Part shown: one piece after another, positions 1 to 64,000 of the stretch | How the letters are laid out: each line of letters starts with the position of its first letter | Numbering within the stretch: the first letter of the stretch is position 1 | Assembly (NCBI GenBank): GCA_947503155.1 | Contig: CANNCL010000001.1 | Coordinates: 186,001 to 250,000, forward strand | Direction: 5' to 3' | Origin: an uncultured Erythrobacter sp. | GTDB lineage: Bacteria > Pseudomonadota > Alphaproteobacteria > Sphingomonadales > Sphingomonadaceae | Length of the DNA: 64,000 bases | Program-made: the position numbers and the translations under genes | Notes under the pieces: generated by a model | What the model saw: only the letters and a program-made list of their open reading frames with translations | Databases searched by the model: none | Told to the model about the DNA's origin: nothing

Positions 1-53
1 CGAAGGCCAAAGCGCTCTCACCTTAAAGCCGCAGAAAACAAAGCTGAAAGTAG

Positions 54-129
54 TGGTGCCGCTTAGAGGACTCGAACCTCTGACCCCATCATTACGAATG
101 ATGTGCTCTACCACCTGAGCTAAAGCGGC
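54..129 (-). tRNA. tRNA-Thr (anticodon CGT)
   Basis: The reverse strand folds as a complete 76-nt cloverleaf with encoded CCA. The acceptor stem is GCCGCTT/AAGCGGC. The anticodon stem is CATCA/TGATG around loop TTCGTAA, giving anticodon CGT (reads ACG). The T arm AGAGG-TTCGAGT-CCTCT is perfect. Confidence 0.96.
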
Positions 130-177
130 ACAGAGCGCGGGGCCTGATGGTTTGCCGCCGCCGCGCAATTTAGAAAG

Positions 178-251
178 TGGAGGCCCGAGCCGGAATCGAA
201 CCGGCGTGCGAGGATTTGCAGTCCCCTACGTCACCACTCCGCCATCGGGCC
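178..251 (-). tRNA. tRNA-Cys (anticodon GCA)
   Basis: The reverse strand gives a 74-nt cloverleaf ending in encoded CCA, with acceptor stem GGCCCGA/TCGGGCC. The anticodon loop CTGCAAA places GCA, which reads TGC. The T arm GCCGG-TTCGATT-CCGGC is perfect. It lies 48 nt from the tRNA-Thr on the same strand, so the two may be co-transcribed. Confidence 0.96.
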
Positions 252-427
252 GAGCCGCCCTGTTACTAGGCGGAAGCGGCGCACTAGCGATTCGTTGCGG
301 CAAAGGCAATGGAGGTTTCACGCTATTGCCTTTGAACGGTGCCAAAGAAGACGCGCGGCCTATCCAATAGAATACCTTACGCAGCGTCAGTCTGGACCCG
401 GCCGCCACCTTTGGGCAAACACTGTTT

Positions 428-1207
428 ATGACAATTGCCAGCTTGCTAGAACCGATCACCGGAAAACCCGGCCCTGCCCGCCTCGATAGTGCCAGCGACT
501 GGATGCAAGGGCGCACCATGTATGGCGGCGCATCTGCGCTGGTTGGCTTTACAATGGCGAAGCGTGCGTTTCCCGATCTGCCGCCGCTGCGCGCGGCTCA
601 GGTTGGGTTTGTCGCGCCGCTGGGTGAGGAGATTGAGCTGTCAGCAGAAATTGTTCGGCAAGGGCGCAATGTCACGCAAATCAGAAGCGAAATTCACAGC
701 GGCGGCAAAGTCGCTCTGACGGCGTTCTGGCTGTTCGCGGCGGAACGAGAAGCGAATGCGCTGCGCCCCGCCGATGCGCCGGAAAATTGGCCGGGTGCTC
801 CTGAGAGCAGCGGTGTCGCGATGGCCGGTAAGGGGCCTAGCTTCATTCAAAACAATTTTGAAATCCGCTATGGCCAATCCAAGGAAGCCGATCACGGAGC
901 CACGATCCGCCGCTGGGCGCGCTTAACTGAGGAACACGACCTTGATCCGGTCAGCAAGCTGGTATTGATGGGCGACGTCATGCCGCCGGGCGCCATGCGG
1001 ATTATGCAGCGCATCGGACCGATCAGCTCGATCAATTGGTCGTTCAACGTGCTTGATGCCGCAACACAGTCAGAAGGCGGCTGGTATCTCGCAGAAAATG
1101 CGAGCCAACACGCCGATTCTGGCTATTCTTCAGAACGGTTGCGCATGTGGGACACAGAAGGCCGCCAAGTGATTGACGGCCTTCAATGTGTTGCAGTGTT
1201 TGGCTGA
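428..1207 (+). CDS. acyl-CoA thioesterase family protein (double hotdog)
   Basis: The 259-residue protein resembles thioesterase-superfamily proteins with two tandem hotdog folds, which hydrolyse acyl-CoA thioesters in the cytoplasm. The N-terminal half carries the pattern MQGRTMYGGASALVGFTMA, followed by a beta-rich stretch typical of a hotdog. The C-terminal half (about residues 140-259) looks like the second hotdog and ends in VIDGLQCVAVFG. No signal peptide is visible. No good Shine-Dalgarno precedes the ATG at 428, so a slightly different start is possible. It is convergent with a crotonase gene, which fits acyl-CoA metabolism. The exact substrate cannot be read from sequence. Confidence 0.8.
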   Translation: MTIASLLEPITGKPGPARLDSASDWMQGRTMYGGASALVGFTMAKRAFPDLPPLRAAQVGFVAPLGEEIELSAEIVRQGRNVTQIRSEIHSGGKVALTAFWLFAAEREANALRPADAPENWPGAPESSGVAMAGKGPSFIQNNFEIRYGQSKEADHGATIRRWARLTEEHDLDPVSKLVLMGDVMPPGAMRIMQRIGPISSINWSFNVLDAATQSEGGWYLAENASQHADSGYSSERLRMWDTEGRQVIDGLQCVAVFG

Positions 1208-1216
1208 GATGAGGAC

Positions 1217-2035
1217 TTAAACGTCTTCGAATTTAGGCGCGCGTTTCTGCATACCTGCCATCACCGCTTCCATTTGGTTTTTCGTGCGCATGATCGCGTG
1301 CTGCTCAACGCTTTCCTCAAGCAGGATCGCATCGGTATCCCGCTCCAGCATACCAGCCGATAGGCGCTTTGCACCGCGAATTGCATGCGGGTTGCGATTG
1401 GCAATGTCGGACGCGATGGCAGTCGCACGGGCAAGTGGATCATCATCAAGATAAGTCGCCAAACCGAGCGTCAGCGCCTCTGCACCGGAAAATTCGCGAT
1501 TGGTATAGACCAGCTCGCGCAGCACATCATCGCGCACCAATCCGCGCCAAAGGGCATAGCCACCCATGTCAGGGACCAGCCCCCATTTCAGTTCCATAAT
1601 CGCCATGCGCGTATCGGGATGCGCGATACGAATATCCGCTCCGCTTGCAATCTGAAGTCCGCCGCCAAAACACACGCCGTGCAGCGCGGCGATGACCGGC
1701 ACTTGCAGCTTGCGCCACAGCATGGCGACTTGCTGAAACTTGTTGGAATTGCCGTAGGTCCGCTCTGTTAGATCGGGTTCATCGGCGCTGGGTGTGCGGC
1801 CAAAACTGGCAGTATCGAGCCCAGCACAAAAGGCGCGCCCCTCGCCTGATAAAACCACGACGCGCAGGCCCTCAGCCTGTTCGAGGACCTTGCCTGCTTC
1901 AATAATGCTCGTGAACATCTCTGGGTCCAGAGCGTTCATTTTGTCTCCGCGGGTAAAGCGGACTTGCGCAACGCCGTCTTCGCCCAAACGGATCGAAATG
2001 CGGTCATTGCCGGGCATCAATTGGGTTTCGGACAT
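1217..2035 (-). CDS. crotonase/enoyl-CoA hydratase family protein
   Basis: This 272-residue protein belongs to the enoyl-CoA hydratase/isomerase superfamily. It has the oxyanion-hole segment GEGRAFCAGLD near residue 70 and the second segment HGVCFGGGLQIASGADIRIA near residue 120. After that, IMELKWGLVPDMGG keeps a Glu where hydratases have a catalytic acid. The length is normal for a single-domain crotonase. The ATG at 2035 gives a natural N terminus with a short lead before the fold. Members act on CoA thioesters in beta-oxidation or related degradation; the substrate is not determinable here. Confidence 0.88.
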   Translation of the reverse strand: MSETQLMPGNDRISIRLGEDGVAQVRFTRGDKMNALDPEMFTSIIEAGKVLEQAEGLRVVVLSGEGRAFCAGLDTASFGRTPSADEPDLTERTYGNSNKFQQVAMLWRKLQVPVIAALHGVCFGGGLQIASGADIRIAHPDTRMAIMELKWGLVPDMGGYALWRGLVRDDVLRELVYTNREFSGAEALTLGLATYLDDDPLARATAIASDIANRNPHAIRGAKRLSAGMLERDTDAILLEESVEQHAIMRTKNQMEAVMAGMQKRAPKFEDV

Positions 2036-2125
2036 GCGGATTACCTCAAATTCTCAAATGGCCTTGGATGGCCTTGCTACAAACGAGGTCCAAATTTGGA
2101 GCAAGCCGGGTCGCAAGTCCAGCCG

Positions 2126-2515
2126 CTAAACGCCGGGGTCCAACCGAAAGCCGCTTGGGCCGGGCGGAGCGTCGAGGAAATATCCTCCCTCAGGATGGGT
2201 GGCGAGGATTGATGCGAGGCCAAACGGGGTCAGCTTGCCGCGTACCCGCGCGACGTGAACCGCGACGCTGTTGGTTTCGGGTTCGAAATCGATCCGCCAA
2301 ACATCGACCAGCAATTGTTTCCGGGTCATCGGAACACCGGGCTGCTGTGCCAAACGCCAAAGCAGTTCAAATTCACGCGGATGAAACCCGAGCCAGCGGT
2401 CATCCACCCGCCCATCGCGGTGAAACAAATCGAGCGTTACTTCTCCTGCCTCACAAAACCGCGGGATCAACGCATCCCCGTCTGGAAACATGTTTGTTGC
2501 AGCAATTGAGTTCAT
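2126..2515 (-). CDS. stand-alone winged-helix DNA-binding protein (OmpR/PhoB-type)
   Basis: The protein is 129 residues with no receiver domain. Residues about 40-115 match the OmpR/PhoB C-terminal winged helix: LGFHPREFELLWRLAQQPG, then a recognition-helix region VAVHVARVRGKL and a wing ending in EGGYFL. Its start overlaps the end of the upstream JAB gene by 4 nt, so translation is probably coupled. It is the last gene of a leftward cassette that starts near 4469. A DNA-binding role is inferred from the fold; the targets are unknown. Confidence 0.75.
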   Translation of the reverse strand: MNSIAATNMFPDGDALIPRFCEAGEVTLDLFHRDGRVDDRWLGFHPREFELLWRLAQQPGVPMTRKQLLVDVWRIDFEPETNSVAVHVARVRGKLTPFGLASILATHPEGGYFLDAPPGPSGFRLDPGV

Positions 2516-2946
2516 AATTTGCCCCCAGCGCGCATCGAATAGACGGCGTCATGTGTTATAATGAGATGGTCGAGCAGCTCGATATCGACCGCCTTTGCAA
2601 TAGTGTTCAACCGGCTGGTCGCATCAATATCACGCTGGCTTGGCCGGCATTCGCCCGACGGATGGTTGTGAGCGATGATAATACCCTTCGCATCAACCGA
2701 GAGCGCTTTTCCAAACACCTCACGCATTCGAACGGATAGGCTCCTTGCGCCTCCCTCACCCAAAGGGGCATCGCCCAAATAGGCACGGGCTTGATCCAGA
2801 AAGATGACGTGAAACCGCTCAAACCCATCCGCCGGCCGGAGCACCATGGCGCGCAGAAAATCAACCATCGCGCGCTGCCGCGCAACTGGCATTCCGCTTT
2901 TCTGAGACCGTGGTGCAAACGCAATCATTTGAGGTGATCCCGCCAC
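2512..2946 (-). CDS. RadC-like JAB/MPN-domain protein without HhH domain
   Basis: The 144-residue protein is essentially only the RadC-type JAB domain. It keeps the JAMM-like metal motif HNHPSG (His93, His95) and Asp106 in PSQRDID, followed by the usual C-terminal strand DHLIITHDAVYSM. Canonical RadC proteins are about 220 residues with an N-terminal helix-hairpin-helix region, which is missing here. Translation of the next gene overlaps its stop by 4 nt. Its own start overlaps the upstream membrane-protein gene by 22 nt. RadC biochemical function is unsettled, so only the domain assignment is firm. Confidence 0.82.
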   Translation of the reverse strand: MAGSPQMIAFAPRSQKSGMPVARQRAMVDFLRAMVLRPADGFERFHVIFLDQARAYLGDAPLGEGGARSLSVRMREVFGKALSVDAKGIIIAHNHPSGECRPSQRDIDATSRLNTIAKAVDIELLDHLIITHDAVYSMRAGGKL

Positions 2947-3494
2947 GATGCCCGCGTGTTACCGAACGCCCCAGACGATAGGCCGGGACCTACCGAAGAC
3001 GCAGTAAAGCTCAATGGCGATTGGCTGTTGCGCCAATCGCGATAGGGGCCATATTTGCGTTTGCGAAAACTGTGGCGGGTCAAGCCTACGGCCAGAAGTA
3101 TCAGCTGAAACCAGCCTGGGCCGACCACCATTGTGATATAGGCCACGGGTGACACAGACTCGACCAAACCGCGCGTCAGATGCGCCGTCACAGCGAGCAA
3201 TTGCATGGCTGCGATGCCCATCGTGAAATTGCGATTTGCGTTAAGCGCGATCAGGAACATAATCATGCACGCGGTCCCATCCAGTCCCGCATGGAAGAGA
3301 TCAACCTCGGTCAAACTATAGCCTTGATCGAAGACCGCGTGATAAATCGCGTCTGCAACTTCAAACAGCAAGAGCCAGGTTAGCGCGACCGCTCGCTCCG
3401 GACCTCCGCCCCAGATTAATGCGGCAATGCAAATTGCCCAAGCAACGTAATCCTGAGCAATGAAGCGGAAGTTGGAAGTGAGCAGGTCGAGCAT
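2925..3494 (-). CDS. hypothetical multi-pass membrane protein
   Basis: I do not recognise the family. From the ATG at 3494 the protein has 189 residues and about five hydrophobic segments (around residues 12-30, 37-50, 72-85, 92-108 and 118-138). A basic, Ser/Gly-rich cytoplasmic tail follows, beginning RHSFRKRKYG. The frame is open further upstream, but that part overlaps the neighbouring gene and looks non-coding, so the start at 3494 is preferred. It sits 13 nt after the helical-protein gene and overlaps the JAB gene, indicating one operon. Confidence 0.65.
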   Translation of the reverse strand: MLDLLTSNFRFIAQDYVAWAICIAALIWGGGPERAVALTWLLLFEVADAIYHAVFDQGYSLTEVDLFHAGLDGTACMIMFLIALNANRNFTMGIAAMQLLAVTAHLTRGLVESVSPVAYITMVVGPGWFQLILLAVGLTRHSFRKRKYGPYRDWRNSQSPLSFTASSVGPGLSSGAFGNTRASWRDHLK

Positions 3495-3507
3495 AACTGG
3501 TGGGTGC

Positions 3508-3837
3508 TTAGGCCACTGCTTCGCTGATTGGCTCAATTGACGCAGCGGCAATCTCGGTTGGAACTTCTTCACCGCCCATTGTCTCACGCGCAATTGTGCT
3601 GAGTTCGTCGTGAACTCGAAGCAGGCTGGTCGACATCGACATAGCTTGTGCTTCGGCCTGATTGAGACGCATCAATGCCCGCTGACCCATGTGAACTTCT
3701 ACGCCTGGGTTCTGGCGAGCGGCGAGCATGGCCTGCTTCAGCCGGGCAAAGGCGATCATCGATTCATCGGCAAGCGCCTCGGCTTCGCGGATCAGTTTCT
3801 TTAGATTGTGTGCGTCGTTGAGAATGCGGTCGGTCAT
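3508..3837 (-). CDS. hypothetical small helical protein
   Basis: No family is recognised. The 109-residue product starts MTDRILNDAHNLKKLIREAE and is strongly predicted to be helical and amphipathic, with many Ala, Glu, Leu and Met residues, suggesting a coiled coil or helical bundle. The ATG at 3837 follows an AAGGA-like ribosome-binding site about 8 nt upstream. It lies between the HTH regulator gene (32 nt away) and a membrane-protein gene, all on the minus strand, so it is probably part of the same transcript. Function unknown. Confidence 0.65.
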   Translation of the reverse strand: MTDRILNDAHNLKKLIREAEALADESMIAFARLKQAMLAARQNPGVEVHMGQRALMRLNQAEAQAMSMSTSLLRVHDELSTIARETMGGEEVPTEIAAASIEPISEAVA

Positions 3838-3869
3838 GTGAAGGGTCCTTTGAAACTCCACCTTGCCCG

Positions 3870-4469
3870 TTAGGAGAAGCCTTGTTCGTTTACCGGGACG
3901 GTCGCGCGTCCATCCAGCGCCTCGCTGATCGTCATTGCTGCAGTAACAGTAAGGACCACGGCAGCCAGAAAGCCAAACGCGATCCCCACGATCGCCGCGA
4001 GGCGGAACCAAACAGCGTGTTCACCGTCGAGCACCCGGGGCACGACCCGCGGTTCACCAGGACGCAACCAGGGCGCCTGATCCACCAAAGGCAAAACATC
4101 GCTCATCACGAGTTTGCCTGGATCGTTACCCCCCAATTCCTCAACGTTTTCCGGGTCCTGTGGGACCTGACTTTTGCTGTATGCAGTTTCGCTGTAGCCC
4201 TTCTTCTTCTCTTTATCGCTTTGATTTTCGGTTAGAATATCGTCATCGGCCTGCGGATTTTCTACACCCTTTTCGGCCCGGTGGCGCTCCACAAGCTCCC
4301 CGAGATTTTCGGCTTCATAGATATCCTTAAGGGCACGAATATGTTGATTGATGCGAGTCTCGGACACTCCGAGATCCTGCGCAATCATCTTGATCGGGAC
4401 ACGCCGATCGATTCGCTCCATCACAGCATGCTGTCGTTCCGTCAGCGGCCGCAAGGATGCGGAAGACAT
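3870..4469 (-). CDS. LuxR-type HTH protein with C-terminal membrane anchor
   Basis: The 199-residue protein starts with a LuxR/GerE-type helix-turn-helix (LTERQHAVMERIDRRVPIKM, then IAQDLGVSETRINQHIRALK, residues about 7-60). A charged linker with low-complexity stretches follows. One hydrophobic helix lies near residues 155-180 (LAAIVGIAFGFLAAVVLTVT). No sensor domain precedes the HTH, so this looks like a membrane-tethered DNA-binding protein. The ATG at 4469 has an AGGAGGG site 6 nt upstream; a GTG two codons earlier is less well placed. A perfect inverted repeat lies upstream (4491-4524), consistent with autoregulation. It leads a five-gene leftward cassette. Confidence 0.75.
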   Translation of the reverse strand: MSSASLRPLTERQHAVMERIDRRVPIKMIAQDLGVSETRINQHIRALKDIYEAENLGELVERHRAEKGVENPQADDDILTENQSDKEKKKGYSETAYSKSQVPQDPENVEELGGNDPGKLVMSDVLPLVDQAPWLRPGEPRVVPRVLDGEHAVWFRLAAIVGIAFGFLAAVVLTVTAAMTISEALDGRATVPVNEQGFS

Positions 4470-4490
4470 GACCACCCTCCTCTAATTCGT

Positions 4491-4524
4491 AAACTCGCTA
4501 TACTAATGCTCTAATTGCGAGTTT
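4491..4524. promoter_or_regulatory. inverted repeat, candidate operator
   Basis: AAACTCGC (4491-4498) and GCGAGTTT (4517-4524) form a perfect 8-bp inverted repeat with an 18-bp AT-rich spacer. It is placed 22 bp upstream of the HTH regulator start. There is no T tract, so it does not look like a terminator of the upstream aminotransferase gene. Binding by the adjacent LuxR-type protein is an inference. Confidence 0.5.
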
Positions 4525-4570
4525 GCTCCAACTTCTATTTGAAAAATTATATACTATGCGAAATTACGTA

Positions 4571-5800
4571 TCACGCTGCTGGGCTATTGACTCCCAAAGA
4601 TGACAGATACTTTTTCACATTTCGGGCGGCTTGCCTTAGCCTCTGCTCATTTTCCACCATAGCAATACGAACAAAGCCTTCGCCTTCTTCGCCGTAACCA
4701 ACCCCTGGTGCCACAGCAACTTGGGCTTCGGTCAACAGTTGTTTGGAAAATTCAAGACTACCCATCTTTAGCAATGCTGGTGGGAGCGGCGCCCAAGCAA
4801 ACATCGAAGCCGCTGGCGGTGGAATATCCCAACCCGCTCTGCCGAATGCCTCAACCATAACATCGCGCCGTTTTCGATAGAGATTGCGGTTTGATTCAAC
4901 GATATCTTGCGGGCCATTTAGTGCTGCGCAAGCGGCGGCCTGAATGGGTGTGAATGCTCCATAATCGAGATAGGATTTCACCCGGGTCAATGCCGCGATC
5001 AGCCGCTTGTTCCCAACCGCAAAACCCATCCGCCAACCGGCCATTGAATAGGTCTTGCTCATGCTGGTGAATTCCACAGCAACGTCTTTCGCGCCCTTAA
5101 CCTGCATGATCGAAGGCGTCGGATTACCGTCATAATACAGCTCAGAATAGGCGAGGTCTGACAGGACCCAGACCTTATTCTCGCGCGCCCACGCAACCAA
5201 TCTTTCATAGAATGCCAGATCGACCGTTTCAGCGGTAGGGTTTGACGGATAACTCACCACCAACACACTGGGCCGCGGCACAGTGTAATTCATCGCGCTT
5301 TCTAGCGAGCGCCAATATTCTTCGTCCGGCGTTGTTGGCACCGCGCGGATTGTCGCACCTGCGATGATGAAACCAAATGTGTGGATCGGGTAGGATGGAT
5401 TAGGTGCAAGCACCACGTCACCGGGCGCAGTGATTGCATTGGCAAGACTGCCCAGCCCTTCCTTTGACCCCATCGTCACGACAACTTCACTTTCAGGGTC
5501 GAGATCGACGCCGAATCGCCGTTCATAATAATTCGCTTGGGCCTTACGCAGCCCCGGAATGCCTTTTGATTGCGAATATCCATGCGCCGTCGGCTTGGCC
5601 GCGACCTCGCACAATTTGTCGATCACATGCTGCGGCGGCGGCTGATCGGGGTTGCCCATGCCGAGGTCGATAATATCTTGCCCAGCCTGCCGTGCCTCGT
5701 GCCGCATCGCGTTCACCTCCGCGATGACATAGGGGGGCAATCGCTTCATGCGGTAAAATTGTTCGTCCATTTCGATCCCGGGCCTGACTTGAGCGATCAT
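4571..5800 (-). CDS. alaC: alanine-type aminotransferase (class I/II, PLP)
   Basis: The 409-residue protein matches the AlaC/LL-diaminopimelate aminotransferase branch of fold-type I enzymes. It has MKRLPPYVIAEVNAMRHEA near the N terminus, IIDLGMGNPD, HGYSQSKGIPGLRKA, and the PLP lysine in TSMSKTYSMAGWRMGF. The length is the same as E. coli AlaC (about 412). The frame remains open to 6166, but that extension is unlike the family and overlaps phaC on the other strand. The ATG at 5800 is preferred, with 5770 as an alternative. It probably makes alanine from pyruvate and glutamate; the true substrate could differ. Confidence 0.85.
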   Translation of the reverse strand: MIAQVRPGIEMDEQFYRMKRLPPYVIAEVNAMRHEARQAGQDIIDLGMGNPDQPPPQHVIDKLCEVAAKPTAHGYSQSKGIPGLRKAQANYYERRFGVDLDPESEVVVTMGSKEGLGSLANAITAPGDVVLAPNPSYPIHTFGFIIAGATIRAVPTTPDEEYWRSLESAMNYTVPRPSVLVVSYPSNPTAETVDLAFYERLVAWARENKVWVLSDLAYSELYYDGNPTPSIMQVKGAKDVAVEFTSMSKTYSMAGWRMGFAVGNKRLIAALTRVKSYLDYGAFTPIQAAACAALNGPQDIVESNRNLYRKRRDVMVEAFGRAGWDIPPPAASMFAWAPLPPALLKMGSLEFSKQLLTEAQVAVAPGVGYGEEGEGFVRIAMVENEQRLRQAARNVKKYLSSLGVNSPAA

Positions 5801-5942
5801 TGTAATCGCCGTCCAACACGTAAGTTTAGGGCAATAACGGTCGATGTGAAGAGCCGTTTGGTCTAGACCCCCCAAGAGAATGAGCGAAGCCGGACGAAAC
5901 TCGGTGATGAGATGCTCGATTGGCACAAGGAATAGCGTGAAA

Positions 5943-7943
5943 ATGGCTGGCACGGACGGAAAAGAGACGGGCAATGGAGCAAGTTCAAACGCAGCGGCTG
6001 AGAACATCGCCGACGCCACCTCCTTTCTAGAGCAACAAGGCAAAGCCATGCAGGATATGTTCGCAAACGCGCTTTCCGGCGCCGCCCCCGGCGCAGACCG
6101 AACAAGCCCATTGTCGGGACTGCTTCCTAAAGGGATCGAAGCTGGCGATTTGGGCGAATGGGCCAAAGCCAGCGGCGAATTGCAGAAAATGTGGCTGGAA
6201 TTTGTGACACATCAGGCCACGTCGGCGGCGAAAAATGCGTCCAAGGGTAAAAACCTGCTCGACCCGGCGCAGTGGCTCACGATGTCGCAAGGCATGATGA
6301 AACAACTGCCCAAGGGCAGCTTTGACGCACAAACGAAGCTCACTCAGGAATCGTTGCAATTGTGGAAGGGCGTGTTTGAGCAATTCGCCAGCAATGTTTC
6401 CGGTGCTGTTTCCGGCGCCAATTCGAATTCCGGAACAGAAGCCGGCGCGGAAGCAAGCACCGCGCACCTACCGCGCAAAGATCGGCGCTTCTCTGATCCG
6501 GCATGGAGCGAGCAACCCGCTTTTGCGCTGCTCCATCAAACGTATTTGATGCTGACGGACTATTTCCAACAAGCCGTAAGTTCGATGAACGGTCTCGATA
6601 AAGAGCACCGCAAACAGTTGAAATTCGCGGTCGGTGCTCTTTCCGAGGCGATGAGCCCAGACAATTTCCTGCTCACAAATCCTGTGGTGATGAAACGCAC
6701 GGTGGAAACGCGCGGCCAAAACCTCGTGCGGGGTATGCGGCACCTCATCACCGATTTGAAACGCGGTCAGCTGACCCACACCGATCCCAACGCCTTTACT
6801 CTGGGCGAGAACCTGGCCGCGACGCCGGGCAAAGTGGTGCATGAGACACCGCTGTTCCAATTGTTGCAATACAGCCCGTCCACCAAAGACGTCTATGACG
6901 TGCCGCTGGTGATCTTTCCGCCGTGGATCAACCGGTTCTATATCCTCGATCTGACGCCGAAAAAGAGCTTTATCAAATGGGCGGTCGATCAAGGCATCAC
7001 CGTTTTCGTCGTCAGCTGGAAATCGGCCGATGAAACGATGGGCGATATTGTATGGGACGATTATATCCGCGGTCAGATTGAGGCGATTGATCACGTCAGG
7101 GACCGGCTGAAAGTTCCGGCGGTGAATGCCATCGGATACTGCGTAGCGGGCACGACATTGGCGGCAACTTTGGCTGTGCTGACGAAACGCGGGCAAGCAG
7201 ACAAGGTCAATAGCGCCACATTCTTCACCGCTCAGGTCGATTTTGAACGCAGCGGCGAATTGAAGCATTTCATCAAGGATGGGCACCTTGATATGATCGA
7301 TAATCTTTCCCCTGATGGCTATCTTGATGGGCGCTATCTTGCGGCAACCTTCAACGCGCTGCGCGGCAAAGACCTGATCTGGAATTATGTCGTCAACAAT
7401 TACCTGCTTGGCGAAGATTACCCGGCATTTGATCTGCTCCATTGGAACGGCGACGTCACCAATCTGCCGTCAAAATGGCACAACGATTATCTGCGCGACC
7501 TTTACCGAGACAACAAATTGGTCGTGCCAGATGCGATCGAAGCGGATGGGACAGCGATTGATCTGACGCAGGTAAAGACCCCCTCTTATGTGCAAGCCGG
7601 CCGCGAAGATCACATCGCGCCAGCCGAAAGCGTTTGGAGGCTCACCGATCATTTCGCCGGACCAATGGAATTTCTATTGGCCGGGTCTGGCCATATCGCC
7701 GGCGTGGTGAACCCGCCTGCTTCGAACAAATATCAATATTGGACCGGCGATAGCGACGCTGCCTCGCTTAACGCCTTTATCGATGGCGCAGAGGAACACC
7801 CGGGAAGTTGGTGGCCGCATTGGTTGAACTGGCTAGAAAGTCAGTCGGCAAAGCGCGTGCCTGCGACCGGGAAGCGCAAGCCGGGCGGGCGCGGGGATAC
7901 AGTGCTGGGCGATGCTCCGGGAAGCTATGTGATGACCCGTTAG
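5943..7943 (+). CDS. phaC: class I poly(3-hydroxyalkanoate) synthase
   Basis: PhaC polymerises (R)-3-hydroxyacyl-CoA into storage polyester at the granule surface. The 666-residue protein has the variable helical N-terminal domain, then the alpha/beta-hydrolase core. The lipase-like box is IGYCVAGTT with nucleophile Cys400 (the last Gly of the usual GxCxGG is shifted: GYCVAG). The catalytic Asp lies in AGREDHIAP and the His in GSGHIAGVVNPP. The start at 5943 follows AAGGA by 10 nt; the upstream in-frame ATG at 5880 lacks support. A phasin gene follows 150 nt downstream, as expected for a PHA locus. Confidence 0.93.
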   Translation: MAGTDGKETGNGASSNAAAENIADATSFLEQQGKAMQDMFANALSGAAPGADRTSPLSGLLPKGIEAGDLGEWAKASGELQKMWLEFVTHQATSAAKNASKGKNLLDPAQWLTMSQGMMKQLPKGSFDAQTKLTQESLQLWKGVFEQFASNVSGAVSGANSNSGTEAGAEASTAHLPRKDRRFSDPAWSEQPAFALLHQTYLMLTDYFQQAVSSMNGLDKEHRKQLKFAVGALSEAMSPDNFLLTNPVVMKRTVETRGQNLVRGMRHLITDLKRGQLTHTDPNAFTLGENLAATPGKVVHETPLFQLLQYSPSTKDVYDVPLVIFPPWINRFYILDLTPKKSFIKWAVDQGITVFVVSWKSADETMGDIVWDDYIRGQIEAIDHVRDRLKVPAVNAIGYCVAGTTLAATLAVLTKRGQADKVNSATFFTAQVDFERSGELKHFIKDGHLDMIDNLSPDGYLDGRYLAATFNALRGKDLIWNYVVNNYLLGEDYPAFDLLHWNGDVTNLPSKWHNDYLRDLYRDNKLVVPDAIEADGTAIDLTQVKTPSYVQAGREDHIAPAESVWRLTDHFAGPMEFLLAGSGHIAGVVNPPASNKYQYWTGDSDAASLNAFIDGAEEHPGSWWPHWLNWLESQSAKRVPATGKRKPGGRGDTVLGDAPGSYVMTR

Positions 7944-8016
7944 GTTCAAAAAAAATTGCGCGCCACGGCGATGAAACCGGTTATTTTCGATGAATTTCCG
8001 CACGTTAATCGCATTA

Positions 8017-8075
8017 TTGTGCACTGCACAAAAACCTTGACTTCGCAACTGCAATCGCTATTTTGTGCACTGCAA
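8017..8075 (+). promoter_or_regulatory. phasin promoter with two PhaR-like operators
   Basis: TTGTGCACTGCA occurs twice, at 8017-8028 and 8063-8074, exactly 46 bp apart. A partial copy (CGCAACTGCAATCGC, 8044-8058) lies between them. A promoter-like pair fits between and over them: TTGACT at 8037-8042, a 16-bp spacer and TATTTT at 8059-8064. The second repeat would overlap the -10 and start site. TGC-rich TGCA-containing sites are known targets of the PHA regulator PhaR in alphaproteobacteria; assignment to PhaR is by similarity from memory. Confidence 0.68.
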
Positions 8076-8092
8076 CATGAAGCGAGGACATT

Positions 8093-8914
8093 ATGGCTGA
8101 AGCCAAGACGCAATCTAAAATCGACGCCGCTGCTGACAAGGCTTATGCCGAAGCCGCTGCGAAGACTGCACCTGTAGAAACTGCAAGCACCAAGACAGTC
8201 GCTAAGGCTGTTGAAGCCGACGCACCAAAGCCGACCGCCAAGGTCGCTGCCGTGAAAAAGGCGGTTGCTGCTCCTGCTAAGAAGGCTGCTCCTAAAGCGG
8301 CCGCGAAAAAGGCACCGGCTAAGAAAGCCGCGCCCGCTCGCAAGACTGCCGCGAAAAAGACGCCGGCAAAGAAAACTTCTGCTGTCAAAAAGCCAGCGGC
8401 CAAAAAGGCCGCCGCTAAGGCAGCTCCTAAATCTGTAAATTCTAACCCTGTTACGAAACTGAAGGATACCATCATGGCAACCGCAGAAAAAACCGATTTC
8501 GCAGCACAAGCCAAAGTAATGGCCGCTGACGTTCAAACCCGCGCAAAGACTGCTTATTCGAAAGCTGGCGTTTTCGCTGGTGAAGCTGGTGAATTCAACA
8601 AAGCCAACCTCGACGCAGTTGTCGAAAGCGGCAAAATCTTCTTCGACGGCGCGCAAACGCTTGTTCGTGCAAACGTTGAAACCGGCAAAACCGTTGTCGG
8701 CATCGTGACCGAAGACGCCAAGAAGGTTGCCGCTGTTAAGTCGCCAACCGAACTGGTTCAGCTTCAAGGTGAACTCGCTCGCCGTAACTTCGACGCAGTT
8801 GTGTCGTTTGGTTCGCAGCGCACCGAAGCTTGGGTCAAGCTTTACAACGATGCGTTCGCACCAATTTCGAACCGCGTTAGCGTTGCAACCGAGAAATTCT
8901 CGAAAGCTGCGTAA
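8093..8914 (+). CDS. phasin with N-terminal histone H1-like Ala/Lys/Pro domain
   Basis: The 273-residue protein has two parts. Residues about 45-115 are a lysine/alanine/proline repeat (KKAPAKKAAPARKT type) like histone H1 or the PhaF tail. Residues about 125-273 are a phasin_2-type amphipathic helical domain (TDFAAQAKVMAADVQTRAKT, then VVSFGSQRTEAWVKLYND). Phasins coat PHA granules; the basic segment could tether granules to DNA. The order is reversed compared with Pseudomonas PhaF, where the basic tail is C-terminal. It follows phaC and has PhaR-like sites upstream. Ribosome-binding sequence AGCGAGGA precedes the ATG. Confidence 0.88.
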   Translation: MAEAKTQSKIDAAADKAYAEAAAKTAPVETASTKTVAKAVEADAPKPTAKVAAVKKAVAAPAKKAAPKAAAKKAPAKKAAPARKTAAKKTPAKKTSAVKKPAAKKAAAKAAPKSVNSNPVTKLKDTIMATAEKTDFAAQAKVMAADVQTRAKTAYSKAGVFAGEAGEFNKANLDAVVESGKIFFDGAQTLVRANVETGKTVVGIVTEDAKKVAAVKSPTELVQLQGELARRNFDAVVSFGSQRTEAWVKLYNDAFAPISNRVSVATEKFSKAA

Positions 8915-8989
8915 GCCATACGAATTTCTAAGCCGGGCCTCTCCTCTCTCTCCCTAACCCGGTTTATGAAAGCGCGCGAAAGCGCAGGA

Positions 8990-9025
8990 GCCGGATAGAC
9001 CCAACGTGGTCTGTCCGGCTTCTTT
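8990..9025 (+). terminator. rho-independent terminator after the phasin gene
   Basis: GCCGGATAGACC (8990-9001) pairs with GGTCTGTCCGGC (9008-9019), a 12-bp stem with one G-U pair and a 6-nt loop. TTCTTT follows at 9020-9025. Confidence 0.8.
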
Positions 9026-9130
9026 ACGTTTGATTGCACCTAATTATCATAGGCTGCGCGTTAAGGCTTTGCGCGCTATGCCGCACGAGACATCTTGCTT
9101 CCGCGCAAACGAATCCCATAATGGACCCTC

Positions 9131-9574
9131 ATGGCCGACACATTCCCGATCTTGACCGACGATACCGCAGACGCGGCGCTGTTGCTGATACTTGCTGCCG
9201 GCGACGGTGACGAGGACAGCAACGAGGGCAGCAACGAGGGCGGCGAGGGCGACAAAGATAGCGGAGATGATGGTAGCGATACCGAAATTGGGATTGCGAC
9301 CAAGACGCGGACCAAGCCAAAGAAGCCGAGCCAGTACAAAGTGCTGTTGCTGAACGACGACTATACCCCGATGGAATTTGTGGTGATGGTGCTGAAACGG
9401 TTCTTCAGCATGGATATTGAACAGGCGACGCGGGTCATGCTGCATGTCCATCAAAAGGGCGTCGGCATTTGCGGCGTCTTTTCATACGAAGTGGCCGAAA
9501 CCAAAGTGAACCAGGTGATGGATTTTGCGGCACAAAACCAGCACCCGCTCCAATGCACACTTGAGAAAGCTTAG
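9131..9574 (+). CDS. clpS: ATP-dependent Clp protease adaptor ClpS, long form
   Basis: ClpS delivers N-degron substrates to ClpAP. The conserved core starts near residue 65: [20 protein letters not shown], then [20 protein letters not shown] and a C-terminal helix ending in LQCTLEKA. The protein is 147 residues, longer than the usual 105-120, because of an acidic, Gly/Asn/Ser-rich N-terminal region (about residues 24-52) encoded by short direct repeats (GCAACGAGGG). This region is likely disordered. No clpA follows in this window. Confidence 0.9.
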
Positions 9575-9610
9575 ATCAGCCGCGTTTTTAAAAGCGCAGG
9601 ATGCCGATGC

Positions 9611-9640
9611 GGCAACCGGGGCAATCGGGGCAATCGGGGC
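9611..9640 (+). repeat. short 9-bp tandem repeat
   Basis: GGCAATCGG-type units (GGCAACCGG, GGCAATCGG, GGCAATCGG, then GGCAA) lie in the 285-bp gap between clpS and lptF. The rest of the gap (9575-9859) shows no convincing gene. Confidence 0.6.
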
Positions 9641-9859
9641 AACTTTACGGCGGTTGATCGGCCAATACGTTGATCAGCCAATACAATGCCACTCCCATCC
9701 CGGGCGGCGAAGGCAGCAGGTTTTGATGAATCCTCGTTTTTCGCAGCATCAACCGATTGCCGCGCCTCAGGGCATGACGCCGCAAAGATTTCACGCTAGG
9801 GCCATGTCAGGGCTTTAAATGCACCGAACCAACGGACTCCAAATGGCTACGGACCAGAC

Positions 9860-11089
9860 GTGCTGAATTTCATTCCCAGCGTTGACCGCTATATTTTCCG
9901 GTTGGTGATCGTGCCGATGCTGGGGATTTTTGCGCTTGCAGCATCGTTATTGCTGCTCGAAAAAATGCTGCGCCTGTTTGATTTCGTCGCGGTCGAAGGC
10001 GGGCCGATTGGTGTCGTGTTTAAGATGCTCGGCGCTCTCATCCCGGAATATGCCAGTCTCGCGATCCCGCTCGGCCTACTCTTGGGCATTTTGCTGGCGT
10101 TCCGAAAATTGGCAACCTCTAGCGAACTCGATACGATGCGCGCGGTTGGCCTGTCCTATTGGCGCTTGCTGCGGGTGCCCTATGCGATCACCTTGGTGCT
10201 GGTCGCGGTCAATGTCGCGCTGGTGTTCTATATCCAACCGCTCAGCCGGTATTACTACGAAGAAATGGAATATGACCTGCGTTCCGGCGCACTTGGCGCA
10301 TCGATTAAAGTGGGTGAGTTTACGACGCTTGCCGACCGGATGGCCTTGCGGATTGAGGCAAGCGAAGATGACGGCCAGCGCCTGATCGGGATCTATGCCC
10401 GCGTCGCCAACTCACGCGATCAGGTCCTGACCATCAGCGCACGCGAAGGGTCGTTTATGGCGACCAGAGACAATCCCGACACGATAATCCTGCGCCTGAC
10501 CGAAGGGACCCTCATTCAAGACACGGGCAGCGAAACGCCGCGCGTTCTCTCCTTCAGTCGCCATGATCTGCCAATAGACCTGCCTGCGATTGAGCAATTC
10601 CGTTCCCGAGGTGAGGCGAGCCGGGAATATATATTGCCCGAATTGCTGCGGATCGGGTGGAGCGCAGGCGGCACTGAGGCCGAGCGCGACGCCAGCCAGG
10701 CAACATTCAATTACCGCATGGTTGAGGTTGTGATGATGCTGCTCTTGCCGCTTCTCGCAGTCGCCTTGGCGATCCCGCCCAAACGATCGACCAGTGCGCT
10801 GGGCGTGTTTGTCTCAATCGTCATGGTCGTCGCCTATCACAAGATCAATCAATATGGGGAGGACATCGCGACGCTTGGCCGGATTGATCCGATCGTCGCC
10901 TTGTGGGGGCCGTTTGTGATCTTCGCCGCGCTGATTGCGTGGATGTATTACCGCACCGCGCATGTGCCGGGCGGACAGGCTTTGGGCGCGTTGGAAACCA
11001 TGTTCGCCAAACTGTCCAAACGCATCGGCAAAGTGTTCGCGCGGCGCAAACCGCCATCGCTGGTTGCCGATCAGGTTCCGGCGGAATAG
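9860..11089 (+). CDS. lptF: LPS export ABC transporter permease LptF
   Basis: LptF and LptG form the inner-membrane permease that extracts LPS for the Lpt bridge. The 409-residue protein has the YjgP/YjgQ layout: TM helices near residues 12-34, 52-82 and 100-125, a periplasmic beta-jellyroll-like region (about 135-270), then three TM helices near 285-360. GTG at 9860 is the start. lptG follows 15 nt downstream in the same direction, as is usual. A C-terminal basic tail (KRIGKVFARRKPP) is extra but unremarkable. The assignment to F rather than G is by order and is less certain than the family. Confidence 0.88.
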   Translation: MLNFIPSVDRYIFRLVIVPMLGIFALAASLLLLEKMLRLFDFVAVEGGPIGVVFKMLGALIPEYASLAIPLGLLLGILLAFRKLATSSELDTMRAVGLSYWRLLRVPYAITLVLVAVNVALVFYIQPLSRYYYEEMEYDLRSGALGASIKVGEFTTLADRMALRIEASEDDGQRLIGIYARVANSRDQVLTISAREGSFMATRDNPDTIILRLTEGTLIQDTGSETPRVLSFSRHDLPIDLPAIEQFRSRGEASREYILPELLRIGWSAGGTEAERDASQATFNYRMVEVVMMLLLPLLAVALAIPPKRSTSALGVFVSIVMVVAYHKINQYGEDIATLGRIDPIVALWGPFVIFAALIAWMYYRTAHVPGGQALGALETMFAKLSKRIGKVFARRKPPSLVADQVPAE

Positions 11090-11104
11090 ACGGCAGAACA
11101 ATTC

Positions 11105-12202
11105 ATGCAGCTTGATTTCTTCCCCTCGCGCACGCTGACGCTTTATCTGGCGAAGCTGTTTATTGTGCGGATCTTTGCCGTTCTGGTGATGCTGGTGCTG
11201 GTGCTGCTTGCGCTTGATTTGCTGGGGTCCTCTGGCAAAATTCTTGAACCAGATGGCAATGGCCAAGCCGAAATCCTGCGCTATGCCGGGCTTAGGATAC
11301 CGCAGCTTATTTCGCGGTTTTTGCCCTATTCGGTGCTGCTGGCGACGCTGATAACCTTGGTGACGCTCAATCAGAACAGCGAAGTTGTCGCAATGAAAGC
11401 CGCCGGACTGTCGGCGCATCAGGTCCTATCGCCGTTGCTGCTGACTGCGGCGGTTTTGGCGGTGGTTAGCTTTGGCTTTAACGAGAGGGTTGTGACCCGC
11501 GCCAATGCCTCTTTGAAAGCGTGGGACGCGGCCGATTACGGTCCAATCCCGCAAGCATCTGGCGCACGCTCCAATGTCTATCTGACCGATGGAACCAATA
11601 TCCTCAGCGCCGCATCCCTAACGGGTGCAGGCGAAACGATTGAACTTACCAATGTCACATGGGACGCACGCGGCCCCGGCGGCATTGTGACAGAGCAAAT
11701 TCGCGCGACGCGTGCCACCTATGCCGCGCCCGGTTGGCTGCTGGAAAGTCCGGTTCGGTTCGAAGTCGGCGGCGTTCAAATACAGGAATTGGAGCCAGTC
11801 GTCGTCGCAGAGAAACTGACGCCTGCCCAAATCGACCTGCAATCAATTGATACTGACGGGCAAAGCTTTTGGGAGCTGTATGAAACCATCAATGCCTTAG
11901 ATGCCGCCGGGCGGCGCACGTCGGAAATGCGCGCCAAATGGTGGCATCGCATTTCTGGGCCGCTTTCCGCATTTCTAATGCCGCTGCTCGGGTCAATCGC
12001 GGCGTTTGGCCTCGCGCGCTCAGGCCAATTATTTATCCGCGCGATCATCGGCATGGCCTTGGGGTTCGCCTATTTTGTGGTCGATAATGCCGCCCTCGCA
12101 ATGGGAAGTTTTGGCGGGTATCCGCCATTCTTGGCCGCATGGGCGCCGTTCTTCTTGTTCTTACTCGTTGGTGAAACAGTGCTTATCCGGACCGAGGAAT
12201 GA
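11105..12202 (+). CDS. lptG: LPS export ABC transporter permease LptG
   Basis: This is the 365-residue partner of LptF. It begins with a short cytoplasmic segment FFPSRTLTLYLAKLF and a TM helix. A second helix pair near residues 60-120 includes the coupling region LVTLNQNSEVVAMKAAGLSA, typical of LptG/LptF. A periplasmic domain spans about 125-265 and three C-terminal helices end near 360. Its stop overlaps the acetyltransferase start by 4 nt, suggesting a three-gene transcript. Confidence 0.88.
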   Translation: MQLDFFPSRTLTLYLAKLFIVRIFAVLVMLVLVLLALDLLGSSGKILEPDGNGQAEILRYAGLRIPQLISRFLPYSVLLATLITLVTLNQNSEVVAMKAAGLSAHQVLSPLLLTAAVLAVVSFGFNERVVTRANASLKAWDAADYGPIPQASGARSNVYLTDGTNILSAASLTGAGETIELTNVTWDARGPGGIVTEQIRATRATYAAPGWLLESPVRFEVGGVQIQELEPVVVAEKLTPAQIDLQSIDTDGQSFWELYETINALDAAGRRTSEMRAKWWHRISGPLSAFLMPLLGSIAAFGLARSGQLFIRAIIGMALGFAYFVVDNAALAMGSFGGYPPFLAAWAPFFLFLLVGETVLIRTEE

Positions 12203-12726
12203 AGCCCGCTAATTGGTCGCTCCGCCTTGCGAAGGTGGACGACGCGGACGCGATGCCAGCGATAGAGCGCGCGGCGGCGGAATTGTTTTTGGCTGACCCC
12301 GATCTCAAGGACTTCGATCCTGAGGACACATGGACGCCCGCCGAACTGAGGGCGATGATCCGCAAAGGGCATTGCCTCGTCAGTCATGTGGGCGGCGAGA
12401 TGGCCGGCTTTCTCGTGAGCGAACCCTTCCGGCAGCGCGAATTGCACATTTGGGAGATGGATGTCCTGCCTCAATTCCAACAGCGCGGGATTGGTGCGGG
12501 GCTAATCCGTGCGGCGCAAATTGATGCGCGCAATTCCGGTTTTCGCGCGCTCACGCTGACAACGTTTCGCGATCTGCCTTGGAATGCACCGTTCTATGCC
12601 AGGCTTGGTTTTGAAGAAGTCACTGCGCTGGATGCGCATCCGCGCCTTGCTGGGGAATTGGCGGTTGAAGCCGATGATGGCCTGCCGATAGAGCGCCGCT
12701 GTGCGATGATCCATTTCCTTGATTGA
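12199..12726 (+). CDS. GNAT family N-acetyltransferase
   Basis: The 175-residue protein has the acetyl-CoA-binding motif A region WEMDVLPQFQQRGIGAGLIR (R/Q-x-x-G-x-G) near residues 83-102, and the following NAPFYARLGFEEV strand-helix typical of GNAT enzymes. The start overlaps the lptG stop by 4 nt (ATGA). The substrate is not predictable; RimI-like or small-molecule acetylation are both possible. The link to LPS export is positional only. Confidence 0.85.
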   Translation: MKPANWSLRLAKVDDADAMPAIERAAAELFLADPDLKDFDPEDTWTPAELRAMIRKGHCLVSHVGGEMAGFLVSEPFRQRELHIWEMDVLPQFQQRGIGAGLIRAAQIDARNSGFRALTLTTFRDLPWNAPFYARLGFEEVTALDAHPRLAGELAVEADDGLPIERRCAMIHFLD

Positions 12727-12770
12727 GCGCGGGCCGCTATGGCTGGCTAGATCATCAGGAGAACCGGATC

Positions 12771-13076
12771 ATGAGATACGCTGCTTTTTCTGGAAGGTTT
12801 GCCCTCTCCCTCTGCCTCTGCCTTGCGGCATGCAATAATGAGCCGGAGAGCGCCCCCGACATCGTTGACGCGATCCCTTTGGACGATGAGAGTGAAGGCG
12901 GCTTGGATGAGGGTAGCGAAGGAGGAGTAGAGGATATCGGCTCTGACACACCTGAACTGCCTGGCGCTCCATCAACAGCACCGACAAACACTAGGCAAAG
13001 TATGGAAAGCGGCAGCAACGCCGATGGCGGACGCGCCCCTGATCCTTCGCGGACGAAACTGATACCAGCAGATTGA
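12771..13076 (+). CDS. small acidic putative lipoprotein
   Basis: The 101-residue protein has a signal peptide with lipobox LAAC near residue 20. A very acidic Asp/Glu/Gly/Ser/Pro-rich region without fold-like features follows. ATG at 12771 has AGGAG 9 nt upstream; the frame opens earlier (12723) without a good ribosome-binding site. It is convergent with the desaturase gene. No function can be assigned. Confidence 0.65.
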   Translation: MRYAAFSGRFALSLCLCLAACNNEPESAPDIVDAIPLDDESEGGLDEGSEGGVEDIGSDTPELPGAPSTAPTNTRQSMESGSNADGGRAPDPSRTKLIPAD

Positions 13077-13092
13077 GGTCAAGGCCGAAGCC

Positions 13093-14238
13093 CTAGCGGC
13101 GCACCATCGTACTGCGCGCGATCCGGCCGACCAAATGCAGCAGGCCCGGATGGTTGGCCCCGTCATAGGTCGACACTTGGCTCTCATCGCCGTCTGCCTT
13201 TGGTGCAAGCTCAGCCGCCAACCGGCGATGCGCCTCGGGTAGATCGTGATACGGCATCGACGGCATCAAATGGTGCAGAGCGTGATAACGCAGGCCAACC
13301 GGTGCCCATATTTCCCCAGCAAGCCCCGGCGGCGGGACATTGACGCTGTCGAGGAATTGCGCGGTTACCGTCATCGGATCGCCCTCATTCTCCCACAAAT
13401 GCGCCACCAAAGTGCGCAGTTGATTGAGCAATGCAGTCACTGACAAGATAGCCAGAGCGATCAGCAGCGGCCGCCAGCCAATCACAAATGTGCTGGCGAT
13501 CAAGGTTATCGCCCAAAAGCTCGCGCCCAGTTCTTGCCACAGCACACGTTTCGCAAAATCGCCGGACGGCGGTTTGCGCCGAAAATCGGGATTGATCGAA
13601 AGCGAGGAAAACCGCTCCCACGTGAATTTCCGAACCGCCCGAAACACTGCGCCGATCGGCACCAGCACGCCGAACCGCACAATCAAAGCTATCGGCGCAA
13701 GCAGAGCGACAATGACAAATAATGGCAGGCTCCACGGCTTCATCAGCGCGAGCGGCAAATATTCCGGGTCTTCTATTGTGCCATATTGCGTGCGCTTATG
13801 ATGGATCACATGCACGCCTTCATACATGAAACTGGGCGTCAGCATCGGGATGCCGACCATCAGGTTCCAAGTGGTGCGAAAACCGGGCAAGGCGCCTTTG
13901 CGAATATGGGTCAGTTCGTGGATGAACATCAACGACCGGTAAAGCGCGAGCGAAGCGATGATCCCCGCGGCGATAGCAACAGCCAGAGAACCCGTCAGAA
14001 TGGCGGTCGCAATCCCGGCATAGCCCACCAATGTGGAAAGCAGCATGTCTGCCCAATAAATGCGGCCTCGCGCCTCCCCCAGATCCTTCGTCAGATCACG
14101 GGCCGCGCGCAGCATATCCTTGTCATCTTCCGTCTGAAAATCAGCCCGCGTCGCGCGCTTTGCTACGCGCGGCGTAGAGGCGCGATTTGACGTGGAGGGG
14201 GCGATAGGTTGGTGCATGGTTTCAGATGGGGATGTCAT
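13093..14238 (-). CDS. fatty acid desaturase family membrane protein
   Basis: The 381-residue integral membrane protein has three histidine boxes of the non-heme di-iron desaturase family: HELTH (residues 107-111), HVIHH (143-147), and HALHHLMPSMPYHDLPEAH near residue 325. Hydrophobic helices lie near 65-105, 165-195 and 245-275. Such enzymes use O2 and an electron donor to introduce double bonds or hydroxyls in acyl chains. The ATG at 14238 is used; an ATG at 14217 is an alternative. Substrate unknown. Confidence 0.85.
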   Translation of the reverse strand: MTSPSETMHQPIAPSTSNRASTPRVAKRATRADFQTEDDKDMLRAARDLTKDLGEARGRIYWADMLLSTLVGYAGIATAILTGSLAVAIAAGIIASLALYRSLMFIHELTHIRKGALPGFRTTWNLMVGIPMLTPSFMYEGVHVIHHKRTQYGTIEDPEYLPLALMKPWSLPLFVIVALLAPIALIVRFGVLVPIGAVFRAVRKFTWERFSSLSINPDFRRKPPSGDFAKRVLWQELGASFWAITLIASTFVIGWRPLLIALAILSVTALLNQLRTLVAHLWENEGDPMTVTAQFLDSVNVPPPGLAGEIWAPVGLRYHALHHLMPSMPYHDLPEAHRRLAAELAPKADGDESQVSTYDGANHPGLLHLVGRIARSTMVRR

Positions 14239-14406
14239 AAATTTCGATTTCAGTGGTTTGCGCCTTACCGCATCTCAGGCGGTTTCGGCAAACGCGGACT
14301 ATTGATGAGTGTGATCGCCTCACTTGCAACCAAGAGCCGAGCAGGACACAGACGGATCAAACAGACACATTAAACAGCCGATGATACGAAGAAAGCAGGC
14401 CGCTTC

Positions 14407-15564
14407 ATGGATGCCCAAATAAGCATTGAGGAAATCTCAGACAAGAAGGGGCGCGCGCGCTTTGTCGATTTGGGCCGTGCCTTTGCACAGCGGACCGAAA
14501 ATTCAGTGCCGCAATTGCGCAGCGAACAGTTAGAATTGGTCGACCCAGGCAAAAACCCATTCTTTGGTCACGCCCGCGCTCAGCTCTTCATCGCCCATAA
14601 AGATGGCCGGCCAGTAGGACGGATTTCCGCGCATATTGATGAACTGGCCTTGGAAATGCCTGCTGATCAGGGGTTTGGCCCCGGCACGGGCATGTTCGGA
14701 TATTTCGATGCCGAAGATGAAAGCATCGCGGTCACATTGATTGAAACGGCGCAAAACTGGCTTCGCGCAGAAGGCATGACCCGCATCCTTGGCCCGATCT
14801 CGCTTTCGATTTGGGAAGAGCCCGGCTTGCTGGTGAAGGGGCAAGAACACAGTCCCGTAATTCTGATGGGCCACCATCCGGCGCATTATGCAGGCTGGAT
14901 AGAGGCGGCAGGCTTTGTGCGCGCCAAGACGCTTTACACCTATAATCTCGACATCAGCGCACCCTTACCCCCGCTGGTTCAGCGAATTGCCCAATCGGCC
15001 GCGCGCAACACACGGATCAATGTCCGCCAAGTTCGCAAAAAAGATTGGGACGCAGATGCGGCAACCATCCTCAATATCCTCAATGATGCGTGGTCCGACA
15101 ATTGGGGTTTTGTTCCTCTGACCCCAGCAGAGGTCGCCTATACCGGGGTGAAACTGAGACCGATCATTCACGAAGACCTATGTATGATCGCAGAGGTTGA
15201 TGGGCGACCTGTCGCCTTCATGCTGACATTTCCAGACATCAATTACGTCCTCAAACGGATCAACGGCAAACTCTTCCCTTTTGGCTGGATTTCCATGCTG
15301 CGCTGGCTGCGCAAACCCAAAGATTCCGATATGCGTGTGCCGCTCATGGGCGTGTTGAAAGAATTTCAAAACTCGCGCATGGCGAGCCAATTGGCATTCT
15401 CGATGATCAACATTATCCGCGAAAATGCCGCCAGCAGACTGCAATCAGAACGCGGCGAGCTGGGCTGGGTTCTTGAGGATAATCAGGGGATGGTCGCCAT
15501 TGCCGATACGATCGAAAGTTCGGTAAACCGCGAATATGCGATCTATGAAAAGCCGCTGACTTAA
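14407..15564 (+). CDS. GNAT-like conserved protein of unknown function
   Basis: The 385-residue cytoplasmic protein has no signal peptide or TM helix. The fold appears GNAT-like: FIAHKDGRPVGRISAHID, FGYFDAEDE, then a second half with MIAEVDGRPVAFMLTFPD and GVLKEFQNSRMASQLAFSMI, and the terminal ANREYAIYEK-type strand (here VNREYAIYEKPLT). Similar proteins are conserved in alphaproteobacteria without a clear role. It lies 172 nt before phyR in the same direction. I cannot assign an acyl acceptor. Confidence 0.6.
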   Translation: MDAQISIEEISDKKGRARFVDLGRAFAQRTENSVPQLRSEQLELVDPGKNPFFGHARAQLFIAHKDGRPVGRISAHIDELALEMPADQGFGPGTGMFGYFDAEDESIAVTLIETAQNWLRAEGMTRILGPISLSIWEEPGLLVKGQEHSPVILMGHHPAHYAGWIEAAGFVRAKTLYTYNLDISAPLPPLVQRIAQSAARNTRINVRQVRKKDWDADAATILNILNDAWSDNWGFVPLTPAEVAYTGVKLRPIIHEDLCMIAEVDGRPVAFMLTFPDINYVLKRINGKLFPFGWISMLRWLRKPKDSDMRVPLMGVLKEFQNSRMASQLAFSMINIIRENAASRLQSERGELGWVLEDNQGMVAIADTIESSVNREYAIYEKPLT

Positions 15565-15736
15565 TCCGGTAGTTTTGCGCCGTAATTTCCCATTTCGATA
15601 TTGTTTCTGTCGAATGGGGAACACCGCGTTTGCCTGATCAAATCCGCAGCGGGGGCGACGCATCAAAATTGTGCCGCTATGGCCGCGACAGACACTATTT
15701 TACGCTATTTCATAAAGCGAATTGCAGGGGGAATTT

Positions 15737-16546
15737 ATGTCACTGGGTCAACAAATCACAGCAGATCTTCCATTCTTGCGCCGCTATGCACGGGCGTTAA
15801 CCGGCTCACAAACCACCGGGGACGCGTTCGTTAGGGCTACATTAGAGGCCGCATTGGCGGATGCCGATCTCAAAGCCTCACTCGGCGGCGGGCGCATTGC
15901 GCTTTATCAAGCGTTCAACAAAGTCTGGTCTAGCGCCTATCTGGATGTGGCTAACAGGCCCGACCAAGCGGGCGAACAACCGTCGAGCGAGCATGAAGCG
16001 GGAGCGCAAAACCGACTTGGCGCGATCACACCGCTGAACAGACAAGCATTGCTCCTCACCACGCTGGAGGATTTCACTGCGGCGCAAGCGGGGCAAATCA
16101 TGGAATTGGACGCTGCGCAGGTCGAAAGCCTTGTTGAAGAAGCGGTGCAAGAAATTGACAAAGAGCAAGCGACTTCGGTGCTGATTATCGAGGATGAGCC
16201 GTTGATCTCGATGCAGCTTGAAGATCTGGTGACATCGCTGGGACACGACATTTGCGGCACCGCTGCGACCCGCACACAAGCATTGGAAGTGGTCGCCGGT
16301 AGTAAGCCGGGCTTGGTCTTGGCCGATATCCAATTGGCGGACGGTTCGTCGGGATTGGATGCGGTTGACGATATTCTTGCAATCGGCAGCGTGCCGGTGA
16401 TTTTCATCACCGCCTATCCCGAACGCTTGCTAACCGGTGACCGGCCTGAGCCGACCTATCTGGTGACCAAACCGTTCCAGGAAAAGACCGTTCGCGCCGC
16501 TATCAGCCAAGCGCTGTTCTTTGGGTCCAGCCGCCCGCTGGACTAA
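15737..16546 (+). CDS. phyR: general stress response regulator PhyR
   Basis: PhyR is the anti-anti-sigma response regulator of the alphaproteobacterial general stress response. Residues about 1-130 are a sigma-like output domain (LGQQITADLPFLRRYARALT, then TPLNRQALLLTTLEDFTAAQ). Residues about 138-260 are a receiver domain with the acidic pair in LIIEDEP, the phosphoacceptor Asp197 in LADIQLADG, and the Lys in VTKPFQ. ATG at 15737 has AGGGGGA upstream. On phosphorylation it should sequester NepR, which is encoded 1.9 kb downstream. The adjacent convergent kinase is a likely partner. Confidence 0.93.
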   Translation: MSLGQQITADLPFLRRYARALTGSQTTGDAFVRATLEAALADADLKASLGGGRIALYQAFNKVWSSAYLDVANRPDQAGEQPSSEHEAGAQNRLGAITPLNRQALLLTTLEDFTAAQAGQIMELDAAQVESLVEEAVQEIDKEQATSVLIIEDEPLISMQLEDLVTSLGHDICGTAATRTQALEVVAGSKPGLVLADIQLADGSSGLDAVDDILAIGSVPVIFITAYPERLLTGDRPEPTYLVTKPFQEKTVRAAISQALFFGSSRPLD

Positions 16547-16576
16547 GCGCCAACCAAACAGACGAGCACCGATAAA

Positions 16577-18259
16577 TTATTCGAAAGACGGCCGAGCCTC
16601 GCGGATTTTGAAATCGCCGCGCATCCGAACAGGCACGCGCATCACACAGCGCACGCCGGTAGGAGGGAATTCCAGCTCGACGCGGTTCTTCAACTCATGG
16701 GCAACAATCTTCTGGATCAGTTCGGTTCCAAAGCCCCGCTTGCGTGTTTCGGAAACCACCGGTCCGCCTTCTTCAATCCACTCGACAACCGCCAATTCGT
16801 CGCCGCTTAAGTGCCAGCTGATCCGCGCGGTGCCATTGGCCGCGCTCAACGCGCCAAACGTTGCCGCATTGGTGGCCAGTTCATGGATCGCAAGTCCGAA
16901 TGACAAGGCATCGTTGGGCGCGAGTTGAACCGGGGGCCCTTCGACAACCAAATTGGCGGAATGCTCCTCTACCAAATGCTGCGTTTCCGCTTGGATAACC
17001 GCCCTCATCGGCACAGTCCCCCATTCGGCTTCAGCGAGCAAATCATGCGTTGCCGACAAAGCTTGAATGCGGCCTTCTAAGCTGTCTGCAAAATTGTCGA
17101 GATCACTTGCTCGGCGGCGGGTCAGCGAAAGGATCGACAATACATTGGCGAGCGCATTCTTGACCCGGTGATTAAGCTCCCGGCTTAGAGTGTTGCGGAT
17201 CGAATGCTGCTCTTCAAAGAACACCAGCCGCGCGCGATCCTCGATCGCCTGGCTCGCGAGCAACCGCAAAACCAACATCAACATACTCGCCAGCGCAAGA
17301 CCCGCGACAAGCGTCACCATAGACAATGTGCCCATCGCCTTTGATCCCGTTGAATCGACGATCAGGACAAATTCGCGGTTGGCAATCTTGACCGGCTGTT
17401 CAAATCTATCCGTCCCCGCCGCACCTAGCGAGCGCGATACGACCAAATTGGCATCTTGCTCCGCGCCATCATACAATCTGACACCCAAGTCGCCGGGCGG
17501 CGCGCGCTCAATCGCTGCGTCGAGGAATTTGCCAGCATCGAAAGCGCTAAACACAAACCCTGCCAATTCGCGCGCTTGCGCCGCCGAACCGGGAACCGGT
17601 TTGTAGACCGGCATGAAGATAACGAAACCGGGCGTCTCGGCGACGCTTTCATTGGCCAGAATAATCTTGCCCGACGCGGTTGGCAAAACAGTCCGTTTGG
17701 CCTCATCCATCGCCGCTGCACGGACTGGCTCGGAATACATATCGAAGCCTAAAGCCTGTCGGTTGCGGCTCGTATCAGGCGAAAAATAGGTGACCGGCGC
17801 GACGCGGTCATCACCTTCTTGCGCCACCCGGCGGATATCGGGAAAACCCGGCTGACGAAGCCTCACTCTTTGTAAGAACGTATCAACCTCGTCGCTTTCT
17901 AGCGCAGTGGCCCAGCCGATTCCTTCTGCCCCGCGATAATGTTGATCAAGGCGGAGCTCATCGACAAATTGGTAGAAAGTTCGCGGATCAACCTCTTGCG
18001 TCGTCGAAAACAACGCCGCGCCCGCACGCAGATAGGAAGAGAAGCTGTTGCCGCGCCGGTCCAACGCCGATGCGATAGATCGGGCATATTCGCGCACTTC
18101 GCCCCGGCTGCGTTCCTGTGCGGTCTTTTCGATCCCATAGACGCTTAAGAACGTAATCGAGGCGATGATCAGGAACAGCGCAGCAGGCAAAGCTCGCGGA
18201 AACCTCAGCAGCCATCCGCGCACGAACCCGCCCGAACGAGAATCTTCGCTTGGGGTCAA
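16577..18259 (-). CDS. CHASE-domain HWE/HisKA_2 sensor histidine kinase
   Basis: The 560-residue kinase has a TM helix (about 24-43), a periplasmic CHASE-type domain (about 75-300, with GAEGIGWATALE), a second TM helix (about 312-336) and a cytoplasmic kinase core. The phosphoacceptor is His364 in ELNHRVKNALANV. The N box is LAIHELATNAATFGALS, the HWE hallmark VEWIEEGGP, and the G box RGFGTELIQ. Being next to phyR and divergent from nepR-ecfG, it is the likely PhyR-phosphorylating kinase (PhyK role). The start is uncertain: TTG at 18259, or a GTG at residue 13. Confidence 0.88.
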   Translation of the reverse strand: MTPSEDSRSGGFVRGWLLRFPRALPAALFLIIASITFLSVYGIEKTAQERSRGEVREYARSIASALDRRGNSFSSYLRAGAALFSTTQEVDPRTFYQFVDELRLDQHYRGAEGIGWATALESDEVDTFLQRVRLRQPGFPDIRRVAQEGDDRVAPVTYFSPDTSRNRQALGFDMYSEPVRAAAMDEAKRTVLPTASGKIILANESVAETPGFVIFMPVYKPVPGSAAQARELAGFVFSAFDAGKFLDAAIERAPPGDLGVRLYDGAEQDANLVVSRSLGAAGTDRFEQPVKIANREFVLIVDSTGSKAMGTLSMVTLVAGLALASMLMLVLRLLASQAIEDRARLVFFEEQHSIRNTLSRELNHRVKNALANVLSILSLTRRRASDLDNFADSLEGRIQALSATHDLLAEAEWGTVPMRAVIQAETQHLVEEHSANLVVEGPPVQLAPNDALSFGLAIHELATNAATFGALSAANGTARISWHLSGDELAVVEWIEEGGPVVSETRKRGFGTELIQKIVAHELKNRVELEFPPTGVRCVMRVPVRMRGDFKIREARPSFE

Positions 18260-18341
18260 TTCGCTAGCTTGGGGGATAGTCTGCCCGTTAATTGCTTGAT
18301 CTCCGAACTTTCAGGACCAAAATTATTAGATCCCTACGCAC

Positions 18342-18368
18342 GGAACAAAAGACACGCTGCATCGTTCC
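18342..18368. promoter_or_regulatory. EcfG-type promoter, near-palindromic and readable both ways
   Basis: On the plus strand GGAAC (18342-18346), 16 nt, CGTT (18363-18366) is an exact match to the EcfG consensus upstream of nepR-ecfG. On the minus strand GGAAC (18368-18364), then 16 nt, TGTT gives a near-match directed to the kinase gene. The plus-strand call is strong; the minus-strand activity is inferred. Confidence 0.78.
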
Positions 18369-18484
18369 CACTTTGCACCGCCAAACAAATCAGCACGGAC
18401 GATTCTGTCCGATTGGTCAGTGCGATTGGGTTGTCCCGGCTTTCCTGCCGCGCGGCGCATTACGGGATAAGATGGGACTGGAAC

Positions 18485-18676
18485 ATGGCGTCCATGAGAA
18501 AAGCACAGAACAATGACAGCGAAAAAGCGCCGGCTTGGGCGAACGGCCTAAAGCAACTCTATGACGATGTAGTGGAGGAACCGCTACCTGATGCATTCAA
18601 GGATTTGTTGGCGCAGCTGGATTCAAGCGACGCCGCGCCTTCCGATGGCGCATCCACAGATAAGGGCGGATCATAA
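18485..18676 (+). CDS. nepR: anti-sigma factor NepR
   Basis: The 63-residue protein carries the NepR signature WANGLKQLYDDVVEEPLPD followed by AFKDLLAQLD, the two helices that bind EcfG or PhyR. The length is typical. ATG at 18485 is chosen because it keeps a short N-terminal arm; 18494 is possible. An upstream open frame without similarity is discarded. The stop and the ecfG start share one base (TAATG), implying translational coupling. It lies 119 nt downstream of the EcfG-type promoter. Confidence 0.92.
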   Translation: MASMRKAQNNDSEKAPAWANGLKQLYDDVVEEPLPDAFKDLLAQLDSSDAAPSDGASTDKGGS

Positions 18677-19299
18677 TGGCTGATAAGCCAGCTCCCCCTG
18701 AACGCACTGCGTCTGAAAAGGCGGATTTTAAGCGTGAATTGACCGAGGTTGTTCCGCATCTGCGTGCCTTTGCGCGGGGCCTGTGCGGCCGTCCGGATAT
18801 GGCCGACGATTTGGTGCAGGAAACCATGCTCAAAGCGTGGGCGGCACAGGCGCGGTTTGAACCGGGTACATCCATGCGCGCTTGGACCTTTGTGATCCTG
18901 CGCAACGCCTATCTCACCGATATGCGCCGCAACCGGTTTCGCGGCGAGTATGATGAAGGGGTCGCAGAACGCATTCTGACCGCCCCGGCTGGTCAAGAAG
19001 AACCGATCCACCTGTCCGATATGCACCGCGCTCTGCTGACCCTGCCGCCCGAACGGCGAGAGGCTCTGTTGCTCGTGGGTGCAGGCGGGTTCTCTTACGA
19101 AGAAGCGGCGGAGATTTGCGGATGCGCCATCGGCACAATCAAGAGCCGCGTTGGCCGCGCAAGGGCGACGTTGACGTCAATGTTGGAGGATGGCGACATT
19201 CCGCAGCGTTCGACCAAAGATGCCGTAGCACACCGCGCCATCCTGACCGAATTGGACCAAGTGGCCGCCGGCAACGGAATTGCCGCAGCCAAGAGCTAA
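18676..19299 (+). CDS. ecfG: general stress response ECF sigma factor EcfG
   Basis: The 207-residue sigma-70 family ECF protein is translated from an ATG overlapping the nepR stop. Region 2 is seen in LRAFARGLCGRPDMADDLVQ and MRAWTFVILRNAYLTDMRR. Region 4 is seen in LLTLPPERREALLLVGAGGF, SYEEAAEICGCAIGTIKSRV and GRARATL. It directs transcription from GGAAC-N16/17-CGTT promoters, one of which lies ahead of this operon, so autoregulation is expected. A C-terminal tail of about 35 residues follows region 4. Confidence 0.94.
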   Translation: MADKPAPPERTASEKADFKRELTEVVPHLRAFARGLCGRPDMADDLVQETMLKAWAAQARFEPGTSMRAWTFVILRNAYLTDMRRNRFRGEYDEGVAERILTAPAGQEEPIHLSDMHRALLTLPPERREALLLVGAGGFSYEEAAEICGCAIGTIKSRVGRARATLTSMLEDGDIPQRSTKDAVAHRAILTELDQVAAGNGIAAAKS

Positions 19300-19302
19300 A
19301 TT

Positions 19303-19320
19303 CGCGCCTAAACAGGCGCG
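19303..19320 (+). other. hairpin after ecfG
   Basis: CGCGCCT-AAAC-AGGCGCG forms a perfect 7-bp stem with a 4-nt loop just after the ecfG stop. No T tract follows, so it may stabilise the 3' end or be a weak terminator. Confidence 0.4.
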
Positions 19321-19380
19321 CGCTTGGCGAAGCGTCGCTGCGCTGCAATAATGCGGTAGGCAAACAGCATTGATCCGAAA

Positions 19381-20571
19381 ATGAACAGCGAAGCACCTGA
19401 AAATCCCCCCCGCAGCGAAAGCGCTCGGCGCCGCAATCAACGGCGTCTGGTGCTGGCTGAACAAGAATTGCGACTGATGTCTGCGCTTGTCCTGCTGATC
19501 GGCGTTGGCCTGTTCCTAGCGCTGCCATTTGTGCTTTCGATCGGATCAGTGGTGTTTTTGCCGCTGGTGACAGCATTGCTGCTTACGATCTTACTTTCAC
19601 CGTTGGCGGACCGGTTAGCAAAATTTGGCTTACCCAATGTGCTCGCTTCGTTGGGCGCGTTGGCGGTTTTTCTGGGCATTTTGCTGCTTTCCCTTGCATT
19701 GATCCTGCAACCGGCGCTCGCGCTGTTTGATGAGATACCGGAAATCGCCAGCCAAGTCGGCGCGCGCTTTGCCGAATTACGCGATGAATTTGCGTGGCTC
19801 GCGATTGCCAATGAAGAGCTTGCTAAATTGATGGGCGAAAGCGGCGCGCGCGAAGTGGTGCTGGCTACCCCCAGCCTGCTCGAAGAAATCGCCTTTGCAA
19901 CGCCTAGCGTGGTGCTCGAAGTGTTGATCATGTTCTTGATGGCATTCTTCATGATCGAGGCGCGGGTGCGGCTGCGGCGACATTTGCTATTTGATCGGGC
20001 CAGTTTCGGATCAAGCGTCAAAGCCGCGCGTGTCATGCGCGAGGTTCAGGACCGCGTCGCCGCTTACATCATCACAGTCGGGCTGATTAACGCTGGCATC
20101 GGAGTGATCGTTGCGCTGGGCGCGTGGGCGCTGGGTGTGGATGCCCCGATCATGTGGGGCGGGTTAGCTGCGATCCTAAATTTCATCCCTTATGTTGGAC
20201 CGCTCGCAATGACCGCTTTACTGGGATTGTTCGGCATCGGCACCGCGGAAACCGTATGGCTGGGTCTGATCCCTGCGGCGGCCTATATTGCCCTGCACAC
20301 GGTGGAGGCGAATGTGCTCACCCCGTCGATCTTAGGCGCGCGTTTCACCATGAGCCCGGTGATGATCCTAATCGCATTGTCGTATTTTACATGGATCTGG
20401 GGCGTGCCGGGCGCGCTGCTTTCCGTGCCGATATTGCTGACACTGACGGCATTTTTCGACCATATTGGCCGGCCCAACCTTGTCGGTTTTATCTTTGGCG
20501 AACCCTTGTTCAAATCCGACGTGTTTGAACGCGGGCTAGAGGATGAACAAGCCGGGCCAGCAACTCGCTAA
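19381..20571 (+). CDS. AI-2E family transporter (PerM-like permease)
   Basis: The 396-residue membrane protein has the AI-2E/PerM layout. There are N-terminal TM helices (about 38-105), a soluble segment (about 115-175), then a run of TM helices with the conserved stretch WGGLAAILNFIPYVGPLAMT and the later TPSILGARFTMSPVMILIAL. Members export small molecules or Na+/H+; the transported molecule here is unknown. It begins about 80 nt after ecfG in the same direction and might be read through from it. Confidence 0.85.
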   Translation: MNSEAPENPPRSESARRRNQRRLVLAEQELRLMSALVLLIGVGLFLALPFVLSIGSVVFLPLVTALLLTILLSPLADRLAKFGLPNVLASLGALAVFLGILLLSLALILQPALALFDEIPEIASQVGARFAELRDEFAWLAIANEELAKLMGESGAREVVLATPSLLEEIAFATPSVVLEVLIMFLMAFFMIEARVRLRRHLLFDRASFGSSVKAARVMREVQDRVAAYIITVGLINAGIGVIVALGAWALGVDAPIMWGGLAAILNFIPYVGPLAMTALLGLFGIGTAETVWLGLIPAAAYIALHTVEANVLTPSILGARFTMSPVMILIALSYFTWIWGVPGALLSVPILLTLTAFFDHIGRPNLVGFIFGEPLFKSDVFERGLEDEQAGPATR

Positions 20572-20581
20572 GGCGCCTTCG

Positions 20582-21955
20582 CTAATCCCGGCTGCGATCG
20601 ACCGCGCTGACCACTGCGACATTCATCGTCACATTCGCCAATGTCCGCATGATGTCAGGGATCATCTCCACCGCCACCAACAGCACCAGCGGCTCTATCG
20701 GCACACCCATCGCCAAAGCGATCGGGCCGATCGACACAACAAAACTGATCGAGCCGGGAAGGCTGACCGATCCCACGCTAATGATCAACGCGACCAATAT
20801 CCCTGCAATTGCCAAAGCGGGCGTTATCTCAACCCCAGCCAGCGCCGCGACATACAGCGCCACGGCCATATTCATCGCCGGGCTGGTCGCACGGAAAATC
20901 GCGACCGCTAACGGCAGGACAAATTCGCTGGTGCTGGAACGCAATTTCAGACGGCTCGCGCTGTCGAGCATTGCGGGGAGGCTGGCGAGCGAGCTTTGCG
21001 TGGACACCGCCACCGCCTGCGCAGGCAACATCGCCTTGGCAAAGCGCAGCGGGTTCATACCGCCCAGCGCCCATGCCAGCGCATAAGCCAGTACCAGAAT
21101 AAATCCGCCCATCGCAGAGACGACCAAAATGTAATGCGCCAGCGCGGCAAACGCCCCGCCCCCGCTGCGCAGTCCCACTCCGAAAGCGAGCGCAAACACG
21201 CCGACCGGCGCGATCCACAACACCCAACCGATTATCAAGAGCATCGCATTGGCGAGCGCATGAAAGAAACCGAGCATCCGTTCACCTTGGCTGGCCGGAA
21301 GCCGCGTAATCGCAATTGCAAACAGCGCAAAAAATATGGTCAGCGGAAGCATATTCGTTTCCGCCGCCGCAGCGATAATATTGGGCGCCACAAGCGAGGC
21401 GAGAAAATCGAGAATGCCCGGAACTTCCTGCGCACCTTCTGGCAATTCGGCGAGGAAGCCGCTTGCGCTTTGCGGGATTGGGATGATTGTCAGAAGCCAC
21501 GGCAACACCAAGGCGGTGAACAATCCGCCCGCGATCAGCACCCCAAACACCAGCGCCAAAAACCGCCGCGCCGCCGCGCCCGCGCGCGCCGCCTGAACCA
21601 TTTGCGAAAGGCCCAGAACCAGCAATGCGGCAACCAGCGGAATAATCGTCATCTGCAACGCGCGCAGCCATAACGTACCCACCAGTCCCGCCGAAGACAG
21701 CAGCCAGTCGGGCAATTGCGCGCCTGAAAATAGCACACCCAAACCCAGCCCTAAGATCAGCGCAGAAAAGGTCGCGATCACTGGCAAACGGATCGTGACC
21801 AGCTCAAAGCTGCTTTCAATTTGCGGTATACCCGCTTGGCTCTCGCCGCTTTCCTCAGGATTGGTCAACATTTCGGTCCCATATGACGGCGCTCGCTCTT
21901 CCCTTCCGGCGTTAACCGCGTCAGAAGCCTCTGACAAATCAACACGCGGTTTCAC
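20582..21955 (-). CDS. dicarboxylate/amino acid:cation symporter (DAACS family)
   Basis: The protein matches the GltP/DctA fold with about eight TM helices and two re-entrant loops. It has LQMTIIPLVAALLVLGLSQM, the serine-rich loop VAVSTQSSLASLPAML and the substrate motif ATSPAMNMAVALYVAALAG. A terminal segment GIPIEPLVLLVAVEMIPDIM-like (here GVPIEPLVLLVAVE) is also typical. Import of C4-dicarboxylates or glutamate-type amino acids is likely. The GTG at 21955 gives 457 residues with an unusual polar 45-residue lead; the ATG at 21871 (429 residues) is a realistic alternative. Confidence 0.85.
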   Translation of the reverse strand: MKPRVDLSEASDAVNAGREERAPSYGTEMLTNPEESGESQAGIPQIESSFELVTIRLPVIATFSALILGLGLGVLFSGAQLPDWLLSSAGLVGTLWLRALQMTIIPLVAALLVLGLSQMVQAARAGAAARRFLALVFGVLIAGGLFTALVLPWLLTIIPIPQSASGFLAELPEGAQEVPGILDFLASLVAPNIIAAAAETNMLPLTIFFALFAIAITRLPASQGERMLGFFHALANAMLLIIGWVLWIAPVGVFALAFGVGLRSGGGAFAALAHYILVVSAMGGFILVLAYALAWALGGMNPLRFAKAMLPAQAVAVSTQSSLASLPAMLDSASRLKLRSSTSEFVLPLAVAIFRATSPAMNMAVALYVAALAGVEITPALAIAGILVALIISVGSVSLPGSISFVVSIGPIALAMGVPIEPLVLLVAVEMIPDIMRTLANVTMNVAVVSAVDRSRD

Positions 21956-21971
21956 AAGGTTTTAAGCAGGC

Positions 21972-23309
21972 ATGACACGCAAATTCTTTGGCACTGACGG
22001 TATTCGCGGACGCACCAATGCAGGCGTGATGACCGCCGCAACCGCCATGCGCGTGGGGCAAGCGGCGGGTAATTATTTTGTACGCGGCGGACACCGACAC
22101 AGAGTTGTGATCGGCAAAGACACCCGCCTGTCAGGCTATATGATGGAAAGCGCGCTGGTCGCGGGCTTTACCAGCGTGGGCATGGATGTGATTATGACCG
22201 GCCCGCTGCCGACACCCGCCATTGCGCTGCTCACCCGTGAAATGCGCGCAGATTTGGGTGTTATGATTTCCGCGAGCCACAATCTTTTCCCCGATAACGG
22301 GATCAAACTGTTCGGCCCTGATGGATTCAAACTGTCGGATGAGGTTGAGGCAGAGATAGAGGCTTTGCTCGATGTTGAGCCGCAGCTTGCTATGCCCGAG
22401 GGGATTGGCCGGGCCCGGCGAATTGAGGATGCGCGTGGGCGGTATATCCATGCGCTTAAACAATCGGTGTCCAATGAAGTCAGCTTTGACGGATTGAAGG
22501 TCGTTGTCGATTGCGCGCACGGAGCCGCTTATCAGGTTGCTCCGTCCGCCATCTGGGAATTGGGCGCGGAGGTTATCACGCTCGGCGTCGATCCCAACGG
22601 CACCAATATCAATGACGGCGTAGGTTCGACCGCAATCGAAGCGCTACAGGCGAAAGTCGTCGAAGAAGGCGCAGATATCGGCATTGCCTTGGACGGGGAT
22701 GCCGACCGGCTGATCGTGGTCGATGAAAAGGGCGCGAAAGTTGACGGCGATCAGATCATGGCGCTGATCGCGACGCGGATGCATGAGAAGGGCGCTTTGA
22801 CTGGCGGCGGCGTTGTCGCAACCGTCATGTCAAATCTGGGTCTGGAGCGGTATTTTGCGTCAATGGGCCTGACTTTGGAACGCACCAAAGTTGGCGACCG
22901 CTATGTGTTGGAACGGATGAAAGAAGGCGGCTTTAATATCGGCGGCGAACAATCGGGGCACATGATCTTGCTCGATCATGCGACCACAGGCGATGGTTCG
23001 GTTGCCGCCCTGCGGGTTCTCACCAGCTTGGTGCGCAGTCAAAAGCCCGCGAGCGAGATCTTGCATCTGTTTGATCCTGTGCCGCAGCTGCTCAAGAATG
23101 TCCGTTACGAAGGCGGCGCACCGCTGGAAAATGAAACCGTCAAATCGGTCATTGCTGAGGCAGAGGCTGAGTTGATCGGCAAAGGCCGCTTGGTCATCCG
23201 CCCTTCTGGCACAGAGCCTGTCATCCGCGTGATGGCAGAGGGAGACGATGCGCGCCAAGTCGAAGCCGTTGTGGACCGTGTGTGCGACGCCGTGCGCGCG
23301 GCGACCTAA
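21972..23309 (+). CDS. glmM: phosphoglucosamine mutase
   Basis: GlmM interconverts glucosamine-6-P and glucosamine-1-P for peptidoglycan and LPS synthesis. The 445-residue enzyme starts [12 protein letters not shown] and has the active-site serine Ser102 in [17 protein letters not shown]. The metal site is [14 protein letters not shown], the sugar-binding loop GGEQSGHM, and the C-terminal phosphate-binding loop [15 protein letters not shown]. Length and order match the family. It may be co-transcribed with the DUF1272 gene and thiD downstream. Confidence 0.96.
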
Positions 23310-23329
23310 GTCTGAAATAGGAAAACGCG

Positions 23330-23554
23330 ATGCTAGAAATGCGACCCGATTGCGAACGCTGCGGCGCCGACCTGCCGGCAGAGGCATCCGGCGCATTCAT
23401 TTGCAGCTTTGAATGCACGTTCTGCGCCTCTTGCGCAGAGGGGGCGGACGATATCTGCCCCAATTGCGGCGGAGAATTGATGGACCGGCCGGTGCGCGCT
23501 GCGGCGCTGCATGACAAATATCCGCCGAGCACGCAGCGCAAGTTCAAAGGATGA
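23330..23554 (+). CDS. DUF1272 Cys-rich protein
   Basis: The 74-residue protein begins LEMRPDCERCGADLPAEA and has four Cys pairs or singles (CERC, CSFECTFCASC, CPNC) that look like zinc-ribbon ligands, characteristic of DUF1272. It is 20 nt after glmM and overlaps the thiD start by 4 nt. The family function is unknown. Confidence 0.85.
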   Translation: MLEMRPDCERCGADLPAEASGAFICSFECTFCASCAEGADDICPNCGGELMDRPVRAAALHDKYPPSTQRKFKG

Positions 23555-24378
23555 GCGAAGCCGAAGCCAAGCGTCCCCCGCGTATCCTGTCCATCGCCGG
23601 ATCAGATTCCTCAGGCGGTGCGGGCATTCAGGCTGATATCAAAACGATCACCATGCTCGGCGGTTATGCCATGACCGCGATCACCACCGTAACCGCGCAA
23701 AACACCGTCGGTGTGCAAGCGATCGCGCCTATGTCAGGAACGGTTGTGGGTCAGCAGATCGCTGCGTGCATCAGCGATATTGGCGTGGACGCTGTGAAGA
23801 TCGGAATGCTGCATGACGCCGATATTATCGAAAACACTGCCAAAGCTCTAACCGGCTTGAATGTCCCGATCGTGCTGGACCCGGTCATGGTTTCCACCAG
23901 CGGAGCCGCGTTGATCGATCCGCAGGCCATCATCGCGATGCGCGAAATGCTGTTTCCAATCGCGACTCTCATCACGCCGAACCTGCCCGAACTCGGCCAT
24001 CTGATTGAACGCAACCTCACCACCAGCCAGCATCTGGCCGAAGCCGCCGAAGAATTGAGCGCGGCGACAGGCGCGGCTGTTCTGGCGAAAGGCGGACACA
24101 CATCGGATCAACGGATCATCGACGTGCTGATCGTCCCCGGCGCAGAAGGCGCAGAGCGCGCGATACAATTTGACCATGCGCGGATCGACACGCCGCACAC
24201 GCATGGCACCGGCTGCACCCTTTCAAGCGCCATTGCCACATTGCTCGCGCATGGTCAGCCGCTCGAACATGCCGTGCGTCTGGGCCGCAACTTTGTGTTA
24301 CACGCCATAAAAGCCGCGCCCGGTTTTGGCGCAGGCAACGGTCCGTTGGGGCATTCTGCGGTGCGAAAACTCGATTAA
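23551..24378 (+). CDS. thiD: hydroxymethylpyrimidine/phosphomethylpyrimidine kinase
   Basis: ThiD phosphorylates HMP and HMP-P in thiamine biosynthesis. The 275-residue ribokinase-like protein has the N-terminal signature LSIAGSDSSGGAGIQADIKT, the segment YAMTAITTVTAQNTVGV, VLDPVMVSTSGAALI, and the C-terminal anion-hole/catalytic segment HTHGTGCTLSSAIATLLA. Length is typical. Translation starts within the DUF1272 stop (ATGA). No other thiamine gene is nearby, so it may serve salvage. Confidence 0.95.
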   Translation: MSEAEAKRPPRILSIAGSDSSGGAGIQADIKTITMLGGYAMTAITTVTAQNTVGVQAIAPMSGTVVGQQIAACISDIGVDAVKIGMLHDADIIENTAKALTGLNVPIVLDPVMVSTSGAALIDPQAIIAMREMLFPIATLITPNLPELGHLIERNLTTSQHLAEAAEELSAATGAAVLAKGGHTSDQRIIDVLIVPGAEGAERAIQFDHARIDTPHTHGTGCTLSSAIATLLAHGQPLEHAVRLGRNFVLHAIKAAPGFGAGNGPLGHSAVRKLD

Positions 24379-24402
24379 ACGGCTTAGCACCGCCGCTTTC
24401 GT

Positions 24403-25287
24403 TTAGCCCTCTAGTTCATAAAATTCAGAGATATGCGCCCACGCGTCTTCTGCCGTTTCGCACCAGCGGAACAGGTCGAGGTCCTTCTTCGCAATCGTGC
24501 CCTCTTCCGCAATCGCTTCGAAATCGACGACGCGGGTCCAGAAATCCTTGCCGAACAACAGGATCGGAATGGGTTTCATTTTGCCGGTTTGAATTAGCGT
24601 AAGCAGCTCGAAGAATTCATCGAACGTCCCGAACCCGCCCGGGAACACAGCCACCGCGCGTGCGCGCAGCAGAAAATGCATTTTACGCAGCGCGAAATAA
24701 TGAAAGTTGAGCGACAGATACGGCGTCACATAGGGGTTTGGCGCCTGCTCATGCGGTAGGACGATATTCAGGCCAATACTCTCGCTGCCCGCATCGCTCG
24801 CGCCGCGATTGCCCGCTTCCATAATCGAAGGGCCGCCGCCAGTGGTGACGACGAATTGACGTTTTCCGTCTTCGATAATGGCCTTTTCAGAGACTAGCCG
24901 CGCGAGCTTGTACGCCTCTTCGTAATATTGCGCCTTTGCCGCCAGATTTGCAGCGACCTTTTGCTCGTATTCGTCGCCGTCTTTCGCCGCGTCGATTTTC
25001 GCCTGCGCTTGTTCTGGTGATGGGATACGGGCCGATCCGTACATCACCATAGTCGAACCAACGCGCGCCTCATCAAGCAGCATTTCTGGCTTTAACAGCT
25101 CAAGCTGAAACCGGACCGGACGCAATTCATCACGCAGAAGGAAATCATGATCGCGAAAGGCGAGCTTGTAAGCGGGATGCTCGGTCTGCGGTGTGACTTC
25201 GGGCGATTCGTCGGCGAACCGGCTTTCCTCGCCTGCGGGGTAAAACTTGCGGTCGGTGAGCCCGTGATCGGGATTTTTATCTGTCAT
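24403..25287 (-). CDS. LOG family protein (TIGR00730 type)
   Basis: The 294-residue protein has the LOG/lysine-decarboxylase-like Rossmann fold. It has MVMYGSARIPSPEQAQAK, VTTGGGPSIMEAGNRGA and the hallmark FPGGFGTFDEFFELLTLIQ. Members hydrolyse nucleoside 5'-monophosphates to base and ribose-5-P; older annotations as lysine decarboxylase are misleading. It carries an extra N-terminal arm of about 80 residues before the fold. The ATG at 25287 is preferred over the upstream in-frame extension. Confidence 0.87.
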   Translation of the reverse strand: MTDKNPDHGLTDRKFYPAGEESRFADESPEVTPQTEHPAYKLAFRDHDFLLRDELRPVRFQLELLKPEMLLDEARVGSTMVMYGSARIPSPEQAQAKIDAAKDGDEYEQKVAANLAAKAQYYEEAYKLARLVSEKAIIEDGKRQFVVTTGGGPSIMEAGNRGASDAGSESIGLNIVLPHEQAPNPYVTPYLSLNFHYFALRKMHFLLRARAVAVFPGGFGTFDEFFELLTLIQTGKMKPIPILLFGKDFWTRVVDFEAIAEEGTIAKKDLDLFRWCETAEDAWAHISEFYELEG

Positions 25288-25510
25288 ACCGATCAAATAG
25301 GCGCGCCAGAGCATAGCGGCAAGTTGGCAAATGGCCGTTATCACTGGGAAAGTGGGTGCCGGCCATCTCACAAGCTCTAAGGCGCAAGCAAAGTAAGCGC
25401 GCAAAAGAACCGTACAGCGCGAGCTTGCTTGCCCTGACAGCGCCCCCCTGTTAGATTCCTATTCAGGTGCTGACGTCATATTTGCGATCAGTGAGATGAA
25501 AGATTAAATT

Positions 25511-26767
25511 ATGGCGGAGAATATTCCGCCGGACGCACAGAAAAGTGCTGGTAAAAAACGGGGCGGCAAGTCCGGTAAAGTAGCCGATTTTCGCTACAAG
25601 CGCTCCCACCAGCCAGGCAAACGATCAGGCCCGAATAGCGCCAAAAAGGCGCGCGGCGGCTCTAAACAGGGCGAGCCCAACCACGGTCAGTCAGCTCAAA
25701 AAACCACTCCGATGGGCGCGCCGCGCAAAGGCGAAGCTTATGCGGCATTGGACCTCGGCACGAACAATTGCCGGCTGCTGATTGCGCGCCCTTCGGGTAA
25801 GGATTTTACCGTCATCGACGCATTTAGCCGGGTTGTGAAACTGGGCGAAGATTTGGCAACGACTGGGCGGCTTTCGGACGAGGCAATGGACCGCGCGCTG
25901 GGCGCATTGATGATCTGCGCCGACAAATTGCGCCGCCGCAATGTTCGCCTTGCGCGCTCTGTCGCGACCGAGGCCTGCCGCCGCGCCGCGAATGGCCCCG
26001 CCTTTATCGAACGGGTGCGGCAGGAAACCGGCATCGTACTCGACATAATCAGTGCGGAAGAAGAGGCCCGGCTGGCGGTACTGGGTTGTCATATCTTGTT
26101 GGAACATGGCGAAGGGCCAGCGGTCATCTTCGACATTGGCGGCGGCTCGACGGAATTGGTCCTGTTAGAACCGACCGGTAAAAACGGCCCTCGGGTGCCC
26201 CGCATCATCGATTGGCAGAGCGTCCCTTGGGGTGTGGTTTCGTTGACCGACACCGTTAAGCGCGAGGGAACCGGACGCGAGGCTCGCCTCGCCCGCTATG
26301 CCCGGATGCGCCAAGTCGTGTCTGACAGTTTCGCCCCCTTTGCAGAGCGAATTGCAGATGCCGCGAAATCCAATGACATCCGCCTGCTTGGGACCAGCGG
26401 CACGGTCACAACATTGGCCAGCCTGCATCTCGAATTGCCGCATTATGACCGCAAAGCAGTCGATGGATTGATCGTCCCTTCGCGTGCGATGCGCCGTATA
26501 AGCACCGATTTATCCGTCATGTCGCCTGATGAACGCAGCACTTTGCCTTGCATTGGGCAGGATCGCGCCGATTTAGTGGTGGCCGGATGCGCAATTTTGG
26601 AATCGATCCTCGACCTGTGGCCGGCGGAAAAGCTGGGCGTCGCGGATCGAGGTATTCGCGAAGGGATTTTGCGCAGCCTGATGGCAGCGGAGCGTCAAAG
26701 CGAGCGAAGTTTAAAAGCACTGCATGAAACCCGCTCAGGCGGAAACGAAGCCAAGGAAGGCGGCTGA
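25511..26767 (+). CDS. Ppx/GppA phosphatase family protein (exopolyphosphatase)
   Basis: The 418-residue protein has a basic low-complexity N-terminal stretch (about 1-75), then the ASKHA-type fold: YAALDLGTNNCRLLIARPSG, VVKLGEDLATTGRLSDEAMD, and the phosphate loop FDIGGGSTELVLLEP. It ends with ADRGIREGILRSLMAAE. It likely hydrolyses polyphosphate or pppGpp. rlmE follows 4 nt downstream, a pairing often seen in alphaproteobacteria. The lysine-rich leader is unusual in degree and might bind nucleic acid. Confidence 0.9.
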   Translation: MAENIPPDAQKSAGKKRGGKSGKVADFRYKRSHQPGKRSGPNSAKKARGGSKQGEPNHGQSAQKTTPMGAPRKGEAYAALDLGTNNCRLLIARPSGKDFTVIDAFSRVVKLGEDLATTGRLSDEAMDRALGALMICADKLRRRNVRLARSVATEACRRAANGPAFIERVRQETGIVLDIISAEEEARLAVLGCHILLEHGEGPAVIFDIGGGSTELVLLEPTGKNGPRVPRIIDWQSVPWGVVSLTDTVKREGTGREARLARYARMRQVVSDSFAPFAERIADAAKSNDIRLLGTSGTVTTLASLHLELPHYDRKAVDGLIVPSRAMRRISTDLSVMSPDERSTLPCIGQDRADLVVAGCAILESILDLWPAEKLGVADRGIREGILRSLMAAERQSERSLKALHETRSGGNEAKEGG

Positions 26768-26771
26768 ACCG

Positions 26772-27440
26772 ATGTCACGTTCTGGCAAAGATCCCGACCG
26801 CCGCGTAAAAACGGCGAAGAAACGCACGGCCTCGCAAGTACGCTGGTTGGAGCGGCAGCTTAACGATCCGTATGTGAAACAAGCAAAGGCGGACGGCTAT
26901 CGCAGCCGCGCGGCCTATAAGCTGAAAGAGCTGGACGAACGCTTTAGCCTCATTCGCGGCTCAAAACGCATCGTCGATCTGGGTATTGCGCCGGGCGGAT
27001 GGAGCCAAGTTGTGCGCGCCAAAGCGCCAAAGGCTGCAGTCGTCGGCATCGACCTCTTACCGACGGAACCCATTGACGGCGTTACTATATTCGAGATGGA
27101 TTTCATGGACGATGGCGCGCCGGCCGCGTTGGAAGAGGCGTTGGGCGGTCCGCCTGACCTGGTCCTGTCAGATATGGCCGCGAACACGGTTGGGCATAAG
27201 CAAACCGATCACTTGCGGACAATGGCTCTGGTGGAAGCAGGCGCATGGTTCGCGACGGAGACTTTGGACAAAGGCGGCGCGTTTGTTGCCAAGGTTCTAG
27301 CAGGCGGCACCGATGTGGAACTCTTAAACCTGCTCAAGAAACACTTCACCAGCGTCAAACACGCCAAACCCCCGGCGAGCCGCAAGGGCTCATCCGAGTG
27401 GTATGTTGTCGCTCAGGGTTTCAAAGGGCGGCAAGACTAA
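26772..27440 (+). CDS. rlmE: 23S rRNA (uridine-2'-O) methyltransferase
   Basis: RlmE (FtsJ/RrmJ) methylates U2552 of 23S rRNA. The 222-residue protein has DPYVKQAKADGYRSRAAYKL with the catalytic Lys, the SAM motif VDLGIAPGGWSQVV, MDFMDDGAP, and the DLVLSDMAANTVGHKQTDHL segment with the catalytic Asp. The C terminus has KPPASRKGSSEWYVVAQGFK. The ATG at 26772 lies just after the ppx stop; the upstream in-frame ATG overlaps ppx and gives a non-homologous tail. Confidence 0.95.
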   Translation: MSRSGKDPDRRVKTAKKRTASQVRWLERQLNDPYVKQAKADGYRSRAAYKLKELDERFSLIRGSKRIVDLGIAPGGWSQVVRAKAPKAAVVGIDLLPTEPIDGVTIFEMDFMDDGAPAALEEALGGPPDLVLSDMAANTVGHKQTDHLRTMALVEAGAWFATETLDKGGAFVAKVLAGGTDVELLNLLKKHFTSVKHAKPPASRKGSSEWYVVAQGFKGRQD

Positions 27441-27462
27441 GCCGCCCAAGCCGACAAACAGC

Positions 27463-28161
27463 TTATTCGCTGGCTTCTGCTGCTGCGGTTTCTTCTGATG
27501 TCGCCTCTGCGGCATCTTGTTCCGCTTCAACTTCTGCTTCTTCGCCAGCGACCGCTTCGTCTTCTTCGGCGGCGACGGCGACATATTCTGGAACAGGCAA
27601 GTTAGAGCCGTTCGCATTCATATAGAGCGCGACTGCTGCGCGGTCCTCGATGCTGGAAATGCCAGCAAAGCCCATCGCCGTCCCATCCATATAGCTGCGC
27701 GGATTGTTCAGCCATTCGTTCATTTCGTCCCAGCCCCATTGGCCGCCGAAATTCGACATCGCAGTTGAATAGCCATAGCCGGCGACACCGCCAACATTCG
27801 CGCCCATGATCCCGTGAAGGTTCGGTCCAACGCCATTCGCGCCGCCAGCTTCAATCGTGTGGCAAGCCGCGCATTTCGCAAACACACGCTCGCCAGCGGA
27901 AACATCAACGCCGTCCATATTGAGCGCTTCGCTCATGGTCATCTCGACCTTTTCGTCGCCGCCTTCTTCAACGCCTTCGATCACATAGCCCAGCGTGTCT
28001 GGTCGCTGCGGATCATTGCCGTGAAAAACCTTGCCTGCCACGATGGAGAGGCCAAGGCCCAGCCCGGCTGCGAATAGCACCCAGCCTGCTGCGGTGTTGA
28101 ACATATCGCCTGAACCCGCGTCGGAGCCCTGGTCTGCGTCATGGTTGGTTGTGTCTGTCAT
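27463..28161 (-). CDS. membrane-anchored cytochrome c (CycM-like)
   Basis: The 232-residue protein has an uncleaved-looking N-terminal TM anchor (about residues 26-43). The class I cytochrome c domain has the haem motif CAACH (97-101) and Met163 (GTAMGFAG) as the probable distal ligand. A roughly 35-residue Ala/Glu-rich tail follows the fold. It resembles the anchored cytochrome c552/CycM electron carriers between the bc1 complex and cytochrome oxidase. The gene is divergent from pheA. Confidence 0.88.
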   Translation of the reverse strand: MTDTTNHDADQGSDAGSGDMFNTAAGWVLFAAGLGLGLSIVAGKVFHGNDPQRPDTLGYVIEGVEEGGDEKVEMTMSEALNMDGVDVSAGERVFAKCAACHTIEAGGANGVGPNLHGIMGANVGGVAGYGYSTAMSNFGGQWGWDEMNEWLNNPRSYMDGTAMGFAGISSIEDRAAVALYMNANGSNLPVPEYVAVAAEEDEAVAGEEAEVEAEQDAAEATSEETAAAEASE

Positions 28162-28316
28162 CTTGGCGTCCCCTTAATGCCGCCCTCGTGCCCGTGCAAG
28201 GCGAAACGCATCACCAATTGGCGCACGAATTGCAAGCTTTCACTTTCGCTTTCGCACAGCAACACATTTTGGCCCCTTGCCGCCTAAGCGTGTGGGTTCT
28301 AGCAACACCCGCGATC

Positions 28317-29222
28317 ATGCATAGCTTTCCCGAACCCGCTTTAGCCCTTGTCGACGATCTGCGCAAAGCCGCAGCGAACGATCCCGCGCGCGCCATCGCG
28401 TTCCAAGGATCGCCCGGCGCCAATTCACACAGAGCCGCAATGGAAGCACGCCCCGATGCGTTGCCCCTGCCATGCTTTAGTTTTGAAGATGCGCTCGATG
28501 CGGTGAAGGATGGCCGCGCCGGTCACGCGATCATCCCTATTGAAAACTCGCAGCATGGCCGGGTTGCTGACATTCATTTCTTGCTGCCCGAAAGCGGCCT
28601 TGCGATTGTTGGCGAATATTTCATGCCAATCCATCACGCGTTGATGGGCATTGGCCCGCGCGGGCCGAATGCGGTGTTCGAAGCGGCATACAGCCACCCG
28701 CAAGCGCTTGGCCAATCGCGAACATTCTTGCGCAAACGCGGTATTGTGCCGCTCAGCTATGCGGACACTGCGGGCGCAGCGGCGCATGTAAAAGAGCGCG
28801 GCGATCCAAAACTGGGCGCGATTGCTCCGGCGATTGCGGCGGAGCTTTACGGATTAGAGATCACCGAAGAAAATGTCGAAGACAGCGACGATAATATGAC
28901 GCGGTTTGTGATTCTCGCGGATAAGCCAACCTTCTTGAAGGTGGAGCGAGATCAGCCAGCGATGACGACCTTCGTTTTCGAAGTGAAAAACATCCCGGCG
29001 GCTTTGTATAAAGCGATGGGCGGTTTCGCGACCAACGGCGTCAATATGACCAAATTGGAAAGCTATCAGCACGGCACCAGTTTTTCCGCGACGCGGTTTT
29101 ACGCCGACATTATTGGTGTGCCGGGCGATCCGGCGGTGGACCGCGCTTTGGAAGAATGCGCGTTTCATTCCAAGGAATTGCGCGTGCTGGGCACCTATCC
29201 ACAAGGCCGCAAGCGCGGCTGA
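28317..29222 (+). CDS. pheA: prephenate dehydratase
   Basis: The enzyme converts prephenate to phenylpyruvate in phenylalanine synthesis. The 301-residue protein has IAFQGSPGANSHRAAME, the ENSQHGRVADIH and YSHPQALGQS segments of the periplasmic-binding-protein-like catalytic domain, and DNMTRFVIL with the catalytic Thr. An ACT regulatory domain follows (ALYKAMGGFATNGVNMTKLE). There is no chorismate mutase domain, as in other alphaproteobacteria. The ATG at 28317 is preferred over upstream in-frame starts. Confidence 0.94.
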   Translation: MHSFPEPALALVDDLRKAAANDPARAIAFQGSPGANSHRAAMEARPDALPLPCFSFEDALDAVKDGRAGHAIIPIENSQHGRVADIHFLLPESGLAIVGEYFMPIHHALMGIGPRGPNAVFEAAYSHPQALGQSRTFLRKRGIVPLSYADTAGAAAHVKERGDPKLGAIAPAIAAELYGLEITEENVEDSDDNMTRFVILADKPTFLKVERDQPAMTTFVFEVKNIPAALYKAMGGFATNGVNMTKLESYQHGTSFSATRFYADIIGVPGDPAVDRALEECAFHSKELRVLGTYPQGRKRG

Positions 29223-29372
29223 GTTGCGATAAAATCCGGTGCGCAATCGCCAATCACCAGCGTCCCGTTTGGGCAATCGAATTGCGATGGCAAATTATTC
29301 CGAAAAATCAGGGCTGAATTGTGCCGTGAAGTGGTTGCGCCCTGCGCTGGGCCGTGCCACCAATGAGGCCGC

Positions 29373-30170
29373 ATGACGAACGCTGTGCAAACCTTTCCGG
29401 CAGATACGGGGGCAACTGCCGATCCTCCACTTCCTCAAAGTTCTGTCGCACCTGGCGACAGCGCAGCAGAAGACGCGCCCGCCAATGTTCTGGAAAGCTG
29501 GCGCGAGATTCGCGACAACAGCGACATTCAATTCGAAGAAATTCAGATTGTCCCGCCGGAACCCTATGAGCCGGGCTGGTTCGAGAAAGCTCTAGCGGCT
29601 GTCTTTGATTTTCTTGGCGATCTGCTTGCTCCAATTGGCCAATTGCTCGGGATTTCATGGCCCGTGCTACAATGGATTTTACTCGCGCTCGTCATCGTAT
29701 TCGTGCTGTATTTGCTGATCCGTACGATCGGGCCGCTAGCAGGGCGCAGCCGCAAATCCAGCGCGGCCACAAGCGAGCCGGAATGGCAGCCGGATCAGGC
29801 ACAAAGCGCCGCTTTGTTAGAAGATGCCGACCGATTGGCGGCAGAGGGGCGCTTTGATGAGGCGACCCATTTGCTTCTCCGGCGCAGCGTCCGTCAGATT
29901 TCTGATGCCCGCCCCGATTGGGTCGACCCCTCCAGCACAGCGCGCGAATTGGCCGCTCTGCCTGCGCTTTCCGATGCGGCGCGATCTGCGTTTGCGACGA
30001 TTTCGCAGCGGGTTGAACGCAGTCTATTCGCATTGCGGTCACTCGAACGCGCAGATTGGGAAGCCGCTCGGTCGGCCTATGCCAATTTTGCGTTGGCGCG
30101 CATTGAAGGGCGCGCGCAAAATACCGCTGTCGCAACCGGTCAAGGCATGAAGCGGAGGCGCGCCGTATGA
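29373..30170 (+). CDS. DUF4129 domain-containing membrane protein
   Basis: The 265-residue protein has a polar N terminus, one TM helix (about residues 95-118, LQWILLALVIVFVLYLLIRT) and a cytoplasmic C-terminal DUF4129 domain. That domain includes ADRLAAEGRFDEATHLLLRR and WVDPSSTARELAALPALSDA. DUF4129 proteins are regularly encoded with MoxR-DUF58 systems. It is the first gene of a tightly coupled operon; its stop overlaps the next start by 4 nt. Molecular role unknown. Confidence 0.82.
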   Translation: MTNAVQTFPADTGATADPPLPQSSVAPGDSAAEDAPANVLESWREIRDNSDIQFEEIQIVPPEPYEPGWFEKALAAVFDFLGDLLAPIGQLLGISWPVLQWILLALVIVFVLYLLIRTIGPLAGRSRKSSAATSEPEWQPDQAQSAALLEDADRLAAEGRFDEATHLLLRRSVRQISDARPDWVDPSSTARELAALPALSDAARSAFATISQRVERSLFALRSLERADWEAARSAYANFALARIEGRAQNTAVATGQGMKRRRAV

Positions 30171-31477
30171 GCGCGGTCGCAGTGACAGCAAGCCAAGCGC
30201 GCGGCGCATCACCGTTTAGCCGCGCAGGGATGCTCGCGGTGGTGCTAGTCGGTTTCGCCGCCTTTGTCGCCATGCTGTATTTCATCGGCATTGGCGACAC
30301 CGGAGAGCAGGAGCGCGGCGGATCGGCGCATGCCTCGGCCAATGGCATCAACGGCTATTCCGGCCTCGTCCGCTTGCTCGAAGGGGAAGGTTATGATGTC
30401 GAGCGATCTCGCGGGCGCGAAGGTTTGGAAACGACAGATTTGCTGATCCTGACACCGCCGAAATTCACCGACCCAGAAGAATTCGCGACGATCCTGCAAA
30501 ACCGCGAATATCTCGGCCCAACATTGGTGATCCTGCCCAAATGGAACGCGGGTACGCCGGACCAAGACAATGTCGCTGAAGAAGATGCAGACCGGATGCA
30601 AAGCGATTGGGTGACGCTGAACGGGGCAAATGCGGCGAGTTGGACCGAGGACCTGCCCGCCCCCTTCAAATTCACCAGCCAGACCGAAGAATTAGGGGAC
30701 GACGAAACCGCCAATTGGAAAGGGCTGAACCGCTCCGGCATATTGCCGACTAGGGCGATCAATTATGCCGAAGAAGGATCGTCTTACGAGGCTGTTATAA
30801 CCGATGCCGCCGGTCACATTCTGGCGCTTAATATCGTCGGCGAGGCAGGCACGGAATATTACGAAAACTCGCATTGGACGATGTTCGTCGTGGAACCCGA
30901 TTTGATGAACAATTACGGCCTCGCCGATGCCACGCGCGCCGCCGCCGCCATCGCTCTGGTGCGAGAGGCGGGATATGGCGATATGAATTCGGTCACATTC
31001 GACATGACGCTCAATGGTTATGGCAGTTCGGTCAATTTGCTCACTTTGGCGTTTCAGCCGCCATTCCTTGCGGCGACATTGTGCCTGATGCTGGCGATGG
31101 TGATTGTGGGCTGGCGCGCGTTTTTGCGATTTGGCCCTGCGGTGGCCGCCTCTCAGGAAATCGCCTTTGGCAAACGGCGGCTCGTCAGCAATGGCGCAGG
31201 CCTGATTGTGCGCGCGCGGCGGCTGGGTCTGCTCGCGGTACCCTATGTTAGCCTGACCGAACGGCGTTTGGGCCGCGCTTTGGGGATCATACGGCCAGAC
31301 GCGGACGCGATCGACCGTGCAATCGCCGTCCGTCTGCCGGGCGAAGAACCGTTTTCAAGCCGGGCCGAACGCCTGCGCGGCGCCAGCAAGCCGTCTGACA
31401 TTTTGGACGCTGCGCGGGCGCTCAACGATCTCCACACCAAATTGACGCAAAAGCTCAAAGGGAACACCGCCACATGA
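30167..31477 (+). CDS. DUF4350 domain-containing membrane protein
   Basis: The 436-residue protein has an N-terminal TM helix (about 26-46), then a periplasmic GATase/ThuA-like DUF4350 region: [45 protein letters not shown] second TM helix lies near residue 300, followed by a cytoplasmic tail. It overlaps both neighbours by 4 nt. The family is associated with MoxR operons; no enzymatic activity is evident. Confidence 0.8.
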
Positions 31478-32532
31478 CCACTGATCCAACAAATCAGGCG
31501 CCTGCAAGCCCGGCTGCGCCTCCCGCCGCCGCTCCCGCCGCCGCTCCTACTGGCGCTCCGCCGCAAGAAATTGGCATGACGCTGGGCGAAGTGCGCAATC
31601 TAGCCAATGCGATCCGCGCTGAAGTCGCCAAAGCGATTGTCGGCCAAGATGCGATGATCGACCAATTGCTGGTGGCATTGGTGAGCCAAGGGCATGTCCT
31701 GCTCGAAGGGGCTCCGGGCACAGCGAAGACCTTCTTGGCGCAAGCATTTTCGACAGCACTCGGCCTTGATTTCGGGCGCATTCAATTCACGCCGGACCTA
31801 TTGCCGGGCGATATTCTGGGTTCGAACCTCTTCAATTTCCAAACCAGCGAATTCACGCTGACGCGTGGGCCGATTTTTTGCGAATTGTTGCTGGCGGACG
31901 AAATCAACCGGACGCCGCCCAAGACACAGGCGGCCTTGTTGGAGGCGATGCAGGAACGCCGCGTAACATTGGACGGCGAAACGCACCAATTGCCGCCGCG
32001 CTTTATGGTGGTGGCGACGCAAAACCCGATTGAGAACCAAGGGGTTTACCCTCTGCCAGAGGCGCAGTTGGACCGGTTCTTGTTCAAACTGCTCGTGCAA
32101 TATCCGAGCGAGGCCGAAGAGACGCGGATCGTCGCCAATTACGGCGCAAGGCAGGGGCCGCAGCGGCCAGCCGATTTGGGCGTAACGGCGGTGGCCAATG
32201 CCGATATGCTGGCAGCGGCAAGCGCGGCCTTGGACCATGTGACGGTCGCAGATGAGATTACCCAATATGTCGTACGACTGGTGCGCGCGACCCGCGAACA
32301 TTCGGAATTGGCAGTGGGCGCATCGCCGCGGGCCGCAGTGATGCTCGCCAATGCGGCGCGGGCGCGGGCGGCCTTAGAAGGGCGCGCTTATGCAATTCCA
32401 GATGATGTGAAAGCCTTGGCCGTGCCGGTCTTGCGCCACCGCCTTACCTTGAGCCCAGCCGCAGAGATTGAAGGGCGCGATGTTGAGGCATTGGTCGCAG
32501 AATTGATCGAAGCAACCGAGGCACCGCGATAG
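31474..32532 (+). CDS. MoxR family AAA+ ATPase
   Basis: The 352-residue ATPase has a Pro/Ala-rich N-terminal leader (about 30 residues), the Walker A GAPGTAKT, Walker [15 protein letters not shown], the sensor region [20 protein letters not shown] and the C-terminal lid with [18 protein letters not shown]. MoxR ATPases act as chaperone-like partners of VWA/DUF58 proteins in maturation of enzyme complexes or envelope functions. It is followed 4 nt later by the DUF58 partner. Confidence 0.93.
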
Positions 32533-32536
32533 GCTG

Positions 32537-33871
32537 ATGCCCCGCATCTCACTTCCTCTAGTCCCAACCGAGCGTGCCGCGTGGATCATCGCGGGCTTTG
32601 CGCCAATTGCGTTGGTGATCGCGGCGATTTCCCCGCAATTGTGGGTGATCGCTCCGGTCGCGGCGGCGGCTCTGACCGTGCTGATCCTGCTCGACGGGTG
32701 GATGGCGGGGGCATGCGAGGAATGGCAGGTGATCGTGCCCGCCGATACAGAGGTCGGCCAACCGGCGCCGATTGACATCCATGCTCGCTTTGCGCGCGGA
32801 ATAGTTAGCGGACCGGAAATTGCTCTGGAATTTGACCCGCGCCTTGCCCCCACAGGTAGAGCGAATGTTGCCTTGTATCGAGAGCCGGATACAGGCGCGC
32901 ATAGCGGCAACGTCACCGTTCGCCCGGAACGGCGCGGCACAGCTACGATCTCGCATGCTTGGCTGCGGTGGAGCGGCCCGCTTGGTCTTGGTGCGCGGCA
33001 GACTTCGCGCGAGTTGGATCAGGAATTGCGCATTTGGCCGGATTTGTCACCGGTGCGATCAAAGGAATTGCAGACCTTTATGCGCGACGCGCAAACCGGC
33101 CTGATCGCGCGGCGTATTCGCGGCGAAGGGACACAGTTTGAATCGCTGTCGGAATATGAAGCCGGCATGGATCGCCGCCGGATCGATTGGAAAGCCAGCG
33201 CGCGCCACAACCATCTTTACGCGCGTGAAAATGAGAGCGAGCGTGACAATCAAATCGTCTTCGCTTTCGATTGCGGTCAGGCAATGTGCGAACCGGTGGA
33301 CGGGATGCCGCGCATAGACCGGGCGGTGACGGCGGCACTGACATGTTCTTATGTCGCGCTTAAAGGCGGGGACCGGGTGTCGCTGTTTGGCTTTGCTCAG
33401 CGGCCGCAAGTTATGACGCCCTTCGTCAATGATAGCCGCGCCTTCCACCGCCTGCAAAGCGCCGCAGCAGCGCTCGATTATGACAGCGCCGAACCCAATT
33501 TCACTCTCGCTCTGGCGACGCTAACGGCGAAGCTAAAACGCCGCTCGCTCATCGTGTTGTTCTCTGATTTCACCGACGCCACGGCGGCAGAATTGATGAT
33601 CGAAAGCATCGGACGGCTGGTCAACAAACATGTCGTTTTGTTCGTGACGATTGCCGATAGCGAGCTTGAAACCTTCATCGAAGAAGAGCCGAGCGATATC
33701 GCCACCCTCGCCCGCAGCGTCACCGCAGACACATTGCTGCATCAACGCAGCGTGGTCTTGCAACGATTGCGGCGGATGGGCGTCGATGTGATTGAGGCGC
33801 CGTATGAACATATTTCGTACCAGCTGATCGACCGATATTTCATGATCAAGAACAGCGAGGCGATCGGATGA
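32537..33871 (+). CDS. DUF58 (VWA-like) protein, MoxR partner
   Basis: The 444-residue protein has two N-terminal TM helices (about 13-50), a beta-rich segment, then the DUF58 signature around GEGTQFESLSEYEAGMDRRR and IDWKASARHNHLYARE. A VWA-like fold follows with FAFDCGQAMCEP and RSLIVLFSDFTDATAAELM. Pairing of MoxR with DUF58 is well established. Its stop overlaps the SpoIIM-like gene by 4 nt. The VWA metal motif is degenerate (DCGQ instead of DxSxS). Confidence 0.9.
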   Translation: MPRISLPLVPTERAAWIIAGFAPIALVIAAISPQLWVIAPVAAAALTVLILLDGWMAGACEEWQVIVPADTEVGQPAPIDIHARFARGIVSGPEIALEFDPRLAPTGRANVALYREPDTGAHSGNVTVRPERRGTATISHAWLRWSGPLGLGARQTSRELDQELRIWPDLSPVRSKELQTFMRDAQTGLIARRIRGEGTQFESLSEYEAGMDRRRIDWKASARHNHLYARENESERDNQIVFAFDCGQAMCEPVDGMPRIDRAVTAALTCSYVALKGGDRVSLFGFAQRPQVMTPFVNDSRAFHRLQSAAAALDYDSAEPNFTLALATLTAKLKRRSLIVLFSDFTDATAAELMIESIGRLVNKHVVLFVTIADSELETFIEEEPSDIATLARSVTADTLLHQRSVVLQRLRRMGVDVIEAPYEHISYQLIDRYFMIKNSEAIG

Positions 33872-34959
33872 GCACCGCCACACCGAGCCGCAAATTGTCA
33901 TCATGGTTCAGCCGCGCAGAGATCGAAGCCCCCGCTGACATCGAAAGCGCCGCGCTGCGTTCCGACCGGTTCCGATTGGAGCGCGAGGAGGATTGGCGGC
34001 GGCTCGAAGAGATCGTGATCAGTATGGAAAAAGGCGGGCTGAGGCGGGTCAGTGATGACGATCTGCTGGCGCTGCCGACCTTGTACCGGACCGCCGCATC
34101 CAGCCTATCGGTGGCGCGCGAAACATCGCTCGACGCGGCGACGTTGCGCTATTTGGAAAGCCTGGTTCAGCGCGCGTGGTTTCAAGTTTACGGCCCGCGC
34201 AAAGGGTTCTTCAGCTGGTTTCGCGGGTTCATCTTTGGCGGATGGAGCCGCGCCGTGCGGGAAATCTGGCTCGACATCTGCATCGCCTTGTTTGTGATGG
34301 TTGCGGGCACGGTCGTGGGCTGGTTGCTCATTTTGCAAGACAGCGATTGGTTCTACCGTTTGGTGCCGATTGGCATGGCCGATACTCGTGTACCGGGCGC
34401 AAGCCGCGAGGAATTGCTGGCGACGCTCGATGTGGAACAAAACGCTGCTGGCCTCTCCACCTTCGCCGCCTATTTGTTCAGTAATAATGCCGGTGTTTGC
34501 ATTCTCGCTTTTGCGCTCGGCTTTGCCTTTGGCATCCCTTCGCTCATGCTGCTGGTGCACAATATGGCCCTATTGGGCGCGATGCTGTGGCTGTTTGATG
34601 AAGCCGGCCTGCTCACCGAATTTTCCGCGTGGCTCAGCGTTCACGGTACGACAGAATTGTTCGGTATTTTGCTATCGGGCGCGGCGGGTTTGCATATCGG
34701 ACGCTCCATGGCATTCCCCGGTGATCGCACCGTGCTAGAGGCCGCCTCGACCAGCGGGAAACGCGGCGCGGTTGTGATGGTTGGTGTGGTCATCATGATG
34801 GTGGTTGCCGCCTTGCTGGAGGCTTTCCCGCGCCAATTGGTCGAAGGGGCGCAAAGCCGGTTCATCATCGGCGGCACATTCCTCGCTTTCTGGCTCGCTT
34901 ATTTCTTCCTCTATTTCCCAAAATCTGCGCGCGATGACCTTGAGGAGGCCGAGGCATGA
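33868..34959 (+). CDS. SpoIIM-family integral membrane protein
   Basis: The 363-residue protein has an N-terminal cytoplasmic helical part (about 1-115), then about five TM helices (near 135-155, 205-230, 240-260, 265-285, 305-350) matching the stage II sporulation protein M family. Non-spore-formers encode it beside RDD-family and MoxR genes, as here. Overlaps of 4 nt on both sides suggest strict co-translation. Function in Gram-negative bacteria is unknown. Confidence 0.82.
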   Translation: MSTATPSRKLSSWFSRAEIEAPADIESAALRSDRFRLEREEDWRRLEEIVISMEKGGLRRVSDDDLLALPTLYRTAASSLSVARETSLDAATLRYLESLVQRAWFQVYGPRKGFFSWFRGFIFGGWSRAVREIWLDICIALFVMVAGTVVGWLLILQDSDWFYRLVPIGMADTRVPGASREELLATLDVEQNAAGLSTFAAYLFSNNAGVCILAFALGFAFGIPSLMLLVHNMALLGAMLWLFDEAGLLTEFSAWLSVHGTTELFGILLSGAAGLHIGRSMAFPGDRTVLEAASTSGKRGAVVMVGVVIMMVVAALLEAFPRQLVEGAQSRFIIGGTFLAFWLAYFFLYFPKSARDDLEEAEA

Positions 34960-35873
34960 GCGCGGCTGGGTCAATCGACAAGACCGACAAACGCAGGCGT
35001 ATGCTGGTCACACCAGAGGGGATTGCGGTCCCCGTCACTATCGCCACACGCGGATCGCGGATTGGCGCATTGGTGCTCGATTTCTTGATTTTGGGCGGCG
35101 GGTTGCTGGCGATCCTGCTGTTCTTAGGCTTCGCCCTTGGCGGGGTAATCGATGAGGCCGCTAATGCCGCAAACGACACGGTTTCTGGCGCGGCGGAATT
35201 TGTAATAATTCTCTTGATCCTGACCATGTTTTTGGCGCGCTATGGCTATTTCCTCGGAATGGAACTTGGCCCGCGCGGGGCGACATTGGGCAAACGCGCA
35301 TTGGGCATTCGGGTTGCGGCGCGGGGCGGCGGGCGGCTGACGCCAGAGGCAATTATCGCCCGCAATCTGCTGCGCGATATTGAACTGTTTATGCCGCTGA
35401 TATTCCTATTGGTTGCGCCGACCGGGGCGAATGGCAGTTTCGGTTTCGCTGGGATGATTTGGTTTCTGATCTTCATGGCGTTTCCATTCTTTAACAAAGA
35501 CGCGATGCGCGCGGGCGACGTGATTGCGGGCACATGGGTTGTGGATGCGCCGCGCACGAAACTGGCCGATGCTCTTTCGACGCAGGGTGCTGCGGTCGAA
35601 GGATCGAGCCACATTACAGGCGCGCGCTACAATTTCGGCGACGAAGAATTGGTGATTTACGGCGAGCATGAATTGCAAACGCTGGAACGGATGCTGCGAG
35701 AGGCTCAACCGGACGCTTTGGCGGCGGTCCATGCGACGATCTGCCGCAAAATTGGCTGGGATCCGGGCGCCGGGGATGAGCGGGCCTTTCTCGAAGCATT
35801 TTACGCACAATTGCGCGCAAAATTGGAAGGCGATATGCGCTTTGGCAAACGCAAGGCGGACAAATTCTCATGA
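34956..35873 (+). CDS. RDD family membrane protein
   Basis: The 305-residue protein contains an RDD-type domain: ATRGSRIGALVLDFLILGGG (R-D pair), TM helices near 38-60 and 75-92, and GATLGKRALGIRVAARGGGR followed by AIIARNLLRDIELFMPL. A soluble C-terminal region of about 110 residues includes DEELVIYGEHELQTLERML. RDD and SpoIIM genes are a recurrent pair. The stop overlaps the beta-lactamase start by 4 nt. Confidence 0.85.
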   Translation: MSAAGSIDKTDKRRRMLVTPEGIAVPVTIATRGSRIGALVLDFLILGGGLLAILLFLGFALGGVIDEAANAANDTVSGAAEFVIILLILTMFLARYGYFLGMELGPRGATLGKRALGIRVAARGGGRLTPEAIIARNLLRDIELFMPLIFLLVAPTGANGSFGFAGMIWFLIFMAFPFFNKDAMRAGDVIAGTWVVDAPRTKLADALSTQGAAVEGSSHITGARYNFGDEELVIYGEHELQTLERMLREAQPDALAAVHATICRKIGWDPGAGDERAFLEAFYAQLRAKLEGDMRFGKRKADKFS

Positions 35874-36796
35874 GCGTTAACAGGCGCTCCTTCATAGGCG
35901 GTGCGCTCGCATCGGGCCTCGCTATCGGAGTCGGCGGCTGCATTCCGCCTGACCAAAGCCCAGCGGGACGGTTGGTCTCAACATTGCGCATCATAGAAGC
36001 GCAGGCAGGCGGCACATTGGGCGCCGAATTGCTGGAAGTGAATACAGGCCGATCCATCGGGCTGAACCAGACAAAGCGTTTTGGCCATTGCTCCTCTTTC
36101 AAAACCTCACTCGCCGCTATGGTGTTGGCGCGCGATGTCAGCGGCGAAGACAATGCGGATCGCGCAGTCACTTGGACGCAGAGCGATTTGCTGGGCTACT
36201 CCCAATTCACCACAGATCGATTGGCTAGCGGAGCGACGTTGCGCGAATTGGCCGAAGCCACGCAGAAATTTTCTGATAACACCGCCGCCAATATATTGTT
36301 GCGGGAAACCGGCGGACCGGCGGCGCTGACGGCGTTCTGGCGCTCTATTGGCGATAATGTCAGCCGCCTCGACCGGACAGAACCGGGGCTGAACAACGTC
36401 CCATCCGCCGAAATCCGCGACACAACCACAGCGCCAGCCATGGCGCGGACTGTGGCGAAACTGGCATTCGGCGATGTCTTGCCAGCGGCGCAGCGCGCTG
36501 TGCTGCGGCAATGGATGGCGGACACCGCCACGGGTGCAAAGCGGGTACGTGCCGGATTGCCAGAGGATTGGGCCTCAGGTGACAAAACCGGTACGTCACT
36601 ATGGCCCGGCATGGGCAGCCTCTATGTCGATATCGGCTTCGTGGAATCCCCGGATCGCGGCCCCTTCACCTTCGCTGCCTATTTTCGCATGCGCGGGCAG
36701 TCGGATGGCATCGACCCAGCGGCTGAATTGGTGCTCGCTCGGGTCGGCGAAGTCCTCGCCAGTTTTGCTCAGAACCAGGACGTGTTTTCGTTCTAG
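35870..36796 (+). CDS. class A beta-lactamase, Tat/lipoprotein signal
   Basis: The 308-residue serine beta-lactamase has all class A motifs: S75-x-x-K78 (CSSFKTS), SDN at 135-137 (FSDNTAAN), E171-x-x-x-N (EPGLN), RDTTTA and K239-T-G (DKTGTS). The N terminus NRRSFIGGALASGLAIGVGG plus Cys24 suggests Tat export with possible lipid modification. It hydrolyses beta-lactams in the periplasm. It is the last gene of the MoxR operon, coupled by a 4-nt overlap, and not near any mobile element. Substrate range cannot be inferred. Confidence 0.92.
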   Translation: MSVNRRSFIGGALASGLAIGVGGCIPPDQSPAGRLVSTLRIIEAQAGGTLGAELLEVNTGRSIGLNQTKRFGHCSSFKTSLAAMVLARDVSGEDNADRAVTWTQSDLLGYSQFTTDRLASGATLRELAEATQKFSDNTAANILLRETGGPAALTAFWRSIGDNVSRLDRTEPGLNNVPSAEIRDTTTAPAMARTVAKLAFGDVLPAAQRAVLRQWMADTATGAKRVRAGLPEDWASGDKTGTSLWPGMGSLYVDIGFVESPDRGPFTFAAYFRMRGQSDGIDPAAELVLARVGEVLASFAQNQDVFSF

Positions 36797-36845
36797 TGGC
36801 AATCTGCTACTGACATCCCCGGCGACGCGCGCGGTAGGAGGGAAT

Positions 36846-37040
36846 ATGGAAAACACACTCAAATTCATCGCAGCGAGCCTGCCGCTGATATTCGCTTTCG
36901 CCTTTTTGGTGCCGCTGTTGGATCAGGGTATGCGGGCGCTGGGGATCGCGGCGCCATTTGGCCTTTCGACGTTAGTCTTAGCATTGATCGTCGGCGGTGC
37001 ATGGGGCCTTTTTGCGCAAGTGACGGGCCGGTGGATATGA
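36846..37040 (+). CDS. small two-helix membrane protein
   Basis: The 64-residue protein has two hydrophobic helices (about 6-28 and 37-57). It begins MENTLKFIAASLPLIFAFAF; the ATG follows GGAGGGAAT, a strong ribosome-binding site. Its stop overlaps the next gene by 4 nt. I do not recognise the family. Coupling to the desaturase-like gene suggests an accessory subunit, but this is inference. Confidence 0.7.
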   Translation: MENTLKFIAASLPLIFAFAFLVPLLDQGMRALGIAAPFGLSTLVLALIVGGAWGLFAQVTGRWI

Positions 37041-37924
37041 ACGCGGCCTCATCCATCCTACCAGCGGATCTCTCCCAGGCATCAGACGCAGAGCTTAGGC
37101 GTCTTGAGCGCAAGATCGCGCGCAAACATTCAGGGATGTTTCCTTGGGTCCCGGTGATTTGGGCATTTGCCAATTTGGCCGCGTGGTTGTCGCTTTGGCC
37201 CCTGGTCTTTTCTGGCCTTTTGCCACTATGGGCAGCGTTCCCGATTGCGACCGTCAATATGGCGCTTGTTTATCTGCCCACGCACGAGGCGCAGCATGAC
37301 ATTATCGCACGTCCGGGCACGCGGCTGCGCTGGCTCAATGAACTGCTCGGGCACGCGACGACTTGGATGCTTGTGACCCCATTTCAGGTGTTCCGTGTCA
37401 CCCATCTCGATCACCACCGGCACACCAATGACCCGGATCTGGACGTTGATATTGCGAGCAAAGCGGATGGCCCATGGCAGGCGATCTGGCACGCGATCAA
37501 AAACCGCCAACCCAATGCGGCACGCAATGATCACTACGCCGCGTCGTTGATGCGCAACAACCGTGAGGGGCTGATCGTTTTAGCGCTGGCGTATCGGCTG
37601 GCGTTTATCGCGATCCTCGGCGCGTTGGCGTGGAACGGTTATGCGCTAGAGGCGCTGCTGCTCTGGTGGCTGCCCATGCACATCGCGCTCACATATATTT
37701 CGTTTTTCCTATCATGGGCGCCGCATCATCCCGGCACGCATACGTCGCGCTACACCAATACGCGCAGCTGGCGGTCCAAGCTGGGCAATATCGGTTCGAT
37801 GGGAATGCAATTCCACATCGTGCACCATCTGCACCCTTATATCCCGCTCACTCGGACCCCGGCAGCGTATCGCGAAATGCGCCCTATTCTTGAGGCGCGG
37901 GGATGCAGATTGGGCGAGAATTAG
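37037..37924 (+). CDS. fatty acid desaturase/hydroxylase superfamily protein
   Basis: The 295-residue integral membrane protein has three His boxes: HEAQH (residues 83-87), HLDHHRH (123-129) and HIVHHLHPYIP near 258. TM helices lie near 38-80, 190-225. The short length and PTHEAQHDII pattern resemble the desaturase-like branch that includes beta-carotene hydroxylases (CrtR-type) as well as lipid desaturases. Sphingomonads make carotenoids, but no crt genes are near, so the substrate is left open. The ATG overlaps the preceding small gene stop. Confidence 0.83.
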   Translation: MNAASSILPADLSQASDAELRRLERKIARKHSGMFPWVPVIWAFANLAAWLSLWPLVFSGLLPLWAAFPIATVNMALVYLPTHEAQHDIIARPGTRLRWLNELLGHATTWMLVTPFQVFRVTHLDHHRHTNDPDLDVDIASKADGPWQAIWHAIKNRQPNAARNDHYAASLMRNNREGLIVLALAYRLAFIAILGALAWNGYALEALLLWWLPMHIALTYISFFLSWAPHHPGTHTSRYTNTRSWRSKLGNIGSMGMQFHIVHHLHPYIPLTRTPAAYREMRPILEARGCRLGEN

Positions 37925-37930
37925 GCGGAC

Positions 37931-39025
37931 CTATTCGCCTGCGAAGATCGCAACTTCGTTGACGCCATCGCTGGTCGCGCGGCCCCGGTACATGCCGCTG
38001 GTGTTGAAGCTGAAGATCGCATGACCCTCTGGCGTGACTAGGATCACGCCGCCGTCGCCGCCGAGCTGTGCCACGTCAGCCATTACGACATCAGCGACAT
38101 ACTGGGCTTCGTCCTCGCTCGCTAACCCTCGTCGAGTACAGGATTGAAAAATAGTCTGAAAATCCGAATTTTGGGGAGGGCACTCAGTATATTCCGGTCG
38201 CCCTATGTACCGCAACCGCGTGCAAATCTCCTGCGCCACACCAACGCGGATGAAATATTCCCCCCACCCGGTCGCTGACACAGCACAGCTGCGATTATCC
38301 GCATAAGTTCCCGCGCCAATCACCGGCGCATCGCCAATCCGGCCCCAGCGCTTGCCGGTCATGCCGCCGGTCGACGTGCCAGCCGCCATATTGCCGTCTT
38401 GGTCCAGCGCCACCGCGCCCACGGTCCCAAACTTGTGATCGACATCCAGTGCCGACAAGTTCCGTGTCCGCATTCGTTCCAGCGATTCCCGGCGGCGCTC
38501 AGTCGCGAACCATTCGGGCGGGGTCACTTCAAAGCCTTGCTCATCCGCAAATTGCTCTGCGCCTTCGCCCATCAGGAACACATGCGGGCTGTCTGTGCGC
38601 ACTCGGTCCGCTAGCAAAATCGGATTTCGCACCGTCGTCACTCCCGTCACCGCGCCAGCGCTGCGGTCGCGGCCATCCATGATCGAAGCATCAAGTTCAT
38701 TGCGCCCTTCCCACGTGAACACCGCCCCGCGGCCCGCATTAAACAGCGGATTATCCTCCATCGGCAAAATCGCCGCTTGGACCGCATCCATCGCGCTGCC
38801 GCCTTCTGCCAAAATCGCAGACCCAGCATCCAACGCCTCTTGCAACGCCGCCTCATACGCGGCGCGCTGATCCGGCGTCATCCGGTCGGGGTCCAGCGTC
38901 CCGGCACCGCCGTGAATGGCAATCGACCAACGCGGTTCGGCATCCTCATGCGTATCCGCATGGGCGGCGACTGGGACAATGGCGATGAGGCAGGCAAGAA
39001 ATGCTGCAAGCTTGGAACTATTCAT
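37931..39025 (-). CDS. exported isoaspartyl peptidase/L-asparaginase (Ntn hydrolase)
   Basis: The protein (364 residues from 39025) has a signal peptide (KLAAFLACLIAIVPVAAHA). It matches plant-type asparaginase/isoaspartyl aminopeptidase: SIAIHGGAG, GGSAMDAVQAAI, NAGRGAVFT. The autocleavage nucleophile Thr201 is in KFGTVGAVALDQDGN, followed by AAGTSTGGMTGKRWGRIGD. It should autoprocess into two subunits and act in the periplasm. Starts at 39034 or 39025 are both plausible; neither has a strong ribosome-binding site. Confidence 0.88.
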   Translation of the reverse strand: MNSSKLAAFLACLIAIVPVAAHADTHEDAEPRWSIAIHGGAGTLDPDRMTPDQRAAYEAALQEALDAGSAILAEGGSAMDAVQAAILPMEDNPLFNAGRGAVFTWEGRNELDASIMDGRDRSAGAVTGVTTVRNPILLADRVRTDSPHVFLMGEGAEQFADEQGFEVTPPEWFATERRRESLERMRTRNLSALDVDHKFGTVGAVALDQDGNMAAGTSTGGMTGKRWGRIGDAPVIGAGTYADNRSCAVSATGWGEYFIRVGVAQEICTRLRYIGRPEYTECPPQNSDFQTIFQSCTRRGLASEDEAQYVADVVMADVAQLGGDGGVILVTPEGHAIFSFNTSGMYRGRATSDGVNEVAIFAGE

Positions 39026-39096
39026 AACTTGCATGGCTAACGCATATCGGCGCAGGATGTCACCATATGAATTGCAACGCATTGAGAGAGATGAAA

Positions 39097-40047
39097 ATGA
39101 GCACTTTCGGCAATCAGAGCGCCACAAACGACGTTTTGGCGGGCAAAGATTTGGGCGGCAAAACCGTTTTCATCACCGGCGGCAATTCTGGCCTCGGCCA
39201 AGAAACGGGCCGCGCGATGGCTGCGAAGGGCGCGCATATTGTGCTGGCCGGGCGCGACCAAGCAAAGCTCGACGAAGCTGCATCGGCCATTCGAGCGGAT
39301 ACGGGCAGCGAGAAAATTGACACAATCATTTGCGACCTGGGCGCGCTGGAGAGCGTGCGCGCCTGCGGATCAGAAGCGCGAGCCCGGTTCGAGAAAATCG
39401 ACTTGCTGATCAACAATGCCGGGATCATGGCGACCCCTAAGGGAACGACCAGCGACGGGTTCGAAAGCCAATTTGGCACCAACCATCTGGGTCATTTCGT
39501 CCTGACGAGCCAGCTGATGCCGCTGGTGGAAAAGGGCAAAGACAAGCGGATCGTTAATCTGTCGAGCCGCGGCCACCATTTTGCGCCGGTCGATTTCGAC
39601 GACCCTAATTTTGATGGGCGCGAATATCAGCCCTTCGTCAGCTACGGCCAATCGAAGACCGCCAATGTGCTGTTTTCGGTGGGGCTGGAGCAACGCTTTG
39701 CGGATCGCGGCGTGCATGCTTATGCCGTGCATCCGGGCGGTATTCAGACCAATCTGGGCCGCCACATGAGCGAAGAAATGCGGGCCGCTCTGGTTAAGAG
39801 CATAGAAGAGCGCGACAGCGATTTTGCATGGAAGACCATTCCGCAAGGGGCCGCGACATCGATTTGGGCCGCCACCGCGCCAGAATTAGAAGGGCAAGGC
39901 GGGGTATATTGCGAAGATTGTCATGTCGCTGAGATCGACAATGAAAGCGATAGCGGCGGCGTGCGCAGCTATGCCCTCGACACGGCAAACGCCGATGCAT
40001 TGTGGGAATTGTCAGAACGCATGACCGGCGAAGTTTTCTCCGCCTAG
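39097..40047 (+). CDS. short-chain dehydrogenase/reductase (retinol dehydrogenase-like)
   Basis: The 316-residue protein is a classical-type SDR: nucleotide-binding TGGNSGLG, NNAGIM, catalytic Ser in IVNLSSRGHHF and Tyr-x-x-x-Lys in YGQSKTANVLFS. The order and C-terminal HPGGIQTNLGRHM resemble the retinol dehydrogenase/WW-oxidoreductase-like branch. ATG at 39097 is preferred, with a purine-rich GAGAGAGATGAAA upstream; 39067 or 39091 are alternatives. Substrate unknown. Confidence 0.88.
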   Translation: MSTFGNQSATNDVLAGKDLGGKTVFITGGNSGLGQETGRAMAAKGAHIVLAGRDQAKLDEAASAIRADTGSEKIDTIICDLGALESVRACGSEARARFEKIDLLINNAGIMATPKGTTSDGFESQFGTNHLGHFVLTSQLMPLVEKGKDKRIVNLSSRGHHFAPVDFDDPNFDGREYQPFVSYGQSKTANVLFSVGLEQRFADRGVHAYAVHPGGIQTNLGRHMSEEMRAALVKSIEERDSDFAWKTIPQGAATSIWAATAPELEGQGGVYCEDCHVAEIDNESDSGGVRSYALDTANADALWELSERMTGEVFSA

Positions 40048-40054
40048 GCCCGCT

Positions 40055-40993
40055 TTATTCGTTCAGAAATTCGCGGAACAATGCGAGCGTGTCCTTGGAT
40101 TCGCGGCTAGGCACAACCAGCATGAAAACATGCGGCGCGCCTGCATATTCATAGAGTTTGGCATCAACGCCTGCACCGCGCAGCGTGCCTGCAAACTTGC
40201 GGGAATCGACGATGAAGAGATCATGCCCGCCGGTCCAGATACGCGTCGGCGGCAATAGCGCGAGATCCTCTGGCGAGGCATAGAGCGGGCTGCATTCGCC
40301 GCCCGCTGGATCGCGGTCACCCGCCCAAATCTTGCCTAGAACCCGCAGAGCGCCGATTTTCAACATGACGTCATGCGGCTCTATCGCGGCCATCGCAGGG
40401 TCAGCCATGGTCACATCCAGCCACGGCGCAAACAACGCCAATTTTCCCGGCTGTGCGCCCCCTGATTTGGCCAATCGCAGCGCCAAGGCAAGCGCCATGT
40501 GGGCGCCCGCGCTATCCCCGTTGAGGATGATTTTCGCCGGATCGTGCTCGCCTGCCAGCTTAGCAAAAGCGGCATCCGCGAGATCGTCCTGAACTGCGTG
40601 GGACACCTCTGGCACGAGATGATAGAGCGGGACGGTGATGCTGAGATTGCATTGATCGACCATCGCGCCGAGCATCGGCCAATGTTCCTTTGCCATCGGC
40701 AAGACAAACCCGCCGCCATGGAAATAGAGCATATGCCATTCACCCGGTCCCGATTTCGGGTGGAGCGTGATGACGTCCTGCCCTGCGGCCTGCCAACGCT
40801 CGACACGAAACCTGTTTTCAAATTTCTCAGGTAGGCGCGCATCACGCGGCGTTTTGCGATTGTCCAAAAACTCTGCGACATCGCTTTCGTGTTGCGGGAA
40901 AATCGGCTTGCGGTTTTTGATCACCCATTTGACCGCGCGCATGATTATGCTTGGTTTGGCACTGCGCACTTCGATTGATGTCTCGGTCAGCAT
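40055..40993 (-). CDS. alpha/beta hydrolase, HSL-type esterase
   Basis: The 312-residue protein has the hormone-sensitive-lipase family features: oxyanion motif YFHGGGFVLP, nucleophile elbow LNGDSAGAHMALALAL, and the later Asp (IWTGGHDLFIVDSR) and His (GAPHVFM). No signal peptide is obvious. Such enzymes hydrolyse short-chain esters. It is convergent with the SDR gene. Confidence 0.88.
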   Translation of the reverse strand: MLTETSIEVRSAKPSIIMRAVKWVIKNRKPIFPQHESDVAEFLDNRKTPRDARLPEKFENRFRVERWQAAGQDVITLHPKSGPGEWHMLYFHGGGFVLPMAKEHWPMLGAMVDQCNLSITVPLYHLVPEVSHAVQDDLADAAFAKLAGEHDPAKIILNGDSAGAHMALALALRLAKSGGAQPGKLALFAPWLDVTMADPAMAAIEPHDVMLKIGALRVLGKIWAGDRDPAGGECSPLYASPEDLALLPPTRIWTGGHDLFIVDSRKFAGTLRGAGVDAKLYEYAGAPHVFMLVVPSRESKDTLALFREFLNE

Positions 40994-41038
40994 CGGTAAT
41001 CTCCCTAGCCGCAGAAACTGAACGAGCGGCGCGCCAAG

Positions 41039-41833
41039 TCAAGGATTGATGCCGGTCACGATCCCTTCTTGAAGCCACCGGCCCAGCATCCCGCCCGCCC
41101 GCATCGCGGCATCTTGGATCGCATCTTGTGTGGGTTCTGTATCACTTCCGATCAGAACTCCGATCAATTCGGCGTAAGTCGCACCGCCTTGCATAGCGGA
41201 GAAAGCGTCGGCGTGATCGGCTTCGGCTATGATAAAGGTCGGCCGTTCACCTTCGCGCCAGACAAGGCAGGATTGCGGTGCAGGAAGTTTGGGATCAGGG
41301 CGATCCGCGTTTTCCTCACCCAGCGCCTGCCACAAAGCCGTAAGATTGTGGCTGACCAATCGCGCTGCGGCGCGCGGCTGAAATGAAAGGCGCAGCCCGC
41401 CCCAATCCTCGTCCCCAAATGCCGCAGACGCCGCCGCAAAATCCTCCGGCGTCATCGGCGCGGAATTCGGCGCCGTTGCCAAATCAAGCATCGTCCATTC
41501 AAGCCAAGCCAGCTCAGCAACTTCGGGATTGCCGGTGAACATCTGCGCGCAGGTTTCATCAAAACCCGCGCCCGCTTCATCAATCGTCCAACCCGATGGC
41601 GGATGCTTGATTGCATGGTTCATGCTCGCCTGACGAAAGGCTTTTTCTCCGGCATAGCGCGCCGTGCGTTCATAGGTTTCAGCAAGCGCGCCCATCAGCG
41701 CGGATCGGTAATTGCCCCGGTACACGGCCAATCCGGCGGTCTGGCGATTGCTCCAGCCATCCGGCAAAGGCGCGCCTTCGTCTAGGATCGCGCGCAGAAA
41801 CGCCTCTTGTCTTTCCGCAAGCGAGGCGGTCAT
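41039..41833 (-). CDS. bufC: bufferin-associated DUF2063 protein (BufC)
   Basis: The 264-residue protein has the N-terminal DUF2063 domain (QEAFLRAILDE, then LAVYRGNYRSALMGALAETY) and a C-terminal region with LPAPQSCLVWREGERPTFII. In MNIO clusters this partner brings the precursor peptide to the oxidase. Its start overlaps the bufB stop by 4 nt (ATGA), so the two are co-translated. The assignment comes from the family pair DUF692 + DUF2063 next to a DUF2282 gene. Confidence 0.88.
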   Translation of the reverse strand: MTASLAERQEAFLRAILDEGAPLPDGWSNRQTAGLAVYRGNYRSALMGALAETYERTARYAGEKAFRQASMNHAIKHPPSGWTIDEAGAGFDETCAQMFTGNPEVAELAWLEWTMLDLATAPNSAPMTPEDFAAASAAFGDEDWGGLRLSFQPRAAARLVSHNLTALWQALGEENADRPDPKLPAPQSCLVWREGERPTFIIAEADHADAFSAMQGGATYAELIGVLIGSDTEPTQDAIQDAAMRAGGMLGRWLQEGIVTGINP

Positions 41834-42705
41834 ACCTGCACCGGTTCGGACGCAGCGCCCGCGATCTGACCCGCAATGCCGCGCGCGCGTTCCAATTCGC
41901 TTAGCAGTTCGGGGAGCGGCGGGATGTGGTCATCACGCTCTATCATGGTTGCCGCCGGCTGCGGCAACATCGCCAGCGCCCGCTCATAGAGCGCCCACAC
42001 ACCATCGCTTACAGCGCGGTCATGTGTGTCGATGATGATGTCGCGTTCCGGTGTCGCTGGATCATGGCCCGCAAGGTGAATTTGGCGCACCCGGCCGAGC
42101 GGCAGGCCCGCCAGATATTCCTCCGCCGAAAAACCATGGTTCGCAGCCGATACATAAATATTATTCACGTCGAGCAGCAGATAACATCCCGTGCGCCGCG
42201 TCATCTCGGTCAGGAATTCCCATTCGCTAATGTCATCTTCTGGAAAAGTGAGGTAGCTTGATGGGTTTTCAAACAACATCGCGCGGCCCAGCACATTTTG
42301 TGCATGGTCGATATTACCGCACACCGCCTGCAACGCTTCTTCGGTTAGCGGCATCGGCAGCAGATCGTGCGAATTATGCGCGCTGGTTCGGGTCCAGCAC
42401 AAATGGTCTGACACCCAGAGCGGATCAATGCGCCGCTCAAGCCTTTTTAACTTTGCCAGATATTCAGCATCCAGCCCGCCCGCCGATCCAATCGACAAGG
42501 ATACGCCGTGGATGATGACCGGATACTTTTCGCGCACCTCTTCTAAAATGCGCAGCTGCCGCCCGCCTTCGATCATGTAATTTTCGCTGATCACTTCGAC
42601 GAAATCGACGGGGACATCGCGCGTCAAAAAGTCATCGTAATGCGCGCGCCTCAGGCCAAGGCCAAAGCCGCCAAAAGGTTCAATCGGATCGTACTCTATT
42701 GCCAT
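41830..42705 (-). CDS. bufB: multinuclear non-heme iron oxidase BufB (DUF692/MNIO)
   Basis: The 291-residue protein is a TIM-barrel MNIO enzyme: FGLGLRRAHYDDFL, DFVEVISENYMIEGG, VIIHGVSLSIGSAGG, SDHLCWT, FENPSSYLTF, LLLDVNNIYVSAANHG and IHLAGHD with the His/Glu/Asp metal ligands. MNIOs modify cysteines of bufferin precursors into copper-binding heterocycles. The ATG at 42705 is chosen; the frame is open upstream without similarity. A SigF-like promoter lies 90 nt upstream on the same strand. Confidence 0.92.
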   Translation of the reverse strand: MAIEYDPIEPFGGFGLGLRRAHYDDFLTRDVPVDFVEVISENYMIEGGRQLRILEEVREKYPVIIHGVSLSIGSAGGLDAEYLAKLKRLERRIDPLWVSDHLCWTRTSAHNSHDLLPMPLTEEALQAVCGNIDHAQNVLGRAMLFENPSSYLTFPEDDISEWEFLTEMTRRTGCYLLLDVNNIYVSAANHGFSAEEYLAGLPLGRVRQIHLAGHDPATPERDIIIDTHDRAVSDGVWALYERALAMLPQPAATMIERDDHIPPLPELLSELERARGIAGQIAGAASEPVQV

Positions 42706-42794
42706 AATCGCATCCCTTAGCAGGGTTTTCTCAAATTGGATTGGCCCGCGCAAGCGGCGGCGTCACGATCACCATATGCGCCGGTTTAAGGGGG

Positions 42795-42820
42795 TTCGTG
42801 CGTAGCGCAGGGCGCGTTAC
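42795..42820 (-). promoter_or_regulatory. SigF-type promoter for bufB-bufC
   Basis: On the minus strand GTAACG (42820-42815), then exactly 16 nt, then CGAA (42798-42795). This matches the Caulobacter SigF consensus GTAACC-N16-CGAA in 9 of 10 fixed bases and points at bufB. The consensus is recalled from the literature; activity is inferred. Confidence 0.68.
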
Positions 42821-42865
42821 AAAAATGCGCCTTTTCGGGGAAATGGCGAAGTTTTTGCCAAAAAT

Positions 42866-42891
42866 GTAACCACCGGCCTCAGCTGTGCGAA
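42866..42891 (+). promoter_or_regulatory. SigF-type promoter for bufA operon
   Basis: GTAACC (42866-42871), 16 nt, CGAA (42888-42891) is an exact match to the Caulobacter SigF consensus. It lies 61 nt upstream of the bufA start and points toward bufA-DoxX-sigF-nrsF, predicting positive autoregulation. Confidence 0.8.
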
Positions 42892-42952
42892 TGGGGGGAT
42901 AGAGCCGGCCAACAACACCGGCCCCGAACAGACAAGTTTTTGGAGAATTGTC

Positions 42953-43234
42953 ATGCAAGCCAAGTCAATCGCCGGGATCGCCGGTCTCGCACTCACCGCC
43001 AGCATCACTGCGGGCCTCGCGACCGCTCCTGTCTCTGCGCAAAGCACCAAAGAGAAATGTTACGGCGTATCGCTTGCCGGACAAAATGACTGCGCCGCAG
43101 GGCCGGGAACGAGCTGCGCCGGAACATCGACCCGCGATTATCAAGGGAATGCATGGAAGCTCGTCGACAAAGGCAGCTGCACCACTATCAATACACCTAA
43201 GGGCCGCGGTTCATTGACCCCGATCAACCGGTAG
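42953..43234 (+). CDS. bufA: bufferin precursor BufA (DUF2282)
   Basis: The 93-residue precursor has a Sec signal peptide (cleavage probably after about residue 29-30, PVSA/Q). The short mature peptide has four cysteines at 36, 47, 55 and 76 (KCYG, NDCA, TSCAG, GSC), the DUF2282 pattern. Bufferins are MNIO-modified copper-binding peptides exported to the periplasm. The MNIO and partner genes lie divergently upstream, and DoxX, sigma and anti-sigma genes follow. Start ATG has TGGAGAATTGTC upstream. Confidence 0.92.
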
Positions 43235-43260
43235 TCACAAAACGAACAATATTGCGGCGG

Positions 43261-43288
43261 GCGGCCTGTCAGGCAAATAGCAGGCCGC
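43261..43288 (+). other. intercistronic hairpin between bufA and DoxX gene
   Basis: GCGGCCTG (43261-43268) and CAGGCCGC (43281-43288) form a perfect 8-bp stem with a 12-nt loop. A short T run (43297-43301) lies 8 nt beyond it, not directly after the stem. It could partially terminate or stabilise the bufA message, raising precursor levels over the downstream genes. Confidence 0.5.
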
Positions 43289-43313
43289 TTCCCCGATTTT
43301 TGAGGAGGAAATT

Positions 43314-43787
43314 ATGAACGGAATTATGTCACTTTGGAATCGCATCACCGGCATGTTGTCGGGAACTGTGGTCGAGAGCATTGCGCTGCTTTTGACCCGC
43401 ATTGCGCTTGCTGGAATTTTTTGGCGGTCGTATAAAACAAAGGTCGAAGAAGGCACATGGTTTACCATCAACGACACGCAATATTTTCTGTTTGAAAATG
43501 AGTTTACCGGTCTGCCGCTATCGGCGGATCTGGCGGTGCCCCTGACAACTTACGCTGAATTCCTGTTTCCGGTTCTGCTGGTGATCGGATTGTTCAGCCG
43601 CTTTTCCGCTGCTGCGCTGATGGTGATGGCGTTGGTCATTCAACTGTTTGTATTCCCAACCTGGGATCACTTCTTCGGATGGGACATCACCGTGCTTGCC
43701 CTTGGCGCGATCATTGTCAGCCGCGGTCCTGGCCTCTTCAGCCTTGATGCGATCCTTGGCCGTGTCACCGGCTCGAAAGCTGCGTAA
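43314..43787 (+). CDS. DoxX family membrane protein of bufferin operon (BufD-like)
   Basis: The 157-residue protein has about four TM helices (near 20-38, 78-96, 98-115, 122-140) and the DoxX pattern LLLTRIALAGIFWRSYKTKV and PLTTYAEFLFPVLLVIGLFS. GAGGAGG lies 6 nt before the ATG. DoxX members are regular components of bufferin operons, presumably in membrane redox or export support; the biochemical role is not established. Confidence 0.86.
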   Translation: MNGIMSLWNRITGMLSGTVVESIALLLTRIALAGIFWRSYKTKVEEGTWFTINDTQYFLFENEFTGLPLSADLAVPLTTYAEFLFPVLLVIGLFSRFSAAALMVMALVIQLFVFPTWDHFFGWDITVLALGAIIVSRGPGLFSLDAILGRVTGSKAA

Positions 43788-43796
43788 GCATCTACA

Positions 43797-44327
43797 ATGG
43801 TAGCTGACGAACCCACCCTTGCCCGCCTTATGGCAGCAACACAGAACGGCGATAAAGCCGCCGGTAATGTGTTGCTGACCGAGGTGGGCGTTTGGCTGGA
43901 AAGATATTTCCGCCGCCGGGTGCCGCCGCATTCGATCGATGATCTGGTGCAAGATGTGCTGATCGCGTTTTACACGAAACGTGCGACATGGGACCCGGCG
44001 CGCCCGTTCTTGCCGTGGCTGGCCGCGATTGCGCGTTATCGGTGGGTCGACCACCTGCGCAAAGTGTACAAGCACGACAGCAAGGAATTGATGGAAGATG
44101 ACGCGGTAGAAGACAGCGAAGAAGAAGTTGTCCTAGCCCGCGTCAGTTTAGACCGATTATTCGGACAGATACCGGACAAGCAGGCCGAAGTGATCGAAAT
44201 GGTAAAAATCAGCGGATTGTCGATCCGCGAAGCCGCAGAAAAAACCGGGCAGAGCGAAAGCTTAGTGAAAGTGAATATCCATCGGGGCCTCAAGAAATTG
44301 GCCTCTCTGGTTGAGAAAGCAGATTGA
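43797..44327 (+). CDS. sigF: ECF sigma factor, SigF-like
   Basis: The 176-residue sigma factor has region 2 (SIDDLVQDVLIAFYTKRATW, then FLPWLAAIARYRWVDHLRKV) and region 4 (LFGQIPDKQAEVIEMVKISG, then SIREAAEKTGQSESLVKVNI). Its stop is directly followed by the nrsF start (1-nt gap). Together with NrsF and the GTAACC-N16-CGAA promoter ahead of the operon this matches the Caulobacter SigF metal-stress system. Confidence 0.9.
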   Translation: MVADEPTLARLMAATQNGDKAAGNVLLTEVGVWLERYFRRRVPPHSIDDLVQDVLIAFYTKRATWDPARPFLPWLAAIARYRWVDHLRKVYKHDSKELMEDDAVEDSEEEVVLARVSLDRLFGQIPDKQAEVIEMVKISGLSIREAAEKTGQSESLVKVNIHRGLKKLASLVEKAD

Positions 44328-44328
44328 A

Positions 44329-45006
44329 ATGACAGACCTCCCTCAAGACCCCTCAGATTCCGCGATGAGCAGAGATGATCTTATCGCCTCTCTCACTGAG
44401 GATCTGACCCCAATTAGGCGGGTTCGCCCTGTGGAAGGCATGGTCTTGATCGCCTTTGCGACGATCATTGCATCTGTGGCTTCGATCGCGGCCCATGAAT
44501 GGTGGGACGGCCTGCTGACAGGCGACGCATCGGGCTATTTCATCATCACGCACGGCCTGCTGCTGGTGCTGGGTGCAGCAAGCACCGCGGCGTTGGTTAG
44601 CGGCGCCCTGCCGCGTGTTGGTGCGCGCGCCAATGCCCCGTTATGGAGCGCGATTATGCTCGGCATCTTGCCGCTGGGCGCGATCATCAACTTGCTATCG
44701 GGCAATGGTGATCACGCGCGTGAGGGGTTGAACGATCCCGCCGCTTACATGTGCACGACGGCGTCTTTGGCTGCTGGTGCTTTGGTACTCGTCGCGGCGG
44801 TTCTGTGGCTACGGCGCGGCGCGCCTGTATCGCTTGAACGATCCGGCTGGCTTGCGGGCCTTGCGGCGGGGTCACTTGGCACGCTGGCTTACGGCATCAC
44901 CTGTCCGCTCGACACATTCTCGCATGTGGGATTGTGGCATGTTGCGCCGGTTGCGATTGGCGCAGTTGTGGGCCGATTGGTTGTCCCGCCCCTTATCCGC
45001 TGGTGA
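44329..45006 (+). CDS. nrsF: anti-sigma factor NrsF (DUF1109)
   Basis: The 225-residue inner-membrane protein has a short cytoplasmic N terminus (RDDLIASLTEDLTPIRRVRP) and six predicted TM helices, the NrsF/DUF1109 layout. Two cysteines, Cys142 (YMCTT) and Cys192 (ITCPLD), lie 50 residues apart. The Caulobacter homologue also needs two conserved cysteines for metal sensing. It should hold SigF inactive until heavy metal is sensed. A strong hairpin follows at 45076. Confidence 0.88.
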   Translation: MTDLPQDPSDSAMSRDDLIASLTEDLTPIRRVRPVEGMVLIAFATIIASVASIAAHEWWDGLLTGDASGYFIITHGLLLVLGAASTAALVSGALPRVGARANAPLWSAIMLGILPLGAIINLLSGNGDHAREGLNDPAAYMCTTASLAAGALVLVAAVLWLRRGAPVSLERSGWLAGLAAGSLGTLAYGITCPLDTFSHVGLWHVAPVAIGAVVGRLVVPPLIRW

Positions 45007-45075
45007 TCCGCTGGTGATCCGCCGGCGATGTGGCCGTATGTTTTAGGTCGCAAAACCTCAGCTTTATCGCCATAT

Positions 45076-45107
45076 GGGCCGCGTAGCATCATGCTGCGCG
45101 GCCCTTT
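45076..45107 (+). terminator. hairpin terminator after nrsF
   Basis: A 13-bp stem (GGGCCGCGTAGCA/TGCTGCGCGGCCC, 45076-45104) with a 3-nt loop is followed by a short T run. A small direct duplication (CCGCTGGTGAT twice) spans the nrsF stop at about 44998-45020. Confidence 0.7.
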
Positions 45108-45211
45108 GCGTAGGCTCCGCTTGGCAAGCGGCGCTTTTTGACACCGGGCCATGCAGCATCCGGTGATAGTCGTATGAGTAAGTCAGGTTTTACAGGAAAC
45201 TGGTTAGTTAG

Positions 45212-46354
45212 ATGAACGCAGTCCGTCCTTGGCGCACGATAGAACGCCGCAAATGCCGTCAGATCATGGTTGGCGATGTCCCGGTTGGCGGCGATGCGCC
45301 GATTACGGTGCAGACGATGACCAACACTCCGACAGAGGACGCAGTGGCGACGATCGACCAGATCCGCCGGTGCGAGGATGCCGGCGCGGACATCATCCGC
45401 GTGTCATGCCCAACCGAAGAAGCAACCGCAGCGTTTAGCAAAATCACCAAAGCATCGCGCATTCCCATCGTTGCCGACATTCATTTCCATTACAAACGCG
45501 CATTGGAAGCGGCCGATGGCGGCGCGGCCTGTCTGCGCATCAATCCCGGCAATATCGGTTCTGCACAACGGGTGGCAGAGGTCGTGCGCGCGGCGAAAGC
45601 CAATGGCTGCGCGATCCGTATCGGAGTGAACGCAGGCTCGCTGGAAAAAGACCTGCTGGAGAAATACGGCGAACCGTGTCCAGAGGCGCTGATCGAAAGC
45701 GCACTGGATCATATCAAACTGTTGCAGGATCACGATTTCCATGAATTCAAAGTCGCGGTGAAAGCAAGCGACGTGTTCCTGGGTGTGGCCGCCTATCACG
45801 GGCTGGCGGATGCCGTGGATTGCCCGCTGCATCTGGGCATCACAGAAGCTGGCGGCTTAATCGGCGGAACGGTCAAATCCTCGATCGGCATGGGTTCGCT
45901 GCTGTGGGCCGGCATTGGCGATACTATCCGCGTCTCGCTCTCGGCAGAGCCGGAGCAAGAGGTGAAGGTCGGCTATGAAATGCTGAAGTCACTGGGCCTG
46001 CGCACACGCGGCGTTCGCGTGGTGTCCTGCCCCAGCTGTTCTCGCCAAGGGTTTGATGTGATCCGCACAGTTGAGACGCTGGAAAAACGGCTTGAACATA
46101 TCAAAACGCCAATGAGCCTGTCCGTGTTGGGCTGTGTGGTCAACGGCCCCGGAGAGGCGCGTGAAACCGACATTGGCCTGACAGGCGGCGGTGCGGGCAA
46201 GCACATGGTTTACCTGTCAGGCGTGAAAGCTCACGCGGTTGAGGACGAAGACACGCTCGAACACATTGTGAAGCTTGTGGAAGACAAAGCCGCCGCGATT
46301 GAAGCAGGCGATGCCGTGGCGTTTGATCCGCATTCGGCGGAGGCGGCAGAGTGA
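45212..46354 (+). CDS. ispG: 4-hydroxy-3-methylbut-2-enyl diphosphate synthase
   Basis: IspG (GcpE) catalyses the penultimate MEP-pathway step with a [4Fe-4S] cluster. The 380-residue protein has [43 protein letters not shown], and the C-terminal cluster ligands in [12 protein letters not shown] and [19 protein letters not shown]. It is the compact bacterial form. Its stop overlaps the GTG start of the next gene. Confidence 0.96.
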
Positions 46355-46875
46355 TCCGCGCAATCGCATCTGGACTGCTCGCCGGACTGTTGCTGGTTGG
46401 CTGCGCCACCGTCGCCGATGTCTCTCATAGCGCGCATGATTACCCCGAAGCGCGCTCTTACGCCGTTAGCGAAGACCCCGGAGCAGATGTCGATGCCGCG
46501 CTGACGCGCGCTGCTGAGGGCGGCAAACGTGTGTTGTTGGTGATGGGCGCAAATTGGTGCCACGACAGCCGCGCGCTGGCGGGCTGGCTTGAGACAGAGC
46601 GCTTCGCAGCGCTGATTGAGAGCAAATATGAGCTGGTCTTCGTCAATGTCGGAATGCCGCAAACTGATGACGGCCATAATATCGCCATCGCTCAGCGTTT
46701 TGGATTGGAAGACCTGCCCGGCACGCCCAATCTGCTGGTCGTGACGGCTGAAGGTGAATTGGTGAACGCCGACACAGCGACCACTTGGCGCAACGCCGCC
46801 AGCCGCGAGGAAGAGGCGATCTATGATGAGCTGGTGATGTTGGCTGATAGCGCGCCTGTCGAAGCTGGCGAGTAA
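46351..46875 (+). CDS. thioredoxin-fold lipoprotein with CxxS motif
   Basis: The 174-residue protein has a lipobox signal ([10 protein letters not shown], Cys18) and a thioredoxin-like domain. The active-site region is [14 protein letters not shown], so only the first Cys of the usual CxxC is present, followed by the cis-Pro region PGTPNLLVV. Thiol-disulfide isomerase-type or monothiol activity in the periplasm is possible. The GTG start overlaps the ispG stop (GTGA). Confidence 0.78.
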
Positions 46876-46917
46876 GGCAGCCTCACCCTGCTCCACGTCG
46901 TTCATCACGCCGATTAC

Positions 46918-47790
46918 ATGGCCCCGCAGCCCGCGCGCGGGACATTCAAGTTCGACAAATATTACCTCGTAATGGAAGAGCTGAGGCAGAGCGGCGCGGC
47001 GATCACCGAGCACGCACCGGAGCCGTGCCCGCGCGAATGGCTGGAGGCAGTGCATGACCCAGCCTATGTTGACGAGGTGTTCCGCGCCGAGGTTCCGCGC
47101 GACAAAGAACGCCGCATCGGCTTCCCCGTGACACAGCGTATTCGTGACCGTGTGCGCCACACCAATGGCGGCACATGGCTCGCGGCGAAACTGGCAATTC
47201 AGCATGGCTACGCCGCGAATAGCGCAGCCGGCAGCCACCACGCTCTGGCGGATACCGGCGCGGGATATTGCGTGTTCAACGACCTCGCCGTCGCGTCCAA
47301 CCGCTTGATCGCGCAAGGGGATGCGGGGCGCATCTTGATTGTGGATTGCGATGTCCATCAAGGCGACGGCACCGCCAGCCTGACGGCGGTGCGCGAGGAC
47401 ATTTTTACGCTGTCTCTTCATGCGGAGAAGAACTTTCCCGTTCGAAAGGCTCGGTCAAATCTCGACATCGCCTTGCCCGACGGACTCGATGATGCAGGTT
47501 ACATGGCGGCCTTGAGCAAGCACTTGCCTGCCGCCCTTGATGCCTTCGCTCCTGACTTTGTGTTCTATCAGGCCGGTGTCGACCCGCATGTGGATGACAA
47601 ACTGGGCAGGCTGGCACTCACAGATGCCGGCTTGGTTCACCGCGACAGATATGTCATTCGCGAAGCGCGCAAACGCGGCCTGCCGATCGCGTCGGCATTG
47701 GGCGGCGGTTACGGCGATGATCAACGCGAAGTTGGCGCGCGCCATGCCCGCTCCATGATCGCAATGGCTGATGAAAATGCCAAGCCGTGA
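46918..47790 (+). CDS. histone deacetylase family (HDAC-like) hydrolase
   Basis: The protein belongs to the acetoin utilisation/HDAC/acetylpolyamine amidohydrolase superfamily: GGTWLAAKLAIQHGYAANSA, SHHALADTGAGYCVFNDLAV with the active-site His pair, ILIVDCDVHQGDGTAS with zinc ligands, and ALGGGYGDD. It is a zinc-dependent deacylase of unknown substrate. ATG 46918 gives 290 residues, but the codons just upstream encode family-like LHVVHHADY with no ATG, GTG or TTG before the in-frame stop at 46873. A CTG start at 46888 is therefore possible. Confidence 0.85.
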   Translation: MAPQPARGTFKFDKYYLVMEELRQSGAAITEHAPEPCPREWLEAVHDPAYVDEVFRAEVPRDKERRIGFPVTQRIRDRVRHTNGGTWLAAKLAIQHGYAANSAAGSHHALADTGAGYCVFNDLAVASNRLIAQGDAGRILIVDCDVHQGDGTASLTAVREDIFTLSLHAEKNFPVRKARSNLDIALPDGLDDAGYMAALSKHLPAALDAFAPDFVFYQAGVDPHVDDKLGRLALTDAGLVHRDRYVIREARKRGLPIASALGGGYGDDQREVGARHARSMIAMADENAKP

Positions 47791-47880
47791 TATCAACGCA
47801 CTCAACGCACTCAACGCCGTGCCTTACGATTCGCAGCCAATCGGCTGGGCTGGCATCCGATCTTCAAGGAACCCGCACCT

Positions 47881-49329
47881 ATGACCGCGCATGAAACAGA
47901 CTACCTCATCGTTGGCGCTGGCGCGGTGGGATTGGCCTTTGCCGATACGCTGCTGGACGAAGATCCGAATTGCCACATCACCTTTGTCGACAAACATGCA
48001 AAACCAGGTGGGCACTGGAATGACGCCTATTCCTTCGTCGCGCTGCACCAGCCCAGCGCAACTTACGGCGTCAATTCGATGGAGATGTGCCCAGACCGTG
48101 TGGACGAACACGGGCACAATGCGGGCATGTATCCGCTCGCCAAACATGCGGAAATCTTAGCCTATTACAGCAAATTGATGACGGAGCGGATGATACCAAG
48201 CGGGCGCGTCGCTTACTTGCCGCTCACCGAATATCGCGGCCAAGACGGCGATACGCATAGCGCCCGCAGCATCCTATCCGGCGAAGAGCACAACTTTACC
48301 GTGCGGCGCAAATTGGTCGATGCGACGTGGTTCCAAACCTCTGTTCCATCCACCCACACACCCGCCTTTGATATTGCCGAAGGCACACGTTTTGCCGCGC
48401 CGGGCAAGCTGCCAGAGCTGTGGATGCAAGCGGACAATTTGCCGGATCACTATGTTGTGATCGGCGGGGGCAAAACCGCGATGGACACGGCCGTCTGGCT
48501 GCTGGAGGCGGGCGTTGCGCCTGAGAAAATCGATTGGGTGCGGCCACGTGACAGTTGGATGTTCAACCGCAAATTGCTGCAACCAGCACATCACCGGATC
48601 GAAGGGCTGATCCAGTTCCAAACCGATCTGGTCGAATGCGCCGCCACGTCGGAAACTGGCGATGAAATGTTTGAAAAACTGGATGAACGCGGCACGATGC
48701 TGCGGATTGATCCCGGCGTAACACCGCAAATGTTCCACTTCGCCGTGATCTCAGAGGCTGAGGTCGCACTGCTTGCCGCAATCAAGAATGTTCACCGGGG
48801 CAAACGCGTCACCGCGCTGGAGCCGGGCGCTATGCATTTTGGCGATTCTACGGCGGAATTGCCGCACAATACGCTGTTCATCGATTGCACGGCCAGAGCG
48901 GTTCCCTTCGATGCAAAGGGCAATACGCGGCCATTCTTTGAAGGTGACCGCATCACCCTTCAACTCGCCCAAGCGCCCTTCGTCCCCTACAGCGCCGCTC
49001 TCGCCGCTTTCCTAGAGGTGAATTTCGACAATGATATGGAGCGTAACAATCTCATACCGCCGGCACCTTTAACCGATTCAACCGCAACATACCCCTATGC
49101 GATCATGGCAAATTTGATGAGCACGGCGATCCTGTCTGGCAATGAAAAGACCAATGGCTTTAACGCCCGCTCGCGCCTGCACCCAACCGGGCCGGCCATC
49201 GCGCAGATGATAGCAGAGCAAGATCCACGCCTTGCCGAGCTTGCAAAAGTCGGCCCCGCGATCAAGGCGCATATGGCCGGTGTCATCAAATTGGGCATGG
49301 CGGCGAAAGCTATCCACGAAGCTGAGTAG
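47881..49329 (+). CDS. NAD(P)/FAD-binding flavoprotein
   Basis: The 482-residue protein has an N-terminal FAD-binding motif (YLIVGAGAVGLAFADTLL), PGGHWNDAYSFVALHQPS, and a second nucleotide-binding motif (VVIGGGKTAMDTAVWLL) near residue 200. The arrangement is like flavin-containing monooxygenases or related reductases. Substrate unknown. The short gap before it (47791-47880) contains three CTCAACGC-like direct repeats. Confidence 0.8.
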   Translation: MTAHETDYLIVGAGAVGLAFADTLLDEDPNCHITFVDKHAKPGGHWNDAYSFVALHQPSATYGVNSMEMCPDRVDEHGHNAGMYPLAKHAEILAYYSKLMTERMIPSGRVAYLPLTEYRGQDGDTHSARSILSGEEHNFTVRRKLVDATWFQTSVPSTHTPAFDIAEGTRFAAPGKLPELWMQADNLPDHYVVIGGGKTAMDTAVWLLEAGVAPEKIDWVRPRDSWMFNRKLLQPAHHRIEGLIQFQTDLVECAATSETGDEMFEKLDERGTMLRIDPGVTPQMFHFAVISEAEVALLAAIKNVHRGKRVTALEPGAMHFGDSTAELPHNTLFIDCTARAVPFDAKGNTRPFFEGDRITLQLAQAPFVPYSAALAAFLEVNFDNDMERNNLIPPAPLTDSTATYPYAIMANLMSTAILSGNEKTNGFNARSRLHPTGPAIAQMIAEQDPRLAELAKVGPAIKAHMAGVIKLGMAAKAIHEAE

Positions 49330-49367
49330 AAACCCGTTCACGCAAACGCTAAGTTTGCGCTATTAGT

Positions 49368-50090
49368 ATGGAAGACATGAACCGCCGCGATCTTATCAAA
49401 GGCACAATTGCCGCCAGCGCTGCTCTGACGCTGCCCGTCCTGCCGGCGAAACTCGCCGCGCAGCCGCGTGCCGGATCACCGCGCGACAGGGTGCTGTTCG
49501 ATATTGCCAAACGCGAATTGGACCGCGCCGGGGATGCCATCTGGCGGCGCGATATTGTCGGGATTGCTGATTTCGGCGTGCATTCGGCTCAGCGGCGGTT
49601 TTACTTCGTCAATCTGGACCGCGAAGAAGTAAACCCGTTCCACGTCAGCCACGGCACGGGTTCTGACCCGGAACATGATGGCTGGCTCAATGATTATTCC
49701 AACACAGAAGGATCCAACGCGACCAGCCGCGGTGCCTATGTGACATGGGAATGGTATCAGGGGCGCTATGGCACTTCGGTGCGTCTTGGCGGGCTGGATT
49801 CAACCAATGATGCCGCCCTGCGCCGCTATATCGTGATGCACCGGGCTGCTTATGCAGAGCCATCACATATTGATCGCTGGGGACGGTTGGGCCGCTCCAA
49901 TGGCTGCTTTGCTTTGGGCGAGGAACAGTTTCGGATTGCCCTGCTCAATCTGTCTGGCGGGCGGTTGCTGTTTGCCGACAGTCTTGGTTTGCAAGAAGAT
50001 GGGCAAATGCTCACCCGCGATCAGCAATTGGCGGTTTTACAGCCGAATGAGCCAAGCGCGATGCAGAGGTATAATCCGGGAGTTTTTTAG
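49368..50090 (+). CDS. exported L,D-transpeptidase-like protein (murein_LD-TPase catalytic)
   Basis: The 240-residue protein has a twin-arginine-like signal (MNRRDLIKGTIAASAALTLP) and a YkuD-related catalytic segment RWGRLGRSNGCFALGE with the Cys nucleophile. HVSHGTGSDPEHDG supplies an upstream His. This is the small murein L,D-transpeptidase catalytic family. An imperfect-promoter region with a 7-bp inverted repeat (49341-49359) precedes it. The next gene starts 2 nt after its stop. Confidence 0.82.
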   Translation: MEDMNRRDLIKGTIAASAALTLPVLPAKLAAQPRAGSPRDRVLFDIAKRELDRAGDAIWRRDIVGIADFGVHSAQRRFYFVNLDREEVNPFHVSHGTGSDPEHDGWLNDYSNTEGSNATSRGAYVTWEWYQGRYGTSVRLGGLDSTNDAALRRYIVMHRAAYAEPSHIDRWGRLGRSNGCFALGEEQFRIALLNLSGGRLLFADSLGLQEDGQMLTRDQQLAVLQPNEPSAMQRYNPGVF

Positions 50091-50092
50091 GC

Positions 50093-50596
50093 GTGAAGTA
50101 TCAGCCCGGATTTACCTATATCAGTGACCGTTTCGGACCGATCACATCAGCGCTTTTCCCAACAAGTGTGGCATCCGGTTTCATTGGGACGTTCATCTTG
50201 GTAGTCGTTTTGATCGCGGCATCCATCATCGACAACGAGTTGCAATTCCGATCGCTGGATGAGTTTGTATTGATGCTCATAGCCCTTGGCGCGGCGATCA
50301 GCCTTGGCACCATAGCTGGGACATTCATCGTCGCTTTTTATCTCGCCATATTCGGTTGGCCGGTCGCACTTCTTCTGGGTGAACAAATCAGACAGCCAAT
50401 TGGTATGGCGGCAGCTATTCTTGCAGCAGTTACAGCAACACTTTTTGCGCTGTCTTGGGTGTGGGGGTGGTCATTCTTCGGTGGTCGACCATTCAGCTAC
50501 GAAACTTTGATCCCCATCGTAGCCTTCGCGCTTCCCGCTTCGCTACTTTACCGCAAGCATGTCATCGATGCTCTCGATGAATCGAGTATTGCTTAA
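50093..50596 (+). CDS. hypothetical membrane protein
   Basis: The 167-residue protein has about four TM helices (near 24-44, 58-76, 78-92, 104-126, and a weaker one near 140). It begins from GTG at 50093, right after the L,D-transpeptidase-like gene. I recognise no family. Its stop overlaps the end of the convergent gene by 4 nt. Codon use looks slightly less GC-rich than neighbours. Confidence 0.55.
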   Translation: MKYQPGFTYISDRFGPITSALFPTSVASGFIGTFILVVVLIAASIIDNELQFRSLDEFVLMLIALGAAISLGTIAGTFIVAFYLAIFGWPVALLLGEQIRQPIGMAAAILAAVTATLFALSWVWGWSFFGGRPFSYETLIPIVAFALPASLLYRKHVIDALDESSIA

Positions 50597-52011
50597 GCCG
50601 TATCGCGCGGGTCGTCCTCAATCACAATAACTTCATCATCGCTCTCGCCCGAACGGTTCTGAACGCGCGGTTGGTCCAAACTCGCCAGCACGGGCGCGTC
50701 GCGGTCATAGATGTCGTCAAAGGTGCGAAGCTCCCCCTCGATGTCGGTCGCCATCGTGAAATAGGTGATATAGGCGGGCATTTCCTTCGTGATCGGCACC
50801 TTGGTGTATTCGCCAGAAGTGGCAATCTCGACCGCTTCATCGCGGGTAGCGCCCCGGCCTAAGATCGCCATTGTGATCGCCAATTCCAGCGCGCGCTCTG
50901 TGCGGATACAGCCATGCGACAACGCGCGATTGGTATTCCCAAACAAGCCGCGTGACGGCGTATCATGGAAGAATATCGCGTGGGGATTGGGCATTTCCAA
51001 CTTCATCCGGCCCAGCGAATTGCCCGGCCCCGGTTGCTGAACCACAGTGATGTAACCATTGGCGCCGCGCGTCCCGCGATAGCCATTGCGCCGCGCCCAA
51101 GCGGGATTTCCAAGCACACGCTCGCCCAGCCCTTCGCCCTGCACAATCGATTGCGGCACGGTCCATGTCGGGTTGAAGACCACGCCAGACACCATTTCAG
51201 CAAGCTGCGGCGTCGCGGTCCGGCCCGGCTTTCCTACGATGGTCCGATACGTGCTGATGATCCGGTCACCGACCGTCAGGCGCAGCTGATATTCGGGCAC
51301 ATTCGTAATCAAATATTGCGTACCCAAATCACGCGCCAGCCACCGCCAGCGGTCCATATTGGCGCGGATCAGTTTGCGTTTCGTTGTCTCGCTTTCCGGC
51401 GTGACGCTCAATTCTTCGCGGAGCCGCGCATAGTCTGGATGCGTCGGATGCAGTTTCGCCAAAGTGCCTGCGACATCGCCGCCCTCCAGCGCCTCTGACA
51501 GCAAATCACCGGTGCGGAAACGGTCACGGTCGGGATCGACCACAAACCACTGCTCGCGCGCATTGGCAGGTGTGCGGCCATCGCGGAAATCCTCAACCAA
51601 CCACACGAAATTCTTAGACGCCAGCGCGCTTAGATCATCCGATGGCCCAGCCAAAACCGCCATCCGCAACGCGCCGAGATTATAGTCAGCAGGGTCCAGA
51701 CCTTCGTCTGCGATCCCTTCGAGAACCGCAATCAATGAGGCGGCATTATCGGTGCTCCATTCCTGCACCAACGGTCCAGGAGGCGCGAGGTCGCCTTGCA
51801 CCATTTCTTCGGAGATCATTTGCGGAAACGCTTCGTCGAAACTGGCATCTGCGGTTGCCGCCGTCGGCGCGGGCGCAGTTGCAGGCGCAGGCGCTTCGGC
51901 AGAGGCGGCGGCAGAGGCGGCGGCAGAACCGTCATCCTGTGCGAGCGCACCGCTCGCGATCAGTGCGGCTCCGGCTACTCCGGCCCCAAATGTGCTGACC
52001 CAATTGCGCAT
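50593..52011 (-). CDS. YcbB-like L,D-transpeptidase
   Basis: The 472-residue protein has a signal peptide, an Ala-rich linker (about 25-55), a helical scaffold region (about 85-250), and the YkuD catalytic domain. That domain has HDTPSRGLFGNTNRALSHGC followed by IRTERALELA, giving the catalytic His and Cys. YcbB-type enzymes make 3-3 crosslinks or attach lipoprotein to peptidoglycan. The ATG at 52011 (MRNWVSTFGAGVAGAALIAS) is the natural signal-peptide start; an upstream in-frame start is discarded. Confidence 0.9.
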   Translation of the reverse strand: MRNWVSTFGAGVAGAALIASGALAQDDGSAAASAAASAEAPAPATAPAPTAATADASFDEAFPQMISEEMVQGDLAPPGPLVQEWSTDNAASLIAVLEGIADEGLDPADYNLGALRMAVLAGPSDDLSALASKNFVWLVEDFRDGRTPANAREQWFVVDPDRDRFRTGDLLSEALEGGDVAGTLAKLHPTHPDYARLREELSVTPESETTKRKLIRANMDRWRWLARDLGTQYLITNVPEYQLRLTVGDRIISTYRTIVGKPGRTATPQLAEMVSGVVFNPTWTVPQSIVQGEGLGERVLGNPAWARRNGYRGTRGANGYITVVQQPGPGNSLGRMKLEMPNPHAIFFHDTPSRGLFGNTNRALSHGCIRTERALELAITMAILGRGATRDEAVEIATSGEYTKVPITKEMPAYITYFTMATDIEGELRTFDDIYDRDAPVLASLDQPRVQNRSGESDDEVIVIEDDPRDTA

Positions 52012-52204
52012 AACTGCTTTCCTATTCCGTTCGCCGCGCCGCAAAAGCGGCACGAACCGTATCTGTGTGAATATATCCCCGTTTGATCGTCACTATCAAG
52101 CATGTCGGCTGACCCTGTGATTAATCCTTGCCCTGATGCCGGCGAAACACTGCACAACCTATCGGCAAAGGCACAGTGACGGGGCAGCGCGGGCGCATTA
52201 GAGG

Positions 52205-53137
52205 ATGCGGGCAATGCCTGGTCCCTCACCTTCTCCAACCTCTTCTTCCGCCGCCAGATTGCTGCCTTTTGCGGCGGCGGCGGCGGGTGTTGGCCTGTTG
52301 TCCTTGATGGATGCCTTTATGAAAGAAGGCGCGCTGGTGACCGGGGCCTACACAGCAACCGTCCTGCGCAGTTTGATGGGTGCATCCATGATCGCCCCGT
52401 TTTGGTTGTGGCTAAAGCGCGGTTGGCCGACGCGCGCAGTGTTAAAACTGCATCTGGAGCGCGGCATCATTTCTGCGTTCATGGCGCTCAGTTTCTTTTT
52501 CGCGCTCACCCGGTTGCCGTTAGCGGAAGCGATCGCGATCAGCTTTATCGCGCCGCTGATTGCGCTCTACCTGGCCCGCGTCCTGCTAGGCGAAGTCATT
52601 CAACCCAAAGCAATCTTCGCCAGTATTTTGGGGTTCTCGGGCACTTTGGTGATTGTCGGCGGGCGTATCGGCACAGGCGAAATGGATGCGGACACCGCCC
52701 TTGGCATCGCCGCGTTGCTTTTTTCGGCGGTGCTTTATGCTTATAATTTTATCGTGATCCGCCGTCAGGCTCAGCTCGCCGGGCCGTTGGAGATCGCCAC
52801 ATTCCACAGCGGGGTTGGCGGCATGGTGTTGCTGCTCTTCGCGCCATTTATGGGGTCTGTGCCGGTCCAAGAAGCGCTGCTCCCGATTGCCGCCGCTGCC
52901 TTGCTCACCGTGACAGGAGCGATGGCGATTGCTTGGGCCTATGCCCGCGCAGAAGCACAAGCGCTTGTCCCGATTGAATATTCAGGGTTTCTATGGGCGA
53001 GCCTGTTTGGCTGGGCTTTCTTCCGCGAAGCGGTCACGCTGCCGACATTGTTGGGCACCGCGCTCATCGTGACGGGGTGCTGGATGGCCACGCGAAAGCC
53101 AGCACGCAGACCGCCGGCTGAAACGTCATCACAGTAA
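52205..53137 (+). CDS. DMT superfamily transporter (EamA)
   Basis: The 310-residue protein has ten predicted TM helices in two EamA repeats. The first repeat ends with RLPLAEAIAISFIAPLIALY and the second contains AWAYARAEAQALVPIEYSGF. It exports or imports small metabolites of unknown identity. ATG 52205 or 52214 are both possible starts. A perfect bidirectional terminator follows. Confidence 0.88.
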   Translation: MRAMPGPSPSPTSSSAARLLPFAAAAAGVGLLSLMDAFMKEGALVTGAYTATVLRSLMGASMIAPFWLWLKRGWPTRAVLKLHLERGIISAFMALSFFFALTRLPLAEAIAISFIAPLIALYLARVLLGEVIQPKAIFASILGFSGTLVIVGGRIGTGEMDADTALGIAALLFSAVLYAYNFIVIRRQAQLAGPLEIATFHSGVGGMVLLLFAPFMGSVPVQEALLPIAAAALLTVTGAMAIAWAYARAEAQALVPIEYSGFLWASLFGWAFFREAVTLPTLLGTALIVTGCWMATRKPARRPPAETSSQ

Positions 53138-53141
53138 TAGA

Positions 53142-53186
53142 AAATGACCGGGGCAACGGGGGGTGGTGTTGTTGCCCCGGTCATTT
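53142..53186. terminator. bidirectional terminator, perfect 16-bp inverted repeat
   Basis: AAATGACCGGGGCAAC (53142-53157) and its exact reverse complement (53171-53186) surround a 13-nt loop. The A and T ends make it usable from both sides, between the EamA gene and the convergent small-protein gene. Confidence 0.85.
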
Positions 53187-53243
53187 CCACTTCTAACAAA
53201 GACAAAAGGGGCAGCTCGTGTCTTTGCCTGCAACCCGAAGTGG

Positions 53244-53444
53244 CTAGCTGCCGTCTGCCTGAACATTAATTTGAACGGCGGCTTCTGGCGATTGCTGACC
53301 GGCCTTCGCGCCGGCTGGATTCGAAAATACAAGGGCGGCACCGAAGCACACAAGCACGACCATGACAGCGCCAATGATGCCAGCGGTCAGACTTGCCTTC
53401 TTCGCCAAGATATCTTGGCTCATGTTATTTTGATTATGTTCCAT
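53244..53444 (-). CDS. small single-pass membrane protein
   Basis: The 66-residue product (MEHNQNNMSQDILAKKASLT start) has one TM helix near residues 20-42 (GIIGAVMVVLVCFGAALVF) and a short Ala/Gln-rich tail. It is preceded by an open region without similarity. I do not recognise the family. The region 53445-53702 up to acnA holds no convincing gene. Confidence 0.55.
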   Translation of the reverse strand: MEHNQNNMSQDILAKKASLTAGIIGAVMVVLVCFGAALVFSNPAGAKAGQQSPEAAVQINVQADGS

Positions 53445-53702
53445 GATGCGCGCCCCAATTCGATTTCCCCAACAAGGAGGGTTTCTGACACAGGTGACCG
53501 GGCGAGGTGAAGTAAACACTTGTAACGACTTAGCGCGGCTTTCGCGCAGCCCTTTCCGCAGTCAATTCGCTATCGCAATCGACTCGCAAAAACGGGACCG
53601 CCTCTTGACCTGAGAGGCACAGTCTAGCACTTGCCGGATCAGATATTCCGCCCGCGCATTGGGCCCACGACGCGCGGCCATTTTACAAGGATCACAGCCA
53701 TA

Positions 53703-56375
53703 ATGACTGCTATCGGCAAGGACACGCTCGCCACTCGTTCAACTCTTTCGGTGAACGGTACAGATTACGCCTATTACTCGCTCGCCAAGGCGGCTGAGCA
53801 GCTGGGTGATATCTCAAAACTTCCAAATTCGATGAAAGTGCTGCTGGAAAACCTGCTGCGCTTTGAAGATCAAGGCTTCACCGTTGGCCGCGAACATATC
53901 CAAGCGATCGTCGATTGGCAGAAGGACCCGTCCACCGGTAACGAAATTCAATACCGTCCTGCGCGCGTCCTACTCCAAGATTTCACCGGCGTGCCTTGCG
54001 TTGTTGACCTTGCCGCGATGCGCGATGCGATCAAAGAATTGGGCGGCGACACGCAGAAGATCAATCCGCAGGTTCCCGTGAACCTCGTCATTGATCACTC
54101 GGTCATGGTTGATGAATTTGGCCATCCAAAGGCGATGGAGCAGAACATGGCGCTCGAATATGAGCGCAATGCGGAGCGTTACGACTTCTTGAAATGGGGA
54201 TCGAAGAGCTTTGAAAACTTCTCCGCTGTCCCTCCTGGCACCGGCATCTGCCACCAAGTGAACCTAGAGCACATTGCGCAAGGTATTTGGTCGAGCAAAG
54301 ACGCCAATGGCGATTTGGTCGCTTATCCTGACACTTGCGTCGGCACAGACAGCCACACGACCATGATTAACGGCCTTGGCGTCCTTGGTTGGGGCGTTGG
54401 CGGGATCGAGGCCGAAGCCGCGATGCTGGGTCAGCCGATCTCTATGCTGATCCCAGAAGTTGTTGGCTTTAAACTAACCGGCGCGATGGCCGAGGGCGTG
54501 ACCGCGACTGACCTTGTTCTGACATGTGTGCAAATGCTGCGCGAAGTCGGTGTTGTCGGGCGCTTTGTTGAATTTTATGGGCCGGGCGTTGCGACGCTCA
54601 CGCTCGCTGATCGTGCGACGATCGCCAATATGGCACCGGAATATGGCGCGACTTGCGGCTTCTTTGGTATTGATGACAAAACCATCGATTACATGCGCCT
54701 CACCGGACGCAGCGAAGAAAACCTCGCTCTGGTTGAAGCCTATGCCAAAGAGCAAGGCATGTGGTTCGATCCGGCGCATGAGCCGGTCTTTACAAACACA
54801 TTGTCGCTCGACGTTTCTTCGGTTGTGCCGAGCCTTGCCGGTCCAAAACGCCCGCAAGACCGCGTAATCCTTCCCGAAGTGGACGAGCTGTTCAACGGCG
54901 AGCTCGCCAGCGTTTACAACAAAACTGGCCCAGTGCGTACGCCAGTAGAAGGCAAAGACCACGACATTGGCGACGGCGACGTTGTAATCGCAGCCATCAC
55001 CAGCTGCACCAACACATCCAACCCGGACGTGTTGATCGCCGCGGGTCTGGTGGCCAAAAAAGCCAATGAGCGCGGCATGAAGCCAAAACCTTGGGTGAAG
55101 ACCAGCCTGGCTCCGGGCAGCCAGGTTGTGACAGACTACCTCGTTAAATCTGGCCTTCAGAGCGATCTGGACGCCATCGGTTTTGACCTAGTTGGCTATG
55201 GTTGCACCACCTGTATCGGTAATTCCGGTCCGCTGGCTGCGCCGATCAGCAAAGCGATCAACGGCCACGATATCGTCGCCGCGTCGGTCCTGTCGGGCAA
55301 TCGCAATTTCGAAGGGCGCGTCTCGCAAGATGTGCGCGCAAACTTCCTCGCATCGCCTCCGCTTGTGGTCGCCTACGCATTGCTGGGCACGGTGACCAAA
55401 GACATCACAACAACCGCGCTTGGGCAAGACCAAGACGGCAATGACGTGATGCTCGCAGACCTTTGGCCAACCAACGCCGAAGTCGCCGAAAATCGCGCGG
55501 CCAATATCGACCGTTCGATGTTCGTGAACCGTTATGCCAATGTCTATGACGGTGATGAACATTGGCAGGCAATCACGGTTGAACCATCCGACACCTACCA
55601 ATGGCGTGCCGGTTCGACCTATATCGCCAATCCGCCTTATTTTGAGGGCATGGATATGACCCCTGCGCCGGTAGAGGACATTGTCGATGCAAAACCGCTC
55701 GCGATCCTTGGCGATTCGGTAACCACCGATCACATCTCGCCGGCTGGCGCGATTAAAGAAGACAGCCCAGCTGGTTCCTACCTCAACGCCAATCAGGTCG
55801 CGAAGAAAGACTTCAACTCCTACGGCTCACGCCGCGGCAACCATGACGTGATGATGCGCGGCACATTTGCCAATATCCGCATCAAGAACGAAATGGTCCC
55901 CGGCGTCGAAGGCGGCGAGACCACGTATAATGGCGAGCAAATGCCAATTTACGACGCGGCGATGAAACACAAAGCCAACGGCACACCGCTCATGGTGTTT
56001 GGCGGCAAGGAATACGGCACCGGTTCGTCGCGCGATTGGGCGGCGAAGGGCACTATCTTGCTGGGCGTGCGCGCGGTTGTGGTGGAGAGCTTTGAACGCA
56101 TTCACCGTTCCAACCTGGTCGGCATGGGTGTTCTGCCGCTGCAATTCAAAGACGGCGACACGCGTGACACATTGAACCTGTCATCGGATGACACGTTCAG
56201 CATCAAAGGACTGGCTAATCTGACGCCGGGTCAAGATGTTGAAATCGAAGCGACCCGCGCCGACGGCACGAGTTTCACCTTCACCGCATTGTGCCGGATC
56301 GATACCGCAAACGAAATGGAATATTACCGCAATGGCGGCATCCTCCATTACGTTCTGCGCAAGCTTGCGGCGTAA
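53703..56375 (+). CDS. acnA: aconitate hydratase
   Basis: The TCA-cycle [4Fe-4S] enzyme interconverts citrate and isocitrate. The 890-residue protein has [20 protein letters not shown], the [20 protein letters not shown] segment, cluster cysteines in TSCTNTSNP and [23 protein letters not shown] and the C-terminal swivel domain with [13 protein letters not shown]. Length is that of AcnA. The ATG at 53703 follows AAGGATCACAGCCATA; the upstream frame extension is discarded. Confidence 0.96.
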
Positions 56376-56386
56376 GGAAAGACGGT

Positions 56387-56881
56387 ATGAACCGCGCGAT
56401 ACTGGTCCTTTCCTCTAGCTTGGCTCTGGCAATTGCTGCTTGTGCGCCGAGCGATGGCGGAAAGGACCAGAGCGCGTCCGGGCTGCCGAGCGGCTTTGAA
56501 CTGACGGCGGCTCAAGAGAGTTCTGCGCCGGGCAATGCGCGCGATATGCAAGGCGAAATGGCCGTTGTTGATCTGACCAATGAAGAGCTTGAGCTTTTCA
56601 TGGAGAGCGGTCACCTTCGTTTGATCGACGTGCGGACCTCTGAGGAAGTGGCTGAGGGGATGATCCCGGGTGCGCAGCACATCCCATTGGACGAATTCGA
56701 CCCGGCCAATCTCGATCCCCGCACTGTTCAGGATGTTGTTCTGTATTGCCGCTCCGGTCGCCGTTCAGCGATTGCCGCGGAAAGGTTGGCTGCATTCACC
56801 GGCGAGCCCGCAATACATTTGGCGGACGGAATTATCGGCTGGAAAGAAGCGGGCCTAGAGACGGTTCTGCCCGCCGAATAG
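56387..56881 (+). CDS. rhodanese-domain lipoprotein
   Basis: The 164-residue protein has a lipoprotein signal with Cys19 (LALAIAACAP), then a rhodanese domain: LIDVRTSEEVAEGMIPGAQH and the active-site loop LYCRSGRRSAIAAERL with the persulfide Cys. It should act in the periplasm or outer face of a membrane. It starts 11 nt after acnA and is likely co-transcribed. Substrate unknown. Confidence 0.85.
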   Translation: MNRAILVLSSSLALAIAACAPSDGGKDQSASGLPSGFELTAAQESSAPGNARDMQGEMAVVDLTNEELELFMESGHLRLIDVRTSEEVAEGMIPGAQHIPLDEFDPANLDPRTVQDVVLYCRSGRRSAIAAERLAAFTGEPAIHLADGIIGWKEAGLETVLPAE

Positions 56882-56936
56882 GCGTTCACCAACAAGTCAT
56901 TGGGCGCACGGCAAACCTTCCGCATAGGAGGTTTCC

Positions 56937-57464
56937 ATGAAACACATATCCGCGCTGTGTGCTGCTTCTTGCTTGACGCTTTGCACGCCTGTTTTTGCGC
57001 AGGAGGCTCAGCCGGATGGTCCGGCAGCACGGCTGCAAATCGACTATGATGCATTCCAGTTGATGACTGCAGAAGTGGCGATTTTACGCGCAGACCGCCT
57101 GTTGCCCAAGCCAGACTTCTTTGAAAGGGCTGGCGCGGATGGCGCACTTTTGCTCGACACTCGCTCCGCCGCGGCCTTTGCTGCGGGCCATATCGAAGGG
57201 GCGGTGAACTTGCCGTTTTCTGATTTCACCGAAAGCTCTCTTCGAGCGGTTATCGGCGATGATCAAAGCCGCGCCATCTACATCTATTGCAACAACAATT
57301 TCAGCGACGATGTCGTCCCGGTGCGAACAAAGCGAGCCCCGCTCGCGCTCAACATCCCGACTTTCATCAATTTGGTGGGTTATGGCTATGCCAATGTCTG
57401 GGAATTGGGTGAGACCATGCCGCTCGCAGATGTGAACTGGGTCAGCAGTCCTTTGCCCGAATAG
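56937..57464 (+). CDS. exported rhodanese-like protein
   Basis: The 175-residue protein has a Sec signal ending near AFAQ (about residue 21) and a rhodanese-like fold: LLLDTRSAAAFAAGHIEGAV, YIYCNNNFSDD with the possible catalytic Cys, and LVGYGYANVWELGE. The loop after the Cys is not the usual CRSGxR form, so activity may differ. Strong GGAGG site precedes the ATG. Confidence 0.78.
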   Translation: MKHISALCAASCLTLCTPVFAQEAQPDGPAARLQIDYDAFQLMTAEVAILRADRLLPKPDFFERAGADGALLLDTRSAAAFAAGHIEGAVNLPFSDFTESSLRAVIGDDQSRAIYIYCNNNFSDDVVPVRTKRAPLALNIPTFINLVGYGYANVWELGETMPLADVNWVSSPLPE

Positions 57465-57466
57465 CG

Positions 57467-57502
57467 AAAAGGGCGGCCCCCGCGATGGGAGCCGCCCTTT
57501 TT
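57467..57502. terminator. bidirectional rho-independent terminator
   Basis: AAAAGGGCGGC (57467-57477) pairs with GCCGCCCTTTT (57491-57501), with a T run after it. It separates the rhodanese gene from the convergent Ser-rich gene. Confidence 0.88.
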
Positions 57503-57521
57503 CTTACGCTTGCTTGCCCGT

Positions 57522-59822
57522 TTAGGCCGCGGCTTTTTCGTCTTCCGACTTCACGCCAAACTTGCGGCGACCCAAGATCGCTGCTGCGGCTAGGCCGAAC
57601 AGGATCATCATTGGCGGTGCCGGAACATCGGTGCCGCCGCTGCTGCCGCTGCTCGATGAAGAGCTGGAGCTTGAGCTAGAAGATGAGCTCGAAGAAGACG
57701 TTGTCCCGCCGAAGCTCGAAGTGCCGCCCGAGGAGCTGGAGCTGCCCGAAGAGGAACCCGATGAAGAGCTGCTGCCGCCAAAGCTCGATGTTCCGCCAGA
57801 AGAGCTGCTCGATGAAGAGCTTGAGCTCGACGACGAGCTGGAGGTGGTTCCGCCAAAGCTTGTCGAACCGCCCGAGCTGCCGCTCGAAGAGCTGGAGCTA
57901 GAGGACGAACCCGAAGACGAAGTCGATCCGCCGAAGCTCGATGAACCGCCTGAGCTACCGCTCGAAGAGCTAGAGCTGGACCCGGACGAAGACGACGAAC
58001 CGCCAAAGCTGGAGTTACCACCCGAGCTGGCCCCGCCGGACGAAGAGCTCGAAGACGAACTGCTCGACGAAGAGGATGAGCTGGTAGAGCTGCTCAGATT
58101 GCCCGAACTACCGCCGCTGGTCGCACCGCCCGAAGAGGTGTTGCCGCCAGAGCTAGAGCTGGAAGATGATGAGCTCGATGACGATGAACTGGACGAACCA
58201 CCGCTGCCGCCGCCAGTCGTAGTGCCAGGGTAACCGCTGGTGCCGCCCGAAGTGTTGCCGCCGCTTGAGCCGCCGCTCGAAGAGCTGCTCGATGAAGAGC
58301 TTGAACTGGACGAAGACGAACTCGAACCGCCGCTTGTGTTGCCGCCCGACGTATTGCCGCCCGAAGAGCTGGAGCTGGATGAGCTGCTCGAAGACGAGGA
58401 CGAGCTCGACGATGTAGAACCGCCGGTCGATCCGCCGGATGTGTTACCACCCGAAGTCGAACTTGAGCTGGACACATTGCCCGAAGTCGAGCTCGATACG
58501 TTCCCGGACGAAGAGCTAGAAACATTGCCTGATGACGAGCTGGACACATTGCCAGACGTTGTGCTGGAAACCGCGCCGGTTGAGCTGCTGACATTGCCGG
58601 AGCTGCTGGACACGTTGCCCGAAGAACTTGAGACGTTGCCCGAAGAGCTGGACACGTTGCCCGAAGAACTTGAGACGTTGCCCGAAGAACTGGAAACGTT
58701 GCCAGACGAGCTTGAAACCGCGCCAGTGGAACTGGACACTGCACCGGTGGAACTGGACACTGCACCGGTCGAACTCGAAACCGCACCGGTCGAGCTCGAA
58801 ACCGCGCCGGTCGAGCTGCTGACCTGACCGGTTGAGCTCGATACATTGCCTGACGTGGTCGAGCTGGTGCTCGAAATCCCGCCAGTGCTCGACGAAACCT
58901 GTCCGGTCGAAGAACTGATCGAGCCTGTCGAAGAGGTCGAGGTTACGCCGCCCGTGGTCGAGGAAATCGTACCTGAACCGCCGGTGGTCGACGAAATCGT
59001 GCCCGAACCGCCAGTCGTCGACGAGATCGTGCCTGACGAAGTCGAATTGTCGATGTTGATATCGATATTGATACCGCCCGACGTGTTATCGCCGCCGGTC
59101 GTACCGCCCGAAGTGCTCGTGCTGCCGCCGCTCGTGCTAGAGCCGCCCGAACCACCCGAACCGCCGGAACCGCCGGAGCTGATGTCGCCCGAAGAACCGC
59201 CCGAAGTCGTTGTGGTCGTGGTAACCGACACATCGCCCGACGACGAACCGCCGCCGCCGAAGAAGCCGCCAAAGAAGCCGCCGCCGCCGCCGCCGAAGCC
59301 GCCGCCAAAACCGCCGCTACCGCCGACTACAACTGGCGATCCGCCAAAACCGCCGCCGCCGCGAATGGGCGGAAGCGGGGGAAGCGGTGCAGGTGCATAA
59401 GCGACTTGCGCGATTGGTGGGCATTCGGATGCGTCAATATATGCGCGCGTCGCACCGGCGGGCAGCGGTGCGGTTGCAGCAACAGTTCCGTATGCGCCAG
59501 CGCCAGGAGCACCGGCGGGCCCGATAGGTTGGCACTCAAGAGTGCGCTCTACGATCCGGCGACGGCGAAGCTCAGGTTCCGGCAAAGGCGGAAGATCGCG
59601 AGCTCGCGTATCCGTCTTCACATAAATGGGTTCCGCAATCGGCCGAGCGACCGGCTGAGCAATCGCCAGCGGCGCTGTCTCAACCAATTTGCCGTCCGCA
59701 GCCGTTGTGAACTGCGGATCGTCCGTCACCATTGGCTCGGCCACACGCACCGCACCGCCCGTCATGAGGGCGACACCAGCAGCGGTGGCAGAGAGCTTTG
59801 CTACAGCCAATTTGATCGACAT
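57522..59822 (-). CDS. Ser/Gly-repeat exported protein with PEP-CTERM-like tail
   Basis: The 766-residue protein has an N-terminal signal (MSIKLAVAKLSATAAGVALM) and a short non-repetitive region to about residue 155. A Gly-rich segment follows, then about 530 residues dominated by Ser, Gly, Thr and Asn with heptad-like units such as SSSTGAV and SSSSGNV. The C terminus has VPAPPMMILFGLAAAAILGR followed by RKFG, matching the PEP-CTERM sorting pattern (Pro motif, helix, Arg cluster). No exosortase gene is in this window. A surface or matrix role is likely but unproven. Confidence 0.82.
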   Translation of the reverse strand: MSIKLAVAKLSATAAGVALMTGGAVRVAEPMVTDDPQFTTAADGKLVETAPLAIAQPVARPIAEPIYVKTDTRARDLPPLPEPELRRRRIVERTLECQPIGPAGAPGAGAYGTVAATAPLPAGATRAYIDASECPPIAQVAYAPAPLPPLPPIRGGGGFGGSPVVVGGSGGFGGGFGGGGGGFFGGFFGGGGSSSGDVSVTTTTTTSGGSSGDISSGGSGGSGGSGGSSTSGGSTSTSGGTTGGDNTSGGINIDINIDNSTSSGTISSTTGGSGTISSTTGGSGTISSTTGGVTSTSSTGSISSSTGQVSSSTGGISSTSSTTSGNVSSSTGQVSSSTGAVSSSTGAVSSSTGAVSSSTGAVSSSTGAVSSSSGNVSSSSGNVSSSSGNVSSSSGNVSSSSGNVSSSSGNVSSSTGAVSSTTSGNVSSSSSGNVSSSSSGNVSSSTSGNVSSSSSTSGGNTSGGSTGGSTSSSSSSSSSSSSSSSSSGGNTSGGNTSGGSSSSSSSSSSSSSSSSSGGSSGGNTSGGTSGYPGTTTGGGSGGSSSSSSSSSSSSSSSSGGNTSSGGATSGGSSGNLSSSTSSSSSSSSSSSSSSSGGASSGGNSSFGGSSSSSGSSSSSSSGSSGGSSSFGGSTSSSGSSSSSSSSSGSSGGSTSFGGTTSSSSSSSSSSSSSSSGGTSSFGGSSSSSGSSSGSSSSSGGTSSFGGTTSSSSSSSSSSSSSSSSSGSSGGTDVPAPPMMILFGLAAAAILGRRKFGVKSEDEKAAA
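58570..58830 (-). repeat. 21-bp tandem repeats encoding SSSTGAV/SSSSGNV heptads
   Basis: About a dozen imperfect 21-bp units lie within the Ser-rich gene (on the plus strand, units like CGAACTCGAAACCGCACCGGT). They encode heptads. The copies differ mainly at synonymous Ser codons (AGC versus TCG, TCA or TCT). Confidence 0.65.
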
Positions 59823-60034
59823 GAGTTTCGAACCTTGTTTGCGTGTCTGGCTCGATGTGGCCCGCCCACACCTTCACCAATTCCAATGCTCTGATGGGAT
59901 TGAAGAAGGGTGCACGGCAATGCGATTAACCACGTTTAGGGCCGCCTAACGCTGCGGAAGCCCACAAAACCGCCATATTTCAGGGGCGCTGTCCCGTTTT
60001 GACACCGAAACTGGACGCTTAGTTAGCCGTTTTG

Positions 60035-61108
60035 TCAGTCTATCGGTTCGTCCGGGCCACCAAACATGCTGGCTTGACCGGCAATGTTTGCCTGAGTCGG
60101 CCTTTGCATCTCCAAATGCTCCCACCCCGCATCGTTGAGCATCCGTCCGCGCTCTGTCCGCGCCAACAGGCCCAATTGGATGAGGTAAGGTTCGATCACC
60201 TCTTCGACGGTATCTTTCTGTTCGGCCAGTCCCGCCGCGAGCGCCGCCACGCCCACAGGGCCGCCTTTATATGTGGTTGCAATCATGGTGAGATAACGCC
60301 GATCCATGGCGTCTAGACCGAGCCGATCAATCTCCAACCGGGTGAGCGCATCATCAGCCATAGCGCGTGTGACGCGCCCGCCAGACACCCCGCCAATGCC
60401 GGCAACATGCGCAAAGTCGCGCACCCGGCGCAGCAAGCGGCCTGCGACCCTTGGCGTGCCGCGCGCGCGCCGCGCGATCTCGCGCACGCCTGATGCATCA
60501 ATGTCGAGGCCAAGCAGCTTACTCGCGCGGGTCACCACCAGATCCAACTCGTCATGAGTGTAGAATTGCAACCGCACTGGAATACCAAACCGGTCGCGCA
60601 AAGGCGTGGTCAGCCTGCCCTGCCGCGTCGTCGCGCCCACCAGCGTAAACGGCGGCAAGTCGATCCGCACACTGCGCGCCGATGGCCCCTCGCCGATCAT
60701 GATGTCGAGCGCACGGTCCTCCATCGCCGGATACAGCACTTCTTCGACGATAGGGTTCAGCCTGTGAATTTCGTCAATGAACAGCACATCATGCGGTTCA
60801 AGGTTAGTCAGCAGCGCGGCCAGATCGCCCGCTTTTGCGATCACCGGGCCGGATGTGGCGCGGAAACCTACGCCCAATTCGTTAGCTACAATCTGCGCCA
60901 GCGTCGTCTTGCCCAGCCCCGGCGGGCCGTGGAACAGCGTATGGTCCATCGCCTCCCCGCGCGACTTGGCGCTTTCGATGAAGACCCGCAAATTGTCGCG
61001 CGCGGCCTCTTGCCCGATAAACTCGCCAAGCGACTTGGGCCGCAGCGCGGTATCCGGGTCGCCGGGTTGGGCGTCGGGAGCGCTGAGAGGCGGATCAAGG
61101 TCAGTCAT
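60035..61108 (-). CDS. ruvB: Holliday junction branch migration DNA helicase RuvB
   Basis: The 357-residue AAA+ motor has [20 protein letters not shown], Walker [12 protein letters not shown], Walker [13 protein letters not shown], sensor [20 protein letters not shown] and the winged-helix C terminus. It drives branch migration with RuvA. The ATG at 61108 lies inside the DoxX-like gene end (8-nt overlap), indicating coupling. Upstream in-frame residues are not family-like. Confidence 0.96.
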
Positions 61109-61523
61109 GGTCGTTCTGCCCGGCTCCCAAGATCGCAGCATCGATTGAGAAACGACCTGCGCCGCTCGCCGAAAAGTGCAAACCAAGTCCCACTAAGATT
61201 ATTGCCGGCCACCACCCGCGAAAATCTTCGGCCCAGTGCACCATCACAACTGCAACGATGAAGTTGAAACAGATCAGCAAGCCCGCCCAGCGGGTTAGCA
61301 ACCCAAGCACGAGCATCACGCCGCAAGCAAACTGTGCCCATACCGAAAGCGGGGCCAATATGGAGGGAGCTGCAAACCCAAATTGCCGAAGAAATTCGGT
61401 GAATTCTATCATGCGTTCGGCCGACGTAATATTGTCCCACGTCCCGTAAATCAGAAAAGTCCCGGTCAGCAACCTCAGCGCAAGCAAGGTTGCATCGTGG
61501 CCCTTTGCCATCCATTCCAGCAT
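61101..61523 (-). CDS. DoxX family membrane protein
   Basis: The protein (140 residues from ATG 61523) has about four TM helices and DoxX features ([20 protein letters not shown], then [20 protein letters not shown]). A TTG at 61547 overlaps the preceding DsrE stop (TTGA) and is an alternative start. It is located between DsrE and ruvB genes in one leftward cluster. Role unknown. Confidence 0.8.
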
Positions 61524-61543
61524 CCAAGGCGCGCGTGTTCGGG

Positions 61544-62056
61544 TCAAAACGGGTTCACCGTGTAGCCGTCCTGTTGCAGCAAGGCGTGGGCGGTCATGGC
61601 GGATAGTTCCATCTCTACGCCGTCGATCAGCTCATCCGCGCTGACCCCATTGGCCGCCGCGCTTTGGCCGCACACTATGAAGCGCACGCCGTAGTCGAGC
61701 ATCGCGCGCAGCATCGCAGCCGATCCATTGTCGCCGCTCTCCACAAGGTCACGCACCGCGCCGCCATGCACGACCACCGCAATCTTGATCCGATCAGCGG
61801 GCACCCCAGCGGCAACATGCATATTGATGAACCGCGCCGCGCTCTCAAACTCGCGATTGCGCGCGCCCGAATCCGCTTTCTTCGCCACGTCAAACGCGAT
61901 GGAGAAGCGCGCGAGGCTCGGCAGATCGTTTGCGCCCTCAACCGGAGCATGCGGGCCGAAATCCTCGAATACGGGGCCGGTGCTGAACGCGGACAGGTCT
62001 TGTGCAGCGACTGGCGCTCCAAGGACGAGTAGCGAGGCGATAAGTGCGATACGCAT
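61544..62056 (-). CDS. exported DsrE-family protein
   Basis: The 170-residue protein has a signal peptide (MRIALIASLLVLGAPVAAQ) and a DsrE/DsrF-like fold (IKIAVVVHGGAVRDLV, then RFIVCGQSAAANGVSADEL with a conserved Cys). The ATG at 62056 has AGGAAA 8 nt upstream. Periplasmic DsrE-like proteins may bind sulfur species; evidence here is fold-level only. Confidence 0.82.
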   Translation of the reverse strand: MRIALIASLLVLGAPVAAQDLSAFSTGPVFEDFGPHAPVEGANDLPSLARFSIAFDVAKKADSGARNREFESAARFINMHVAAGVPADRIKIAVVVHGGAVRDLVESGDNGSAAMLRAMLDYGVRFIVCGQSAAANGVSADELIDGVEMELSAMTAHALLQQDGYTVNPF

Positions 62057-62069
62057 GGGTGTTTTCCTG

Positions 62070-62465
62070 TCAGTCAATATGCTCAACCTCTGCGTCTATC
62101 CGCAACCAAGGATGCTTGCGAGCCTCCCATACAGAATGGCGCGGTGGTGGGAAGCTGGGGTCACAGAACAGACCAACCGGGATGGCAATCGCGTCTGACA
62201 TCGGCCCGCCTTGATACCAAACCGTCGACCCGCATACCGGGCAAAAGTGGTAACGTATCTCGCCTCCACCATCGCCAATTCGCACCCACTGCGCCGAATT
62301 ACCCGATATGCTGACCTTGTCAGCCGGAAACCGCGCTTGCTCCCCAAATGGAGAGCCGCTGCGTTGCTGACATGCAAAGCAATGGCAGATCGACACCCTT
62401 ATCGGCTCACCTTCGCAGGTCGCACTCAGCGCGCCGCAACGGCACGATGCCTTGCGCGTGACCAT
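62070..62465 (-). CDS. GFA family glutathione-dependent/CENP-V-type protein
   Basis: The 131-residue protein has the GFA zinc-binding pattern: ASCRCGALSATCEG, ICHCFACQQRSGSPFGEQAR and HFCPVCGSTVWYQ. Members include glutathione-dependent formaldehyde-activating enzymes, but most are uncharacterised. The start shares a base with the ruvA stop, so the two are translationally linked. Confidence 0.86.
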   Translation of the reverse strand: MVTRKASCRCGALSATCEGEPIRVSICHCFACQQRSGSPFGEQARFPADKVSISGNSAQWVRIGDGGGEIRYHFCPVCGSTVWYQGGPMSDAIAIPVGLFCDPSFPPPRHSVWEARKHPWLRIDAEVEHID

Positions 62466-63067
62466 CACCCAGCAGCCTTCTTCAACGCAACCCGGATCAG
62501 ATCGCCCTCGCCTGCCCCTTCGCCCAGTTCCGCTTGCGCCTTAGCGACGGCCTGCGCCGCAATCGCTGGTTTGAAGCCGAGATTCTCCAAAGCGCTCACG
62601 GCATCCGCATTTGCGCCGCCCGCTGGCATCGCCGCCGCCGCGCCGGCCATTCCGCCGCCGGGTAACGCGCCCGCCTTATCCTTCAACTCGTTGACGATCC
62701 GCCCGGCCAGTTTCGGCCCTACGCCGTTTGCCCGCGCCACACTCGCCGCATCGCCAGCCGCGCAGGCATCGCGCAATTCACCGGTCGACAGCGCCGACAG
62801 GATCGCAAGGCCAACCTTGCTGCCCACGCCCTGAACCTGTGTCAGCAACCGGAACCAGTCACGCTCTGCGCTTTCGGCAAAGCCGAGCAATCGCATGTCG
62901 TTCTCGCTCACCTGCAAATCGGTGTGGACCGTACACCCCTCACCCACTTCGCCCAGCGCCGCCAATGTCCGCGCCGAGCAATGGACGAGATAGCCCACGC
63001 CCTGCACATCCATGATGGCCCAATCCTCGCCCGTTTCGTCGAGCCGTCCTGACAGTTTGGCGATCAT
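62465..63067 (-). CDS. ruvA: Holliday junction branch migration protein RuvA
   Basis: The 200-residue protein has the N-terminal OB fold (MIAKLSGRLDETGEDWAIMD, VQGVGYLVHCS), the HhH region LLTQVQGVGSKVGLAILSAL and ANGVGPKLAGRIVNELKDK, and the C-terminal domain III (VSALENLGFKPAIAAQAVAK) that contacts RuvB. The ATG at 63067 is used; the long upstream extension is spurious. ruvB lies three genes downstream. Confidence 0.95.
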   Translation of the reverse strand: MIAKLSGRLDETGEDWAIMDVQGVGYLVHCSARTLAALGEVGEGCTVHTDLQVSENDMRLLGFAESAERDWFRLLTQVQGVGSKVGLAILSALSTGELRDACAAGDAASVARANGVGPKLAGRIVNELKDKAGALPGGGMAGAAAAMPAGGANADAVSALENLGFKPAIAAQAVAKAQAELGEGAGEGDLIRVALKKAAG

Positions 63068-63441
63068 GTGTGCGCTTCCTTGAACATGGTTTGTTCTTGC
63101 CGCAGCTTGGCCGTGAATGCCAGCGGGTCCTGCCATTTGTCCGCAGCCCCGCCCTTGGCTTGGCACACCTGACACACCTGACACACTGCCCAGGGAAGGA
63201 AAACTCTCTGTCAAACCTCGCGACCTGATCGCGAAGCTCGGTCCGCACAGCGGGCCGCAAGCCCGGCCGAGCGCCCGCAGCGCCGCAGGCGCGAGGAAAT
63301 CGCACCGCGGATGGGGTGCGCAAAGAAAAGGAGCCGGTTTTCATCACCCGCCGCTCATACTGCCGCACGCTGGTGTAGGAAAATCGCAAAGTTGTTGTCC
63401 GCAATCTCGACACTGCGCGTGCATTCGCTAAGGCTCGCCCT
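63068..63441. other. 374-bp gap between ruvA and aroC, no gene seen
   Basis: No credible coding frame is present; ruvC is not here. The region holds a small tandem repeat (63163-63186, CACACCTGA units), some GC-rich inverted repeats, and presumably divergent promoters for ruvA and aroC. Confidence 0.6.
63163..63186 (+). repeat. 9-bp tandem repeat
   Basis: CACACCTGA occurs twice in a row, followed by a partial copy (CACAC). Confidence 0.6.
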
Positions 63442-64000
63442 ATGAGCTTCAACACTTTTGGGCGCGCATTGCGCTTTACGACATGGGGGGAAAGCCACGG
63501 GCCGGGCCTGGGCGTGGTTATCGACGGATGCCCGCCGGGATTGCGCCTGCGCGAAAAGGACATCCAACCATTCATGGATGCGCGCAAACCGGGCACCAGC
63601 AAATACACCACTCAGCGTAAAGAGGCCGATCAAGTTCGCATCTTGTCGGGCGTGTTCAGCGATGGCGATGGGCATCAGGTCACCACCGGCACGCCAATCC
63701 ATTTGATGATCGAGAACACCGATCAACGCTCCAAAGACTATTCCGAGATCGCGCAAAGTTACCGGCCCGGCCATGCCGATTACACTTATGACGCGAAATA
63801 CGGCATCCGCGATTATCGCGGCGGCGGGCGTTCTAGCGCGCGCGAGACGGCGGCGCGGGTTGCGGCCGGTGCGGTTGCACGGTTGATCATCCCAGAGGTG
63901 ACGCTGACCACCTATGTTTGCGAATTGGGCGGCGACAAGATCGAACGCGACGCCATCAACGCCGATGAAATCGCCAACAACCCGTTTTTCTGCCCCGACA
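63442..64000 (+). CDS. aroC: chorismate synthase, 5' part (cut by window end)
   Basis: Chorismate synthase makes chorismate from EPSP, the last shikimate-pathway step, with reduced FMN. The first 186 residues are visible: [60 protein letters not shown] and [20 protein letters not shown], all diagnostic. ATG at 63442. The gene continues past 64000. Confidence 0.95.

Follow-up and report, generated by a model that had tools for sequence, protein, structure and literature searches.

Divergent SigF-type promoters of an Erythrobacter bufferin locus and their variation with a second precursor gene in relatives

Genes and promoters of the locus

The bufferin locus described here is found in the window, the 64,000-nucleotide stretch of an uncultured Erythrobacter genome that was analysed. 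Two arms point away from each other across a 247-bp bufB-bufA intergenic region, with bufB and then bufC on the minus strand, and bufA, doxX, sigF and nrsF, followed by ispG (Pfam GcpE), on the plus strand (Table 1). The locus combines a DUF2282 precursor that has four cysteines (counted on the translation; the signal peptide was judged by eye) with MNIO and DUF2063 proteins, as in Buf1 clusters, and its ECF sigma gene adjoins an NrsF-family anti-sigma gene, as in SigF/NrsF ECF systems. The bufB gene, read here from the ATG at 42705, shares 4 nt with bufC and is the single PF05114 (MNIO) match in the whole genome. NrsF reaches only 36.5 of 300 bits with the equivalog model AntiSigF_NrsF. Its residues C142 and C192, 50 residues apart, are invariant in all 24 aligned sequences (24 of 41 loci were used), and Caulobacter NrsF has a conserved cysteine pair, C131 and C181, with the same spacing. 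The closest locus on the tree, L092, is from an uncultured Erythrobacter (89% over 832 columns of BufB, SigF, DoxX and NrsF).

Table 1. Features of the bufferin locus, with positions in the window
Feature	Position	Strand	Description
bufC	41039..41833	-	DUF2063 partner protein; Pfam DUF2063 55.9 bits; NCBIfam HvfC only 22 bits (cut-off 142)
bufB	41830..42705	-	MNIO maturase; Pfam MbnB_TglH_ChrH 350 bits; NCBIfam MNIO_BufB 370 bits (cut-off 310)
SigF-type promoter of bufBC	42795..42820	-	GTAACG-N16-CGAA, one base off; 89 nt upstream of bufB ATG
SigF-type promoter of bufA	42866..42891	+	GTAACC-N16-CGAA, exact; 61 nt upstream of bufA ATG
bufA 5' leader hairpin	42904..42922	+	GCCGG/CCGGC; z -2.46 in the window
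bufA	42953..43234	+	Buf1-type bufferin precursor, 93 aa; Pfam DUF2282 87 bits; NCBIfam BufA2 only 19.7 bits (cut-off 60)
bufA-doxX intercistronic hairpin	43261..43288	+	UCAGGC loop; exact 8-bp arms
doxX	43314..43787	+	Pfam DoxX 49 bits; NCBIfam HvfX 38.7 bits (cut-off 80)
sigF	43797..44327	+	ECF sigma factor; Pfam Sigma70_r2 and r4_2; NCBIfam PRK12539 145 bits (cut-off 171)
nrsF	44329..45006	+	Membrane anti-sigma factor; Pfam NrsF 115.6 bits (cut-off 26.8)

A sequence-only reading of this DNA had proposed an exact SigF-type motif on the plus strand ahead of bufA, a second motif one base off consensus on the minus strand ahead of bufB, and exactly 16 nt between the elements of both. Both motifs are present where they were placed and have this spacing, and their -35 elements are 45 bp apart. 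The consensus that the reading had used agrees with the printed Caulobacter SigF motif, GTAACC-N16-CGAA, which is supported there by 5'RACE start sites for CC2907 and CC3254 and by lacZ fusions (PMC3511200).

The pattern GTAACS-N16-CGAA matches the 64-kb window only at these two promoters (mean of 0.19 matches in 100 dinucleotide shuffles, none of which reached 2). When one mismatch to GTAACC-N16-CGAA is allowed, the window contains 4 matches compared with 2.23 expected, a count reached in 19 of 100 shuffles. The genome-wide motif search that had been suggested as a check yields 20 matches to GTAACS-N16-CGAA and 29 to a reversed control; the motif is thus not enriched, and its genome-wide count is ruled out as proof. 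Because the genome-wide and one-mismatch counts are near chance, the motif by itself lacks specificity, and it is raised above chance by its position and conservation.

Conservation of the promoters and of the wider motif set

NrsF is found in 53 of 61 same-genus genomes, the window's own included, and the locus of the best NrsF match was retrieved from 40 of the 52 others. Twenty-seven of these 40 loci are divergent with bufA and bufB, and together with the window they form a 28-locus genus set. The N16 motif faces bufA in 28/28 of these loci and bufB in 27/28, the exception (L068) having CGTA. Spacers of 10 to 15 and 17 to 23 nt give one match in total. Among 720 letter permutations of both elements, the true motif is present at 55 of 56 sites, the runner-up at 12 and the average permutation at 0.15; the runner-up appears to represent the same sites shifted by one base. 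The spacers diverge between species while the motifs stay. This conservation of motif, spacing and orientation supports the earlier proposal that SigF-type promoters face opposite arms, and makes it close to certain that the locus has two such predicted promoters, one per arm. In four of the 40 retrieved loci (L085, L087, L088 and L090), the genes are instead collinear, in the order bufA-bufB-bufC-doxX-sigF-nrsF or nearly so, and motifs are located ahead of bufA and ahead of doxX.

GTDB species genomes were scanned with a SigF alignment; of the 474 relatives detected, the best 80 (L092-L171) were examined. Their titles name Erythrobacter, Qipengyuania, Pontixanthobacter, Parerythrobacter, Altererythrobacter, Sphingomonas, Sphingobium, Croceicoccus, Pacificimonas, further MAGs and Microbulbifer (Gammaproteobacteria). 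Among these best 80, 67 have buf genes beside sigF, and 13 have sigF and nrsF only (L121, L124, L127, L134, L139, L149, L151-L153, L155, L160, L165 and L171). The 67 buf loci and the window make up a named set of 68 loci, which comes partly from the same contigs as the genus set. The motif GTAAC-N16-CGAA occurs on the bufA arm in 67/68 of the named loci, with an N15 spacer in the exception (L118), and on the enzyme arm also in 67/68, with CGTA in the exception. The 13 loci without adjoining buf genes have the N16 motif directly ahead of sigF in 12 cases, one of them as CGTA. In the remaining locus, L121, no N16 motif is found ahead of sigF; its twin L067 has N17.

The split layout had been taken as a departure from a single bufABCD operon. 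This is not so, because the divergent form is the usual one, present in 67/67 buf loci among the best 80 of 474 relatives. The claim is further amended by the collinear form found in 4/40 genus loci and by a second precursor gene, bufA2, that heads the enzyme arm in relatives.

Two side observations concern these relatives. An extra SigF-type motif is found 23 to 63 nt upstream of sigF in L105, L131, L133, L135, L138, L142 and L157, giving three promoters per locus. The entire divergent locus is also present in Microbulbifer (L161 and L162), and on a quick tree these gammaproteobacterial loci group with Qipengyuania, which makes horizontal transfer likely.

The 20 genomic motif matches were read for downstream genes; they comprise the window pair, six genes that were traced in the 61 genus genomes, and 12 other places. 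For orthologues in the top block of each search table, own gene included, a motif at most 400 nt upstream was counted. It precedes a periplasmic thioredoxin gene in 21/21 orthologues, a YHS-domain lipoprotein gene in 20/22, a gene for a second Buf1 (DUF2282) protein in 17/21, and a gene for a 199-aa membrane protein with no Pfam match (L292; own genome C1:107011-107607, minus strand) in 20/24. A DoxX-NDH fusion (L012) is a doubtful target, with the motif in 7/19 rows, all within the 15 that have E below 1e-200. For the orthologues of these five genes, the reversed pattern and the opposite strand each give 0. The thioredoxin gene is followed by a gene for a 239-aa DsbD_2/DsbD_TM protein, and in seven genomes of other genera in the family the motif lies at most 150 nt upstream of the thioredoxin gene in 5/7. 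A DsbD gene (L008) was rejected as a target, with the motif in only 4 of the 30 orthologues examined, from 58 genomes with a strong match.

The second DUF2282 protein in the window's own genome (L172; C1:949820-950167, minus strand) has a SigF-type motif and a lipobox judged by eye, and its gene is distant from the sole MNIO gene. The window's BufBC may modify it in trans.

A second precursor and the features that vary with it

The bufA2 gene heads the enzyme arm in 39/68 named loci, as called by tblastn with one BufA2 sequence. All six relatives' genes that were tested score 96 to 106 bits with NCBIfam BufA2 (cut-off 60). In the window, the bufB leader of only 89 nt leaves no space for bufA2, and no match was found elsewhere in the genome in a search that had no positive control. 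Presence of bufA2 changes two or three times on the trees, which were midpoint-rooted for drawing only and have no outgroup. Among the best 80 of 474 relatives, bufA2 is present in every buf locus sampled from Sphingomonas, Sphingobium, Parerythrobacter, Pontixanthobacter, Croceicoccus and Pacificimonas. This suggests, as the simplest reading, that bufA2 was lost in the window's lineage.

The sixth base of the -35 element differs between loci with and without bufA2. In the 39 loci with bufA2 (from the best 80 of 474), this base is C in 38 and T in 1 on the bufA2 arm, and G in 19, C in 14, T in 4 and A in 1 on the bufA arm, where L118 was left unscored. In the 29 loci without bufA2 (the same source, plus the window), the bufA arm has C in 28 and G in 1, and the bufB arm has G in 21, C in 6 and A in 2. 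These counts suggest that the base tracks bufA2: C is found on the bufA2 arm if that gene is present; if not, C is found on the bufA arm and the bufB arm appears to drift to G. Parsimony on the pruned tree with bufA2 (length 8.75) requires 10 changes for the bufA arm and 1 for the enzyme arm, compared with 1 and 7, respectively, on the pruned tree without bufA2 (length 5.33). Fisher's test gives p 0.0012 for both arms and, separately, 0.006 for the enzyme arm (clear) and 0.06 for the bufA arm; these values are approximate because at least one pruned set is not a single clade. With so few changes of bufA2 on the trees, its link with the base rests on within-group rates, and an independent-pairs test had too few pairs. 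G is rare at other SigF-type promoters (2/78 for four candidate target genes, and 1/7 for DoxX-NDH), so its occurrence on the bufB arm is unusual.

The residue that follows the catalytic Asp of MNIO enzymes has been linked to substrate class, with Asp at this position marking the Cys-Lys (BufA2) type (PMC13097082). In BufB, where this position was located by motif, Asp follows the putative catalytic Asp in 35/37 loci with bufA2 (best 80 of 474), and the 27 loci without bufA2 (the same source, plus the window) have Asp in 14, Glu in 9, Gly in 3 and Ala in 1; four loci were omitted because the motif is missing from their BufB piece. Parsimony gives 2 changes with bufA2 versus 7 without. These data suggest that a residue tied to bufA2-type substrates relaxes in bufA2-less loci. 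The four collinear loci have Thr or Ser at this position.

The bufA-doxX spacer is at least 50 nt long in 21/68 named loci, 20 of which are without bufA2. Twenty of these 21 spacers fold with z < -1 (mean -3.5), L100 being the exception. The sequence TCAGGC is found in 18/20 long bufA2-less spacers, and 17 of these 18 were aligned, with L100 omitted. In L104 and L106 a different, longer stem dominates the spacer. The loop of the 17-sequence alignment is invariant, as selected, and 68.7% of cells are paired. Stem covariation scores 0.38 compared with 0.18 in shuffles, none of 500 shuffles is as high, and slid versions reach at most 0.20. Judged from this alignment, a covarying hairpin is present downstream of bufA in the Erythrobacter clade. 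The other 9 of the 29 loci without bufA2 have short spacers that do not contain the hairpin, which therefore postdates bufA2 loss or was lost there.

Other identities were considered for this hairpin. A genome search that allowed up to three mismatches found the pattern once, which argues against a dispersed repeat, and copies with other stems would escape this search. Rfam contains no family that matches the hairpin; two sub-threshold microRNA matches inside sigF were taken as chance. No clear U-tract follows the stem, as judged by eye, so it was rejected as an intrinsic terminator and is better regarded as a protecting or insulating structure.

The potential 5' leader of bufA also includes a weaker putative hairpin, near the start of the message and more stable than in shuffled sequences. 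In the 28 genus loci, bufA leaders have a mean z of -1.97, with 21/28 below -1, and bufB leaders have a mean of -0.26, with 8/28 below -1. Pair counts in the bufA leaders give modest support (9/500 shuffles are as high), and RNAalifold predicted no pair on the same alignment.

Proposed control of the two arms and relation to known systems

The evidence is most consistent with paired SigF promoters that coexpress both arms, in a locus derived by bufA2 loss with weakening of the bufB promoter, an explanation that we hold with considerable confidence. Very probably, one metal-responsive switch turns on both a copper-binding peptide and its modifying enzymes, as their functions are predicted. Metal sensing in the window organism is assumed solely by analogy with Caulobacter, where copper induces the SigF regulon under all conditions tested as part of the core Cu response, and where a sigF::Tn5 mutant is copper-sensitive (PMC8224329). 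SigF would be released by NrsF, an event that Cu, Cr or Cd triggers in Caulobacter. SigF-bound RNA polymerase would then start transcription of the bufA-doxX-sigF-nrsF and bufBC arms, so that substrate and maturase would rise together, and SigF and NrsF would be replenished by autoregulation.

The ancestral locus would have been bufC-bufB-bufA2 / bufA-doxX-sigF-nrsF, with a precursor behind its own SigF promoter on each arm. After bufA2 was lost, the bufA arm would have retained the consensus -35 element GTAACC, and that of the bufB arm would have shifted to GTAACG. This latter element is probably weaker, which would leave precursor mRNA in excess of enzyme mRNA. The hairpins on either side of the bufA coding region would probably raise this excess through protection or insulation of the message. 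The different constraint on the sixth base and the hairpins at bufA are thus consistent with arms that are possibly expressed unequally, as the sequence-only reading had also supposed.

That reading placed sigF and nrsF in the bufA operon. Gaps of 9 nt between doxX and sigF and of 1 nt between sigF and nrsF fit this arrangement; the 79-nt bufA-doxX gap fits less well, because its covarying hairpin may reduce read-through to doxX. If the hairpin ended most bufA transcripts, doxX, sigF and nrsF would rely mainly on another promoter. The strong stem favors this possibility, as does the further SigF motif ahead of sigF in 7 of the best 80 of 474 relatives. However, a stem with no evident U-tract is a poor candidate for such a role, and the window has no GTAACS-N16-CGAA ahead of doxX or sigF, so we consider termination of this kind rather unlikely. 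The promoters might also be real and yet serve another sigma factor, in place of or besides SigF, which would then be one input among several. In Caulobacter, the sigF promoter responds to a second regulator (PMC3511200), and in one genus genome with no NrsF match (G007) the motif is retained ahead of the thioredoxin orthologue (L281). Against this, the motif stands directly ahead of sigF in 12/13 buf-less loci among the best 80 of 474. Another genome with no NrsF match (G002) has a YHS orthologue without the motif, but the same is true of G043, in which the system is present. On balance, control through another sigma factor is improbable.

The change could also have run in the opposite direction, with bufA2 gained several times and the window retaining an ancestral one-precursor form. 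The midpoint rooting without an outgroup is compatible with such gains. However, the uniform presence of bufA2 in the six sampled genera from Sphingomonas to Pacificimonas and the bufA2-type Asp that persists in BufB of 14/27 bufA2-less loci give repeated gain only a small chance. Finally, the two motifs could be chance matches, with other promoters driving the arms. The genomic count (20 matches, and 29 when the pattern is reversed) and the one-mismatch count in the window would allow this, but a fixed N16 on both strands of nearly every divergent locus despite diverging spacers, and the near absence of permuted motifs, make coincidence hardly credible.

The locus with paired SigF-type promoters resembles the Caulobacter SigF/NrsF regulon (CC3252-CC3257 and CC2905-CC2907), which has an ECF sigma factor with NrsF and the GTAACC-N16-CGAA motif, and whose targets also include DUF2282, DUF692 (MNIO), DUF2063 and DoxX proteins (PMC3511200, PMC8224329). 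By the published description, precursor, enzymes and DoxX form one unit in Caulobacter (CC3254-CC3257), and sigF-nrsF has its own promoter. In the window, by contrast, the enzymes form a divergent arm, and sigF-nrsF follows bufA and doxX. The gene content is also that of Buf1-type bufferin clusters, which have a four-Cys DUF2282 precursor, MNIO, DUF2063, DoxX, a sigma factor and NrsF (PMC12452194). That survey of MNIO clusters reports sigma and NrsF genes for Buf1 clusters, not for Buf2 clusters, and mentions tandem precursors. Unlike the Buf1 and Buf2 clusters it describes, 39/68 loci of the named set (from the best 80 of 474) have Buf1 and Buf2 precursors around one SigF locus. The gig operons, as described for Cupriavidus (PMC8224329) and Legionella (PMC5413113), contain homologous genes and are induced by Au or Cu. 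In the open-access literature searched, no paper was found to describe SigF and bufferin genes in this divergent arrangement, the combination of Buf1 and Buf2 at a single SigF locus, or a SigF-type bufferin regulon in Erythrobacter.

The relatives with bufA2 may represent a dual-precursor locus in which one MNIO enzyme serves Buf1 and Buf2 substrates under divergent SigF promoters, and in which loss of a substrate rewired promoter, enzyme and mRNA together. We give this broader proposal about an even prospect of being correct. The consensus promoter would shift to the remaining precursor, the selectivity residue of BufB would relax and, in one clade, the covarying hairpin with the UCAGGC loop would arise after bufA.

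The findings would extend the link between SigF and bufferins from Caulobacter to a group of sphingomonads and would place Buf2 precursors under SigF. They also predict further SigF targets: a periplasmic thioredoxin, which has a DsbD/CcdA-like neighbour, together with a YHS lipoprotein, another Buf1 protein and a membrane protein. Loci with and without bufA2 may serve as a natural experiment on what sets the balance between precursor and enzyme in the synthesis of a peptide metallophore.
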